DNA of 60,000 nucleotides from assembly GCF_964204645.1 (NCBI RefSeq), contig NC_134034.1:5639414-5699413 (forward strand), read 5' to 3'. Positions 1-60,000 of the stretch are shown piece after piece. The DNA is from Tubulanus polymorphus. Lineage: Eukaryota > Nemertea > Palaeonemertea > Tubulaniformes > Tubulanidae. Positions within the stretch are counted from its first letter, which is position 1. Every line of letters begins with the position of its first letter. Under the pieces are notes generated by a model. The model did no database searches, was not told the DNA's origin, and saw only the letters and a program-made list of their open reading frames with translations. Position numbers and translations under genes: made by a program.

Positions 1-715
1 AAATAAAATGTGAAGAACCCATTTTTGGTTCGCATGTTGATATCATTTCAATAGCTATCGTAGGGCCTACAGATATAAAAAAAGTTGGCCCCCCAGAATT
101 TCATCTGGGTCTACCCTATATTATAGCAGTCTACAGATATTTCTACATAACCATGCACTTTTGCACAAGGCACTTATGATTCAGAGTATATACTATAGCA
201 TACAAAACTCACCTCAGCCCATTGTAATTTCTCAGTGATGTGTGCATTATGTGGTTCTACATATTTCGCAAATTTCAGATTTGAAACAGTGTATTCATGA
301 CCACAGTAGATTCTCTGAAAAATGTTTAACTACTTTATCAAATTAGTTACTTAAGGCAAGAGTCCCTGCCATATTGGATGGATATCATGGCATGGATAGT
401 GTCAAATTGAAAAATCATAATGCATATTTTACCAATCGAATCTATACTACCCACTCATCATATTTGAGCCATCAAAGCTGATTGTATATATACTATCAAG
501 GCTAAATCTTAAATCTAAATACATGTACAAAAATTAATTGAACCCGAGGAAATGACTTTTGTAGACTTTTGTAGAAATACAACCAACTAGAATGAGGCAA
601 AGACTCGCAATTCCCCCGGCCTGAAATTCACTGCCACATGTAAAGTTACAGGATTTGTGGTAAATGCATTAGAAAAATCGAGGCCACAAGTATCTCTATG
701 AGAATGTGATAAGAC
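1..715. other. No feature recognised
   Basis: AT-rich sequence with only short, shadow-like open frames. I see no protein motif, terminal repeat or RNA gene. It should be intron or 3' flank of HAGH, whose next exon must lie left of the window. Confidence 0.4.
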
Positions 716-719
716 AACA

Positions 720-1215
720 TGTGTACAAAGTGTAAAAAATTTATCAACAGTTGTGGCCTGTGGGCTGTTTTCCACTGGTGGCTATAATTTGAATTGCATC
801 GACTTAATCATTAATAGGGTTCTGCCCTACTCGTGTATGAAGTTTTAAGAAAATTGGTCAACAATTGTGGCCTCTAGATTGTTTATGTCGTTTATCATGT
901 CGGCCCCCTGGTGGCCATAATGTGAACGGCATCAACCCGATTCCTTAAAAGGTTCTGTCCAAAGTGATACCCTAGTCATCGGTTGCCATTGTTGCCTCTA
1001 GACGTTAATGTTGTTTTCATGCCAGCCCCCTGGTCATAAATTGAAATGAATCAACCCGATTTTGAATGGGGTTCTGCCCAATGTGATACCCTAGTTGTGT
1101 ATCAAGTTTGGTGGCCAAAATTTGAATCAATTCGGCCCATTTTAAATAGGGTTCTGGCCCAGATTAAACCCTAGATATGTACTAAGTTTGAAAACAAGGC
1201 AATTTGATACTACGT
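720..1215. repeat. Tandem satellite-like repeat, unit about 145 bp (family 1)
   Basis: Three to four diverged units recur with the phrases 'caattgtggcctctaga', 'ggccccctggtggccata', 'atcaacccgat' and 'gggttctgccc'. A further unit reappears at about 1945-2085 after the other satellite, so the two arrays are interleaved. No coding potential is evident. Confidence 0.7.
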
Positions 1216-1284
1216 ATCGACGTCCCCCGCAATAGCCAGTAGGGAATGATCCTAGAACTCCAAAATCACTAAGGCATATCCTTA

Positions 1285-1367
1285 CAGTGCAGTGCAGTGC
1301 AGTGCAGTGCAGTACAGTGCAGTGCAGTGCAGAGCAGTGCAGTGCAGTGCAGTGCAGTGCAGTGCAC
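1285..1367. repeat. Pentanucleotide microsatellite (CAGTG)n
   Basis: About 16 tandem copies of a 5-bp unit with a few substitutions, read directly from the sequence. It sits at the junction between satellite family 1 and family 2. Confidence 0.95.
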
Positions 1368-1374
1368 TGTAATT

Positions 1375-1945
1375 GTCCTGTTATGAATTTTTCTTCTTGA
1401 ATCGTGTATAAAAGGTTTCAAATGAATGACCTGAAGTGACCTTGACCTTTGATACTCAGACCCTGAAATCAAAAAGGCACATCCTCTCCCTAGGGGTAAT
1501 CATACAACGTATAAGCATGGTCCTCCTACCAACGGTAATTTTTGAATCATGTTTACCAGGTTTCACATGAATGACCTGTAGTGACCTTGACCTTTGATCA
1601 CCATAATCAACAGGGCACATTCTCTCCCTAGGGGCAATCATATTATGAAATAGTATTGTCCTGTTGTCAATGGTTCTTCTGGAATCGCGTTCACCAGCTT
1701 TCACATGAATGACCTGTAGTGACCTGGACCTTTGATCCTTGGACCCCAAAATCGATAGGGCACAACCTCTAGGTGTAATCATAATACGTAATATCAAAGT
1801 CCTGCAATCAACGGTTCTTCTTGAATCGCGTTCACAATATTTCTATCCTTTGATCCTTGGACCCTAAACACCAATGGGGCACATCCTCTCACTAGGGGTA
1901 ATCATAATACGTAATATCATAGTCCTGCGGTCAATGGTTCTACTT
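1375..1945. repeat. Tandem repeat, unit about 120-130 bp (family 2)
   Basis: Four to five diverged units share 'atgaatgacctgtagtgacc', 'ttgacctttgatc', 'aggggtaatcata' and 'ggttcttcttgaatcgcgtt'. Later units are better conserved to each other than to the first. Open frames on the minus strand here only reflect the repeat periodicity. Confidence 0.75.
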
Positions 1946-2730
1946 AAGGCTGTTAACATTGTTTTTCACGTCGGTCCGCTGGTTGCCATAATTTGAACCC
2001 AATTTTATATATCCAAGTGAAACCCTACTCGTGTACGAAGTTTGAAAACAATCGGTCAACAATTGTGGCCTCTATGCTGTAAACGTCACTTGCGGCGGCA
2101 TATTCAGACGCCGGTAAATCTATATCATAAAAAGGCTGCAAAGCAGCTGCACAGCCATGCTATGCTATTCAAAATGAAGAATATTGTCGAAAAGTTAAAT
2201 GGATTGGAACCTGACGTGACTATGTCAGCATATAACGTAATTCAGCTATGAAACAAAACTTACGCACCTATACTAAAAAGATATGAATTGATATGACCGG
2301 GCGTTTTTTTAGGCATTTAAACCTAAGGCGGTTTTTTTTATCATTAGTGCGATCACAGAACGGACCCAAATCTTTTTCAATAAAAAAGAAAATTTTATCT
2401 ATATTTTTTTCCAGCCTTTTTATTTTCTTTTAGACACCCTTTCTAAAGCAGAATTTGGGGAACTTTCTAACTAACTGACTTTAAAACGACCTTAAAGTCA
2501 GTCAACCAAATCGTAAACGACGTTTGTCTATTGAAGGTCCTAAAAATGGCCGTAAGGGTTCAAGCAAATGGGTTCAAGTATATTGGCAAAATCATTGGCG
2601 CCAAAATTCTGAAAGAGGAATTCAGCTTGAGATTCATATGAAAAGGTTATTTCAATCAAAGCAATGATACTATGACCGTCTTCTGATATCTGATTCCTTT
2701 TCATCTGAATGATATTCACATTGTATTTAC

Positions 2731-2834
2731 CGTTTCTGAAGGAAGACTTCCAAGGACTTTGACCAGTGCAGTGTACATTTCTTCTGGTTTACCTTCAAAA
2801 AATCGTCCACATCCTCCAACAAACAGAGTATCAC
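2731..2834 (-). CDS. HAGH: HAGH exon (GDTLF zinc-binding segment)
   Basis: A 104-nt exon read on the minus strand, with acceptor tttaag before 2834 and donor gtaaat after 2731. Entering in phase 1 it encodes [15 protein letters not shown] and an Asp/Glu-rich helix of glyoxalase II. The Asp of GDTLF is the bridging zinc/iron ligand in this metallo-beta-lactamase-fold hydrolase, which releases D-lactate and glutathione from S-D-lactoylglutathione. The exon ends in phase 0. The next exon (YCGHEY region) was not found to the left and is presumably outside the window. The intron to the preceding exon is about 26.7 kb. Confidence 0.93.
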
Positions 2835-2839
2835 CTTAA

Positions 2840-3785
2840 AGATAAGTGCGCGTCAATATGAGGGAAGTTCAATAAGTCAAATATGGTAAGCTATCAGCAG
2901 GGTTGCCATCAGAATTGACATTAAACCATCAATGAAAATTTTCAATGCAATAAAAGTGACAGACAATATGCATTGACAAAGGATCAATGTTATGTTAGAG
3001 TGTTTTATGTACTACACATCAACTACTTGTACAACACATTATCAGTAAATAAACAATACTGCAGTAAGTCAGTTTTCTTGTATAGAACAAGATGTGTGTT
3101 TGTTGATTCTATGTGTTTAAGCCCTCATCATCAATCGTGGCAGAATCCTACAATCAACCTCCAACCTCCAACTGTATATCTCTATGTTTGCAAAGTCTTT
3201 GGCTTGAGATCACGAGATGAGCACTGAAACCTGGCCGTAGAGCAGTAGAGTTTCGGTGAGGACGACAGCGACAGATTTAACAGATCCAGGACGAGAACTC
3301 AAATAAAGGACCAATGGTCCAGTGGCTCGCCAAACTGGTGTGAAGAAAAACTTTGTCACGTAGGCTACCGGTATGCAAAAAATCATTTCATTGAAAATTA
3401 AACAAGAAAAAAATATATAAAAAAGGACTCCATTTTGATCTGTGTGAACTTTTAATGATAACTGACTTTTAACGAGAATGAAATCTTTGAAAAGTTGATT
3501 TTTCAAAAAACAAATGTTCATATATTGTAATACATCCCTTGAATGATATAAAAGAAATAAAACTATGAGTTACCCGATAAGATACGGTACAAACTTGGTG
3601 AGAGCCTGGGTTTCATCAGAGGTTTTTCCCTTTTATCATATGGACCAATCTGGACAGAAGCTCCCAAGTTCTTCAAATTTGAGGCCAGTCAGTGCCGGTA
3701 CCTGACGAAACAAAGTTTATCGACTGACATGATTTTCAATAATTTCACGATAGGATTGGTTTAAGTAGCTTACATCTTCACTCAG
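2840..3785. other. HAGH intron, no recognisable element
   Basis: AT-rich. The small frames on either strand show no family motif. No terminal repeats were seen. Confidence 0.4.
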
Positions 3786-3789
3786 ACAA

Positions 3790-4040
3790 ATCGTTGTTAC
3801 GCGCGACCTACACCTTGGCGCGCGTACTCTATAACTGATACATACACACAGCGAACACGAGAGTATAAGGCTATATATCATATGCCACTGTACATGACTG
3901 TTTTCAACGCGAACGCCTCACTGTGCCCCAGTTAACAAACAGGCTCCAAAAAGGATCGCTAATGCGAACGTTAATAAAATGACTTCAATTAATGATGATA
4001 AAACAAGTATTCCAGTCATGTAAATATCGGACTCATCTCT
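3790..4040 (+). repeat. BEL-type LTR relic (5' LTR of the 4-6 kb element)
   Basis: This stretch aligns by eye with 47832-48060: both share 'ctgatacatacac', a TATA-like 'gtataag/tatataag', 'tcactgtgcc' and 'ggctc.aaaa.ggatcgct.a.gcgaa'. Because BEL-type gag/pol remains follow on the same strand, I read it as the upstream LTR. Its exact ends are not clear. Confidence 0.55.
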
Positions 4041-4299
4041 AAAAATTCGATGCTATCAGTGAATCAGCCGTGTGGCGAACCTGGAAGTAAATGAGGTAAA
4101 TAGTTTATTCACCAGTTCTATATGTATTGCCACATGTAGTGAGTCATCTGTAGTGAGTGCGCTAAAGTGAGTCATCTGCCAATCCGCTCCCAGCATCATC
4201 CGCATCTGCTCATTATCAGCCATACACAGTTTCAGAGGAGAAACCGGTGCCCGTTCTGTGCTCATCCACTCTCCGTTATGCTGTGTAAATTAACCATGG

Positions 4300-5775
4300 G
4301 ATTAAACGTAACAGGCTTTGTTTCAATTGCTTGAGTAGCACTCATTCTGCTAAAGCCTGCTCCAACGCCGGGTGGTGTCAAACATGGGGCAAAAAACATC
4401 ATTGGGCCATACACGAGCATGAAGATACAGCGCTGCAGCTGTCTCGAACGGAAACTAAGCAACACTGTTCGAATTCACAGCACGATGAAATCTGGAAGGA
4501 TTCGCCGAATGGGCAATCCCAATTACAGTGCACGGATGTGACAGCGCAATCGTCTGAAACAGCAACCGTTTCTTCAGTTTCAGATGACGAAACCGTGCTC
4601 CTGGAGACCGGAAATGGCCACCTATCACACTGGCATAGGCACATCACAGCCGGCTGCCTCATAGATTATGATTATGTTTACCGACACATGGCAAACATAC
4701 ACTTTTTGTAAACAGATTTGGTGGACACACCACGCGGAAAGAATACAACTGCACTTACATTAGTGTAGACACCACCAATGGTGTTAAAAAGATAGCCGTT
4801 CTGATCACCAGATCATGAAACCGATACGGCAAGAGCATTGGGCACGAATCCGGATACGATAATTAATTCAGACGGGACTACATGGACCAATTACAGTACC
4901 AGGACAGACAATATTTTGCAACCCTATCCCGGTGACTCAACCAGCCGGAGTTAAACTTGGCAATAGCAGAATCAGGCAAGTCATGCACCGTTTACAGAAA
5001 TTAGATCTTGTTGGGGAGTATGCCGGAAATATAGAAAAAGGATACTTTACAGAACAAGGAGAAGGATGTGGAGAGCTAGTCCATTCCCCACATCCCCGTC
5101 CTACGGAACAGCGCTATGATGCCAGTAAGATTTGTTTTTGATGCCAGCTGTGGGAGCCCGTCCCTCAACGAATGTCTGTACGAGGGACCCAATATGATCA
5201 GGGATCTCACAAAGTTGCTTCTGTTGTTTCGCACAAGAAAGATCGCCAGAGTCTTTTTGTGCATCAGGCTGAAACCAGACAATAGGATATTTGTGAAATT
5301 CCTATGGTACCAGAATAATGACCTTTCAAAATCTCTCGTTCCCTACTGTGCCAACACGATCATATTTGGCAACGTTTCGTCACCGTTTATGCTTGCAATC
5401 ACGTTACAGACACTCCGGGGATATGATCCGTCATTGCTTTCGATGTAATTAATAAGCTCTACGTTGATAACCTGCTGACAGGTGTCGACTCGGAGGCCGA
5501 TGCTTTGCGTTACTATCACTAATCGATGGACATTATGCAGCACCGGAGCATCACCCTACAACAATGGACCAGCAATTGTCCAACAGTCAATGACCAGGCA
5601 AGACGTGACTTGGTGCACGACCAGTCGGATTTGATTACAATTTTGGGATTGTAATGGGACCCACTCACAGACATGATTTTCTTGGCTGGAAAAAGTTTTG
5701 AGAGAGACAAAGATCTCACGAAGCGCACTGGCTTTTTGATTAATCAATTCAGTTAAGTCATTTATGGTTGAAAGA
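4300..5775 (+). pseudogene. Decayed BEL/Pao gag-pol (copy 2)
   Basis: A CCHC zinc knuckle (C-x2-C-x4-H-x4-C, 4319-4360) with a following His-rich knuckle marks the gag end. From about 4930 come fragments matching the young BEL element at 41.7 kb: the HRLQKL helix, the reverse-transcriptase block FDASCGSPSLNECLYEGPN (5140-5200), the FGNVSSPF motif, and YVDNLLTG (5460-5483) where most reverse transcriptases have YxDD. Numerous stops and frameshifts break it. The middle part (4720-4930) has lost the protease and some pol. No integrase part is recognisable. Confidence 0.85.
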
Positions 5776-5822
5776 ACGATTAGTTTATCAGTCCCATATC
5801 GATTATCAGCAACCACCTAAAC

Positions 5823-6200
5823 TTGAGAGAAAACATAGGCCTATTGCTGCAGCATCCAAGACTGATAGTAATGTCAATGATTATATCTCGAAAATTACTT
5901 ATTCATTCTAAAAAAAAGTCATCCATCCTGCCAGGTGGTCAGATGAAACATCGGAAACTGAACCGATTATGTTTTTTTGAAATGTTAGCTGTATTTCTCA
6001 TACTGCTTATTGGACTTGCAGTCACATCAGCGGTAGCGCTGATGGAAAGAACATATACTATTTTCTTACAAAAGAGCAAAACAACAGGGAAAATACTGGT
6101 AGTGACAAGAGTAACCAATCACCACAACGCATATCTCTTTAAAACACGCGTTCATTTGCTAAGAGAAAAACTTTTCAAAGCAGAGCGGGAAAATAACTGA
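5823..6200 (+). CDS. Small open frame with one hydrophobic segment
   Basis: A 125-codon frame with Lys/Arg-rich ends and a single stretch of about 22 hydrophobic residues (around residues 55-77), which could be a membrane segment. It follows directly after the BEL relic. I do not recognise it. It may be a chance frame in transposon debris. Confidence 0.15.
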   Translation: MRENIGLLLQHPRLIVMSMIISRKLLIHSKKKSSILPGGQMKHRKLNRLCFFEMLAVFLILLIGLAVTSAVALMERTYTIFLQKSKTTGKILVVTRVTNHHNAYLFKTRVHLLREKLFKAERENN

Positions 6201-6204
6201 CTAT

Positions 6205-6725
6205 TATCAAATAGATTTAATCCCCATAATATCATAAAACACAATCGCACTGTATTATAATCAATTACTGCAATATTTTGTGGAATTAAACCACCATTTG
6301 TTTCAATTGTGTTCTTCATTTCCGGGGCAGCCTTCTTCTCTTTTGAAAAGGGCTTAATCAGATAAATCTGTTTTCTCCCAAGGTTGTAGGTTGGTCCATG
6401 TAGGTTCACGTAAAATATTCATATCATGCATATATCCATAAAGAAGAAATCCTTAACCTTATGGCTTAAATCAGTAACCAAATCCAACTCATTAAGCTCT
6501 GAAAGCTATGGTGGTTTATGAATTATGATTGTGTGATTAAACACCGAACTACTTGTCACTCATGTAAAATCAGTTCAGTGAGAAGATATTCAAAATTTTA
6601 GACAAAGGCTCATCCGACGTTGATTGCAAAATTAGGGAGTCCTTATTCGTTGTACCGTACCAGAGAGGACTAGTAGTTCCAAAAATGATAGTTGGGAGGG
6701 GCACACCGTCCCACAAGTCTGCTCC
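6205..6725. other. HAGH intron, nothing recognised
   Basis: No motif or terminal repeat was seen up to the MULE target-site duplication at 6731. Confidence 0.35.
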
Positions 6726-6739
6726 TTGTAATACAATGC

Positions 6740-6823
6740 GGAACGGCCCACTAGTCCGCGGGGCCACTAGTCCGCGGGTCCATTAGTCCGCGGGTCCATT
6801 AGTCCGCGGGTCATTTATCCTTG
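6740..6823. repeat. MULE left terminus made of 16-bp tandem units
   Basis: Four consecutive copies of a unit of the form g(t/c)cca(c/t)tagtccgcgg plus a partial fifth. Each unit holds the palindromes CCGCGG and (in two copies) ACTAGT. The right end (9458-9491) holds two units in inverse orientation, so the terminal repeats have unequal copy number. Confidence 0.9.
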
Positions 6824-7223
6824 TCAATATTTTCAATCCACGCCCGATAGGCCACGCAAAATTGATTTCTTGGTTCTCATTATTTATTAAATGTACCCTC
6901 CTCACTTTCCTGAAATTTAGATAAAAAAGTTTGAACTGGTTCATATTCAAATAAAAAGACTCCTCCCCGTGGTGTCGAAAAGTGGAGTCTATACTAAAAT
7001 ATTAAAAAAGACTAGCCCTTCCTCATCAACTTTTTTCAATGTCTCTGATGAGAACCAAGCAATTAATTTTGTATGGCTCAAGGCCATATTTTATGTAACT
7101 TATAAGGAAAGTTGCCTATTGGCCATACGGTGTCTCTGGATGCCTCGATCCTATCGTGGGAAAGTGGCCTGTAATAATTTCTCACTCAGTAGTATTGTAA
7201 CACCCGGCATAAACTGATGAACA

Positions 7224-8870
7224 ATGGCTCAGCGACCACGATTAATATGCGGAGCTCATGGAAGGGGCAAAGTCTTAATTTACGAGGGATTCAAATATCA
7301 GTACAATAAGAAACAGAGCGAAACTATGTTGTGGCGATGCTGGAGATCCGAGTGCCGGTCAAATATAAAAACCAATATATTTGATCGCCAGCAAGATAAT
7401 GCAAATATCCAAGTCATCGGACGGCCCGACGCTCATACCCACGGAACAGATGAATTAATAATCGAAAAAGGTGAATTTTCTAACGCAGTGAAAACTACAA
7501 TACGTAACGATCCAACAAAACCAGTCAAAAGGGTATATGACGAAGAAGCTGTACGTATACGCCGAGGCCAGGGTGGTGGAGACCGTGAGATTCCCTCATT
7601 CCCTTCATTGCGATCTGCTATGAAGCGCACAAAAACTCGAAATATGCCTCCCATACCGCATGACATTGAAGACGTTAACGTTGCTGGTGCATGGGCCACT
7701 GCCTGGAATGACCGTCGTTTTCTACTGCACCAGGATAATGATTGGGGCATTTTAATGTTTGCATCTGACCGTAATTTGTGAGTACTGAGAGCGTGCAAAA
7801 CATTATACATGGATGGAACTTTTCGAACGGCACCACGACCATATGTACAAGTTTTTACTGTACTTGGCGATTACCATGGGCGAGTATCGCCCCTTGTTAT
7901 CGCACTAATGGTAAATCGGGAAATTGGCCATTATCGCCAGATTCTACAGGTTCTGAAGCGCGAAGTAAGAAGAGTAAGCAACCATAGGTGGCGCCCAAGG
8001 TTGGTCGTTTGTGATTTCGAACTTGCACTGATTACAGCCGTGGAAACGGAACTACCCAATGCTAATGTCGGCGGTTGTTACTTCCATTTCAACCAAGCTC
8101 TATGGCGCCGTATCAAGACTCTTGGTCTTGTCAGACCGTATAGAGAAAGAAACAAATTTCGGAAGATAGTGCGGAAGGTGATGTCAATCGGATTCTTGCC
8201 TGTTGCGTTACTCCGAAATAACTTTTGTTTCCTTCAAAATAGAAATTCAACTGCAAGAATGATTAGACGTTATCCTGCATTAAATGACTTCTTGTTCTAT
8301 GTAGAGAATACGTACATACAGGGTCAATTTCCAATTCGACTGTTACGAAAGAAACATGTCATGTCGCACAAACAATATTGCTGAAGGTTTGTGGCTTTTT
8401 TTTATAAAATTATGAAACTAAGCTACCCCAGGGTTCTCTGATAAAATAAATTTCCAGGATCGATTTCCAATCTTTTGGGAATGTACGATAGCTGGTCCCA
8501 TAACTTCAATAATTATTCCGACCACCATATTCGCTGGGTAGGTAGTGCGGGGTGTGATCTTGGCTAGATAGAAACTTAAATATTTTCTTTTTGTTGGCAG
8601 TCATGGCAAATTTCCTGAACCCATATAAAATATAGCTCAGCAAACGTGCCCAGTTTCAAAAACCATATATTCATTATCTATAGTATTTCAGCGTTTCACA
8701 GGTCCTGGAATGATAGAGTAGAGGTGAGACACCCGAATTTATGGATTTTCATTCGACATTTGAAAGATCTGCAGGTCCAGACAACTGAAGGCATTTCCCA
8801 GATGAATCGAGGCGGGCAACCGACTGTTCGCCGTCGTAAATGGCGTAACCTCGAAAATCGCCGTAGATAA
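7224..8870 (+). pseudogene. MULE transposase with FLYWCH zinc finger, broken
   Basis: The N-terminus has a FLYWCH-type finger (LWRCWRSECRSN ... DAHTHG, residues 35-75). After a linker, 7800-8130 encodes the MULE catalytic region: YMDGTFRTAP (first Asp), VVCDFELALITAVE (second Asp) and GCYFHFNQALWRRI (CxxH block). An in-frame TGA at 7779-7781 separates the finger from the catalytic part. A second lesion, a frameshift near 8340, shifts FPIRL out of frame with the conserved RTNNIAE (8362-8385). An apparent GT-AG intron (8387-8691) then joins to AFHRSWNDRV. The C-terminus ends RRRKWRNLENRRR. So the protein is recognisable end to end but not translatable. Confidence 0.88.
8387..8691 (+). other. 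Probable intron in MULE transposase
   Basis: Donor gaag|gtttgt and acceptor tagtatttcag|c lie exactly where the conserved TNNIAE...FHRSWN block is interrupted. Removal rejoins the block in frame. The 305-bp insert has no other coding signal. Confidence 0.65.
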
Positions 8871-9457
8871 CTACTGGAGGGCTGTTTATCATGCAGTTGT
8901 TGACTTCTGAAGTAATATTGATGTGACACGTTCATGTTGTTTGTTAGTTCTATACCAGTAGTTGATTTTTGTGAGAGACTTCGGAAGCAATTAAATTTGT
9001 CTCATAGTAGTTCTATACCAGTAATTGATTTTTGTGACAGACTTTGTCTCATATAGTTTTTGTTTTGGTGTACATTTTGCACCGTTTTTTGACTTTTTAT
9101 TCAATTTATCCAAGATCGAAGACCTGTTTTATGCGAGAATTATCCATCCAAATAATTTGTATGATAGGCAGACGTTTGTATAGGCAGACGTTTGTCTATC
9201 TTAACTTTTTAATTTTTATCATGGCTGAATCAGCAGTGTTTCTAATGAAAAAAAAACTCATTCTTTAGAATATTTACTCGTCTAATTTGCATAAAGTGTC
9301 AAGTTCTACCTATAAACGATCTAATTTTCTATTAAATCACACTTTGCTAGAGGAGATAATGGCTTCTATATACATTTTTCCGATTAAACGGAAATATAAT
9401 ATGAAATATGTAGAACCGTTGAGCTTGTCTACCTCTGATGTCTCTGGCCAGGCGGCA

Positions 9458-9491
9458 GACTAATGGACCCGCGGACTAGTGGACCGCTCCC
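9458..9491. repeat. MULE right terminal inverted repeat
   Basis: Two 16-bp units inverted relative to the left end, followed directly by the target duplication 9492-9500. Confidence 0.88.
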
Positions 9492-9713
9492 ATACAATGT
9501 GGTGGCATGGAGAATTTCAGTCAAGGGATAGGCTAAAGTAATTAGTAGAAGGGGGATATAGTTATTGCTAAGTTTACAGGCTTCCTTCCACTAATCATAC
9601 ACTTTATTTCAGGAGGAGATGCAATGAGTTTACTAGGAAAAGTTCTTAAAAAGTAATGTAGAGTAAAACATAAACTAAGAACATATTCTACCTTAAACCC
9701 TCTAGGGCCCACT

Positions 9714-12221
9714 GTTGTGATATTACGACAGTATTTTGGGCACCTGGCCCATGGTCCTAATCTTCGCTGAAAAATACTAATTTTTTTGTTAAACGACCTC
9801 TAAAACTCGTAGTTGTAATATAACAACCGTATAGTGGCGCCGGTTAACGGTAGTAGCATGAACTAACCAGGAAAAGAAAGCTGGAATTTTTCACAAGCCG
9901 GTCACAGAAATTTGGACTTTTGAAGACTGGAATTTAGCAAGATAGTGGTACGTATCATAGTTTTATACCAGTTAATATTGAAATTAAATGTATAAAGAAC
10001 GTTAAGAACGTATTTACAGTAAAAAATTACGCATGACTTGTATGTGAGGGGAGGGCTAAAATCGGTGTTGTAATATTACAACAACAGGAAATTTCAAGTT
10101 CAATTCAATCAAATTTTTGGAATTGGATTTTAATATTTGTAAAGCATTGATTGGTAAATTAAACTATAGTAGTCCATGGTATCATTATTTCAGATAGCAA
10201 ATAAATCAATGAGCCTTGGAAAAATACATCAACTTGGAAAATTGACGGCGATATTGTAAAAAAAAATTTATTCATTTCAACATGTCTGGTAACACCACGA
10301 TTCATTATATTTTGCAGGATGAATATGTCTAGAAGAAGTAAATATAAATCTGTACTTGACGTCCTAGAAGCCCTTGATGATGGTAATGATAGTGAGTTAG
10401 ATGAGGAAAGTGATGATGAATATGGGCCAGAAGCGGGTTTGACACATGATCATTCAGATAGTGCTGACGACGGCGATGATGATGGGTTCGATACCTCAGA
10501 TGATGAGCCCTTGGTTAATTTAGTTCCTCAACCTGGTACCAGTACCCAATCAAAAACCAGTATCATATCGCTGGCGTAAAGGTGCAAGTCTTCAGCTGAC
10601 TGATACAACGTTCACGGATAACAATTTGACACCATCATCGGAATCTGTCGAGACACCATATGAATATTTCAGTCGGTTTATAAACATGCTGGAGGTTGTA
10701 GTGCAGTTTTCGAATGTATATAGTATCCAGAAGAATGGAACTGTAGTTAATTTGACAACCAAAGAACTTGAGCAAGTTTTAGGCATGTATTTACTGATGG
10801 GCCTGGTCAAAATGCCATCTGTCAGAATGTATTGGGAACAGGAGACTCGTTTTGGACCAGTTGCAGATGTAATGGCACGTAGTAGATTTGAGATAATCCT
10901 TCGAATTTTGCATTTTGTTGACAATGAAACTGCAAGTGATCAACAGAAAAAGGATAAAGTATGGAAAATTCGCAACTGGTTGGACGCATTACGACATAAT
11001 TGTCTAAAAGTGAAACCGGAAGAACATAATTCCGTTGATGAAATTATGGTGGCTTCAAGGGGAAATATAGCTCCATACGCCAATACATAAAGAACAAGCC
11101 ACATAAGTGGGGCATAAAGATTTGGGCCAGAACTGGCATATCTGGTATTCTCTATGACTTTGGTATATATCAGGGTGGTGGTGGCACACGTTCAGCGCTT
11201 GGCGTCGGTGGTGATGTGGTGACTAAGCTATGTAAATCACTACCAGAACATAAGAATAACAAAGTTTTCGCCGATAACTATTTCACTGGTTTGGGGCTCA
11301 TTGTTGCATTGCGTTCAATGGGTATACATTTCATTGGTACAATTCGAAAAAACAGATTACCTAATTGCCCACTGCTGTCAGAAAAAGAGATCTTGAAAAA
11401 AGGCAGGGGCTCCTATGATGAGGCTGTGGAGACAAATTCTCAGGTGGTGGTTGTGAGGTGGGCTGATAATAAGGCTGTTACATTGGTGTCATCGTATACC
11501 GGGGTAGAGCCTGTAGATGAGGTGAAACGTTGGGATAAAAGCAAAAACGACTTTGCTATGGTGAAGCGTCCGAACATTGTGATTCCGTCATGGTAGCAGC
11601 AGTCAACGCCTGGCTGCTCTATCGTAGAGACTGTCCTCTTCTTGGCATTAGTTTGAAAGAAGTGATGAATAACAGGCGATTTCAAGTGAAATTGCTAATG
11701 CTCTAATCTGGAAAAATGCGCAAAGAAAAAGAGGTAGGCTACTGGCTGATGAAAAATCCCCCAAACCAGTGAAATTGGTTCGTCGCGGTCCTGTTACCGA
11801 TGTTCAGAAAGATGGATTTGGCCACTGGCCAACAAGGCTCGAAAAAAGAGGACGGTGCGTTCTGTGTAAAAAATGCTACACCGATATTGCCTGTGAGAAA
11901 TGTAATATGCGATTGTTTTAGCAGTGCCAGGAACTGTTTCAAACTGTTTCATGTGTAATCTACTATCGGAATGTCTTGGTGAATACAGTCAACCCCCGAT
12001 ATACGTCCCGGTTGACTGTACGCAAGTTGGTATGATAGAAATCATAAACTGGCATTGAATCTTATGTTTAACAGTTTGTATGTTCCAATATAGTGTCAAC
12101 TTAGCATTTATAATAAATATTGAGGTTTGATTTCTCTGGTATTAGCCTAACAGAAAGTTTTTTAAAAAAAATTTTATTTCATTTTTGTGAACCTCAATGC
12201 CCGCTGTTGCAATTTTACAAC
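9714..12221. repeat. Subterminal 16-bp palindromes of piggyBac copy 1
   Basis: The palindrome GTTGTAATATTACAAC is perfect at 10067-10082. Near-copies occur at 9714-9729, 9812-9827 and 12206-12221. Three are near the left end and one near the right end, outside the coding region. Position and symmetry suggest transposase binding sites, which is inference. Confidence 0.7.
10319..11943 (+). pseudogene. piggyBac transposase, broken and internally deleted
   Basis: It starts MNMSRRSKYKSV with a strongly acidic N-terminus ending SDDEPLVNL. A frameshift near 10560 leads to YRWRKGA... and the block TPYEYFSRFINMLE. The first catalytic Asp lies in SVDEIMVASRG (about 11033). A frameshift near 11070 precedes QYIKNKPHKWGIKIW. 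The second Asp is in FADNYFTG (about 11270). At about 11578 the frame jumps from VKRPNIV to AAVNAWLLYRRD, so the YNxxMGGVD segment with the third Asp has been deleted. The C-terminus retains a cysteine cluster (CVLCKKCYTDIACEKC, 11850-11910), the usual C-terminal zinc-binding domain. It cannot be active. Confidence 0.92.
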
Positions 12222-12638
12222 ATTGCCAAAAAGGGGGCCAAAGATTTTGTTTTTACATTTGGCTACAATTTTGTGGTTTTTGGGTCCAGATCCATCAATT
12301 AAATACCTCAAATATTTTTTTATTAGTTTAAAACTAGGTCTGGGCACTAGAGGGTTAAGAATTGTTGACTCGGTCACAATATCAAGAGCAATAAATATGA
12401 AATAGATGTATTTTGATGCAAAAAATTTAGATGTTTAAATTTGTTGCCCCGATAAATATTAAATACGATACATGTATTGCAATCATATGTAGGTTCATCA
12501 AATCCTAAACCAAATGTACTGCAGAAGAAAATAGCAGCAAGGCAATTAGCATGTGCCACGTTGTAAAAAGAACCACTGCAACAGCTTCCTCCTGAAAGAA
12601 GACATTTTGGAAATTTGTCGAAGCCTTTGGTCTAAATC

Positions 12639-13215
12639 ATGGCGAGAGCGTCATTGATTTATCTAAGATTCATTGGGCAGTATGAAGAGCTATACAGTGA
12701 AAGGTGTGAGAGTATGTCAGAATGGCTGGTTGATGGCTCATGGTATTTATGCAGTGACACTGAGCGATGTTCTAGCCGTCAACAACAAAGCATCGGCTTG
12801 GTTAGAAAAATACCGGACTGAAAATGCTGAGCATGCACCCAACAAGGCTGAAGCGTGGCTTCCATCCACTACTCGGAAAGTCAACGTCTGGAAATTATAA
12901 CAGAAGGAAAGAGATCTACATAACCTGCCATACCTAAAGCGGACTTCATTCTACGAGTTATGGAAAGAATCTTGCCTAAATGTTAAAATCCGGAAGGTAT
13001 GCACAGAAGATATGTACTTTAACTATTCAAATCACTTAAAGTTAGTTATATCCATACAATTTTTTCATTGAAGTGCAAATCATTTCATTCATTTGGAAAT
13101 TCATAATTGTTGACAAATTCTATATATTTTCTAGGGAAATGCCTTCAAAAAATGTACAACTTGCGTGATTCTAAGTTGTAAGATGCAAGCAACAACGGAT
13201 CCAGGGTTGACAGAT
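12639..13215 (+). pseudogene. Spliced fragment of an unassigned multi-copy family
   Basis: Reading from about 12673: YTVKGVRVCQNGW, then AEAWLPSTTRKVNVWKL, a stop at 12898-12900, then TSFYELWKESCLNVKIRK. A GT-AG intron (12997-13134, donor gaag|gtatgc, acceptor tttctag|gg) joins to GNAFKKCTTC ... MQATTD. The order of blocks (LPSTxRKxxVWxxY, FYxxWK, C-x2-C, TTD) is a pattern I associate with transposase- or integrase-like families of unclear class. The catalytic half is missing. The family call is from memory and uncertain. Confidence 0.45.
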
Positions 13216-13439
13216 CGTACATATAACATAATGCATTTTAGGCCCATTGCCAGCTCAGTCTTTGGGGGTTGGATTTCGAGGAAAGTTTAGCTCATATGAG
13301 ATGAATATGCCATGTAAAGCTAACCCAGAAAATCGTTAAAAGATTAGATAAAACAAGGAGCAACTTTCACTGCTTCTGTCTCCAGAAAACTGCCTTGGTT
13401 TAGGTAAGTTCGAAACCTATATGAGCGAGCACTTACAAA

Positions 13440-14470
13440 AACTAGGGGTCCAGGGACACCATGCCAACTTGGGAAGTGGTTTCAAATGCTCAACAATCAA
13501 ACAATTTCAATATTCAACGCCTGCTGGTGACCATATACAAAACCAATGATCTTGACACTCACAACAATAATAGAACATCCCAGCAGCTACAATTTTGCAG
13601 TTGATTGTGATAACAAAATATGCCTCGTTACCAATATATTATGGAAATACTAAGTTATTCCATTATTCAACACCTCCTGGTGACCATATGCAAAACCCAA
13701 TGACTTGAAACTCACCACAATCATAGAACATGTCATGAACTACATATGCCTATGCACTGATATAATCAGGAAATACTTATTCTTCAATTCAAAACCCCCT
13801 GGTGACCATATAGAATTACTTATGACCTTAAAACTCACCACAATCATAGAACATGTAATGAGCTACAACTTTCCAATCGATTGTGGTAACAAAATATGCT
13901 TAGGTATCAATATAATGTGCTTTTTCCACCTATGCATGAGTACTGATGACACCAAGATGGCCACCAATTGCGTGATAATTGGCTGATCCAAAATACCTAT
14001 TTCAGGTATTAAAGATCCCTTTCCATAGAATAGCCACCACAAATTGCAATGAACAATGGCTAACCAGTAAGAAACTACAGGATTCAGAATTTGGGACAAC
14101 ATTGACATTTTTGACCACAAATTTTTGATCACAGGACGGCCATTGTGAGTCCCTTCGACCCAATTGTCTTAAGGCTGATGGGCCCTAGATACAAATACAT
14201 ACAGATACAAATACATACGGAAGTTCAAGATAATTGATCATAGTGTCTTCAAAATTTCCCTTGAAAACTTGAAAAAGTGCTGATTTTGGTGAACAATAAT
14301 GGCTGCCAGTAGGCTATGATGTGTCTTGGGTAGATACATGTGTAACCCAAATATAAAGCCAATACATTGAAGAGTCTGCAAAACTTCCCAAAATAACTGG
14401 ATTCTGTCTAAGGCGAAAAGTGAATGCAATAGCCTGCTGGGACTGAAGCTGGGCTAAAGTTTTCGTTAGG
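13440..14470. repeat. Dispersed composite repeat, copy A
   Basis: It begins 'ggtccagggacaccatgcc', then three units of about 120-165 bp each starting near '(c)ccctggtgaccata' (13512, 13667, 13787), then a tail with 'gagtactgatga.accaagatgg', 'ggacggccat', 'cttcaaaatttccct', 'ggctgccag' and an end 'ctgggact.aag.tgggctaaa'. Copies B (38.6 kb), C (40.0 kb) and D (48.6 kb) share parts of it. Confidence 0.85.
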
Positions 14471-14474
14471 CTGA

Positions 14475-14965
14475 CATCTAGAGTGGAACTTCAGGAATAG
14501 GCGAACCCCGAACCCCCTAAATACGGGCATTTCTGTTATGTCTAAGATTATTGGCAACTAGATAATTTTTCGACATTTGGTCAACAGTTCAAGACCAAAA
14601 ACATTCTTATGGTGGCTGCATGTTAAGAAGGAAAGTAGCTTTTGCAAGGCACTTTTCTTGAATTTGAGTAACTGATGCTCTGTACAGATTTTTTTCGGGA
14701 TTCAGTGATATCACTGATTGACGTCGACATTCATATTTTTCTAACGCTGCTGATTATTAAGCAATGGAATTGACTTTTACTTAGAATGGATAGACAGGCA
14801 TATCAGGTCAGAAGAAATCATGCGAAAGCTAATCCACAAGGCTACATATCATAGATTATCAATGGGATGGATCAGAAGAATACTTACATTCCTCATTTAA
14901 CCGATTCAAATCCTAAAGCAAGTTTGAAGCCAGTTTTGATTAAAGCAATGATAATATTTCGACTG
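14475..14965. other. HAGH intron, nothing recognised
   Basis: No motif was seen. Confidence 0.3.
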
Positions 14966-15021
14966 TAATTCGGAAATAGGTCATGGTGATGATGAATAGT
15001 TTATGAACATTTTATAACAAA

Positions 15022-15146
15022 ATTCCACAAAATTGGAAGCAGAGCGTAGTTATTAAAAAGTTGTCTAATAGAGCGGATTAGAGAACAGAACAGTTTATCG
15101 AATCGTTCGGATTAAGGATTATTATTTTCGAATCGGAATATTTGTA
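15022..15146 (+). repeat. 125-bp direct repeat, first copy
   Basis: It matches 16692-16817 nearly throughout ('gcagagcgtagttattaaaa', 'gaacagtttatcgaatcgtt'). It is flanked on both sides by a 54-bp duplication (14967-15021 and 15147-15202, 'aggtcatggtgatgatgaat'), so it looks like part of a local duplication. See the second copy for the primer-binding-site interpretation. Confidence 0.75.
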
Positions 15147-16028
15147 CAGTAATTCGGAAATAGGTCATGGTGATGATGAATAGTTTATGAACATTTTATA
15201 ACCTTATGTCTTACGTATCTGGTTTTTGGTAGTCGAGATTAAAACGTCAAAAGTAGATAGACGTTCTTCCTTGGTAGCTGCGTTACTTTCCTTACTCTGT
15301 AACAACATTTCCAGATGAAATATACACTTTCTTTTAATGGTTAACACTATTTGCAGGAATTTAGCTCTAATGAATTGTTGAAAACTTACGTAACAGATGT
15401 CATATGCCATACCTTGCAGCAGAGATATTACTACTTAGATATCCTACAGTACCTGCATGATTCTAACATGGTGATAAATGTGTTATTGAAGACCTTGCGG
15501 AAGGAGTCATAAATGGTAAATATTGAGTCATAAGTTTTTTCTTCATCCGTCGATCCTTTGAAAGACCCAGTTATTTATTTAACTATTTCATAAATGAATA
15601 TCACTAGTCCTAGATTCAAAAGAATGATATCGAATGCCTATCTTTACTTCCCGATTGTCATGATTTTATTTTATAGACAAATCTATCATTTCTATCCGTC
15701 GGTCACACACACGAGGATGTTGATTGAAAGTTTTCAGTAATCGCAGGAACTTTAGGAAAGGAGGAAACTTTGGTCTATTTTTGAATGGTCTTTCTGATAT
15801 TAAGGTGTGGCTTGAGACCCATATCAGAAATATATCTGGACATTCGAAGATACAAAATTTTTGCTTCCGCAAAACAGAGGATGGCTGCAGTTAGTTTTAT
15901 AGGAAGTTAAATTCGGGCACATGGCATGTATTGAAAGGTGGATTATTGAATCCAATACCTGTCGGGTGACCAGAAATTTTGATTCAACATTATGACGACT
16001 TTTTGTCAAGCAAATATATCAGTAATTT

Positions 16029-16259
16029 AAACAAATGGAAAGATTTTTTGGATGATGATACGGAGAACTAGTGGAAAAGATACATTGACACCATAAAAAG
16101 ACTACAACATGACAAGAAATTTTTGGAGAACCATTCAATGGCAGGCGCATGCTGGTTTATGCCTCGTTTAAAAAAATATCAGTTGTCAGATCTTATTGAT
16201 GCAGAGCCAGAAAATCCTGCTAACCTGCTTCAACAAGTTGCAGGAACAGATAATCCAGT
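16029..16259 (+). pseudogene. Exon-like coding fragment, family not recognised
   Basis: In one frame 16029-16259 reads as natural-looking protein (WKDFLDDDTEN, stop TAG, RYIDTIKRLQHDKKFLENHS, MAGACWFMPRLKKYQLSDLI...). It ends at a good donor (ccagtg|gtatgt). A possible acceptor (atatatcag) lies directly upstream. The single TAG at about 16074 breaks it. Codon content differs clearly from the surrounding AT-rich DNA. I cannot name the family. Confidence 0.4.
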
Positions 16260-16691
16260 GGTATGTCCATTTCTGTTTTTGAATTATTTTTGTTGAAGTT
16301 TCAGTGAGATACCGCTTTAGCAAAAAGCTGCTTTAATGAGAGGACTATTGGCTCATCTTATCTTTTCTTTACAGATAACTGTTTGATTTCATTGAATGTG
16401 ATGAAAAGTGATTAGAATACATAGTTTTTAGTAGTGGAAAATAAGCATCTGACAGCAAAGAAAACAAATTATAGCCTAGGAATGAAGTCTCCTGTAACTA
16501 TTTTGAAATGACCTGTAAAATAACACAGACACCCTGTCTCCATAGTTAAAACAGTAAAAAAAATTATGTAAAATCGAGTCAGTCATAATAGAATTTCAAA
16601 GGACACAGTCCAACGTTATGGAAAGAAAAATAAAGTAGCGAAATATCGGTAAAGAAAGTTTTAAGTATTCTATAATGGATCTACGGATAGA

Positions 16692-16817
16692 ACAATTTCC
16701 ACAAAATTGGTAGCAGAGCGTAGTTATTAAAAAGTTGTCTAATAGAGCAGATTAGAGAACAGAACAGTTTATCGAATCGTTCGGATTAAAGATTATAATT
16801 TTCAAATCGGAATATCA
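16692..16817 (+). repeat. 125-bp direct repeat, second copy, with a tRNA-iMet-type primer-binding motif
   Basis: The motif TTGGTAGCAGAGC near 16707 is the classic complement of the initiator tRNA-Met 3' end used by many LTR retrotransposons. In the first copy it reads ttggaagcagagc. The repeat may therefore be LTR end plus leader. Gag-like coding follows at 16.94 kb. The LTR itself was not delimited. Confidence 0.45.
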
Positions 16818-16943
16818 AATAAAGCGTTTATAGACAGAAAGGTGACATTATCATCGAAGAATGAGCAGGATTAATAGCAAAGTAATGTTGGATTACTCAT
16901 ATTAAAATCGTAAGTAGCCTAGAAATCGAATTGACAAATCGAC

Positions 16944-17265
16944 ATGGATGTGACTGAGCAGACTAATACTGAACCCATAGTTTCAATAATGGTATTAAAA
17001 AGAGTCAAACAGACTGAAAAATCGAAATTGACCAGACTTTCCAATAAATTAACGCGAGAATTGAGATCTTAGAAACCCATAACTGATGTCATATTGAAGA
17101 CCCTTGACGAAATAGAAGATCAAAAGAAAAAAACGATGAGTGTATCAACAAATTAATAGATGCGATATCAGATCACGAAAGAAATAGTAAATATGAGACT
17201 GATAAAGGATTGCTCTCTCTTCCGGTTGAATTATCACATAATTCAACGTGTTTGCTACCTTTTCT
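16944..17265 (+). pseudogene. Retrotransposon gag N-terminus (coiled coil), broken
   Basis: From ATG at about 16944 the frame reads MDVTEQTNTEP... then a charged helical stretch (LKRVKQTEKSKLTRLSNKL..., LKTLDEIEDQKKK) with a stop TAG at about 17070 and a later frameshift. Lys/Glu-rich coiled coils of this type begin the gag of BEL and related elements. Its position just downstream of a primer-binding-like motif supports this. No RT follows. Confidence 0.4.
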
Positions 17266-17269
17266 CACA

Positions 17270-17940
17270 CACTGAGGATTATCGGCTTCCATCGAGTAAA
17301 TATGCCTTTGGATTCAACAGATAACAACTGATGAAAATCATATAATGATGAATAAGGGCGAAGCACATGAGAATAAAATGACCACATAGAACGACGCTTT
17401 AAAACGAGTCCAATTACCATATTTCTACAGTGAGGAGAGAGAGACAGACACTGATTAGAATCGATGAATGCTCAGTATGAAACCAATAACCCAGGTTGCA
17501 CATAACTTTTTCACAACGTTAGCCTGAAGTTGTAGAATAAACGTTAGCAGCAAAACGCTTTATCAACGTTACCTATTATAGGAATTAAAACATTTATGAA
17601 TTCAGTGATTTAAGAGAAATTTATATCGTCAATTATTTCTTCTAATTACTGAATTGGAAAATTGTAGTAAAATATTGAAATGTTATCCTGAAAAAAAGGG
17701 ATTCGAAACGCATCATCGTGAATTGTACTTTTAATAGCAACGTATACTGAGTAGTGCGAAATAGTGTTGACCGCGCATCTCATCAGCGTTATTACAAAAG
17801 CGAGTTCAAGATCCTATTGTGATGAACTTCATATTCTTTTGAGGTATTGTGTGTTCATTCACGTATTGTTATTAACTGGGCCTTACGGTAATGTCTAGGC
17901 TCATAACCGACTGACCACCCGCGCAATTCAATTCAATTTC
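17270..17940. other. HAGH intron, nothing recognised
   Basis: No motif or terminal repeat was seen before the TTAA element. Confidence 0.3.
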
Positions 17941-18268
17941 TACTTAAAGGGGAACTGCAGTCCAAATTATTTTTCACTTACTTATTAAGTACGTATATCA
18001 AATAAAAAATACAAGCTAAAAAAAAATTTCTTTTAATTGGCGTTTTTGAAAAAAAGAGACTTTTGTTAAAGTAGTGGGTGCCGCCATCTTCCGGCTAGCA
18101 GACGCCTGTAGGCAGTTCTCGCTTGAATCGAGTGCGTGAAAACGCGAGATTGTGACGTCACTGCGGCCCATCTCGCCGCACTGTTTTATTTGTTTTACGT
18201 GTGCGAGTTCATTCAGTCTATCAAAATAGCGTTATTTAACGTTATCAAAGTGCGATATTTTCATCAGG

Positions 18269-18747
18269 ATGCCGCACTGTAAGGCATTTGGTTGCTCTGA
18301 GCACAGTGGACGCCAGAAAAATGGAGAGGACGCCGCCGCTAAAGTAAAATTGTGGCCAAAAGATGGGTGATCAACATAGGGACTGACGTTGGCTCGCTTG
18401 AAAAGTTTCTCGACGACGTTCAGAATGATCGAAGGGGACATAAATACAGACTTTGCAGCAATCATTTTACATCCGAGATGTTTCAACGTGATATTAAGGC
18501 AGAATTACGAAGTGAGTAGAGTAGTAGACAACGGCTTCTTTATTATCTGCGGTTAATGGTAAGAGGAAAAAAATTAATGTGAGTAATGTAAGTTGGATTC
18601 TTTATAAAAGTCTATCTGTCTCGCATTGAGGCCTAATACAAAGGTTCTTTTTGTCTTACACATGCCGTTTTCATATTATAGCAATCAAGTTTAGTTCGTA
18701 CTGCCTCATCTGAAGAAAGCTATATGCAAGATAATTTGTCTGAACTG
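18269..18747 (+). pseudogene. THAP zinc-finger exons
   Basis: Exon 1 (18269-18511) starts MPHCKAFGCSEHSG, giving the N-terminal Cys pair of a THAP finger. After a one-base frameshift near 18367 it continues WVINIGTD ... YRLCSNHFTSEMF, the C-x2-H half with the conserved Phe. It ends at donor a|gtgagt. Exon 2 (18682-18747) lies between acceptor tattatag and donor ctg|gtaagt and is Ser/Glu-rich. THAP fingers bind DNA at transposon ends in P and Kolobok elements. The frameshift makes this copy non-functional. Confidence 0.75.
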
Positions 18748-19015
18748 GTAAGTAGGCCTAATATTTGACTTTATTTGATATTCTATTTTAGACTAAGTTA
18801 TATTCTGTGTCACAAAATCTGGATCAGAGTTCTAATATAGGGTAGTAGGGTCGTTGGGATGGCTTTAGTTCTAATATAGGGTAGTTGGGATGGCTTTCAG
18901 AAAAATCACCAGTGTGGCCACTCTGTGTTGAGCCGAGAATTAGAAACAAAAAAAGAAATGGATCAGAAAGGATTCTGAGGCCCATAAGGCTCTCTGTAAA
19001 ATTGTCTTCGACATC

Positions 19016-19270
19016 TCACATCTCACTCAGTTTTGCCAGTTTTAGTCTCGAAGTATTCCACGGTTCTGTGTTAACCGAAAAAAACCAACTGAATACGCCT
19101 GATGATGGATCGGGATTTAGTCCCTGCCAGGCTTCTTCGTTAACATCGTCATCGGTCTCTGGCGCATCATTCAAACTTTCATCGGTCCCGTTCCCCACTT
19201 CTACGGCTAAAACTGCTTCGTGCTCATGTTGTGATAGTTCTGGTTCAAACATATAACCACGCGCATCCAT
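19016..19270 (-). CDS. Acidic open frame opposite the THAP exons
   Basis: An 84-codon minus-strand frame beginning MDARGYMFEPELSQHEHEAV and rich in Asp/Glu (ETDDDVNEEAW). The opening RGYMFEPE resembles the start of a group of animal proteins that continue into a Cys-rich P2X7-type domain, but no such domain is visible downstream. It lies wholly within the TTAA element. Function unknown. Confidence 0.35.
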   Translation of the reverse strand: MDARGYMFEPELSQHEHEAVLAVEVGNGTDESLNDAPETDDDVNEEAWQGLNPDPSSGVFSWFFSVNTEPWNTSRLKLAKLSEM

Positions 19271-19769
19271 TCTGACAAAGATGACAATGTGCGATTGTGA
19301 CTAAAATGTTGCCTATTGTACTATAGAGGTATCGAATATAAAGGCCTGACCCGGCTCTGCTCCGTAGAAGAATAAACCAAAATCAATAAATCCGCAAACA
19401 CAAAAAATGAACAAAACAGGCCAATTTGACAGGGATTATTTATTGCCAGTTAAGAATTTAGCCATCGTCAAGTTGACTACTGAATAAATATTACAAAATT
19501 CGCAATCAAATAAACTGAAATTGAAATTGAATTGAATAGAGAGAGTTGGGCCGCACTGACGTCACCGGATGTTTACAGACTTCTTCTGGCTGTACTTATC
19601 ATGGCGCTGCGCACGGTAGCAAAATTTTACGATTTTCAAGAGTTTGGCCTGCGATTTATCATATTTGTGGATGAGTAACGGGATTTTGGTTACGGGATTT
19701 CAATACAAGTATATTAAAGGTATCTTTTGACCGATTTTGTAAAATGTACTGCAGTTCCCCTTTAAGATG

Positions 19770-20570
19770 TACTGGACATTTTACTTCCAACTTGAAAGAG
19801 GTTGCAAAAAAATTAAATATTGATAATTCTTCAAAAAGAACCTAATCAACCAGGTCATTGGTGACAAAGATACCCTGGTTTGATTGACTGTACAATTAAC
19901 GAATGTGATTTAAAACTTCAGGTGTTGTAACCGTTACAACAGTTTATCAAAGCCAGATGGCTATAGTGCGTGTGGACCTGGTTGCCACCGAGATCCCTAG
20001 TGAACTCGCGTATCATAATCGTTGATATGTGTATAATTTTGTTTTTAACTAGTTTAAGACTGTGCCTGTTCTCTCGTTTGAATATTTTTGTCCTTTTTAT
20101 AGTAACATTTTGACAGTTTGTAACATTCTCAACAGATTATAATCATAATTAGTTTCCAGCCTGATTTTGTATAAAAGCCGTAACAAATATCCTGTAAAAC
20201 CAGTTCATCTATGCAAGCCTGACTGTACACGTCTCTCCGCTAAATGAATCGCTATAGTCTGAAGAAAAGTCTGAAAGTTAGTCATTTCATAACAAAAGGA
20301 ACGGGACGACGACTTTGCCTAGCTTTGCTGCTTCAAGGGACGACGACTCTGTGTTGCTGCTTCAACCAGGGAACGTGACTCTGGTCGACCTGCTAATTTT
20401 GCCTCTGCCCGGTGACCCGCCTGGCTTTGCTTCAACCTTGACGACCCGCCTGGCTTCTGCTTCAGCCCGGCCTTTGCTTTGCCTCTGTCCGAGAACATAT
20501 ACAGTCCTCCTCGCTCGCTTCCTCACTCCCCATCGACTGTCGGTGGAGTGAGCCCGAAACCCCGTGGTGT
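19770..20570 (+). other. LTR- or promoter-like stretch, unassigned
   Basis: It contains a 17-bp palindrome (gttgtaaccgttacaac near 19922), a TATA-like 'tataaaagcc' near 20170, and a GC-rich part (20310-20530) with imperfect repeats of 'ctttgcttca'. The combination could be a solo LTR, but I found no matching second copy or primer site. Confidence 0.25.
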
Positions 20571-20760
20571 TGGCCCGAGAACTCTCCCAACATCAGGAAT
20601 TGATTGATACTTGGACAAATAGTAATGTTAAACCATTTATTGAATATGTAAAAAAGCAAGCCCCTATGCTGAAATCCTGCATGATATCTGATGTGAAAGT
20701 GAACGGTGGAATGGACTATCCTCCATCAAAATTTTATACTAATATGTCGGAAAGCACTAA

Positions 20761-21236
20761 AGCCTGGCGCACACGGGCGACAGTTTCGAGCAATTCTCGA
20801 GCAACTGCCCGAGTTGCTCGGCGTCGAACGAAAAAAATGGCTCGTCTGCGGCAAGGGGCGACAGCGATATCTCGTTGTCGAAAGGAATTGCTCCGTGTCG
20901 CCCAATATCAAACATGTTTGATATTGGGCGACGGAAAATTGCTTGTCGCCCAGAAATTGCTCGGCGATCGCTCGGGAGTTGCCCATGTGCGGTAGCTGGA
21001 GACGCCAAGCAACGAGCACCTCATCAACCTAGCCAATGACTAAACGAATAATTATCATGTGATGCTTCCAAATACGGCATCACCCGGGTTAGTAGCGTGG
21101 CCATCTTGACAAGTTACATGATAAAAACGTTTGGCGCGAAAGATAATCGCCTCTACGTCGCCAGTGGTCACATACGGTTGCTCAAAAATCGGTCGCAGCA
21201 ACCGGCGACTGAAAATTGCCTCGTGTGCGCCAGGGT
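20761..21236. mobile_element. 476-bp miniature inverted-repeat element
   Basis: Inverted ends agcctggcgcacacg (20761-20775) and cgtgtgcgccagggt (21222-21236) match at 14 of 15 positions. TAA before and TTA after fit a 3-bp TWA target duplication, as in PIF/Harbinger elements. The host frame is contiguous when the element and one duplication are removed. It has no coding capacity of its own. Open frames here are chance. Confidence 0.85.
20897..20932. repeat. Perfect 36-bp palindrome inside the miniature element
   Basis: The two 18-nt arms are exact reverse complements around 20914/20915, with the centre aaacatgttt. It sits near one third of the element. Confidence 0.95.
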
Positions 21237-21789
21237 TTATGCAAAGCTCAGAAGGTGGGTCCAGGGAAGAGAAACAGGAGTGGCTGCATTTGTAAAATCA
21301 CGAGAAGAATTTGAAAATGTCTTAAATTGTCCCAATTTCTTTAAAATGAATCCGAATGGAAGACTTAGATTTTTAAACGATGCGAATTCGAAGTCAATGC
21401 ACGAGTTATATGCTTTGAGCCAAAATAACCAAACATTGACTTTCAGTCACGGCCTGTCAGTGGATGCTCTTGCAGCTAGGGATTTGTATTGTACAAAAAT
21501 CCACGAGGCAACCCTTAGGGGTATTTGGAACAAAGCATCGAAACTTTTATATTCTAGTCAAACATATATAGCCAATTCTCCTTCTCTGGATTCAAGTATA
21601 CTTAGATTTAGCGTAATTAGTGAAAGTTCACATGTAAATCACCTGGTGTCGTATAACTTGAAAAATAACCAATGTTCATGTACTTGCAAACAATATAAAT
21701 TGTATAGTTTGTGCTCGCACAGTATTAAATTTGTGTGTTTTAAAGGTTTTTCAAGTAACTTGATGTTGAGATCCATAAGTAAGTAAAGA

Positions 21790-22300
21790 TTTAAATCGTG
21801 GTGGTGTTTTATTATGGGGCTATGGCTTATATTTTGGTTGTAGGTTATTTTCACCTTGCACTTTCTCTCTATTTCCTATTCAACTACGGTACGTATTATT
21901 TGGGACTTGAATACAGTTTATTGTTTCTGTATCAAAAAGATTCTTATACATTGTAAACTAGAGTACAATAATAATATCACAATATCTGTGATAAAAGGAT
22001 TATCATAAGAGCATAATCCCACAATAGATAAATAAATACCTAAAAAGTTAATTATTAGATATTAAAAGTATTTCTTCAGTTTCTTTCTATTAGACTGGAG
22101 AAATGCAATATTTCTTATATTTTGAATGCCCTTTTTAGCTATCAATTCATTTATTGTTGGATTTTACTCTTACTTTTGTTGGATGGGCCTTTGTATGTAC
22201 GATAATCTGAGCTTTGCTTGGTTCCTTCCAAGTCCAGATTTGTCATTCTTTTTGACTCGAAGTCCTTCCAAATTTTAATTTTATGTATTTTCGCACGCAA
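21790..22300. other. HAGH intron, nothing recognised
   Basis: AT-rich with no motif. Confidence 0.3.
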
Positions 22301-22469
22301 GTTTAAAAAAAAAAATATTTTAGGAGGTTGTTATACGCCCTATAATAAGTGTGTATACCAAATATCATCAAAATCCATCAAGATCTTGGGCCCAGGTCTG
22401 TGGGGGTCAAACATGTATACATGTAGTAACTTCAGTAAGACTTATCAGTGTGAATCCAGTCATTCATTC

Positions 22470-25174
22470 ATTGAGCATGTCTCTACTGCAATCTTTAAGA
22501 AAATCCCAGTGCCTACAGTGCCAGGTCCCAGTGAAAATGATGGATCTAATAGCCAAAGAATAGAATCATTTACTGCTACACTAAGTGCAGCGACACAAGA
22601 ACTTGATACGGATATTAGTGTGCCAAATCAGCCTCACGATTTCGATTATCCATACAGACAATATGGACAAAAAAGGGTTGTGAAAAGAAGGTTCAACGTT
22701 GCTTGGTATAAAGACTATCCATGGCTACATTATATCGAGGTGCGGGATGTGGTACTCTGCTACATACGCAGGCGTGCGAAGATTGAAAATAAACTTTCCA
22801 ATGAAAAAATTGACATGGCCTTTATTGAAAAAGGATACTGTAATTGGAAGGAGGCAACGGATGTGTTGAACAAACATCAACAATCGAATTGTCACCAGGA
22901 AGCCATGGAAAGAGTGACCACTCTACCAAAATCCACGATAGATGTTGGTTAGATGCTCAGCCAGACTCACTCCAAGGAGAAAATTAAAAATCGTAGGATA
23001 ATCACAAAGATATTTGAAAATGTGCGATTTTTGTCTAGTGATAGTTGACTAGGGTTAATCAAATAATGATATAAATATTAATAATGTCTGGGAAACAAAT
23101 AACAAATAAAAATAATGATTTAATGTGAAGAGTTGGTTTTAACGAAGAAAAAAAGAAATGTAAATAGCTTAGTCTAAGGGAATAATTCAGAAAACATGAT
23201 TCAGAAAATTGGTATATAGTGTTGGTGGTTGGAAATATATTTCTAGTTGGAGAGTGGTTGATGGAGGTTGCAGATTCTGTAGAAACCATACTAAATTTGG
23301 TAGGGAGAGATCACGTGGTTGAAACTTGGTAGAGGAAGAGAGTAGTTAGGTTGGGAAACGAGAAGAGAGAAGGGAGTTCGAATTTTGGCAGCCACCAGTA
23401 CAATTGTTAGTAGATCCCATGAGATTACCTAGTTGTTAGCTTATTTTTTGGAGAAGTTCATCTTCAGAGGCAATCGATCACTAGGCAAGGTTTAGCGCTT
23501 ATAGGCCACAATGAGGAAAATGGACATTTGCTGCAATTGCTCAAATTGCACGTCAGTAATGACCAATCCATCATGAAATGGCTCGAAAAAAAGACAAATA
23601 AATACACTAGCCACGATATTCAAAGTGAGATTTTGCACATTCTGGCTATGGATATTGTGCGAAGAACCACCGAGTCTGTAAAAAAATCGCAATTCTTCAC
23701 AGTTATGATCGATGAAGCCGCAGACACCGCCAATCGGGAGCAAGTTACATTTTTTGTTCGTTGGGTTGATGCTGACTTCAGAATTAATGAAGACGTCATT
23801 GGATTTTACGAATTTGGTGACATATCATCAAATACCCTCACTGCCGTTGTTGTTGACGTTCTTCAGCGCATGAATGTAACTATTACGAAACATCGCGGGC
23901 AATGTTATGATGGTGCCAGTAACATGCGAGGAAAGAAAAGTGGCCTTGCTGCTCAGATTTTAGCCCTTGAACCGAGGGCACTGTTTAATCATTGTTATGG
24001 ACATTCGTTGAACCTGGCAGTGAACGATGCAATCAAGGAGGTACAAAACAACAAAGGATGCCCTAGGCATCACTCACGAAATTTGCAAATTGGTTAAACA
24101 TTCACCACGCAGAGAAGGCATATTCAATCAGTTAAAGCAGGAAATTGAATCAGATTCGGCTGGTTTACGAGTGCTCTGTCCTACCAGATGGACAGTACGT
24201 GCTGGATCGCTTGGTAGTGTACGCGATAATTATGATGTCCTACAACAACTGTGGGAAGCGACATATGTTAAGGAAACTGATGTCAAGGGTAATTGGGGTT
24301 CATGCGCAAATGAGGCGCAACTTTCGATTATTGTTGGGGAGTTTCGTTAGGTCGTCTGATCTTGAAACATGCCGACCTGAGTAAAAGTCTCCAAAACCCA
24401 GAATTGACAGCATCAGCTGGACAGGAATTAGCCAAATTAACAGTTAAAACGCTCGAGAAAATGCGAAACGATCGTGACTTTGATTTATTCTATGACAAAG
24501 TGTTAGGTGAAACACCTTCTCGTGACGTTGGTGATCCACAGTTACCAAGAAAAAGCAGGGCACCCGCACGCTATGAAGATGGTCTAGCTGTTCCGGAATT
24601 CCCAACCACTCCTCGTGATCTGTACCGAAGACAATATTACGATGTCACTGACCGGGTCACTGCTGCCATAAAAGGTAGATTCGACCAGGATGGTTATCAT
24701 CAGTACAGTCATCTGCAAGACCTGCTGATAGCCACATGTAATCAGAGAGATTATAAAGTTCATTTATCTGCTGTAACTGATTTTTACACGTCCGACTTTG
24801 ATAAGGATCTCCTCGAAACACAGCTTAGTACCCTAGCAGTGAAATTTGAACATGTTGTATCAGTAGTACTCGGAGAAATTATAGGTCACTTAGAGAAGTT
24901 GCAAAAATGTGAACGTGCATTCTTCTCAGAAATATGTACTGTAATTAACTTAATAAAAGTACTGCCAGCTACCAATGCGACATCAAAAAGGTCATTCCCT
25001 GCGTTGAGAAGGTTGAAAAATTATTTGAGGTCTACTACAACTCAAATGAGATTAAATGACATCATGGTCATGCATGTCCACAAGGATATTGCAGATACAA
25101 TCAACATAATCAATTGTGTGAATCAATTTGTTGGCCAGTCCGAACATCGACTCAGCGTGTTTGGGAGGAATTAA
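22470..25174 (+). pseudogene. ZMYM1-like hAT transposase, broken
   Basis: The N-terminus carries a TTF-type finger block (FNVAWYKDYPWLHYIEVRD ... KGYCNWKEATDVLNKHQQSN, 22695-22900) in which the second Cys of the C-x2-C pair is replaced. A TAG at 22950-22952 follows. After HSKEKIKNRR...RFLS the gene is split by a 442-bp insertion. It resumes RQGLALIGHNEENG, then MIDEAADTANREQ (DUF4371-type region), QCYDGASNMRGKKSG and FNHCYGHSLNLAVNDA. Frameshifts occur near 24050 and 24340. It ends with ATSKRSFPALRRLKNYLRS (25000-25040), the hAT C-terminal dimerisation block. Such genes are hAT-derived. This copy is dead. Confidence 0.9.
23039..23480. mobile_element. 442-bp insertion with CTAG duplication inside the hAT gene
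   Basis: CTAG at 23035-23038 and 23481-23484 flank the insert. The host frame (RFLS then RQGLA) is continuous if the insert and one CTAG are removed. Termini are weakly inverted (tgatagttg versus tgatcgattg). AG-rich interior, no coding. A GT-AG intron reading is possible but would lose conserved residues. Confidence 0.65.
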
Positions 25175-25179
25175 ATGCA

Positions 25180-25750
25180 AGAAAGTAGATAAGACACTTT
25201 CCGGTCCCAGTTACTGGTCTCGTAAATATGTTTAGTTTATAATGATATTGCAATTAAAAGCAGGAATAGGATGTATATATTTATGTAAAATCATTCGTAC
25301 CGGTACGTACAGTTCGAAATCAATCAGAGAAATTGTTTAAGTTTTGACGAATGGAATACAATTATTTGAAGGCTGCAATACACGACGAGGTAGGCTTCTA
25401 TTTTAAGATATTGCTCTCACTAACACGCAATAATTTGTGTGGGTATGATCCTCCAGAAGCCCCCAGAAGCCATGAAAATGCATACCCCCAGACCCCCCTC
25501 TATATTGCGCGCCTTCGGCGCGCTTATCAAACGGCTTCGCCGTCGATGCGTATGGTTTTTCTTTATTTCTTAGTCGGTCCATATATTTTATGCTTCCGCT
25601 GCCCCTGCTCAACTCTCTACAGAAGTTTGATTGTGCAAGATGCAAAAAATAAAGGATGCCATGAGCTCATAATTTTAAGATTGCACTATATCACCAATGG
25701 TTATAATTGCACACTATCAAGAACTGATTGGGCAGCGAAGAAAAGTTGAC
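25180..25750. repeat. Non-coding stretch with short GC hairpins
   Basis: Two small perfect hairpins: GCGCGCC-ttc-GGCGCGC (25507-25523) and ACGGC-ttc-GCCGT (25531-25543). Both have the loop TTC. No protein is recognised. Confidence 0.6.
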
Positions 25751-25751
25751 T

Positions 25752-26090
25752 GATTTTATGTTGGGGGCAGAAACTGCTGCGGCCCTAATAAAAACTGCTG
25801 AAGTGACAATCAGTGATAGTCTTCTGGTACCAATGATTATGACAGGTTTGCCAGCAGATTATAAACCATTTATAACCATCTCAGAAGGACAAATTGTCAT
25901 TTAGCGATTTTAAAATATCATTAAAAAACATCGAAAAAAGTGTTATAACAGAACAATACAATTACGAGAGAAAAAATTACGAGAGAAATGATAAATTGCA
26001 CGTCGATTCCTCCACTACGCATGTAGTAAACAACATATCGAAGTTTGTTTGTTTTGATTATGGTTTCATCCCGCAGGACATTACTTAAGA
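25752..26090 (+). pseudogene. Ty1/Copia gag fragment
   Basis: Frames read ISDSLLVPMIMTGLPADYKPF and, after a frameshift, LSFSDFKISLKNIEKS, which match the UBN2/gag block of Copia elements (SDxLLIxMxLKGLPxxYKPF ... LTFxEFKxxLxxxE). The piece ends in degenerate sequence. Confidence 0.65.
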
Positions 26091-26546
26091 GATGGCAGAT
26101 GGAACACAAACCAGCAACGTGGCATCGCCAAAATCTGCCTAGGTTTTTGCAGGAAGTTATTGTACAGAATGCGCTGTAGGTTCTGTCGTTTGATCAAAAC
26201 ATTCATTCAGAGCAAGTGGCTACAGAGAAAGGCGTTAATGTGTTTTTTCAGCGTGACTTAGGCGCGCTTATTATTTGATTGCATAATTAGAATAATACCG
26301 TGACCTCGATTATTGGCTTTTGAGAGGTTTCTGGCCGATGATTGACTGTATGGAACTGTGAAGAAGTTGAGAGCTGATAGAAGTGGAGAATTCATATGAA
26401 AGGATTTCATGACATTATTGATAAATAACAAATGAGTTTGAACAAGAACCATAATTCTAAATATGGACTTTCCTCAATTTACATGACCGAGCATGTTTTA
26501 TCCATAATATCCATAACTGCTAGAGTCTAAGCATTTATGATTCACA

Positions 26547-26830
26547 AAGATGAAAGAACTAGGTGTATTGAGTTGGTTTCTGTGTATAGAATTCAATGTA
26601 AATAATGACTGTATTCAGCTTAGTCGGAAACAGTACTTACTTAAAGTGTTAGAGAGGTTTTGCACGAGTGAATGCAAACCTATGTCCACCCTATCCGACC
26701 TGAAACTAGAATTTTATCCTGAATCTGAGCCATGTGATCAAAAGCTGTATAGACAAGCTGTTGGAAATCTCATCTACTTAACAAGGGACATGTCTGGTAA
26801 CCTGGAATGCATAATCTTGTTAGACATAAG
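26547..26830 (+). pseudogene. Ty1/Copia reverse-transcriptase C-terminal fragment
   Basis: MKELGVLSWFLCIEF, QLSRKQYLLKVLERF and LYRQAVGNLIYLTRDM are the classic end of the Copia RT (MKDLGxLxxFLGIEI ... YRxxVGSLxYLxxxTRPD). It is cut off before RNase H. It belongs with the gag piece 0.5 kb upstream, with most of pol deleted between them. Confidence 0.85.
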
Positions 26831-26839
26831 TGCTACCAA

Positions 26840-27715
26840 TAAGCAACAGCTACGAGGACACAGGAAAAATCAACTGGTGTGTTTACTGATTTACTGCGGA
26901 TCGAAATGCCCACAGTGCAAACAACAGTGCAGTTCTAAGCCAAGCAGTTGTTTGCAGTGGCGTTGGAACCGTAGAGACTGCAGAGGCGAAAGCCACAGCA
27001 ATAATTTACTGAATGGCATTTTTTTCATTCTATACTATGTTTTTGACGAAATTAAAGTAAATTTGCAGCGGCAATTTTTAAAACCTGCCAAAAATCGGCA
27101 ATTGGCAGCCGCATTCAAAAATTGCATCCAACGCGCCTGTGTTGTGATAAATGTGATCAATCGTAAATTGATCAAATTAATAATCTAATGGGTACATGAC
27201 TAATTTACGGCTGAGTAGAGAAACTTTTTTCGATCAGTCAGATCTCAGGTCGTCTTGTTTATACTAAAGTTTCAGCTGGTTAAGTCTATACAATTTTGGT
27301 GGCCTATGCCCTTAATTCTTACCCCATTCAAGGGACGTGAGCATGCTGACCAACCCTCCAAAAGGTTCAACTCCTATCGCGCTTCATGAATTTAATTTAT
27401 TGAATAATGATAAGTGACTCCATGATTTGACAGTTTAACAATATGTTTCCATGCCTACATACCAAACTTCAGGTGGTAACATATTGTTTAACTTTAAAAT
27501 CATATAAATAGAATTTCGAATATCATAGATAAATATAGCTGCACAGCAGCAATAACGGGTTTCGCCCTAACTGGTTCATATATCTCACTGGGAAGCGTCA
27601 TCGAAATAATTCTACAGTCCATAACATATGACTTATTTCGCAACCTGGGTCAACAATATACTGGATATGTGGATCCAGCTACATAAAAGGGGTACCATGT
27701 TAAAAGTATCCATGT
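26840..27715. other. HAGH intron, nothing recognised
   Basis: No clear motif beyond the Copia fragment. Confidence 0.3.
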
Positions 27716-27722
27716 ACCAAAT

Positions 27723-28770
27723 CAGTGCTTCATCTAGCATTAAAAAAGGGCAGGGTGCTGATTTCAAATAGGGGCATTTTTACGCGTGATTCCATTGGAG
27801 CAAGGGCACATAATAACGCACACACGTCCGTTTTAGGGGCAACCTGCAATGTTCCCTATTGCATAGAATCGAGGTACCCCCTACTACAATTGAGGACTAG
27901 AAACTATGTTTCACTCTTGCCATGAGTGACACACTTGACCACAGTACATCCTTACACCTATGCCTGTCAATGAACAAAAATAATCAGATAGGGCTTTCAA
28001 AATTATTTGGAAAACCAGTTGCAGACAAAAAATGGCAGAAAAAAGCAATCTCAAAAAGCAAATGATACAGCGAAAAAAAGCCAGCAATAGTGTATAGGCC
28101 TACAAGAAATTGCATATTTTTAATCTTAGAAATATCAAATTAATTGATTTAAATTGATAGTGTTAGTGATTGGCGAGTGACTGTTGATAATTGGTAGGCA
28201 GCCAGCTTAAGAACACATTTTTGCTATTAGGCCACTCAAACTAAAAGTCTCTCTGTGAGTTCACCGAAAAAAGTTTTTCACCTTGTGTATATAGAATTTG
28301 TCTAATAGTCTAGATAAAAAGATCCAGAGCATCACGATGTGTTCAAAACGAAACAATCCATCGAATATACACTACCAGCTTTATAACGGCAGTCGCTAGA
28401 ATGATTGGCAGTAGTTTGGAAGGCAGCCAATTTCTTGGAAACTAAAACTAGGCCACGCGTCTGATGCACGTTTTCACACGATGCACACTGACTGCAGTAC
28501 ATTTAAATATAACCACTGATCACATGAGCTACTATCGTTGATATCATACGAGATATTTCATAGCCGTCGCACGATTCTTACTTACAGTCTTACTTACAGT
28601 GCGAAAGCTTATTTTGAAAGCCCTGACTCATTACTCGTGACTCGAGGGCGGGCCTACGGCAAGTGATGAGGGCACAAGGGAGAGCATGGGACACATCTGA
28701 AGGGCACAAGGGCGGCTATTTTAGGGGGCGGGGCGGACCGCCCCTCCATTTTTGGCTAGATGAAGCACTG
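27723..28770. mobile_element. 1048-bp non-autonomous element with 16-bp inverted ends
   Basis: CAGTGCTTCATCTAGC (27723-27738) is repeated exactly inverted at 28755-28770. The direct repeat caaat flanks it at 27718-27722 and 28771-28775. The CAGTG start resembles hAT ends, but the duplication is 5 bp instead of 8. No coding was found. A stretch near 28383-28412 ('ctagaatgattggcag') recurs at 50763-50792. Confidence 0.8.
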
Positions 28771-28779
28771 CAAATTGGC

Positions 28780-29580
28780 TGAACCGAAGATATGGTTGTT
28801 ACTAAGTCCCTGGTGGAAGTTACCCGAACTAGTCTGTCGCACATGCTCTCCTTGCACGTTTTGATCCATGATTTTGTTAATACTAGGTTGATCTACCTTT
28901 ATGCATCAATTTGTTCAGTGAGGAGTTTGCATTCAGAAATTAACAACGATTTTTAAGAAAGTTGTTTTTGTTTTCATTTATCAGTGACAAGTTTACATAT
29001 TGCACATATGTTTGAACTATAACAACTTTGAAAACAAACTTAACTACGTATACACAATGAACATCAATCTACTTCAATCACAAAGAGGGAATTATAGGTA
29101 ACAAAATTATAGCATTGTCGGGATTCGAATATGATGTGGTATCAACTGTGTCAACGTCTTTGAAGCGATTTAGGTAATGTTGAGTTCGTCTACCAAACGG
29201 AAGATGGTACAAAATGGTGGCGATAGATGAAACAGAAATGGGAAAAGACGGATCGGGACTTTACGCAATATACGCACATTCAAAATGGTCAAGCTGAGTT
29301 ATATTTCTGACAGAATTGAAAATTATTTTTATAAGCTGTTAGTAGTCGAATCTGAGAGGAGTTACATTTTACGAAAAGTTTTTGGCTGGAAAGTGGAAAA
29401 TTTATAATAATAATAATAACAATCAACAGAATTACAAGAGGGTTTCTGCGAACGCAGCAGAAACCCTGATAATATTGGTAAATACCAGAGAATCTTTCTA
29501 TTCGAGGTGTCGAACGGATCAATGAAGTCCTTTTTAAACTGCATTTCATACGCAGACATACAGTTGCATATTTTTGCACT
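28780..29580. other. HAGH intron, nothing recognised
   Basis: No element was identified between the 1048-bp element and the next HAGH exon. Confidence 0.35.
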
Positions 29581-29583
29581 AAC

Positions 29584-29689
29584 CTGTGAAGGCAGCAGGA
29601 TCCTCTCCGCTTTGCCCTTGTACAAAATAACAAATATGTCCTGTTGTATGACAAGGTGTAAACAAACACTGTACATCCAGATTACCAAT
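29584..29689 (-). CDS. HAGH: HAGH exon (TPCHTTGH zinc-ligand segment)
   Basis: A 106-nt exon with acceptor cttgaatag before 29689 and donor gttagt after 29584. It encodes [23 protein letters not shown] and [12 protein letters not shown]. The His of TPCHTxGH is a metal ligand of glyoxalase II, and the segment aligns with human HAGH (TPCHTSGHICYFV) from memory. It enters in phase 0 and leaves in phase 1, which fits the neighbouring exons. Confidence 0.95.
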
Positions 29690-30141
29690 CTATTCAAGAA
29701 AAATTAAAGAGATAATTTACCGACCTTTTGGCTATGCGTTATACATGTATTAAATTATGCTATATTATATCGACAGACTGTTTTTATCATTGAAAGCATT
29801 GTGTTTGGTGTTGCAATGGATCAGCTTAGTAGTAATCCTACTACTTAAAATTCTAATATCGACGAACAGTGCAACTTGTCACTATCATATCATCATTATG
29901 TATTAATTGTTATTGCCAACAATAATGTATCAACATGTATAAACAGTTCAGATTAGCCAACCTAAATCGTTCATTGCTTGCTCGTACTAGGAAAAGGGCG
30001 ATCAATTGTTGATTGTTGATTGCGGACAATTTCTAAATATCGATTTTATCGAAAACGATTACATTAACACTAGTGTCCAAAACTGAAATGCTACCCTCCA
30101 AAAAATACCTTAAAATTTGGAAAATCTGGCTTAGAACAGAC

Positions 30142-30262
30142 CTTTATTTTATCATCATGTTTCACTTTTTCAGTCAGAGCACCAATACGATCATCTCCAC
30201 CATAGACATCTACCTTACCAGGATGTAACTTAACAAGGTCTTCATTACCTCCAGCATGATCC
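30142..30262 (-). CDS. HAGH: HAGH exon (WDHAGGN zinc-ligand segment)
   Basis: A 121-nt exon with acceptor ttctatcag before 30262 and donor gtctgt after 30142. It completes the Trp codon from the previous exon and continues [31 protein letters not shown] and KHDDKIK. The Asp and His of WDHAGG complete the THHHxDH metal-binding motif. It ends in phase 0. Confidence 0.95.
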
Positions 30263-30269
30263 CTGATAG

Positions 30270-31370
30270 AAAACAGTTGAAATTTCAGATTTCATTGAAT
30301 TCCATTACATAGTTTCTTATAGTATCTAAAGATCAAATACTCCTCTAAAATTTTATTTTCTTCAACTATTTGAGCTTGGTTGACCAAAAAATTCTATTCA
30401 AATAATCAATGGACCAATCTCCCAGCTACCATGTGTATTTTAACATATTTTTTAACATATCAATTCACACCAGCAACCAGATATCTCATTAACCCTTCAT
30501 GTGCCGAATTGCTTAAAAACAGTTATCTCCCAGTGCCAAATTAATTTGCATAACAAAAGCCACTGAAGATAAATTGTATTTAATCAGTCACAGCACAGAT
30601 AGCATAAGAGATGGACGCTTATAGTCAATGACAGAGTGGTCCCCAAAATATGCAAAAATGTTTTTGACCCTTGACATGACCTTTTGTGGCCCTTGACCTC
30701 AAATTTGACCTCGCGACCAGAAAATGAGAAAAAATCATAGATATGTTAAGAATTTTCAGAATTAAGAACTTTATTTTTGAATATAACTGTATAAAACATG
30801 TAATACATGATAACTACAATATCTCAGCAACAAAAATTGTTTTTCATGATGAATCCAGGGAGAAACACATTAGTGATTGGAAGGTCAGAAGCAAACAGTT
30901 GGTAGCTAGGGGTCTGATCGGTAAGTGTGATCTGTGTGAAATTTTGGACAGTACTGACTACAAATTAGTAAAGTTAAATAGTTATATTGTGCCTAGAAAC
31001 CCTAAGAACTGAAATAATATGCTGAAATTCATACACAATTTCTACATTGCCAAAATATTGAGTATGGCCATTTTTGCTTTCCACTGCTTTGTGTAAATCC
31101 TGCGCATTGGCGAAACCGCGTGGAGTGGGGCCAACATGTCTAGACCCCTATTTGTACACCACCTGGATATGGAATCTCTCGAAACAGTCAACGGCGCACA
31201 TCGCCAACCCACATTGCTGACAGCAGTATTTAGTTTGTGTACTGTATCTGGCATAGGGTTACCACTTGATTTCCCCAGCCTTTTGCACAGGGACTTCAAT
31301 AAAATTTCAATAAAATCCTTGTGGCTCCATCTTAGAATCTGGATGTATTGAAGTCTCTCTTAATCTTTGA
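30270..31370. other. HAGH intron, nothing firm
   Basis: Open frames at 30743-31012 (plus) and 31042-31299 (minus) show no motif I recognise. The minus frame may be the degraded end of the piggyBac scrap next to it. Confidence 0.3.
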
Positions 31371-31374
31371 AACA

Positions 31375-31565
31375 ACCCCACTGATGTAGGTTTTGTAGTC
31401 ACATATGATTTCAGGCTTTCTTGCTTGTGTGTAGCCAGAGGGTTCTTTTATCCCATATTTGAAAATTTTCGACATCATTCCCATGGATAGAGGAAATGAC
31501 ATTAACCTTTTTCATATCCATCCATACCACAGCTGACATTCCACCATGATACCACAAGATCAGCA
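31375..31565 (-). pseudogene. piggyBac transposase fragment (copy 3)
   Basis: Minus-strand reading gives LWYHGGMSAVVWMDMKKVNV, ISSIHGN and, after a frameshift, RKPEIICDYKTYISGV. This matches the piggyBac segment ending in the third catalytic Asp (V.DYNxxMGGVD). The following GVD is degraded to GVV. No ends were found. Confidence 0.6.
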
Positions 31566-31569
31566 GGTT

Positions 31570-32660
31570 TCTCTAACTGATGCGCAAGGAAACACGCATC
31601 AAGAAATATTTGAAAGAACTCTGTTTATACCAGCATTTAAACAGAATATCTTTTAGGTTCAAGCGGCAACCGGACAAGAAAGAAATTCTAAAAATGGGCT
31701 TGCTGACATGGTTGTACTGAAAGCTTGCTTGGCGGTTTTGTATTTCTGTAGTATAATTAACAGAACTTTGAACTGATTGCATACTTTTTAAAGAGCTAAG
31801 AGATCGGTGTTGTCGTACATCGTAACATGAAATGTTAAACACGTAGACTGGGAATTGGAATGGTTTTATTGTAGACGTGGACCAAGTTAGTGCAAGCTTT
31901 TGGATACTTGTTATTTGAACATTGTAGTGTCTTAACGGAATCTATCGTCATGTTGATAATTGCTAAATTACTTAACGGATTGTGTTGAAGTGATTTTTCA
32001 TAGAAAAATTTACAGCTGAAAGAGTGAAGAGAGGCAAACACGAAAATAGATAGGAGCCACGATTTTTATTTTTTAAATAATTAAAGACAAGAGAAAGTTG
32101 CATCTCCTTTAAATGACAATCCACTACGATCATCCGATTAAGTATATTGTCACCATAGACTACCACCCCCTGGCTCTTGTAGAGACAGGGAACCAGTCTT
32201 CAATTCAATTCAGAATTTAATTTACAGAAAATAGGGTTTTAAATTTTAGATATTCAAACTGAAAAACATAAATGTTCATACAGAGATTTTTCAAATGGTC
32301 GCTAACGCAAGCCCCAATGAAAGTAAAAGAAAATTAAAATAATGTTTTAAAAACATGAAAATAAATGTTTTATTGTGAAATTTTAATTGTGTTAATAAAG
32401 AATGAATTGAATTGTCGGCAGCACTATGTCGCGCATGAATACCAATTTCAATACTGATCATGCACGCTCAACCAAGGTTGGTATGCGCTGCTGAAATAAC
32501 AAAAACGATTTAACAAAATCATAAAACGACGACAACTGATATAGCCAATATACAAAAGGAACCTAGATTTTATTACTGCATTAAATGTGTGTAAATATCA
32601 GAGCTGAAGAAAGTTTCTTACGAAAGTTATCGACTCCACAAGCAAGTTATCAATCCGTGT
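31570..32660. other. HAGH intron, nothing recognised
   Basis: No motif was seen. Confidence 0.3.
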
Positions 32661-32669
32661 GATAGCAAT

Positions 32670-32759
32670 ATGGGCTTGCAAGCATGCAAGCCCATAAAAA
32701 CACGAAGTTTCAATCTCACACTAGAGATCATTGTCAGATGACGATCTCTAGTGTGAGAT
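32670..32759. repeat. Two adjacent hairpins
   Basis: ATGGGCTTGC / GCAAGCCCAT (32670-32679, 32686-32695) with a 6-nt loop, then a perfect 17-bp stem ATCTCACACTAGAGATC / its complement (32713-32729, 32743-32759) with a 13-nt loop. No coding nearby. Confidence 0.9.
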
Positions 32760-33559
32760 CCAAAAACTGTGCACCAGCATAAGGTTCAACCTTATACATT
32801 GTGATCTGGCAGAAACAATCAAAATAGTTGATGATAAAGGTTTTCAATACGCTTATCCTGTATGGATGATTATTCTAATGTGGATTCAGTATATCTTATT
32901 AAGAAAATGGATGCTTCACATACACTTAGAACCTTTTAAGCCGATATAGCCCCGTACAGGGAAGGTGAATGTAATTAAAATTGTAAATAGCGATAGTGTA
33001 GGAGAATTCATTTCCGATGAATTTGAATCCTTCCTCTGGTAGATAAACAGGTAATACATGAAAAGTCCGCACAACAATCACCTCACACAAAACAGTACGG
33101 CAGAGAGGCTATGGAGATCACTTTTTGAAATGGCGAGATGCCTCCTATCAGGCTTAGCGTATATCGACAAATCAACTGAAGACAACTAGTTGCTATCAAG
33201 GGATTACCCGGCGCAAATCGAAAATCTAGTTACAACCGGTCAGTTGCAGCAACTGCATGGCACATGCCGATCGTCGAGATCTACAGCGCACAAATCGACA
33301 GCAACTGAGATGCGCTATCTAAATGAATTTGAATTTAATTGAATATCAAATTATGCTTACTAAATCATTTCCCAGCTGGAATCCTGTGTATCATGATTGT
33401 GGATATGTAGGATTGTGGGGATGAAAAAAAATGAACGGTTTAGGTGCACCAATTGAATTCTATTGATAATGTCAACATTAAATTCAAAGCAAAACTAGGC
33501 TTACCCATTTCGCCTTAAATAACCCGCGCAATACACTCTCCCCCAGGAAGCCATTATCC

Positions 33560-34550
33560 TTCATATATCAGCTTTGATGCAGGGGCAAAATGAAACCTTG
33601 AAACTTTGCCAAAGGATGGCTACCCTGGCAGCAATTTTGGATGGCTGAAGATCTGCATTTTAGATAGGGCTTGACAGCTTACTGGCCCCTATCGAGACAC
33701 TGAGTTAAGATATTCAAGATGGCTCCCCATATTTGATGGCCAAAAACCTAGGTTTTCAACAGCGATGGACAGCTCACCTGCCCCAATACTTACACGGAGT
33801 ATCATAAAAGTCCACCAAGAATTGTAAGCTGTATCATGCAAACGAGGAAATTCAAGAGAGCTGCCCTAGTTGGAATATTTGAAGGCTAGTGACCTAATGA
33901 CCGCCATTTCCAATGGGGCTGGATGCAAATCTCACCTGCCCCAATCCTCACACTGAACTTCATGAATATCCTTTCAGAGTTGGTGCTGGCTGTATTATAC
34001 AAACAAGAAATTCCTTGTGGCCATATCTAATTACCGATGACCTACATCTGTGATATGGGCGCACATCTCTCCTGCCAAAACTCACTCACTAAATCTTATG
34101 AAAAACCATCAAGACTGCCCTGGTGGCCATATATGATGACCAATAACCTTTTACCACTAGGGTTGGACATCTCACCTGCCTCAATAACCCCAGGGAGGAA
34201 AGAAAATAAAAAATGGTTTGTTTACAAGGTGATCTAAAATTATCACTTTTTAAATTATTCAATGCCCCCTGGTAGCCACGCTCACATGGAATATCATTTG
34301 ACCTGGAAACTTTGTGCAGGGGCTTATCATTCCACCAACTATATATCTGCACCACATCTACATTATCAAATCCGCTTCATTTATAAGTTTATCAGACATC
34401 ATCTTTACCATGAATTAAGAAAACCAATATGGCTGCAAGTTGGCCATTTGGGATCCAACCACAAAATAAAAAATAGGTGCCAACTACATATCCAGGCAAA
34501 GATACGTGTTAAGTTACAAGAACAGAGAGCCAGTAGTTTAGGAGCACTCT
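33560..34550. repeat. Diverged tandem repeats
   Basis: 'tctcacctgcc(c/t)caat' recurs about every 110-160 bp (33770, 33930, 34170, with a weaker copy near 34060), with 'ggccatat.taat' and 'aagatggc' between. It looks like a relative of the dispersed composite repeat, too diverged to set unit ends. Confidence 0.55.
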
Positions 34551-34686
34551 GAACAAGATTGTGCCAAGAACGGATGAGGGACGATTAACAACCTGACACA
34601 AACATACCCCCTACACTTCGTTGTGGGGGGAATGATTAATTCCTTGGGCTCAACTACAATACTAATGTTATTGACATGTTACTTAC

Positions 34687-34751
34687 CAATGGTGGTGAGT
34701 AGTAAGAACTGTTGTAAGTGCTACGTCCTCTTCTTTAACTGCACGCAGGAT
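34687..34751 (-). CDS. HAGH: HAGH exon (LTTHHHW motif)
   Basis: A 65-nt exon with acceptor gcaatttcag before 34751 and donor gtaagt after 34687. It encodes ILRAVKEEDVALTTVLTTHHHW up to the first two bases of the Trp codon, completed in the next exon. TTHHHWDH is the signature metal-binding motif of glyoxalase II. Confidence 0.95.
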
Positions 34752-34759
34752 CTGAAATT

Positions 34760-35390
34760 GCAGTTAACATGAGATCTGCTTCATGAAATGTGGACACCTA
34801 TTCTCCCCTCCCAAGGATTAAAATCTATTGATGGCTCATGACACTCCCATTGCATGAAACCCTAAAAGATTTGTGTACCATGGAAATATACGGTACAGTG
34901 ACATGATGGCCTACGATGACATTCTAGAATCACGTTTCTATCTCATTGTAAGTAGGTCACTACAGAATGCCATGACATTTGGAGCACCCATCAGTGTGTT
35001 TGTGGTTCGGAAACCCCTCAGTATCCACAGCGTCCTTCATCTATATATAGCAGTGACTCGGCAATGATAGTATACACAGCACTCTCACACATCGGTAGGC
35101 GCGTTTCGTCAGCCTCATACATCGTCAATTAAGACAAACTAATTGACAAATCAGTGAATTAAAATCTCCTGATGACGGGCTTCGGCTTATTGGGCGAAGC
35201 ATTAAGAAATCCATGTATTTTAGGCTAAAAAACTGCCCTCGGCTTATTGGCCAAGTCGGCTTAATCGCCAGAAAATACGGTAATTGGATTGTTTGTGGGT
35301 ATCAGGATATAACAGTGATTAATCATTGTGGAAGTTTGATCTTGAATAAGATATACTGTGTTTACTTGAAGTATGGATTGCAAAAATTGT
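34760..35390. other. HAGH intron, nothing recognised
   Basis: No motif was seen. Confidence 0.3.
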
Positions 35391-35394
35391 TGTA

Positions 35395-36512
35395 GTGATG
35401 AGGAGGCCTTGCACATCAGGAGATATATCCACTGGACACCCTACAGCTAATCCCACTGACGCTGCAGTGCCAAGCCCTTCGTTGCAACTTGAACCAACTA
35501 AAAGGGAATATGGTGCCCATTTCGCTGATTTGAACCAGAAATGGTCCACAATTGCAAAAATAAGGCCACTGGCCAACGATCTGAGACACCTCCAGAGTAG
35601 AGACGCAAAAAGACGACATATCATCTGACAATTCAGATGTGTCAGAAGATGGTTTACCATCAGACGATGGTGTTGATGACCTACTGGCACCCACTGCCTC
35701 AGACATGGCTGAGACAACTAGAAGCGGCAACATTTTAGAAGTCATCAAGCTAGACCTCAATAATGAGGAGGTAGGTAGGAGCCAAAATAGATGGGAAACT
35801 GGCAAATATTGCATCAAAAAGAATCAGCCAAGGCTTGTCTAGCAACAAGTTAAAGACGTATCTTGATGCCTTCATTAAGCGGGGTAACTGCAATGACCTT
35901 GTAGTGTCACAAGTTAACCCCAAGATCTAGCCTAAGATAGGGGCATCAGCGAAAAAACAAGAACCTGAAATTAAGCCACTCACAGAAAACCCTCATTTCA
36001 GGGTCAATTGCAGTGTTAAAGCTAACAAATATTGCTTTGAACTTCAGAGAAAACTCAGAGAAGATGATCAATGAGGATTATATTTTAGGGCATAGATGCC
36101 CTTGCTCTGCTGGGCCATGCCTATCGTGAGCTTTCTCTTTGAAGGAATCTGATAAACCCCGGCTAAAAGCCAAATACTGGGGCCTGTGCTCGGGCAATGT
36201 CCTGGTCACCTACCATCTTCTTGGTTGAGTAGACCAAACAGGACAATGACTGCAGGAACAATGTAACTGAGGTCAGGAAAAATGGCTTCACATATTCTAA
36301 GGGTTCAAAAAACTCAATTCAAAAATAGAGGTGGGACAGAAACCCCAGTCGACATGTCACACCGGTACAACAACAACTATCAGTACAATCAGTTCAGGCT
36401 AAAGTCCAATGGCTACAAAAATGGATCCACTTTCGGAACTTACAACTACGGAGGTGAGTTTATGTCTGGAATGAATCACTGGACAAAATCGATGACATCT
36501 CTACCGTTATAA
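35395..36512 (+). pseudogene. DIRS-like retroelement ORF1 (gag-like), broken
   Basis: Across shifting frames: EYGAHFADLNQKWSTIAK, EDGLPSDDGVDDLL, a helical block around KLANIASKRISQGLSSNK, LKTYLDAFIK ... QVNPKI, and GIDALALLGHAYREL (about 36085-36130). The order (DKLAxxxxKRxxxGLS, NCxxLxVxxVNPEIW, DALALLGHA) is what I recall for the first ORF of tyrosine-recombinase (DIRS/Ngaro) elements. Multiple stops. No RT or recombinase part is present. Confidence 0.6.
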
Positions 36513-36514
36513 CT

Positions 36515-37240
36515 AATACATTTGAAAGGCTCAATTCAAGAACATATCTACTGCCTGAACGTCTACTTCTACTTAGTAGCCACTTGAGAACAATGAGCAA
36601 TTAACGATATCGGCAACTTTTCCAGTAGTATACATTTAAAAACAGTCACTCTGAAATGGTATTCCTTTCAATTCGGTTGGTTTTCTATAGTGGCTGTTTC
36701 GAGGAGTCTACTATTGAAAAGTGACCAATTTAAAACATCTGGATTCGATCGTGCACACTTTCAGTAGAGGTGACTGTATAACTACCCACCCGTAAACAGT
36801 GACTTTGTGATAGTAACTCCTACCATAACAGCTACTCCCTAAACACATCATTTAACTATTAACTATTAAAGTTAACTATTGAAAAGTGACCATTTTGAGA
36901 TCGCTTGCCAGATTCCCTGTTATAAATACACTGTAGAAACATATGCTTCAGAATTGCAGTGATAAGTGACAATATGACCATACTGAGAAACTATATTAAA
37001 AACTCTACTCACGCTATAGTTTGGGGTATAGTTCTATTTAGAGTGACTCAGTAAAGATCTGAAGATAACTGAAGATACTCTTTGAGGAATTGAAATATTA
37101 TGAGCGATTCCCAACTCTAACCAATAAAAGTCGAGATTGGAGTTAAATTTGTTTACAAATTGTCAATAGTTATGTAGTTTTAAGATAAATCGAAATTTCC
37201 TTCTTTTTCATGCCGATATTATTTAATGAAGAATACAATT
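36515..37240. other. HAGH intron, nothing recognised
   Basis: Short internal repeats of 'ctattgaaaagtgacca' (near 36710 and 36872) only. Confidence 0.35.
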
Positions 37241-37246
37241 TGAACA

Positions 37247-37331
37247 AATGCAGCTACTTTCAAGCATAGGTCTGCATTTAAATTCTTAAATGCAGCTACT
37301 TTCAAGCATAGGTCTGCATTTAAATTCTTAA
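37247..37331. repeat. Tandem duplication of a 42-bp unit
   Basis: 'aatgcagctactttcaagca...' occurs twice in immediate succession without visible differences, so the duplication is recent. Confidence 0.95.
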
Positions 37332-37639
37332 ATTATAAGCGCAATCATAAATTCAGGCTAACCTCTCATTATTGAAATGGTAGTTTATTTTCAATGGGGG
37401 CTGCGATGTCTTTGCATCTTAAATTAAGATGTGCATTTCGGAGTGTTCGAATTTCCCTGAATTCTAATTTCGCTGAATCATGGATTATTTTTAAACAAAA
37501 TATGCTATATCCATGTGGATTTTAAACATTCTAAAGAAATCATCTAAATTGAGCCCATATTTGATCGAATTTAATAGCAATCAGAAACTTTGTATGATAT
37601 TCAAGATTTCATTTGGATTACGGTAACGGCCTTTGGTGA

Positions 37640-37690
37640 TCGTGAAACCACAACGTTTCGACTTGACTAACAGCCATCATCAGGTGGAAA
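37640..37690 (-). ncRNA. Hammerhead-ribozyme-like core (degenerate)
   Basis: On the minus strand CTGATGA (37677-37683) is followed by a 4-bp stem with an 8-nt loop (GGCT...AGTC) and then GAAAC (37655-37659). These are the two conserved core boxes of hammerhead ribozymes in the right order and spacing. The expected cleavage triplet and stem I are not convincing. A partial inverted copy lies at about 37720-37750. It could be the remnant of a Penelope-type or retrozyme element. Confidence 0.3.
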
Positions 37691-38599
37691 GTAGACATTC
37701 CTAATAAAAAGGGCTTTTAGTCATATTGCTGCCAGTCAACAGCCGAAACATTGTGGTTTAGATTATTCGTTTAGAAAATTATTTACTTTTTGGCTCTGAA
37801 GGGATATACAACTGTGTCGGTTTCCCTGTATATCTGCACCTTAAATCGGTACCTTCGTTGGTTCTAGCCCGCATTCACTTCCAAATTCAAGTATTGGTAA
37901 CGTTATTCTTACTCTGAATGCACTTCTGTCATCAAATATGGGGCCACATATTAGTTTTTATTTTACGATTATTTGAGAAAAAGAGTTTAGTTGGAAAAAA
38001 CTGATAATTAACTAAGCGATTCATTGGTTCATCAATTCAGCGAAGTTCAAACATCGTACATTTTGGCGTATTATTTTATTGGCACCTTGAAATAAAGTCT
38101 TATAGAGATATTGCGGTGCTAAGTTTATTATTATCAAGAGGTAATTACTTTTGGTTCGTAGTCTTTTGGTGGTCAATGCAGTTTGTTCATTCGTTCATCA
38201 ATCACTGTCTAGTTAGCCAGTGTAATTGACCTGCTGACCGATAGCTGCTGCTGGGTTTTTGATAACGTATATAAACAATTTACTCAACAAAATAGGAGAG
38301 TATGTGAAACTAAAATTACAGCCTATTGCATTCCTTTCACATCTTAAGCCATGAGAAGTTTTCTCTATCAAATGAAATAGCTGATTTAAAAATTACTTGA
38401 ACACCTCAAAAATGCACTTTTATACGCTAATCGTGTGATCTTTTATAAGGAGTAGGTAATTTCATTTCAACCAACCTGTATAACTATGACATAAGATTTT
38501 AATTAGGGTATCACTTCTAGCAAGTAATAAAAGGATTCAACAATCATTAACGAACGCGCAGAGAACAGCATGACAAATTGAACATCACATGGATAACTT

Positions 38600-39045
38600 T
38601 ACTAGGGTCCAGGGACACCATGCCCACTAGGGAAATGGTTTCAGATGTTAAACAATCTAACAATTTCAATACTCAACGCCCCGTCCAATGACCTTGAAAA
38701 AATCAAATGACCTCGAAACTCACCACAATCATAGATCATGTCAGCAGCTACGATTTTGTAATGATTGTGGTAACAAAACATGCCTAGTTACCAATATGAT
38801 ATGGAAATACTAAGTTATTCTACTATTCAAGGCCCCCTGGTGATCATATGCGAAGCCCAATGACGTTGAAACTCACCATAATCGTAGAAAATGTTGTGAG
38901 CTACGACTTTGCGATTGATCATGGTAACAAAATATGCCTAGGTACAAAAATAATAAGGAAATTCTAAGTTATTCTACTATTCAACGCCCCCTAGTGACCA
39001 CATAGAATAACTAATGTCCTTGAAACTCACCACAAGTGTTATGCT
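38600..39045. repeat. Dispersed composite repeat, copy B
   Basis: Starts 'gggtccagggacaccatgcc' like copy A. It contains three units around '(cc)ccctggtga.cata' and 'tcaccacaatcatag', and breaks off before the tail module. Confidence 0.85.
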
Positions 39046-39049
39046 GTAA

Positions 39050-40025
39050 ACTAGCCACTGATAGTTGACTGAACAGATAGTGTTTCATACAGCACATGCT
39101 GATCTTTCTAGTGCAGGTGTTTGTGGAAAACAAAGTTGGCTGGAGGCACAAAGTGATGAACCAAGTAGTTTAATTTTTGTGATGTACCTTCCATTTTAGC
39201 AGGCGAATTCTAGAGGGCATTTTTAAGGCAGAAAATTGTATTTTACAAGAAGAATTTCCACCACATCTAGGTAGTGCTTACGACCCCACTGTCGCCATTG
39301 TACTAGACTGGTTGCCAGTACCACTTATCACTAACAGGTTTGAACCCGGCGGGTCAGCAATATGAAAACTTCCAAACCTTTTTAACATACTTCTGCACCA
39401 TTTTGGGGGTTGCATTCGGTCATTTCATGCGTTGAAATAATTATCATAGGTCCAAAAAATTTTGGGGTCCGGGCACCCCACCTAGATCCACCCCTGAACA
39501 AAGACTGGTGCCATAAGGTTGATTGTTCATTGTTTATGTCTTGTGTCAATGTCCCCCCCCCCCAATTTCTCAACAGATTTGCACTAATCTCAAGTGTGAT
39601 ATAAATGGTACCATGCCTGCAGAAATCTGCGGAAAATGTTCACCCCTGAACTTGGATCATGCTTAGGCCATTGATTTAGTAGAGCTTCTTAGGATGATGT
39701 AGAGTCAAAATTGTGTTCTTTAAATTCATTCTAGCTTAGCATCGATCAGCCGAATGTCAACTTGAGCGCATTTGACAGATTTCATGAGTTAACTGAAGGG
39801 TTTGATGGTACTTGCCGCCTAAACGCTGGATCCTATAGGCTGCACATTATGCAGCATTAACCAGGCCGGTTTTACAGACAGGTAATAACATTAAACTAGG
39901 GGTTAACTTAATTGAAGATGGGTTTACTCAATTGTAGATGAATTGAGTAAGCCCCTGGGTTAAAGTAAATATAAGTCTATACAATCAGGCCCAGGAGTTA
40001 TATTTCAGCAAGATTAATCCCTACC
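39050..40025. other. HAGH intron with a poly-C run
   Basis: A run of about 12 C near 39551-39562. Nothing else recognised. Confidence 0.35.
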
Positions 40026-40029
40026 GCAG

Positions 40030-40880
40030 CCATGATCAGAAACTTGGGAAGTGGTTTCCAATGCTCAACAATCTAACAATTTCAATATTCAACGCCCCTG
40101 GTGACCATATACAAATACCAATGACCTTGAAACTCACTACAATCATAGAACATGTCAGCAGCTACGATTTTGTAATTGATGTGATAACAAAATATGCCCT
40201 GTTACCAATTTAATATGGAAATACTAAGTAATTCTACTATTCAACGCCCCTGGTGACCATATTCAAAAAACAATAACCTTATCACTAACCACAATCATAG
40301 AACATGTCATAAACTACAACTTTGCAATTGATCATGGTAACAAAACATGCCTAGGTACCAATCTAATACGGAAATACTTAATTATTCTACTATTCAAGCC
40401 CCCTGGTGACCATATAGAATAACTAATGTCCTTAAAACTCACCACAATCATAGAGAATGTCATGAGCTACAACTTTGCAATCGATTGTGGTAACAAAATA
40501 TGCTTAGGTATCAAAATAATGTGGAAAAACTTTTTCCCACCTACGAATGAGTACTGATGATACCAAGATGGCCGCCAATTGCGTCATAATTGGCCGATCA
40601 AAAATACCTGGCTCAGATATAAAACAGCCCTTTCCAAAGAATACCCTTCACAAATTGCAATGAGGAATGGCAAACCAGTAGGAAGCTACAGGACTCAGAA
40701 TTTGGGCCAAAATTGACATTTTGGGGCACTAAAAAGGTCATAGGACGGCCATCTTGAGTCCGATCGACCCAATTTTTCTTATGGTGATGGGCCTTGGGGG
40801 ATTCAAATATATACGAAAGATCATGGTAATTGATCTAAGCGTCTTCAAAATTTCCCTCAAAAAGTTCAACTAGAAAGAAA
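40030..40880. repeat. Dispersed composite repeat, copy C
   Basis: Three units of about 165 bp ('caacgcccctggtgaccata', 'ctcaccacaatcatagaa', 'aacaaaa.atgcctaggtac') followed by the same tail as copy A ('gagtactgatgataccaag', 'taggacggccat', 'gcgtcttcaaaatttccct'). Confidence 0.88.
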
Positions 40881-40884
40881 CTTT

Positions 40885-41700
40885 TTAATAGGACGACGAC
40901 AGAGAATAGAAATTAAAAGTGGAACTCAGGGTGAATAGGTTGGTTGCTAAGGCTTACACACTGTAGTGCTTTTCAAACACATTTGCAAGTCAGGTCCAAA
41001 CGAAGTTCCACTGTTAGACAAAGAGTTGAACATATAATGCAAGTTTAAGGTATTACAGAGATTTAAGGCAAAACGGAGCAGTTAGCATCCCTGCAAGTTT
41101 GAAAACTAGATGGAAAAAGGTCCCGAGGCTCGAAATATTGTAAGCTCGATCAACAAAATCGTTGTCGGTATGGATTGATATTGCCTTACATACAATTAGA
41201 GGGGTTGAGGAATAAAGGTATCATTTTAGCCATCGGTGCATGTTTAATCAAAGTTATACTTACCATGACCACCAGATGAAGTCTGCTCTCGGCACAATTG
41301 CCAAGAACCCATGGCATAGGCCGATGACCAGTCCATGGGGTACAAGCTTCACATCCATGTGTTAACACAGTTGTTTTGAAGCTGTTCACAGACTGAACCT
41401 AAGGCCAACTGCTAGCTGTACCCTTAGGGCCTAGAGCTAGTATAACGATCGGCCAAATGAAACAGAATGAATATTTACCAGCAGTATCATTAGAATTCTT
41501 ACACGATATCTTAAAGATTGATTATGGGAATCTTTGACTTGAAAAATGTTTGATAGATCAAGGAGAATGATACAAAACAATTACGATGAGGGTGTAGTCC
41601 GGTTACTGACGAGAAGTTACCTAATCGTTGGTGGTTAAAGCTTTTATAATCGGAATCGTGAATAATATTTCTTCTGCTAATTAAAGACCTTTTCGATATA
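40885..41700. other. HAGH intron; left part of the LTR target of the BEL insertion
   Basis: No coding. The last 120 bases may be the upstream part of the older LTR that continues at 47832. Confidence 0.35.
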
Positions 41701-41708
41701 ACCAGCGT

Positions 41709-41965
41709 TGTCGTTACGAGTGTAACGGTGGAGAATTGAACATAGAAAAACGTGACTGCTTGGTTAAGATATCATAGCAAGAGTGTCCTTTATTTTACGT
41801 AATGATTACAAAAGAGTATAGTACGCATGCACGGGCCAGCAAAGATGAAGAGAAACCGCAGATATAAACCAGATGTAAACAGCTATATGCATGAATAGAA
41901 TTAGTAACGCTTGACTTCAATATAGTTATGTAAGTTGGGTGAGAATTGGGACGCAGTTTCCGACA
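41709..41965 (-). repeat. BEL copy 1, 3' LTR
   Basis: 257 bp, bounded by tg...ca on both strands (tgtcg...cgaca). Preceded in element orientation by the purine tract at 41966-41974. Confidence 0.95.
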
Positions 41966-41974
41966 TCCTCCCCG
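41966..41974 (-). promoter_or_regulatory. Polypurine tract of BEL copy 1
   Basis: GGGGAGGA on the minus strand directly abuts the 3' LTR, where it would prime plus-strand synthesis. Confidence 0.8.
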
Positions 41975-42122
41975 GCCGAAAAGTGTTGAGAAGAAAGTTA
42001 GAGTTATTGACTGACACGTATTAAAGTTCGTAAATAGCACTTCTGGGATCTACTAATGATTATGATAAGCTCGGAGAGCCGAGAGCGTTAATATATATAT
42101 AATACGTGGTATAATCCGTGGA

Positions 42123-43523
42123 TTAATAGTTATCCATAGCAATTTTCGCTATTCTTTCGCGTGCTTTAATTGCCGCCTTGCGATTCGGTCGTTCGTTGCT
42201 TGGCGGCGATTCAATTCGTTCGATTTCTTTAGTTTCGAAGCAAGACTTATCCACGTTTAGCTCCAGTGGATATAGTTTCCGAATAGCTCGGCAGGTGGTT
42301 CCGTGCACAGTTTTTACGTGAGCCGCTCGGATATAGCCATCCTCCGAACTCTTCAGTACAGATTTGATAATACCTAATTTCCAGTGGTGACGTGGTATAT
42401 CTTTATCATGTATTATAACCACGTCACCAGTTTTCACGGTGTTAGCTTTCGCGCCATTTTTCTTAATTTCGTTTGCGTGACGTTCACGCAGTACTGCGAG
42501 GTACTCATTTTTGAAGCGCTTCTGAAAGTGTCGAATTATTTGCGCTCGGTGAAACGCCATTTTTTGAAGAGACTGGCTAACTTTACCTTGACCGAATTCT
42601 GGGTCGAAAATTTCGGTCTCATCGATACTTTCACACGGAATCAATTCGACTTCGCGACCGAACAGTAACGAGTTCGGTGTTATGGGTTTGATATCATCGA
42701 TCTCTGACGGGATGACGGTTAAGGGGCGGTTATTTATCGTAGCTTGTATTTCTTTAATCAAGGTTTGTAATTCGTCTAATGATACTTGTGCATGCGCTAG
42801 AACCTTTTTAATAGCGGTTTTGACGATGCCGATGCATCTTTCATGCACCCCCGCCATCCATGGCGCTTGGACCGGAGTATATTTAAACTTCATTCTTTTA
42901 TCCGCGTAGATTTTTTGTGCGTTGTCGGATGAAGCGATTTCATACAGACGTTTTATCTCAGCCTCCCCCGCGATGAAGGTTTTCGCGTTGTCCGAGTATA
43001 TAATATTCGGAGCCGAATACGAACTACAGAAGCATCGGAATGCCCTGATGTAAGAATCAACGGTTGCGTCTGTAACTATCTCGAGATGAATTGCTCGAGT
43101 CGTACAGCATGTGAAAAGACAAATATAAACTTTATTTTCGCCGCGGACGTATAAATGGCCAGTAAAGTCGATGGCCGTAGCGGTGAATGGTTTTAGCTCA
43201 TTGAGCCTGAAACTGGGTAATGGTGGTGGTGCTAGATATGGGCGACCGTACAATCTTTTGCATGTCACGCATTTCCTCAGTATTTTCTTTGCTAGAGATC
43301 TAAGAGATGTGATCCAGAAACGTTTGCGGACTTTGTTGACTGTCATTCCTGTGCCGTAGTGAAATACCGATTCGTGTGCATCCCTGACAATTAATGACGC
43401 TAGGTACGACTGGTTTGGGATGAGAATGGGTTCTTTCCGTGCTTGGGTTATTTCAGCATTTCTGAGCCTGCCAGCACATCTCAATGTTCCTTCCGCATTG
43501 CGATAGACCCCTAATTGTCGCAC
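42123..43523 (-). CDS. BEL copy 1 pol: integrase and C-terminal domain
   Basis: About 466 codons in the same frame as the upstream pol but separated from it by a TGA. Begins RQLGVYRNAEGTLRCAGRL, the usual lead-in to the integrase zinc-binding domain, here H-x4-H (HESVFH, about residues 50-55) and C-x2-C (CVTC, 85-88). Catalytic triad Asp in AIDFTGH (119), Asp in YSDNAKTF (178) and Glu in GVHERCIG (228). The C-terminal DUF5641-type domain (TGDVVIIHDKD ... HWKLGII) covers about 355-450. There is no ATG at the frame's 5' edge, as expected for a polyprotein segment. Confidence 0.93.
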   Translation of the reverse strand: MRQLGVYRNAEGTLRCAGRLRNAEITQARKEPILIPNQSYLASLIVRDAHESVFHYGTGMTVNKVRKRFWITSLRSLAKKILRKCVTCKRLYGRPYLAPPPLPSFRLNELKPFTATAIDFTGHLYVRGENKVYICLFTCCTTRAIHLEIVTDATVDSYIRAFRCFCSSYSAPNIIYSDNAKTFIAGEAEIKRLYEIASSDNAQKIYADKRMKFKYTPVQAPWMAGVHERCIGIVKTAIKKVLAHAQVSLDELQTLIKEIQATINNRPLTVIPSEIDDIKPITPNSLLFGREVELIPCESIDETEIFDPEFGQGKVSQSLQKMAFHRAQIIRHFQKRFKNEYLAVLRERHANEIKKNGAKANTVKTGDVVIIHDKDIPRHHWKLGIIKSVLKSSEDGYIRAAHVKTVHGTTCRAIRKLYPLELNVDKSCFETKEIERIESPPSNERPNRKAAIKARERIAKIAMDNY

Positions 43524-43583
43524 TATAGTCGGACACTTTCGATGTCTTGTGGGTGAAGTAAGAGTGGACTTCCGGATATTCCT

Positions 43584-46500
43584 TCAGTTGGACACTTTGT
43601 ATCCAGATGCCTCTCGTATATCGTCTGCTGAAATGATGTTTTTAGATTTTAACCCTTTTCTGAAGGCTCGTTTGACCAACGCGGTGACCCGTAATAGTCT
43701 TCGATAGTCAGTGAAGTCCTGAACCTGTATGATCTGGTCTATACCAGTAATTTCCGCCTGACCGGTCCTTGTCTGGAATTCATTTTCAATCTCTAGGCTA
43801 GCGACGAGTATGACCGAGGTGTCTGGTTGGTCGTCGGGAGGTGGTTCGTCTTGGTTTTCCATCCACTCTGGGCCAGTAATCCACATTGATCTCATGAGCT
43901 CGTCATATGTGGCCCCTCTCGAAAGGATGTCTGCTGGATTTAGCTTCGACGGTACGTGCTTCCACTCATGCACATTGCAGAGCTGTTTAATCGCTGTAAC
44001 TCGATTTTTTACGAACACTTTAAGTTCCTTTTCTGATTTCAACCAGTACAGGGCTACAGCTGAGTCTGTGAAATAATGATTGTCAATGCCTGCGTATTCC
44101 TTCTCGTAGATTCTTCTGATTGAATCGGCGTATTTCGCTGCCATAACCATGCCCTCTAATTCAAGTTTTGGGACTGTCCACCCGGCCTTTGCTTTAGAGA
44201 TGACCTTGTTTTTCGAGCCTATGAGACGTATTTTGTTGCCTTGCTTTCCATATATAACACAGCCTACCGCACTATTTGGGGCTGCGTCGCAAAATACCAT
44301 AAGTTTAATCGGTGATTCGTTGTCGAATCCGAGCCACCTCGGAAATTCGATCTGATGAGTCTGATTTAGATTGTTGTGAATGATGCTCCATTCCTTTAGC
44401 TCGCTTTGGTCTAATTCTTGATCCCACTCTTTGGACGACTGCCAGAGTTTGTTGATAAACACCTTAGCAGTAACTGTAACTGGAGCAACCAGACCTAGTG
44501 GGTCAAATACTGCCGCTGTGCGTGATGCGACCTTTCGCTTTGTTATGGTGGCTTCAGTCTGTGTCATTGATTTCCTGGCTATAGTTATGATGTCATTATC
44601 TGCATTCCAGGTCATTCCTAGCAGTGGCACTGATGTTGTATCTCTCACATGGATATCTCGGTTGGTTGCCTTTTTCATTAGGAGTTGAGAGTTAGATGCC
44701 CACTGCCTCAGTCTGAAGTTACCCCGTTGCATTATCTCCATAGCTTCTTCGAAGTATTCAGATACTTGGTCTTCTTTGCTTAATGTACTGAGTAGATTGT
44801 CAACGTAGAGTTTCATACCCATGTCCTGTGCCACCCACGAGTCTCGGTGGGCGTCAAAGTGTTTCGACAGGACAGCCGCCAGCGTGAATGGGCTCGCCGT
44901 AGATCCAAATATGACGGTATTATGTTGGTATGGGACGATGCCCTTCGATGGATCGTTATCCTTATACCAAAGGAAACTTACGTATCGTCTATCTTTCTCC
45001 GCTAGTTGAACTGACAAAAAGGCTCGGGCGATGTCGGCTGACATAGCGACTACACCCGTTCTGAACTGCATGATCAGTGAGGGCAGATCCACCAGCATAT
45101 TGGGCCCTTGGTATAAACAGTCGTTCAGTGAGGGTGAACCTGCGCTCGCGTCAAATACTATTCTCAGTGGAGTTGTTGGGCTGTCTTTCATGATGAAGAA
45201 GTGTGGGATGTAATAACAACCCTCTTCCAACAAGGCTTGGTCTGGGTTTGGGATTTCCGAGACAGTATTCTTCTCAATATGCTCTTGCATCACCTTGGTG
45301 TATGCGCCCATAAGTTCAAGGCGTTGTAGACGATGAGTTACTTGTTTTAATCTGTACCTACTCTGGGTTAGATTGTTTTGAAGTTCTGAGTGGTCTTCCT
45401 TCCATGGTAGCGGTGCGTAGTAGCAGTTATCCTTGTACTGGATTTTCTTTTTATAATCCTCTAAGAATATATTATCCTCTATGCATCCTTGATCTTCGAA
45501 ATGGCCAGGGAATTCGGCGGTATTATTCTGCAGGAATTCGTTGAGTATCGTGTTACTAAATTTTTGGTTAGCATCCCCAATCCCTAGCATATCAGAAACT
45601 GCGGTAAGCGTGAATGCATGTGGATTGTGGTCATCTTTGTACAACGGACCATAAACAAAACAACCGAGATTAGAAAATTGGATGATTGGCCCACCGGGGA
45701 TATTTTCCGTACGGTTTTCGAGGAATAAATATAGGTGACCGCAACCGATTAATATATCCACGGTGAATAACTCAGCTTCGAAATTATCCGCGAGGTGGTC
45801 TAATCTAGATATTTCCGGAAACTCAAGACATTCGGCCCATCGTTTGAGATATATGGGCTTAACGATTTCATTCGATATGGCGACATCGATATGTATCATA
45901 CCTTCGGTGGTAACGATGCCTACGGAAGCGATGTCATACACGCGTTTTGAAGTATGACCCCCAAAACCATTTACGGTCAACGATCGTTGGTAGCGCGGTT
46001 TTAACCTGAGAGCGGTGGCTATATCCTTGCGGATGTAACTGAGCATGGAACCGTGGTCGAGAAGGAGATTTGCATTTTTAAACTTATGACCATTATTTTC
46101 CAGATTAATTTGGCCCGTTTCCAACAAAACTATATCGCTGGGAGCAACGGCAGCCTGAATCGCATTGCTTTCACAAGTATATTCCGATTGATTTTCGCAT
46201 GTATTTTCCGACTGATTTTCGCATGTATATTCCGTTGTTTGATTCGACAAACTTTCACATGTTTCGCTCACAATCTCGTGATTGTGGCCTCGATTCGCAT
46301 TTGGTTCGATTAATCCAATGTTTGTGTTTTTGTTTTGTATCGCTGCGCATCCAGTCGTAGTAGTTAAATTATCTCTGTGTAGACTTGTGTGGTGTTGCCT
46401 GTTGCACTTCATACATCTACCCGAATTCCGGAAATTTATTACTGGATGGTTCGGTTTCAGGCAATTAATACACAGTTGCCGCTCTTCAGTTTTCGCTTTT

Positions 46501-46868
46501 CGATTTTCGAGATTTAGATGACATCTGGTAGGTCCATGTTCTCCGTCGCAGAATGGACACTGGTATCTTCGCTGGTTTCCGACAAAGGATGTAGTTGTCA
46601 TTCTCGGTCGCTGTTGGTTAGACGATGTTGATGTGATTTCTCCAATGTTTTCAAGTTGTTCTTCGAATTTCTTAATAAATTTATCGAGTTCAAAATCACC
46701 TGCTTGGCCACATGTGCCCATCTTTTCGAGAAAGACTCTCGGGATTTTCTTTTCCATTGATGTGACAATAAATGAAGCACATGCGTTGACATCTACGCCC
46801 AGGTGTTGTAAAGATCGAATGTTGGCGTTGGCTTGATTGACGAATTGTGATAGAGACGCAAAGTTCAT
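43584..46868 (-). CDS. BEL copy 1 gag C-terminus, protease, reverse transcriptase, RNase H
   Basis: 1094 codons from an internal ATG, in frame with the gag segment upstream. Domains in order: two zinc knuckles (CPFCDGEHGPTRCH about 104-117; CINCLKPNHP and CMKCNRQHH about 133-165); aspartic protease with LLLDHGSMLSY, the active Asp about residue 271, with His where Ser/Thr is usual; reverse transcriptase with FDASAGSPSLNDCLYQGPN, MSADIARAFL and YVDN (688-691) in place of YVDD; RNase H/A17 region (FCDAAPNSAVGC about 855; PKLELEGMV; TDSAVALYWLKS). It ends at a TGA (43584-43586). The next roughly 60 bases read sensibly only in another frame (a WIQSVQ block), so I infer two compensating one-base changes there. 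Confidence 0.95.
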   Translation of the reverse strand: MNFASLSQFVNQANANIRSLQHLGVDVNACASFIVTSMEKKIPRVFLEKMGTCGQAGDFELDKFIKKFEEQLENIGEITSTSSNQQRPRMTTTSFVGNQRRYQCPFCDGEHGPTRCHLNLENRKAKTEERQLCINCLKPNHPVINFRNSGRCMKCNRQHHTSLHRDNLTTTTGCAAIQNKNTNIGLIEPNANRGHNHEIVSETCESLSNQTTEYTCENQSENTCENQSEYTCESNAIQAAVAPSDIVLLETGQINLENNGHKFKNANLLLDHGSMLSYIRKDIATALRLKPRYQRSLTVNGFGGHTSKRVYDIASVGIVTTEGMIHIDVAISNEIVKPIYLKRWAECLEFPEISRLDHLADNFEAELFTVDILIGCGHLYLFLENRTENIPGGPIIQFSNLGCFVYGPLYKDDHNPHAFTLTAVSDMLGIGDANQKFSNTILNEFLQNNTAEFPGHFEDQGCIEDNIFLEDYKKKIQYKDNCYYAPLPWKEDHSELQNNLTQSRYRLKQVTHRLQRLELMGAYTKVMQEHIEKNTVSEIPNPDQALLEEGCYYIPHFFIMKDSPTTPLRIVFDASAGSPSLNDCLYQGPNMLVDLPSLIMQFRTGVVAMSADIARAFLSVQLAEKDRRYVSFLWYKDNDPSKGIVPYQHNTVIFGSTASPFTLAAVLSKHFDAHRDSWVAQDMGMKLYVDNLLSTLSKEDQVSEYFEEAMEIMQRGNFRLRQWASNSQLLMKKATNRDIHVRDTTSVPLLGMTWNADNDIITIARKSMTQTEATITKRKVASRTAAVFDPLGLVAPVTVTAKVFINKLWQSSKEWDQELDQSELKEWSIIHNNLNQTHQIEFPRWLGFDNESPIKLMVFCDAAPNSAVGCVIYGKQGNKIRLIGSKNKVISKAKAGWTVPKLELEGMVMAAKYADSIRRIYEKEYAGIDNHYFTDSAVALYWLKSEKELKVFVKNRVTAIKQLCNVHEWKHVPSKLNPADILSRGATYDELMRSMWITGPEWMENQDEPPPDDQPDTSVILVASLEIENEFQTRTGQAEITGIDQIIQVQDFTDYRRLLRVTALVKRAFRKGLKSKNIISADDIREASGYKVSN

Positions 46869-46886
46869 AGCCGCTGGTGGTAATTC

Positions 46887-47528
46887 TTAAAGGTTGTTTA
46901 CGTGAGCGCGAACTATTTTACGTTTCTGTCCGAATCGATCCGTGAGTATTGATATTAAGGAGTCCAAATTAGAACCGGACGCGTGGATACCCTTAACGGC
47001 ATCAAGTGCGTTACCTCTCAGCTGCCCGATTATGTAGTTAAATTTAGTGATTTGTGAGAATTTACCCATCAATACGTCAGCTTGTATTGTCTCCCAAAAT
47101 GATGTCCAATCAGTATAATTCCCGCTGAACGTTGGTAATTTCAGTTTGGGTAAGTGCCCGGTCTTCTGGGTGTCGGTATCCTGGATCTGCTCAGGCTTGG
47201 TGTTCTGATGATTACGATTTTCGAGGTACTTTTTTATTTTCAAGAGTCTTATGCGTTCCTGGCTGCGTCTTTCATTCGAATCTTTGATTTCTTTTTCGAA
47301 TTCATCGTCGTCTTTTCGCATTTCTTGGATTCTTTCTGCTAATGTTTCTCTGGATTCGTGGACCAGTCGCATCTCGTCTAATCGTGCTTCGATTTCGGTT
47401 GCATCGTCTTCTGCGATATTGACTTCTTGCATAAGTATTAGGATTCGCTCGTAGTTCGTATCAAATGTGTCGATATCCGCATGTCTTCGTTTTCGGAGCT
47501 GGTCCAGCGTTTCTTTTTCTTTTGGCAT
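46887..47528 (-). CDS. BEL copy 1 gag N-terminus
   Basis: 213 codons from ATG at 47528. The first 110 residues are a charged coiled coil (LDQLRKRRHADIDTFDTNYE ...), followed by the DUF1759-type gag core (LPKLKLPTFSGNYTDWTSFW, about 128-147; FNYIIGQLRGNALDAVKG). It stops at TAA (46887-46889), six codons before the ATG used for the next segment and in the same frame. A single T-to-A change would explain it, so this looks like a recent nonsense mutation rather than a designed gag/pol boundary. Confidence 0.93.
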   Translation of the reverse strand: MPKEKETLDQLRKRRHADIDTFDTNYERILILMQEVNIAEDDATEIEARLDEMRLVHESRETLAERIQEMRKDDDEFEKEIKDSNERRSQERIRLLKIKKYLENRNHQNTKPEQIQDTDTQKTGHLPKLKLPTFSGNYTDWTSFWETIQADVLMGKFSQITKFNYIIGQLRGNALDAVKGIHASGSNLDSLISILTDRFGQKRKIVRAHVNNL

Positions 47529-47558
47529 TTTGATCGTCTAGAGGTTTTGGTTTGTGTT

Positions 47559-47576
47559 ATCCTGGTCACGGCACCA
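47559..47576 (-). promoter_or_regulatory. BEL copy 1 primer-binding site, complementary to tRNA-His
   Basis: The 18 plus-strand bases atcctggtcacggcacca next to the 5' LTR equal the 3' end, CCA included, of animal tRNA-His as I recall it (acceptor ...TCACGGCA + CCA, 5' GCCGTGA). tRNA-His priming reverse transcription is the inference. Confidence 0.8.
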
Positions 47577-47831
47577 TGTCGTTACGAGTGTAACGGTGGA
47601 GAATTGAACATAGAAAAACGTGACTGCTTGGTTAAGATATCATAGCAAGTGTCCTTTATTTTACGTAATGATTACAAAAGAGTATAGTACGCATGCGCGG
47701 GCCAGCAAAGATGAAGAGAAACCGCAGATATAAACCAGATGTAAACAGCTATATGCATGAATAGAATTAGTAACGCTTGACTTCAATATAGTTATGTAAG
47801 TTGGGTGAGAATTGGGACGCAGTTTCCGACA
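47577..47831 (-). repeat. BEL copy 1, 5' LTR
   Basis: 255 bp. Differs from the other LTR by a 2-bp deletion (near 47649) and one substitution (acgcatgcGcggg versus acgcatgcAcggg). Confidence 0.95.
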
Positions 47832-48150
47832 AGCGTGTGGATTGTAGACTACGCGCCACCCACTCCGTAACGCGCATTATCTATTACTGATACATACACG
47901 GTGATCGCTGCGTATATAAGACGATATTGCCTAAGGGACTGTAACTAATCGACGCGCGCTCTCATCACTGTGCCGCAAACTAGATACACATAATCGGGCT
48001 CTAAAAACGGATCGCTGACGCGAAAGCCCAAAAGAATCAATGACGATTAATTATTTTACTAGTAATAGTAAGATAGTTTTCAGCGTTGCTCGACGTACGA
48101 GTATCGATTCAACAGCAGCTAATGTTGAATCGATGTAGCACGTGTACTCG
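47832..48150 (+). repeat. Older BEL LTR relic interrupted by copy 1
   Basis: Homologous by eye to 3790-4040 (see there), with a TATA-like 'gtatataaga'. The young BEL element sits at its left end. At 48103-48134 there is a hairpin, ATCGATTCAACA / TGTTGAATCGAT with an 8-nt loop. Confidence 0.55.
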
Positions 48151-48589
48151 CTGAGTCCATATCACCAATGCGTAAACATTCAATTAATCCGCTGACACAC
48201 ACACCAAGAAAATACGGAAATTTCGGGCAATAAACGACAAAATAAATTTCCCGATATCTATATACGGAAATAAACAACTAAATCATGGAATAGGCCTATG
48301 TAAAGTGCTATTTCAAAAATGTATGCATGGCACTATTTTAAGCGCGGACTAATACAGTTTTACTTCTAGACATGGGTGGCGCTACTTCAGAATTTCAATT
48401 TTTTTATTTCCGCAATATTTTATTAACCAAGCAACAAAAATTCACCATATACGAACTCAACCTTCCTTTTTTCGTATTTAAGCGACTGAAAGTTTCAGAC
48501 GCGTACGTGGCTTTAAACAAACGTTATCGCTTGACGTGACGGATTTCACGATAACAATAGGACAACGTGTACTACGTACCGTCGTCCTA

Positions 48590-48830
48590 AAAAGTGCTGA
48601 TTTTGACGAACAACAATGGCTGCCAGTCAGCCATCTTGATTCTGACAGGGCCAGTTTTTGGGCTGGAGATGTGTCTAGGGTAGATACATGAATAACCAAA
48701 TATCAAGACATTACCTTGAAGCGTCTTCAAAACTTCCCAAAATAACTGGATTCCGTCTACGGATGGAAGGACGGACGAATAGTGAACGCAATAGCCCGCT
48801 GGGACTAAAGTGGGCTAAAAAGCATATCAT
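48590..48830. repeat. Dispersed composite repeat, copy D (tail only)
   Basis: Matches the tail of copy A (14270-14460): 'aaaagtgctgattttg', 'caa.aatggctgccagt', 'gtctagggtagatacatg', 'cttcccaaaataactggatt', 'gctgggact.aag.tgggcta'. It ends about 10 bases from the HAGH donor at 48839. Confidence 0.88.
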
Positions 48831-48839
48831 AAATAGTAC

Positions 48840-48999
48840 CTCTTTTGGTTCAACTGGATCAACAGCAGCGCATGTTTGAGTAGTTTCGTCGATAAGTAAA
48901 TACATATAATTATCTGACAACGCAGGTATTAATCTTATCTTCATGTCTTTATGTTTCAGTATCTGATGTGCTGAATGATGGTAAGTTCTGTAACAATCT
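48840..48999 (-). CDS. HAGH: HAGH exon with the cytosolic-form start codon
   Basis: Hydroxyacylglutathione hydrolase (glyoxalase II) is the second enzyme of methylglyoxal detoxification. ATG at 48944 starts [20 protein letters not shown] and [15 protein letters not shown], matching human HAGH (MKVEVLPALTDNYMYLVID) from memory. Donor gtacta follows 48840, phase 0. The frame stays open upstream of the ATG to an acceptor (ttcttcag before about 48999). This suits a longer mitochondrial form made from a leader exon further right, with the internal ATG serving a cytosolic form, as known for mammals. All five exons here join in phase and carry [15 protein letters not shown] and GDTLF metal motifs, so the gene looks functional. 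Confidence 0.95.
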
Positions 49000-49004
49000 G
49001 AAGA

Positions 49005-49875
49005 AAAAAATATTCATTGATTATATCATTCAACCTGAAGTTAAGAGCTTGATAATGTGTGACTTTTGATCATTTGGCAATATGTGGATTGACATTAGTA
49101 AGACAGATGCATTTTGAGAATCCAATATGGCTACCAGCTACTACAATGCGAATACAACTGAAAGTGATAAGTATTGTAACTTTTACCAAACACAATTTCT
49201 AGAAAAGTGAAGGACTGGAAACTGTTTTGCAATATTCAAATATGATCACCAGGCAACCATCTTGAATGCAATACTTACAAAAATCAATAGGGATCATTAT
49301 CTGCATACCAGATATTTACTATGCAAATAGGATGGTCTACAAAGTCATTGCACCCTGTATGAGGGACCAATGTGAGAATCCCATGTGGTAGCAAATCCAC
49401 CATCCCGAATGGAACTATGATCAAAATTAATGAACATCACAACCAGCATAGCATACTCTTTTCATCAAAATAAAGGCTCTACCTTATAAACTGCACCTTG
49501 TAGTAAAACAGCGAAATAGTTTCAAAATCAAATGTGGTCACCAGTCAGCCATCTAGCAAATAGAGTCAAGGCCTATGTCGGGGACAACTTATGCATTCAT
49601 CGTGTATGTTGAAGCCTTGAAAATGGAACATCCCTAATGCATTATTACACTCCAACTAAAACCCATTAAAAAGAGTTGATTATAAATTGGAATATTCCTT
49701 ATCATGACAAATTCGTATGTAAATCAGAAAATTGTCGACAGATAAATTGTGAAATGCCAATTCAAAATAACTAATGGATATTGATTGATGAATTTACAGT
49801 GAAATCCCGCCCAGTGTTCACATCAAAAGAATTCAAAACAACAAATGTGCCTTACATTGTTAGTACTTAGTACAA
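49005..49875. repeat. Diverged non-coding repeats upstream of HAGH exon
   Basis: 'aa..atggctaccag', 'caccaggcaaccatctt' and 'ggtcaccagtcagccatct' recur every 150-250 bp, resembling the tail module of the dispersed repeat. No coding. Confidence 0.4.
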
Positions 49876-49879
49876 CCGG

Positions 49880-50515
49880 ATGTTATATGAAGAATAAAGC
49901 AGCGAGACAATTGAATGGGAATATAAGGCTTTTGTTCTGTACTTTACCCATCCACATCGGTCACTACATTGGCGACGAGGATTGTAAACTGAGTCTGATG
50001 AGACTGTAAGTGTGTTTAGATATAATCGCGCTTAAGATATTTTGCTTTGATGCAGTTAACGTTCAGTTTAGATGGATATCACGCTGAAAGAGAAATTCGA
50101 CCCAACGGGGGATGCCAGCTCAATTAGTCCATGCTGGAAACGCTGGATCGGTTCGTTTAAATTTTACGTCGTGGGGAAAGGGACATCAGACCTTGTGCAA
50201 GAGAATGCATAACTACTCCTCTGTGCTCGGATGGCAGTACAGGACATACATGAAACACTCGCTGAGGTAGCTTTTGTGTCAGTAGGCCCTAACGACACTG
50301 ATGATGTGTACAGAGGAACATAGCGTAAACTTGATACGTACTTTAGTCCAAAGCTTAATACGCTGTATGAACGTTACGTGTTTGGGTCTCTCAAAAAAAT
50401 CGAAAAAAGAAACTGTCAATCTGTATGTAGCACGTCTACGAATGCGGGCACAGAACAGTAGTTTTATAAACAGTGATGAGATGATCCGTGATCAGATGGT
50501 AAATGAAGGGTGGTA
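49880..50515 (+). pseudogene. Ty3/Gypsy 5' end: LTR tail, primer site and gag fragment
   Basis: The phrase 'actacattggcgacgaggat' (49964-49983) is the LTR end plus primer-binding region familiar from many animal Gypsy elements. From ATG 50072: MDITLKEKFDPTGDASSISP, CWKRWIGSFKFYVVGKGT, a stop at about 50210, LLLCARMAVQDIHETL, then, after frameshifts, LNTLYERYVFGSL and NLYVARLRMRAQNSSF. This is the Gypsy gag core order. It is truncated at about 50510. Confidence 0.75.
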
Positions 50516-50519
50516 ATCT

Positions 50520-51310
50520 AACACTTAACTCAGTGTTAGATATATCGGGCCGCCCAGCTAAAATTATATGCCGCCATGCTAAAAACTCAGCGCCCTGCTT
50601 AATGTTTTTTCCACCCTGCTTAAATTTTTCTCTTTGTCGTATGCGTAATTTACAGGAAGCTAAATCACGATGTGCCGCGATGTGCCTACTAAGTTGTGAA
50701 ATCTGATGCGTGAGTTCTACAGAGATGCATGTTCAAGTTGGAACGTAGCCAACTTCTAAGATAACGGCGGTCTCTAGAATGATTGGCAGCTCAGTGTTTG
50801 GAACGCCTACTATCAGTATCTACGACAGCGCGCTGCATTCGGCACGTGTCACTGATCAATAAAGTTTGTTTAGCGTCTGTGGATCATCAATAAATGTGTG
50901 TACAAATGAAGTTTAAATACAAATGAAGTTTACACAAAGGACTTTTTTTCTAAATAAATGTCAGTTTTGGTTTTGTTTTGGTTTGGATCAATGAAACCAA
51001 CTTTTTAAATTTGTTGTGTAACTTCTATCTTGGAGGCAAACTGAGATCACATGTGGCGTATCTGTTAACCAGATGTGCTACGTAGGGAAAAGTTTACTGA
51101 AATAATTCTACGACCCAACAATTACATAATAACCATAGTAACTAAAGTGTAGTTTATTTTAAAAAAAGTAAAATAAAGTGTAGTTTATTTATAATGCAAA
51201 GTTTAGTTTTTTAGTTGAACAGTCGCAGTGACACGGAATATATCTCGACAGTTTTTCCTGCACTTTCGTATACACTGACAAGATGAGCAATTTATTTTCT
51301 TTCGGTATTG
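50520..51310. other. Non-coding; shares a short motif with the 1048-bp element
   Basis: 'ctctagaatgattggcag' near 50772 resembles 28391 inside the 1048-bp element, so this may be a diverged relative. No inverted ends were found. Confidence 0.35.
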
Positions 51311-51324
51311 TAAAAAAATGAAAA

Positions 51325-52870
51325 TTGGATGACACGACGGACAGTCAAGATGAGGTCCCCATAGAAACCTCAACATCTGTAACAACATCTGAGGCTAAAA
51401 ACATATCGAAGCACAGATCAAAGGGTTTTGATCAAAATTGGTTGAAACGTTACACGTGGCTTCGGTACGACAACGCAGGTAATCAACTTTTACTTCATTC
51501 ATTTTTTTCACCTGAACATTGTTTATATATATGAAGAATTCTACAGACCATCACAACCCATCTAATTCCCTAAGGCCATAGTTCATAGTTGTTAAACCAG
51601 AACACAGCAAGGGTACCGTAGCACATATTTAATAGGCATGATATGTAATAAAATTTCGATTAAAGTATCAAATTGAAAAAGATCAAAACAGGTTTTTGGA
51701 ACAAGATCACAAGTTATTGCCAATTTCCGTACTACAGTATGGTTTTGCATATATAATAATTTTCATACATTTGATTCAGATGACGGAATGTTTTGTAAAC
51801 TATGTACGAGACATGGACAACATCCCAAAAAAGGAAAGCGTTTTTGGACCGCTCTAGCATGTACCTCAATTCGGGAAGATAAAATCAAGGAACAAGAGAA
51901 AACAGATTGCCATTCAGTGGCCGTAACTCTAGAGCGTCAGAGAGAAGAATAAAAGAAGAAAGGGGGTGGTATAGAGGCGGCATTTTCAAGCATGGCGACA
52001 GTTCAGGAAACTGCATTCATTGCAGCATTACGATGCATGTACTGGCTGATTCGTCATGACATCGCACATACAACTACTTACAAGTCCCTATTAACCCTTG
52101 TAAATGATCTAGGCTGCACATACCTTGATGCGCTCCATGTTGAAAATGCTAATTACACTTCTGAAAGGACAATGCAGGAAATGGTTTTCTGCTTAGGTAA
52201 AATCATCAATCATTCCTATCGCATACATTTCAAGCATTTATGTACCGAAATTATTTTTTTCAGGTCAGGCAATACGGAATGATAGACTGGCAGCAATACA
52301 AAATTCTCCAGTTTATGCCATATTGATTGATGAATCGTCAGATATCACTACAACCGACAAGATGCTTGTTTACATCAAGCATTTGGATGACAAAGGAGAT
52401 CCAAATGTCACCTTTGTTCGGAGCTGAAGAGGTAAGTCTTCAAAACAATATATGCACTCATATAAACATTTCTTGATAATCCATCAATCTGGAGAGGATT
52501 ATTAATCCTCTGTTATCAACTCGAAGCCATATCGATTAACATAGAAAATGTACCAATTTAAGAGAAATAATTTATTTTTAGATGCAGTCCATGACAGCAG
52601 AGGCTATATTAAGCAAACTTCAGAATTTTCTTGAGGAAAGTGATCTCGATCTTCGAAAAGTCGCAGGATTTGGCAGCGTAATGGTTGGGTGTCGTAATGG
52701 TGTTGCCACAATGATGAAACACGTAATTACCGTCACTTCAGCAAGACGGTATGATACGCATTTTACAATATTAACAACAAATTTGGTTTTCCAGGCTTCC
52801 CCCATGGTTGTAAATTGCCATTGTGTAGCACATCGCCCGGCCCTAGAAATGGGAGATGCAGGGTGTTTTT
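51325..52870 (+). pseudogene. Intron-containing hAT transposase gene (KIAA1586/C17orf113-like), broken
   Basis: Exons with good splice sites: 51325-51478, 51780-52196, 52264-52431, 52582-52722, 52795-52870. Introns of 301, 67, 150 and 72 bp are all GT-AG. Content: WLKRYTWLRYD|DDGMFCKLC (TTF-like finger); IEAAFSSMATVQETAFIAAL; NYTSERTMQEMVFCLG; AILIDESSDITTTDKMLVYI (first catalytic-type Asp region); MTAEAILSKLQNFLEESDLD; VMVGCRNGVATMMK; VVNCHCVAHRPAL. Stops at about 51950 and 52424, and loss of the DGA preceding SVMVG, show decay. The dimerisation end is missing. Confidence 0.75.
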
Positions 52871-53023
52871 AGAAGGACAATTATCATCGTGCTGTACATG
52901 GCTGACACCTGCCGTGAATTGCGGAAACTATGTCAGAAGATGCTAGAGGGCGATTCAAGCGATTTCGCCACCAAAAAATCTATTTATCAATAACTGACCG
53001 TTTTACTGCAGTTCGCAGCCAAG

Positions 53024-53440
53024 ATGGCAGAAAAACGACGTCGTTATACCGCAGTGCAGGTTATAACTTGATTCATAAATGATGCTGACAGCGATAATAA
53101 TAACTATCATCTAGGAGGTGATGGGGCTGGTGCTGTAGATAGCGATGTCGATGATGGGGCCGAATCCAAAGGGGACTATGACGATTCCGAGTCAAATTAT
53201 GGGTCGGCAAGTGACTTGGATGAGGACAATAATTCTGGGACTCATTCTGCCACAAGTGATCATTCTGAGACCCGTTCTGGGAGTCCTAGAGCCCAGAGTC
53301 CTAGCCCTGATAGATCATTTAGTACAAGTGATGATGAACCACTTATAAACATTATTGCAGCAGCCCACGCAGCTCCACCCCCAGTAAGAGGTCGGGCTGC
53401 GGTTCAAGGCTGTACTTTAGGCGTAGACCTAAAAAACTAA
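53024..53440 (+). pseudogene. piggyBac transposase N-terminus (copy 2)
   Basis: ATG 53024 starts MAEKRRRYTAVQVIT, the usual basic start of this superfamily, then TGA (53069-53071) and a long acidic Ser/Asp-rich stretch ending TSDDEPLINI, parallel to TSDDEPLVNL in copy 1. The catalytic part is absent. Downstream, 'caaatgggttaa' (53815-53823) looks like a piggyBac right end at a TTAA, immediately followed by BEL copy 3. The left end was not found. Confidence 0.7.
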
Positions 53441-53829
53441 AATACCTGTAAATTTTTTATTTTTTCATAGATTTGCATAATTTTTTTTGCCTAAGGTACA
53501 CAACAGACACCAGTATACTGTTTGATTGAAGATACATGGATCTTGATTTGTTTTGAAATGATGTATGTTGAATATTCTCCAAAAAAATTATATTTTTTGT
53601 ATCTTCACACGATATAATTAGGTCACGTGACCTAATTAGCATAATTTTGGAAAATTTTTTGGTCCTCTAGATAAACTTTGGGATGTGTTCTACAAAGATA
53701 TATAACTGCTGTCCTGTTTCCTCTGTTGGTTTTTTTTGCTATAGCCATCCATATATAACATGCAAAAATGCCTAATTTAGGCTCAGTACAGTAGTGACCA
53801 AACATACCATTATCAAATGGGTTAATAGG

Positions 53830-56735
53830 CTGTGACCATGCCTACGAGTTTTTGGAGAACAAGATAGTCAAGGGTGATGGACCGATGGTTCAATACTCGA
53901 ACCTCGGATGTTTAGTCTCCGGACCTCTCGAGAAAGGCAATGCGGAGTGTCACTGCGCTACAGCGAGTATAGAAGATGACGAAACCTGTAAGTTACAAAA
54001 GTTTATTGACGCGTATGTAATTCATAAAAAAGAAGACGATTTTAGAAAATAATTTTAAAGATAGGTTTCCGAACGGTATTGGGTTCAGAAACGGAGAGTA
54101 TTACGTGCCCCTGCCATGGCGGTCAGAGCACCCAGAATTGAAAAATAATCTAACGCAGTGCGGAGTCAGATTAAAACAAGTTATGGGCCGGTTGAGAAAA
54201 CTCGGTCTCATCGATCAATACGTTGGAGTGATGGCCGAAAATCTAGAACGCGGTTTTGAGGGAGAGTTCCACAACCCCTCTACGTATCGTTTTCGACGCG
54301 AGTAGCGGAAGTCCTTCCCTGAATTCTTGTTTACACGAAGGACCTAACATGATCAGGAGTCTCGTCCAGCTGTTAATACTGTTTTGAGTTCGGTGGATTG
54401 CGATTACTGCCGATATAGCCAAGGCTTTCTTGAATATTTAGCTCGTTGAACCAGACAGAAAATTTGTTTGATTCCTCTGGTATCGGGATAATGATGTTGG
54501 AAAGGACTTAGGGCCGTATTGTTGTAATACCATGACCTTCGGAAATACATCCAGTCCCTTCACCTTGGCTGCCACCTTAAAGAAACATCTTAAGTCGTTT
54601 AAGGATTCAGCTGTAGCCAAAAATTTAAACGAACGGATGTATGTCGACAATTTGCTCACGGGCTTGGATTCAGATGACCAGGCGATCGATTACTACAACG
54701 AAGCCAGAAAAATCATGCTGGATGCCTCGCTCAACTTACGGCAGTGGTCAACGAACTCTGAGAAACGTGAGGGAACTGCAGCCGAAACTACGGTTACCTT
54801 ATTGGGCATGAAGTGGAACTCCATCACAGACAAAATTTTCTTGGCCCAGAGACCACTGGAACGTAAGGATGTATATACGAAAAAGAATCATGACGTCGCA
54901 ATGTGCCTCAGTTTATGACCCGCTCGGATTAATCGGACCCCTGGTGGTTCCGGCTTAAATATTCGTAAACGAACTGTGGAATGATAAAGACTGGGATGAT
55001 GAAATACCCACACAGCAAAGTAAGATGTGGGAAGATATACTCGAATCGTTAAAAAAATCTAGCGATTTCTCGTACGACAGGTACCTGAATGCCGACACCG
55101 GCAGTCCGCTGAACATAGCAGTGTTCTGCGATGCTTGTGCGAACACAGCGATTGGGTGTGTAGCGTACGCAATCCAGAGTGGAAGAGTTTCATTACTCGG
55201 ATCAAAAACAAAATCGTGTCAAAGAAACCAGCGAACTTAACCGTTCCTAAGTTGGAATTAATGGCAATGGTCATGGGCGTCCAATATGGTCAATCTTTGA
55301 CGGAGATGCTGTGAGAGGAATTCGCAGAAATAAACACGTGGTATTTAAAAGACTCTGAAATCGCACCGCATTGGATTAAAACCGATAAGAAACTGAAATT
55401 GTTCGTGAAGAACGGAGTCGAAACTCTTCGCGCCAATTCAGCGCTGACCGATTGGCACCATGTAATCTCAAAAAAAAAAAAAAACATTGCCGACATTCTA
55501 TCACGTGGTGCGTCGTATCAACAACTGATAGTCTCACCGTGGAGTAACGGTCCTGATTGGCTCCGATACAATAAATCGTCTTGGCCAGTTACGCCTATAG
55601 AGCAGCTGACATCTCAGCAGTACGTCACCTTGACAGCCGCAGCCTATATGGATAACGAGTTAACTCCGATGCACCAAACACTAATCAGTGAAGTGATCGA
55701 CATCAATAGATTCGGCAAGTGGAACAAGCTGCGAAGAGTTACTGTCATAGACAGCAAACGGTCATGCTACCTGACCGCTCTAGACAAAGAGAATGCGGAA
55801 TTGAAATGGATATCCGATTTCCAAACGCGATACTATAACAAGGTCATAGAACACTTGGAAGTTAGAGAAACACAATCCAGGCACCAAGACACCCAAGAGA
55901 GTAGCGATTGTACATCAGTTGGGTTTGACGCTCGATGAACAGGGTCTGATTCGGTGTGGCGGGAGAGTCGCAAAAGCAACGTAGAAATTTCGAGAAAAAG
56001 CCCGATATCTGATCCCGGGAAATTCTTACTTAGCCACATCGCTTAGCCTATAAGACACACACACCATCGCATGGTTCACTACAGCATAGGGTCAACCATG
56101 ACAGAGTTACAGAAATGGCTAACGTCAATGCGGTCAGTGGTAAAGAAAGTACTGAAAAAATGTGTCGTCTGCAAGAAAGCCATATCCGGTGCCCAAAGCG
56201 CCAGATCTTCCGGAATTCCGACTAAATGAGTTAATCGCGTTCATCAGCAGTTGACCTTACGGGACACCTTTTCGTTAAGATGAATAACGCAGTCAAAAAA
56301 CACTACGTCTGTCTATTTACGTGTTGCACGACACGTGCGGTTCATCTAGAACTGGTGTCAGACCTATCAGTCAAAACATTTCTGCGAGCCTACCGTTGGT
56401 TCTGTTTTCAGTATTCAGTCCTGAGAATCCTATACTGCGACAACGCCAAGAATTTTAAGGATGCAGATGAAGAGATAAAGAAATGGTATAGAAATATCGA
56501 TCAGGACTGCATCCAACAACACCTCGCAGAAAAAGGAACCAAGTTCAGGTACACACCGGTGCAAGCTGCATGGTTCGGGGTGTACACGAGCGCATGAAAG
56601 GGGTCTGCAAATCGGCACTGAAAAAAGTACTCGGTAAATCACTGGTTAGCGTCGACGAACTGTTTACACGCCTGAAAAAAATACAGGCATTAATCAACAA
56701 CAGACCACTAACATATGTAGGGACAGATAAAATTC
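53830..56735 (+). pseudogene. BEL/Pao pol (copy 3), 5'-truncated and broken
   Basis: Begins GCDHAYEFLENKIVKGDGPM and VQYSNLGCLVSGPL, matching the protease/RT linker of copy 1. It continues with the HPELKNNLTQCGVRLKQV block, FDASSGSPSLNSCLHEGPN (frame-shifted), FGNTSSPFTLAATLKKHL, MYVDNLLTG (54637-54663, again YVDN), FCDACANTAIGC, then integrase CVVC...CCTTRAVHLELV, YCDNAKNF and GVHERMKGVCK. Many stops and shifts. It ends abruptly in NNRPLTYVG at about 56735, where an unrelated basic protein begins. No LTRs were seen. Confidence 0.9.
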
Positions 56736-56737
56736 GC

Positions 56738-58110
56738 CAACGAATTGCAGCACGAGAACGAAGGCTGAAGCTTAAGGTAGAGTGTAATAAAAAGAAACCG
56801 AACAAAGAATCGCTTAAAAAACGGGAACACATTAAAATACAAACACGCAATAGGAATCGTCGTCTTCGGGCAAAATGGAAAGAGGAAGAAAAAAGCTTAA
56901 GCTCTTCAGTTAAAGAAACTGGTGGTGGACTTCGTATTAAGTTAACGCCTAAGACGAGAGGCCAGGTGGTTGACAAACGTGCCGCATGGCGAGAACGAAA
57001 GCGTAAAGAAAGAGCCAACTGGTCCGGACAAAAACGTCGACGCGTGAGCGCAATTCCCAGACAAAAAATGCATGTAGCACTGGTGGTGACGAGATCGGCC
57101 CATATAATTCAAAGCAATCACTCTACAATGCAACACACAAAGCCAATAAAGCTATGCCCAAATCTCCCTGAAAATATGCTGTTATTGTGAAAAAATTGTT
57201 TGAAAAATCAAATTCCTCCACACTTCCATCGAAATCCGATCAATTTCCCAATGACATGAAAAACTGCAGTAAACACGTAGTTAAATCAGTTGCATTGCAG
57301 TTTATCGAGAATAGAAAGAGAGTTAGTATCAGACGTCTCAGTAAAGAAACTGGGCTCAATCGTCAAACTATTACCAAAGCCCAAAAAGTGGGCCTCACTC
57401 GAAAACCACGGCGCTCTAAACTTAACTTGGCCCAAATAAACACAATTCGTGCTTTATACATGCGGGAGGATATATCCTCTATACGTTCGGAGAAAAGGTT
57501 TGCCAACAAACACGGGCCAGGCTACCTTATGACAAGCTCTCTAAAAGCAGCATATGGTATATTTCAGAAAGAAAACCCTCAGATACTAATCAGTTTACAA
57601 AGTTCACTCTGTTGAGGCCCAGAAACGTTCGTCTTCTCTCATCCAACCACGGTGACACTATCCGTGCCTTGTATAGCAATATATCAACTGACGAGATAAT
57701 CACGTGGAATCACTGGGAAAAACACGAGGATTCTAATGGCAGATTAATATATTCTCTAATTACAAAGCGTGGCATATTAGCCGAGATCTTGTCTGAATTT
57801 GAAATTGATCTTCAGAATAGCGGTGGTGTTACATTTGTACGACATGTCTTTACTGCTCGCTGGCAATCATATCAAAATCGAAACCTCCGCGAAAAATTTA
57901 CCCGATAATTGGGCATTGTTTATCGTAGATTTCGCAAAGAATAGAGAAATTAGTTATCAAAACGAAATCAAAGGCACGTATTTCGGAAAAAGACAAGCTC
58001 ATTCCAATAACGCCAAACCAATTAATTTATGGAGAAAGGGTTGTCCCGAGCCGTGGAGCCACCATACAACTTCCAATATACACAAATTTGCGTATATTGG
58101 AAACCAAGCT
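56738..58110 (+). pseudogene. Multi-copy uncharacterised family, possibly a transposase; broken
   Basis: Read across frames: a very basic N-terminus (ARERRLKLKVECNKKKPNKE; KRAAWRERKRKERANWSGQK); KANKAMPKSP, TGA (57169-57171), KYAVIVKKLFEKSNSS; a helix-turn-helix (VSIRRLSKETGLNRQTITKA, 57325-57385); NKHGPGYLMTSSLKAAYGIF; FQKENPQILI; RPRNVRLLS; WNHWEKHEDSNGR; RHVFTARWQ; and VDFAKNREISYQNEIKGTYF (57925-57985). I recognise this order from multi-copy proteins of cnidarians, echinoderms, molluscs and fish that have no agreed function. The CxxC cluster usually following RPRNVRLLS is missing, and the part after the DFxxNR block is lost. At least two frameshifts and one stop. Confidence 0.6.
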
Positions 58111-58286
58111 TCTCACATGCGCAAGCGAAGTACAGTACTAAGTACCGCAATATAAATACGGTGTGCGGATTACACCGAACTCAGCGGATAGAGACGACCG
58201 GCACACCGTGTCCCAAATGTACAAGATGATGAAATTCTAATTTATTTTAAATATCCGGATTGTTTTAAATGAATTAAAGCAAAAAG

Positions 58287-59880
58287 ATGTTTTCTACGTT
58301 GTCAGTTGACTCACCGATATCAGAAAGCAACGAACATAACGACGATTCAGATGTGTTTAACGACACGGGTAAGAAAGTAACTCATAAAACAACAACTATG
58401 CTATTTCAACCTTATGTACACAGCGACAATAAAACGAATAGCGAATTTTCGTGTTGCATTTCCTATATACATTACAATATACATTTCCTATGTAAATTAC
58501 AATCCCTTTTCGGGATCTCGATTTTATAGACCAGCAAAGCTCTGAAGAATCGGACTGTGAGACGGATCCACCAACTACCGAACCGAAAAAAGGTGTGTAA
58601 CTGAAAATTAAGCCGAAATATTTTTCGCGTTATGGCCTATGTTGATCACAGGCGATATATAAATGGATTTTTTTAATAATCAATGATTTCATAGACGAGC
58701 GAAACGATAAAAAAGCCAGCTGTGAATCGGACTGTGAGACGGATCCACCAACTACCGAACCGAAAAAAGGAGTGTAACTGAAAATTAAGCCGAAATATTT
58801 TTCGCGTTATGGCCTATGTTGATCACAGGCGATATATAAATGGATTTTTTTAATAATCAATGATTTCATAGACGAGCGAAACGATAAAAAAGCCAGCTGT
58901 GAATCGGACTGTGAGACGGATCCACCAACTACCGAACCGAAAAAAGGTGTGTAACTGAAAATTAAGCCAAAATATTTTTCGCGTTATGGCCTATGTTGAT
59001 CACAGGCGATATATATATGGATTTTTTTAATTCTCAATGATTTCATAGACGAGCGAAACGATAAAAAAGCCAGCTGTGAATCGGACTGTGAGACGGATCC
59101 ACCAACTACCGAACCGAAAAAAGGTGTGTAACTGAAAATAAGCCGAAATATTTTTCGCGTTATGGCCTATGTTGATCACAGGCGATGTATATATGGATTT
59201 TTTAATTCTCAATGATTTCATAGACGAGCGAAACGATAAAAAAGCCGGCTGTGAATCGGACTGTGATACGGATCCACCAACTACCGAACCGAAAAAAGGT
59301 ATGTAACTGAAAATTAAGCCGAAATATTTTTCGCGTTATGGCCTATGCTGATCACAGGCGATATATATATAGGCCTATATGGATTTTTTAATTCTCAATG
59401 ATTTCATAGACGAGCGAAACGATAAAAAAGCCAGCTGTGAATCGGACTGTGAGACGGATCCAACACAAACAAAAGACCGTAAGGGACAATTCCAAGGGCA
59501 TGGACTGGGTCAATTGCGCTTCTGAAATTACAAGCAAAATCAAATCTGGTTTCAATTGCAGGCGATCAATTTCCAAATTCGAAGAAGAATTCGAAAAGAA
59601 AATCCACCGGCCATGGACTACCGACGTTCTCTCGACCAAAAAACAGATCGGAAGCAAACGATCAGGTTAGCAAAAGATCGGAATTATATCTAATGTATCT
59701 AATGAAATGGCATTATACCTTCATTATCTAGTTTCTGTAACATGTGAACACTTCCTCCAGGTCACCTTGATATGGAATAGATCATATGAAGTCGAGGTTC
59801 CAGTGGCCAAGGTAGGAACAGTTATTGTGACGGATGTTTCTCTCAGGACGTTACGTAATAAGATGTGGTTGGATGATGCT
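58287..59880 (+). CDS. Ulp1/SENP-like protease gene with repeated mini-exons (5' part)
   Basis: A spliced model with an open frame: exon 1 58287-58368 (ATG, MFSTLSVDSPISESNEHNDD), exon 2 58530-58592, exon 3 58695-58771, exon 4 58872-58946, exon 5 59049-59123, exon 6 59224-59298, exon 7 59410-59665, exon 8 59732-59880. Exons 2-7 derive from one repeated exon. Exons 1-3 join in phase 1 and give acidic peptide (SDCETDPPTTEPKK). Exon 3 has lost its usual donor and the next GT lengthens it to 77 nt, moving exons 4-7 to phase 0 where they encode basic peptide (AVNRTVRRIHQLPNRKK). Exon 7 continues KGMDWVNCASEITSKIKSGF. Exon 8 ends TDVSLRTLRNKMWLDDA before donor gtaagt, resembling the WLNDxxIN start of the C48 protease domain that cuts SUMO-like tags. 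The catalytic His, Asp and Cys are beyond the window. The protease call rests on one short motif. Confidence 0.55.
58530..59484 (+). repeat. Tandem exon-intron cassette array, unit about 177 bp
   Basis: Six copies of 'gactgtgagacggatcca' at intervals of about 165-186 bp, each with acceptor gatttcatag, a 75-nt exon (63 in copy 1) and an intron carrying 'aaatatttttcgcgttatgg' and 'gttgatcacaggcgatat'. Units differ by only a few bases, so the array is young. The last copy diverges right after ggatcca into unique coding sequence. Confidence 0.95.
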
Positions 59881-60000
59881 GTAAGTTTCGTGCAAGTGTT
59901 ATCCCTCAGATATTTCTATGTTACACTTTCATTTCAAAGTAATGAACTAATATGCTGCATGCATCTGAAATACTGATATCTCAATAAATTTGTATGAACA

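Follow-up and report, generated by a model that had tools for sequence, protein, structure and literature searches.

A tandem duplication of a small exon in a transposon gene of the nemertean Tubulanus polymorphus

Introduction

The LRR genes of Tetrahymena contain arrays of 90-bp exons with phase 2 introns on either side, whose copy number is explained by unequal crossing over between the exons, according to the sections of PMC6564038 drawn on here. In human duplicated genes, internal tandem repeats alter gene structure, and most of them keep the reading frame (in the excerpted text of PMC2812944). Two groups of DNA transposon are also relevant. Zisupton elements (KDZ, Kyakuja-Dileera-Zisupton) have 8-bp target duplications and terminal inverted repeats, as stated in the part of PMC12730594 cited here. 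In the portion of PMC2836005 used here, an Ulp1 or OTU domain is present at the C-terminus in most of the Ginger1 families tabulated, one family combines Ulp1 with PHD, and the target duplications are of 4 bp (CCGG/CCGT).

Here we describe an exon array in a window of 60,000 nucleotides from Tubulanus polymorphus (NCBI RefSeq assembly GCF_964204645.1, contig NC_134034.1, positions 5,639,414 to 5,699,413, forward strand); coordinates are on the scale of this window. An initial annotation had read the array as a mini-exon translated in two different frames along one gene. Our analysis indicates a tandem exon duplication that is genuine but of a fairly ordinary sort.

Structure of the exon array

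Tandem Repeats Finder, run on the window, places the array at 58547-59462, with a period of 177, 5.1 copies and 96% matches, which bears out the tandem cassette of about 177 bp in the initial annotation. Each 177-bp unit consists of an exon and an intron. The region has six exons on the forward strand, all of them phase 1-1, these being exon 2 or 'A' (58530..58592, 63 nt), exon 3 (58695..58769, 75 nt, with a TAG acceptor), three more repeat exons of 75 nt (58872..58946, 59049..59123 and 59224..59298), and the last repeat exon or 'B' (59410..59478, 69 nt). The sequence is the same in exons 3-5, whereas exon 6 (59224..59298) differs from them at two of its 75 positions. The five array acceptors end at 58694, 58871, 59048, 59223 and 59409, and the spacings of successive units are 177, 177, 177, 175 and 186. 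Upstream lies a putative exon 1 with the ATG (58287..58368, forward strand, 82 nt, ending in phase 1), for which no counterpart was found in the C4 and C9 copies of the element described below.

Adjacent homologous exons, each with an intron and all in one gene, are what a tandem exon duplication consists of. With their symmetric intron phase and lengths divisible by three, the frame is kept when a copy is added or skipped, as had been noted previously. Variable columns are fewer in the repeat exons (2 of 75) than in the introns (11 of 111), a difference that is not significant (p 0.08). The donor change reported for exon 3 is also present: after position 58769 the sequence reads GAGTGT, where the sister units have GTGTGT or GTATGT.

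The host transposon and its copies

The array lies within a DNA transposon of 5183 bp on the forward strand (58032..63214, running past the window end at 60000), which has inverted repeats at both ends. The ends read GAGAAAGGG...CTATTATTC, and comparison of the flanks shows an identical 8 bp, AATTTATG, on each side, the left one at 58024..58031. Within the left terminal inverted repeat, the strong part (58040..58099, forward strand) is 95% identical over 60 nt to the right end, and has matches at other copies. Terminal inverted repeats and a target site duplication together mark the element as a cut-and-paste DNA transposon. Upstream of the gene is a TATA-box-like TATAAATA (58151..58158, forward strand), common to the C4 copy, which may belong to a promoter.

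When the element is removed the empty site is restored, and a BEL/Pao-like integrase frame is rejoined. Across 53 aa the restored frame shares 45% identity with an integrase ORF elsewhere in the window (42123-43523), which adjoins an ORF with a Pao retrotransposon peptidase.

At least three copies of the transposon were located (window, C4 and C9), and among these three the array is found in the window copy only. A search with the 177-bp unit gave seven matches, six in the window array and one to a single exon in C9. The C4 copy is 10,890 bp long with AACATGGC on both sides, and an 8-bp target duplication is present in both of the copies with two located ends (window and C4); for C9 no left end was found. 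In the 3' part, C4 and the window copy are 99.1-99.6% identical, but C4 has no match to 58250-60695, which means that it is without the array. The C9 copy is 90.6-95.1% identical to the window copy in four long matching pieces, and its only repeat exon lies downstream of a (TA)n tract. Upstream it has SAP-like and CxC4-like exons, both domain matches being just below the curated cut-offs. Because these exons are absent from it, the window copy has the look of a derivative that was shortened. A distant C2 relative showed neither a tandem repeat nor a match to the repeat exon over the 4 kb examined. This relative (C2:17941133-17941962, L074) has the same Ulp1-then-PHD order, with a PHD exon that is 63% identical.

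We also note that each of the three copies has a tandem expansion of its own, that of the window copy being the 177-bp exon units. The C4 copy has a 42-bp minisatellite of 38.6 copies reaching the end of the piece (L050 3969-5600, reversed). The C9 copy has (TA)116 upstream of its single repeat exon (L004 5277-5509) and, between the matching 3' parts, 47 copies of a 64-bp repeat (L052 2211-5216); upstream of that copy there is a perfect trinucleotide tract, (GAC)86 (L004 2052-2310). An intron of the transposon gene holds a dispersed repeat of about 210 bp (60679-60887); of 1302 first-look candidates 40 were scored, and as most matches cover that stretch only, its copies are many.

The window contains other mobile elements. 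Pao-type ORFs on the reverse strand at 42123-46868 include a Pao peptidase (3.7e-37), an integrase zinc-binding domain and weak RT and rve matches, and a broken relic of similar Pao kind at about 53.9-58.0 kb (forward strand) is the insertion target of the transposon. There are transposase remnants at 7224-8384 (FLYWCH finger and MULE transposase domain) and 10626-11090 (DDE_Tnp_1_7). The ORFs at 22218-25174 look, by eye, hAT-like; of two that were scanned, one gave a sub-threshold zinc-finger match and the other no Pfam match at E 0.001.

Gene model

Exon B is followed by an intron that the initial annotation overlooked, running the last repeat exon from 59410 through to 59665. This intron (59479..59561, forward strand, 83 nt) begins with the donor GTAAGG, ends with the acceptor TTGCAG (TGGTTTCAATTGCAG, ending at 59561), and contains the TGA near 59521. 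The statement that the phase-1 frame is stopped by this TGA unless the frame shifts is therefore true only if the intron is retained. With the intron spliced out, the next exons on the forward strand are of 104 nt (59562..59665) and 120 nt (59761..59880), the latter leading toward the Ulp1/C48 domain, whose Pfam match itself starts in exons past the window end. Altogether nine more exons follow B in frame, seven of them past the window end.

The predicted coding sequence of 1452 nt (483 aa) is open to its end. Without exon 3 it is 1377 nt and is open too. Whether exon 3 is skipped or taken as 75 nt makes no difference to the frame, since all exons in the array region are phase 1 and have lengths divisible by three. 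All 15 introns of the model end in AG, and 14 begin with GT, the exception being the one after exon 3. The encoded protein matches an Ulp1/C48 protease above the curated cut-off (Pfam C48, E 1.9e-10), and a PHD-type finger below the cut-off of 24 (E 3e-4, 21.1 bits). Judged from the sequence, the gene is most likely read in one frame, with the splicing predicted here and no need for a frame switch.

The NCBI protein for the C9 copy, LOC141910516 (Tubulanus polymorphus), agrees with this. It reads DERNDKKASCESDCEADPTQTKD, then DQFPNSKK...ANDQ, then VTLIW, which is the one-frame reading. In this protein the SAP-like exon (20.7 bits against a cut-off of 23.9) is joined, with the frame unchanged, to the single repeat exon, the repeat exon ends at the same donor, 59478 (TQTKD), and ANDQ is joined to VTLIW, which corresponds to acceptor 59761. 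The exon after B is entered 6 nt earlier in the NCBI model (LAGDQF as against RDQF), with the frame equal; the AG for this earlier entry is present in C9 and absent in the window copy. The NCBI model is partial and stops before the catalytic cysteine, its C48 match having an E of 0.099.

The coding sequences of the window copy (C10) and C9 were compared over eight of the ten exons from B onward. Exons 60926-61052 and 61128-61230, which the C9 pieces do not fully cover and where the C9 copy is interrupted, were left out, as were three gap columns in exon 61336-61391. The proportion of synonymous differences is 0.071 (11 of 154.5 sites) and that of nonsynonymous differences 0.0195 (12 of 616.5; Fisher p 0.002). 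Neither of the alternative frames has a synonymous excess, and stop-bearing codon pairs number 13 and 24 in them as against one, the final stop, in the frame of the model. The comparison shows purifying selection on the predicted frame.

Protein searches returned one protein, P0001, for the protease half and the array half alike. Within set length limits the searches found no public protein that contains the array, and none matched the 335-aa C9 ORF at E 0.001. Because no such protein was found, the window copy may be untranscribed, and the array could be wreckage in a dead transposon copy. We consider this a serious possibility, if not the probable one; it concerns expression, and is compatible with the origin proposed below. 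The absence from the window copy of the CxC4-like and SAP-like exons that precede the same exons in C9 points in this direction, as does the location of only a few transposon copies (at least three). Against it, the frame is fully open, GT is kept at 14 of 15 donors, and selection is visible between the copies, though it perhaps acted before the window copy arose.

Origin of the array

We are confident, short of certainty, that the array arose by recent tandem exon duplication in an internally shortened DNA transposon, and that the donor change most likely causes exon 3 to be skipped with no change of frame. A and B, the probable left and right parents of the array, would have been similar phase-1 exons that once lay about 177 bp apart. 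They share 24 nt, GAATCGGACTGTGAGACGGATCCA, and the edges of the array fall on that tract. Unequal exchange or slippage between the two tracts would produce hybrid exons, each with an intron. Each inner exon begins like B and ends like A, as expected if unequal exchange had taken place between these two; B is also the exon that is present as a single copy in the C9 element. Every unit gained in this way would add a 75-nt exon with phase-1 introns on both sides, and the frame into the Ulp1/C48 domain and the PHD-type finger would be unchanged by copy number.

The donor change came after the last duplication, because introns 2 and 3 differ at only one of 102 positions, and this is the donor base itself. 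With GA in place of GT, the spliceosome would most likely skip one redundant exon, and the frame would stay as it was. We suggest that this is a clean and recent case of a coding mini-exon multiplying by exchange between look-alike exons, in which the junctions, the hybrids and the order of events can still be read.

Alternative readings of the repeat exons

The repeat exons could instead be mutually exclusive, or variably included, and so give isoforms of different length. Any subset of them would keep the frame, all being multiples of three in phase 1-1, but with exons 3-5 identical and exon 6 so close to them an exclusive choice would change almost nothing, and we think this reading improbable.

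The frame switch of the initial annotation is less probable again, and in our judgement very unlikely. It takes exon 3 as 77 nt, by way of a GT two bases on, so that the later copies are read in a second frame. The same DNA would then encode acidic repeats followed by basic ones, with peptides such as TSETIKKPAVNR. The charges do fit, a unit having eight acidic and five basic residues in one frame and one acidic and eight basic in the other. The second frame of the 75-nt exon is indeed open, but this carries no signal, since 36% of random 75-mers with this composition are open in any one given frame. The shifted model is likewise open in the window copy, starting at the ATG and continuing right through the PHD-like exon, provided that the 77-nt exon is combined with read-through of 59479-59561 and use of acceptor 59732.

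It is the splicing and the comparison between copies that count against it. Donor sites have a consensus of nine positions, which was used here for scoring. The 77-nt donor, GGA|GTGTAA, matches it at two of nine positions, as against five to eight at the 14 GT donors of the one-frame model, and a competing GT two bases further on, which would make a 79-nt exon, matches at five. Two GTs inside exon 3, each with four of nine matches, could also be used in place of the skipping proposed above; they would give exons of 27 and 39 nt and keep the frame. If the 77-nt exon is followed by the usual downstream splicing, there is an early stop at RSP*. The shifted model has to make three unusual choices together, namely a donor with two of nine matches, retention of the intron that starts with GTAAGG and is spliced out in the NCBI C9 model, and acceptor 59732 instead of 59761. 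Use of an exon in two frames also implies that neither is interrupted and that both are conserved from copy to copy; the read-through frame of C9 meets a TGA, at a position where the spliced frame still reads R. The synonymous excess is confined to the frame of the one-frame model. The frame switch, and with it the claimed succession of acidic and basic repeats, is therefore not upheld, given that the one-frame model is open, fits the Ulp1/PHD exons past the window end, matches the NCBI C9 model and alone has this excess.

A bistable copy can also be imagined, in which skipping of exon 3 gives a normal protease-PHD protein, and occasional use of the 77-nt donor with the later intron retained gives a second isoform with its later repeats in the other frame, so that a single array would encode both an acidic and a basic linker. 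The window copy is open for both isoforms; we give this idea very little weight. There is a general lesson here, that a frame switch should not be accepted on the strength of an open reading frame alone, as a single overlooked intron of 83 nt removes the need for one.

Inflation or collapse of the repeat count in assembly is hardly credible: tandem repeats are prone to mis-assembly, but the units here carry private differences and vary in spacing, the contig is of 14.3 Mb, and the array is not an obvious assembly duplicate because the introns of its units differ by substitutions and indels.

Comparison with known systems

Like one Ginger1 family in the tabulated part of PMC2836005, the element described here has an Ulp1 domain, together with a sub-threshold PHD match. 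Its target duplications do not fit Ginger1, the 8-bp AATTTATG and AACATGGC being unlike the 4-bp CCGG/CCGT. In its 8-bp target duplications and terminal inverted repeats it resembles KDZ/Zisupton as characterised in the cited part of PMC12730594. A match just below the cut-off to CxC4, the KDZ-associated cysteine cluster (E 1.8e-5, 25 bits against a cut-off of 26.9), occurs in an upstream ORF of C9 only, which presumably lies inside the element. As a low-copy transposon gene with a SUMO-type protease, the locus offers a small lead on how such elements vary.

In titles and abstract openings, among the matches listed, we found no comparable tandem exon array in a transposon gene, which is weak evidence. 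As in the human cases described in the excerpt of PMC2812944, minisatellite-like units in exons or at exon-intron borders alter the coding sequence; those cases concern host gene families, whereas this array is in a transposon gene.

The closest parallel is with the LRR genes of Tetrahymena as presented in the sections of PMC6564038 used here. In both, exons are multiples of three with introns of the same phase on each side, and copy number would change through unequal exchange. They differ in that the array described here is a single small one of 75-nt exons, in one transposon copy, with hybrid exons that are still recognisable, and in that it encodes a short charged stretch and no domain repeat. 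We regard the feature as a further, fairly ordinary instance of the known kind of tandem exon duplication.
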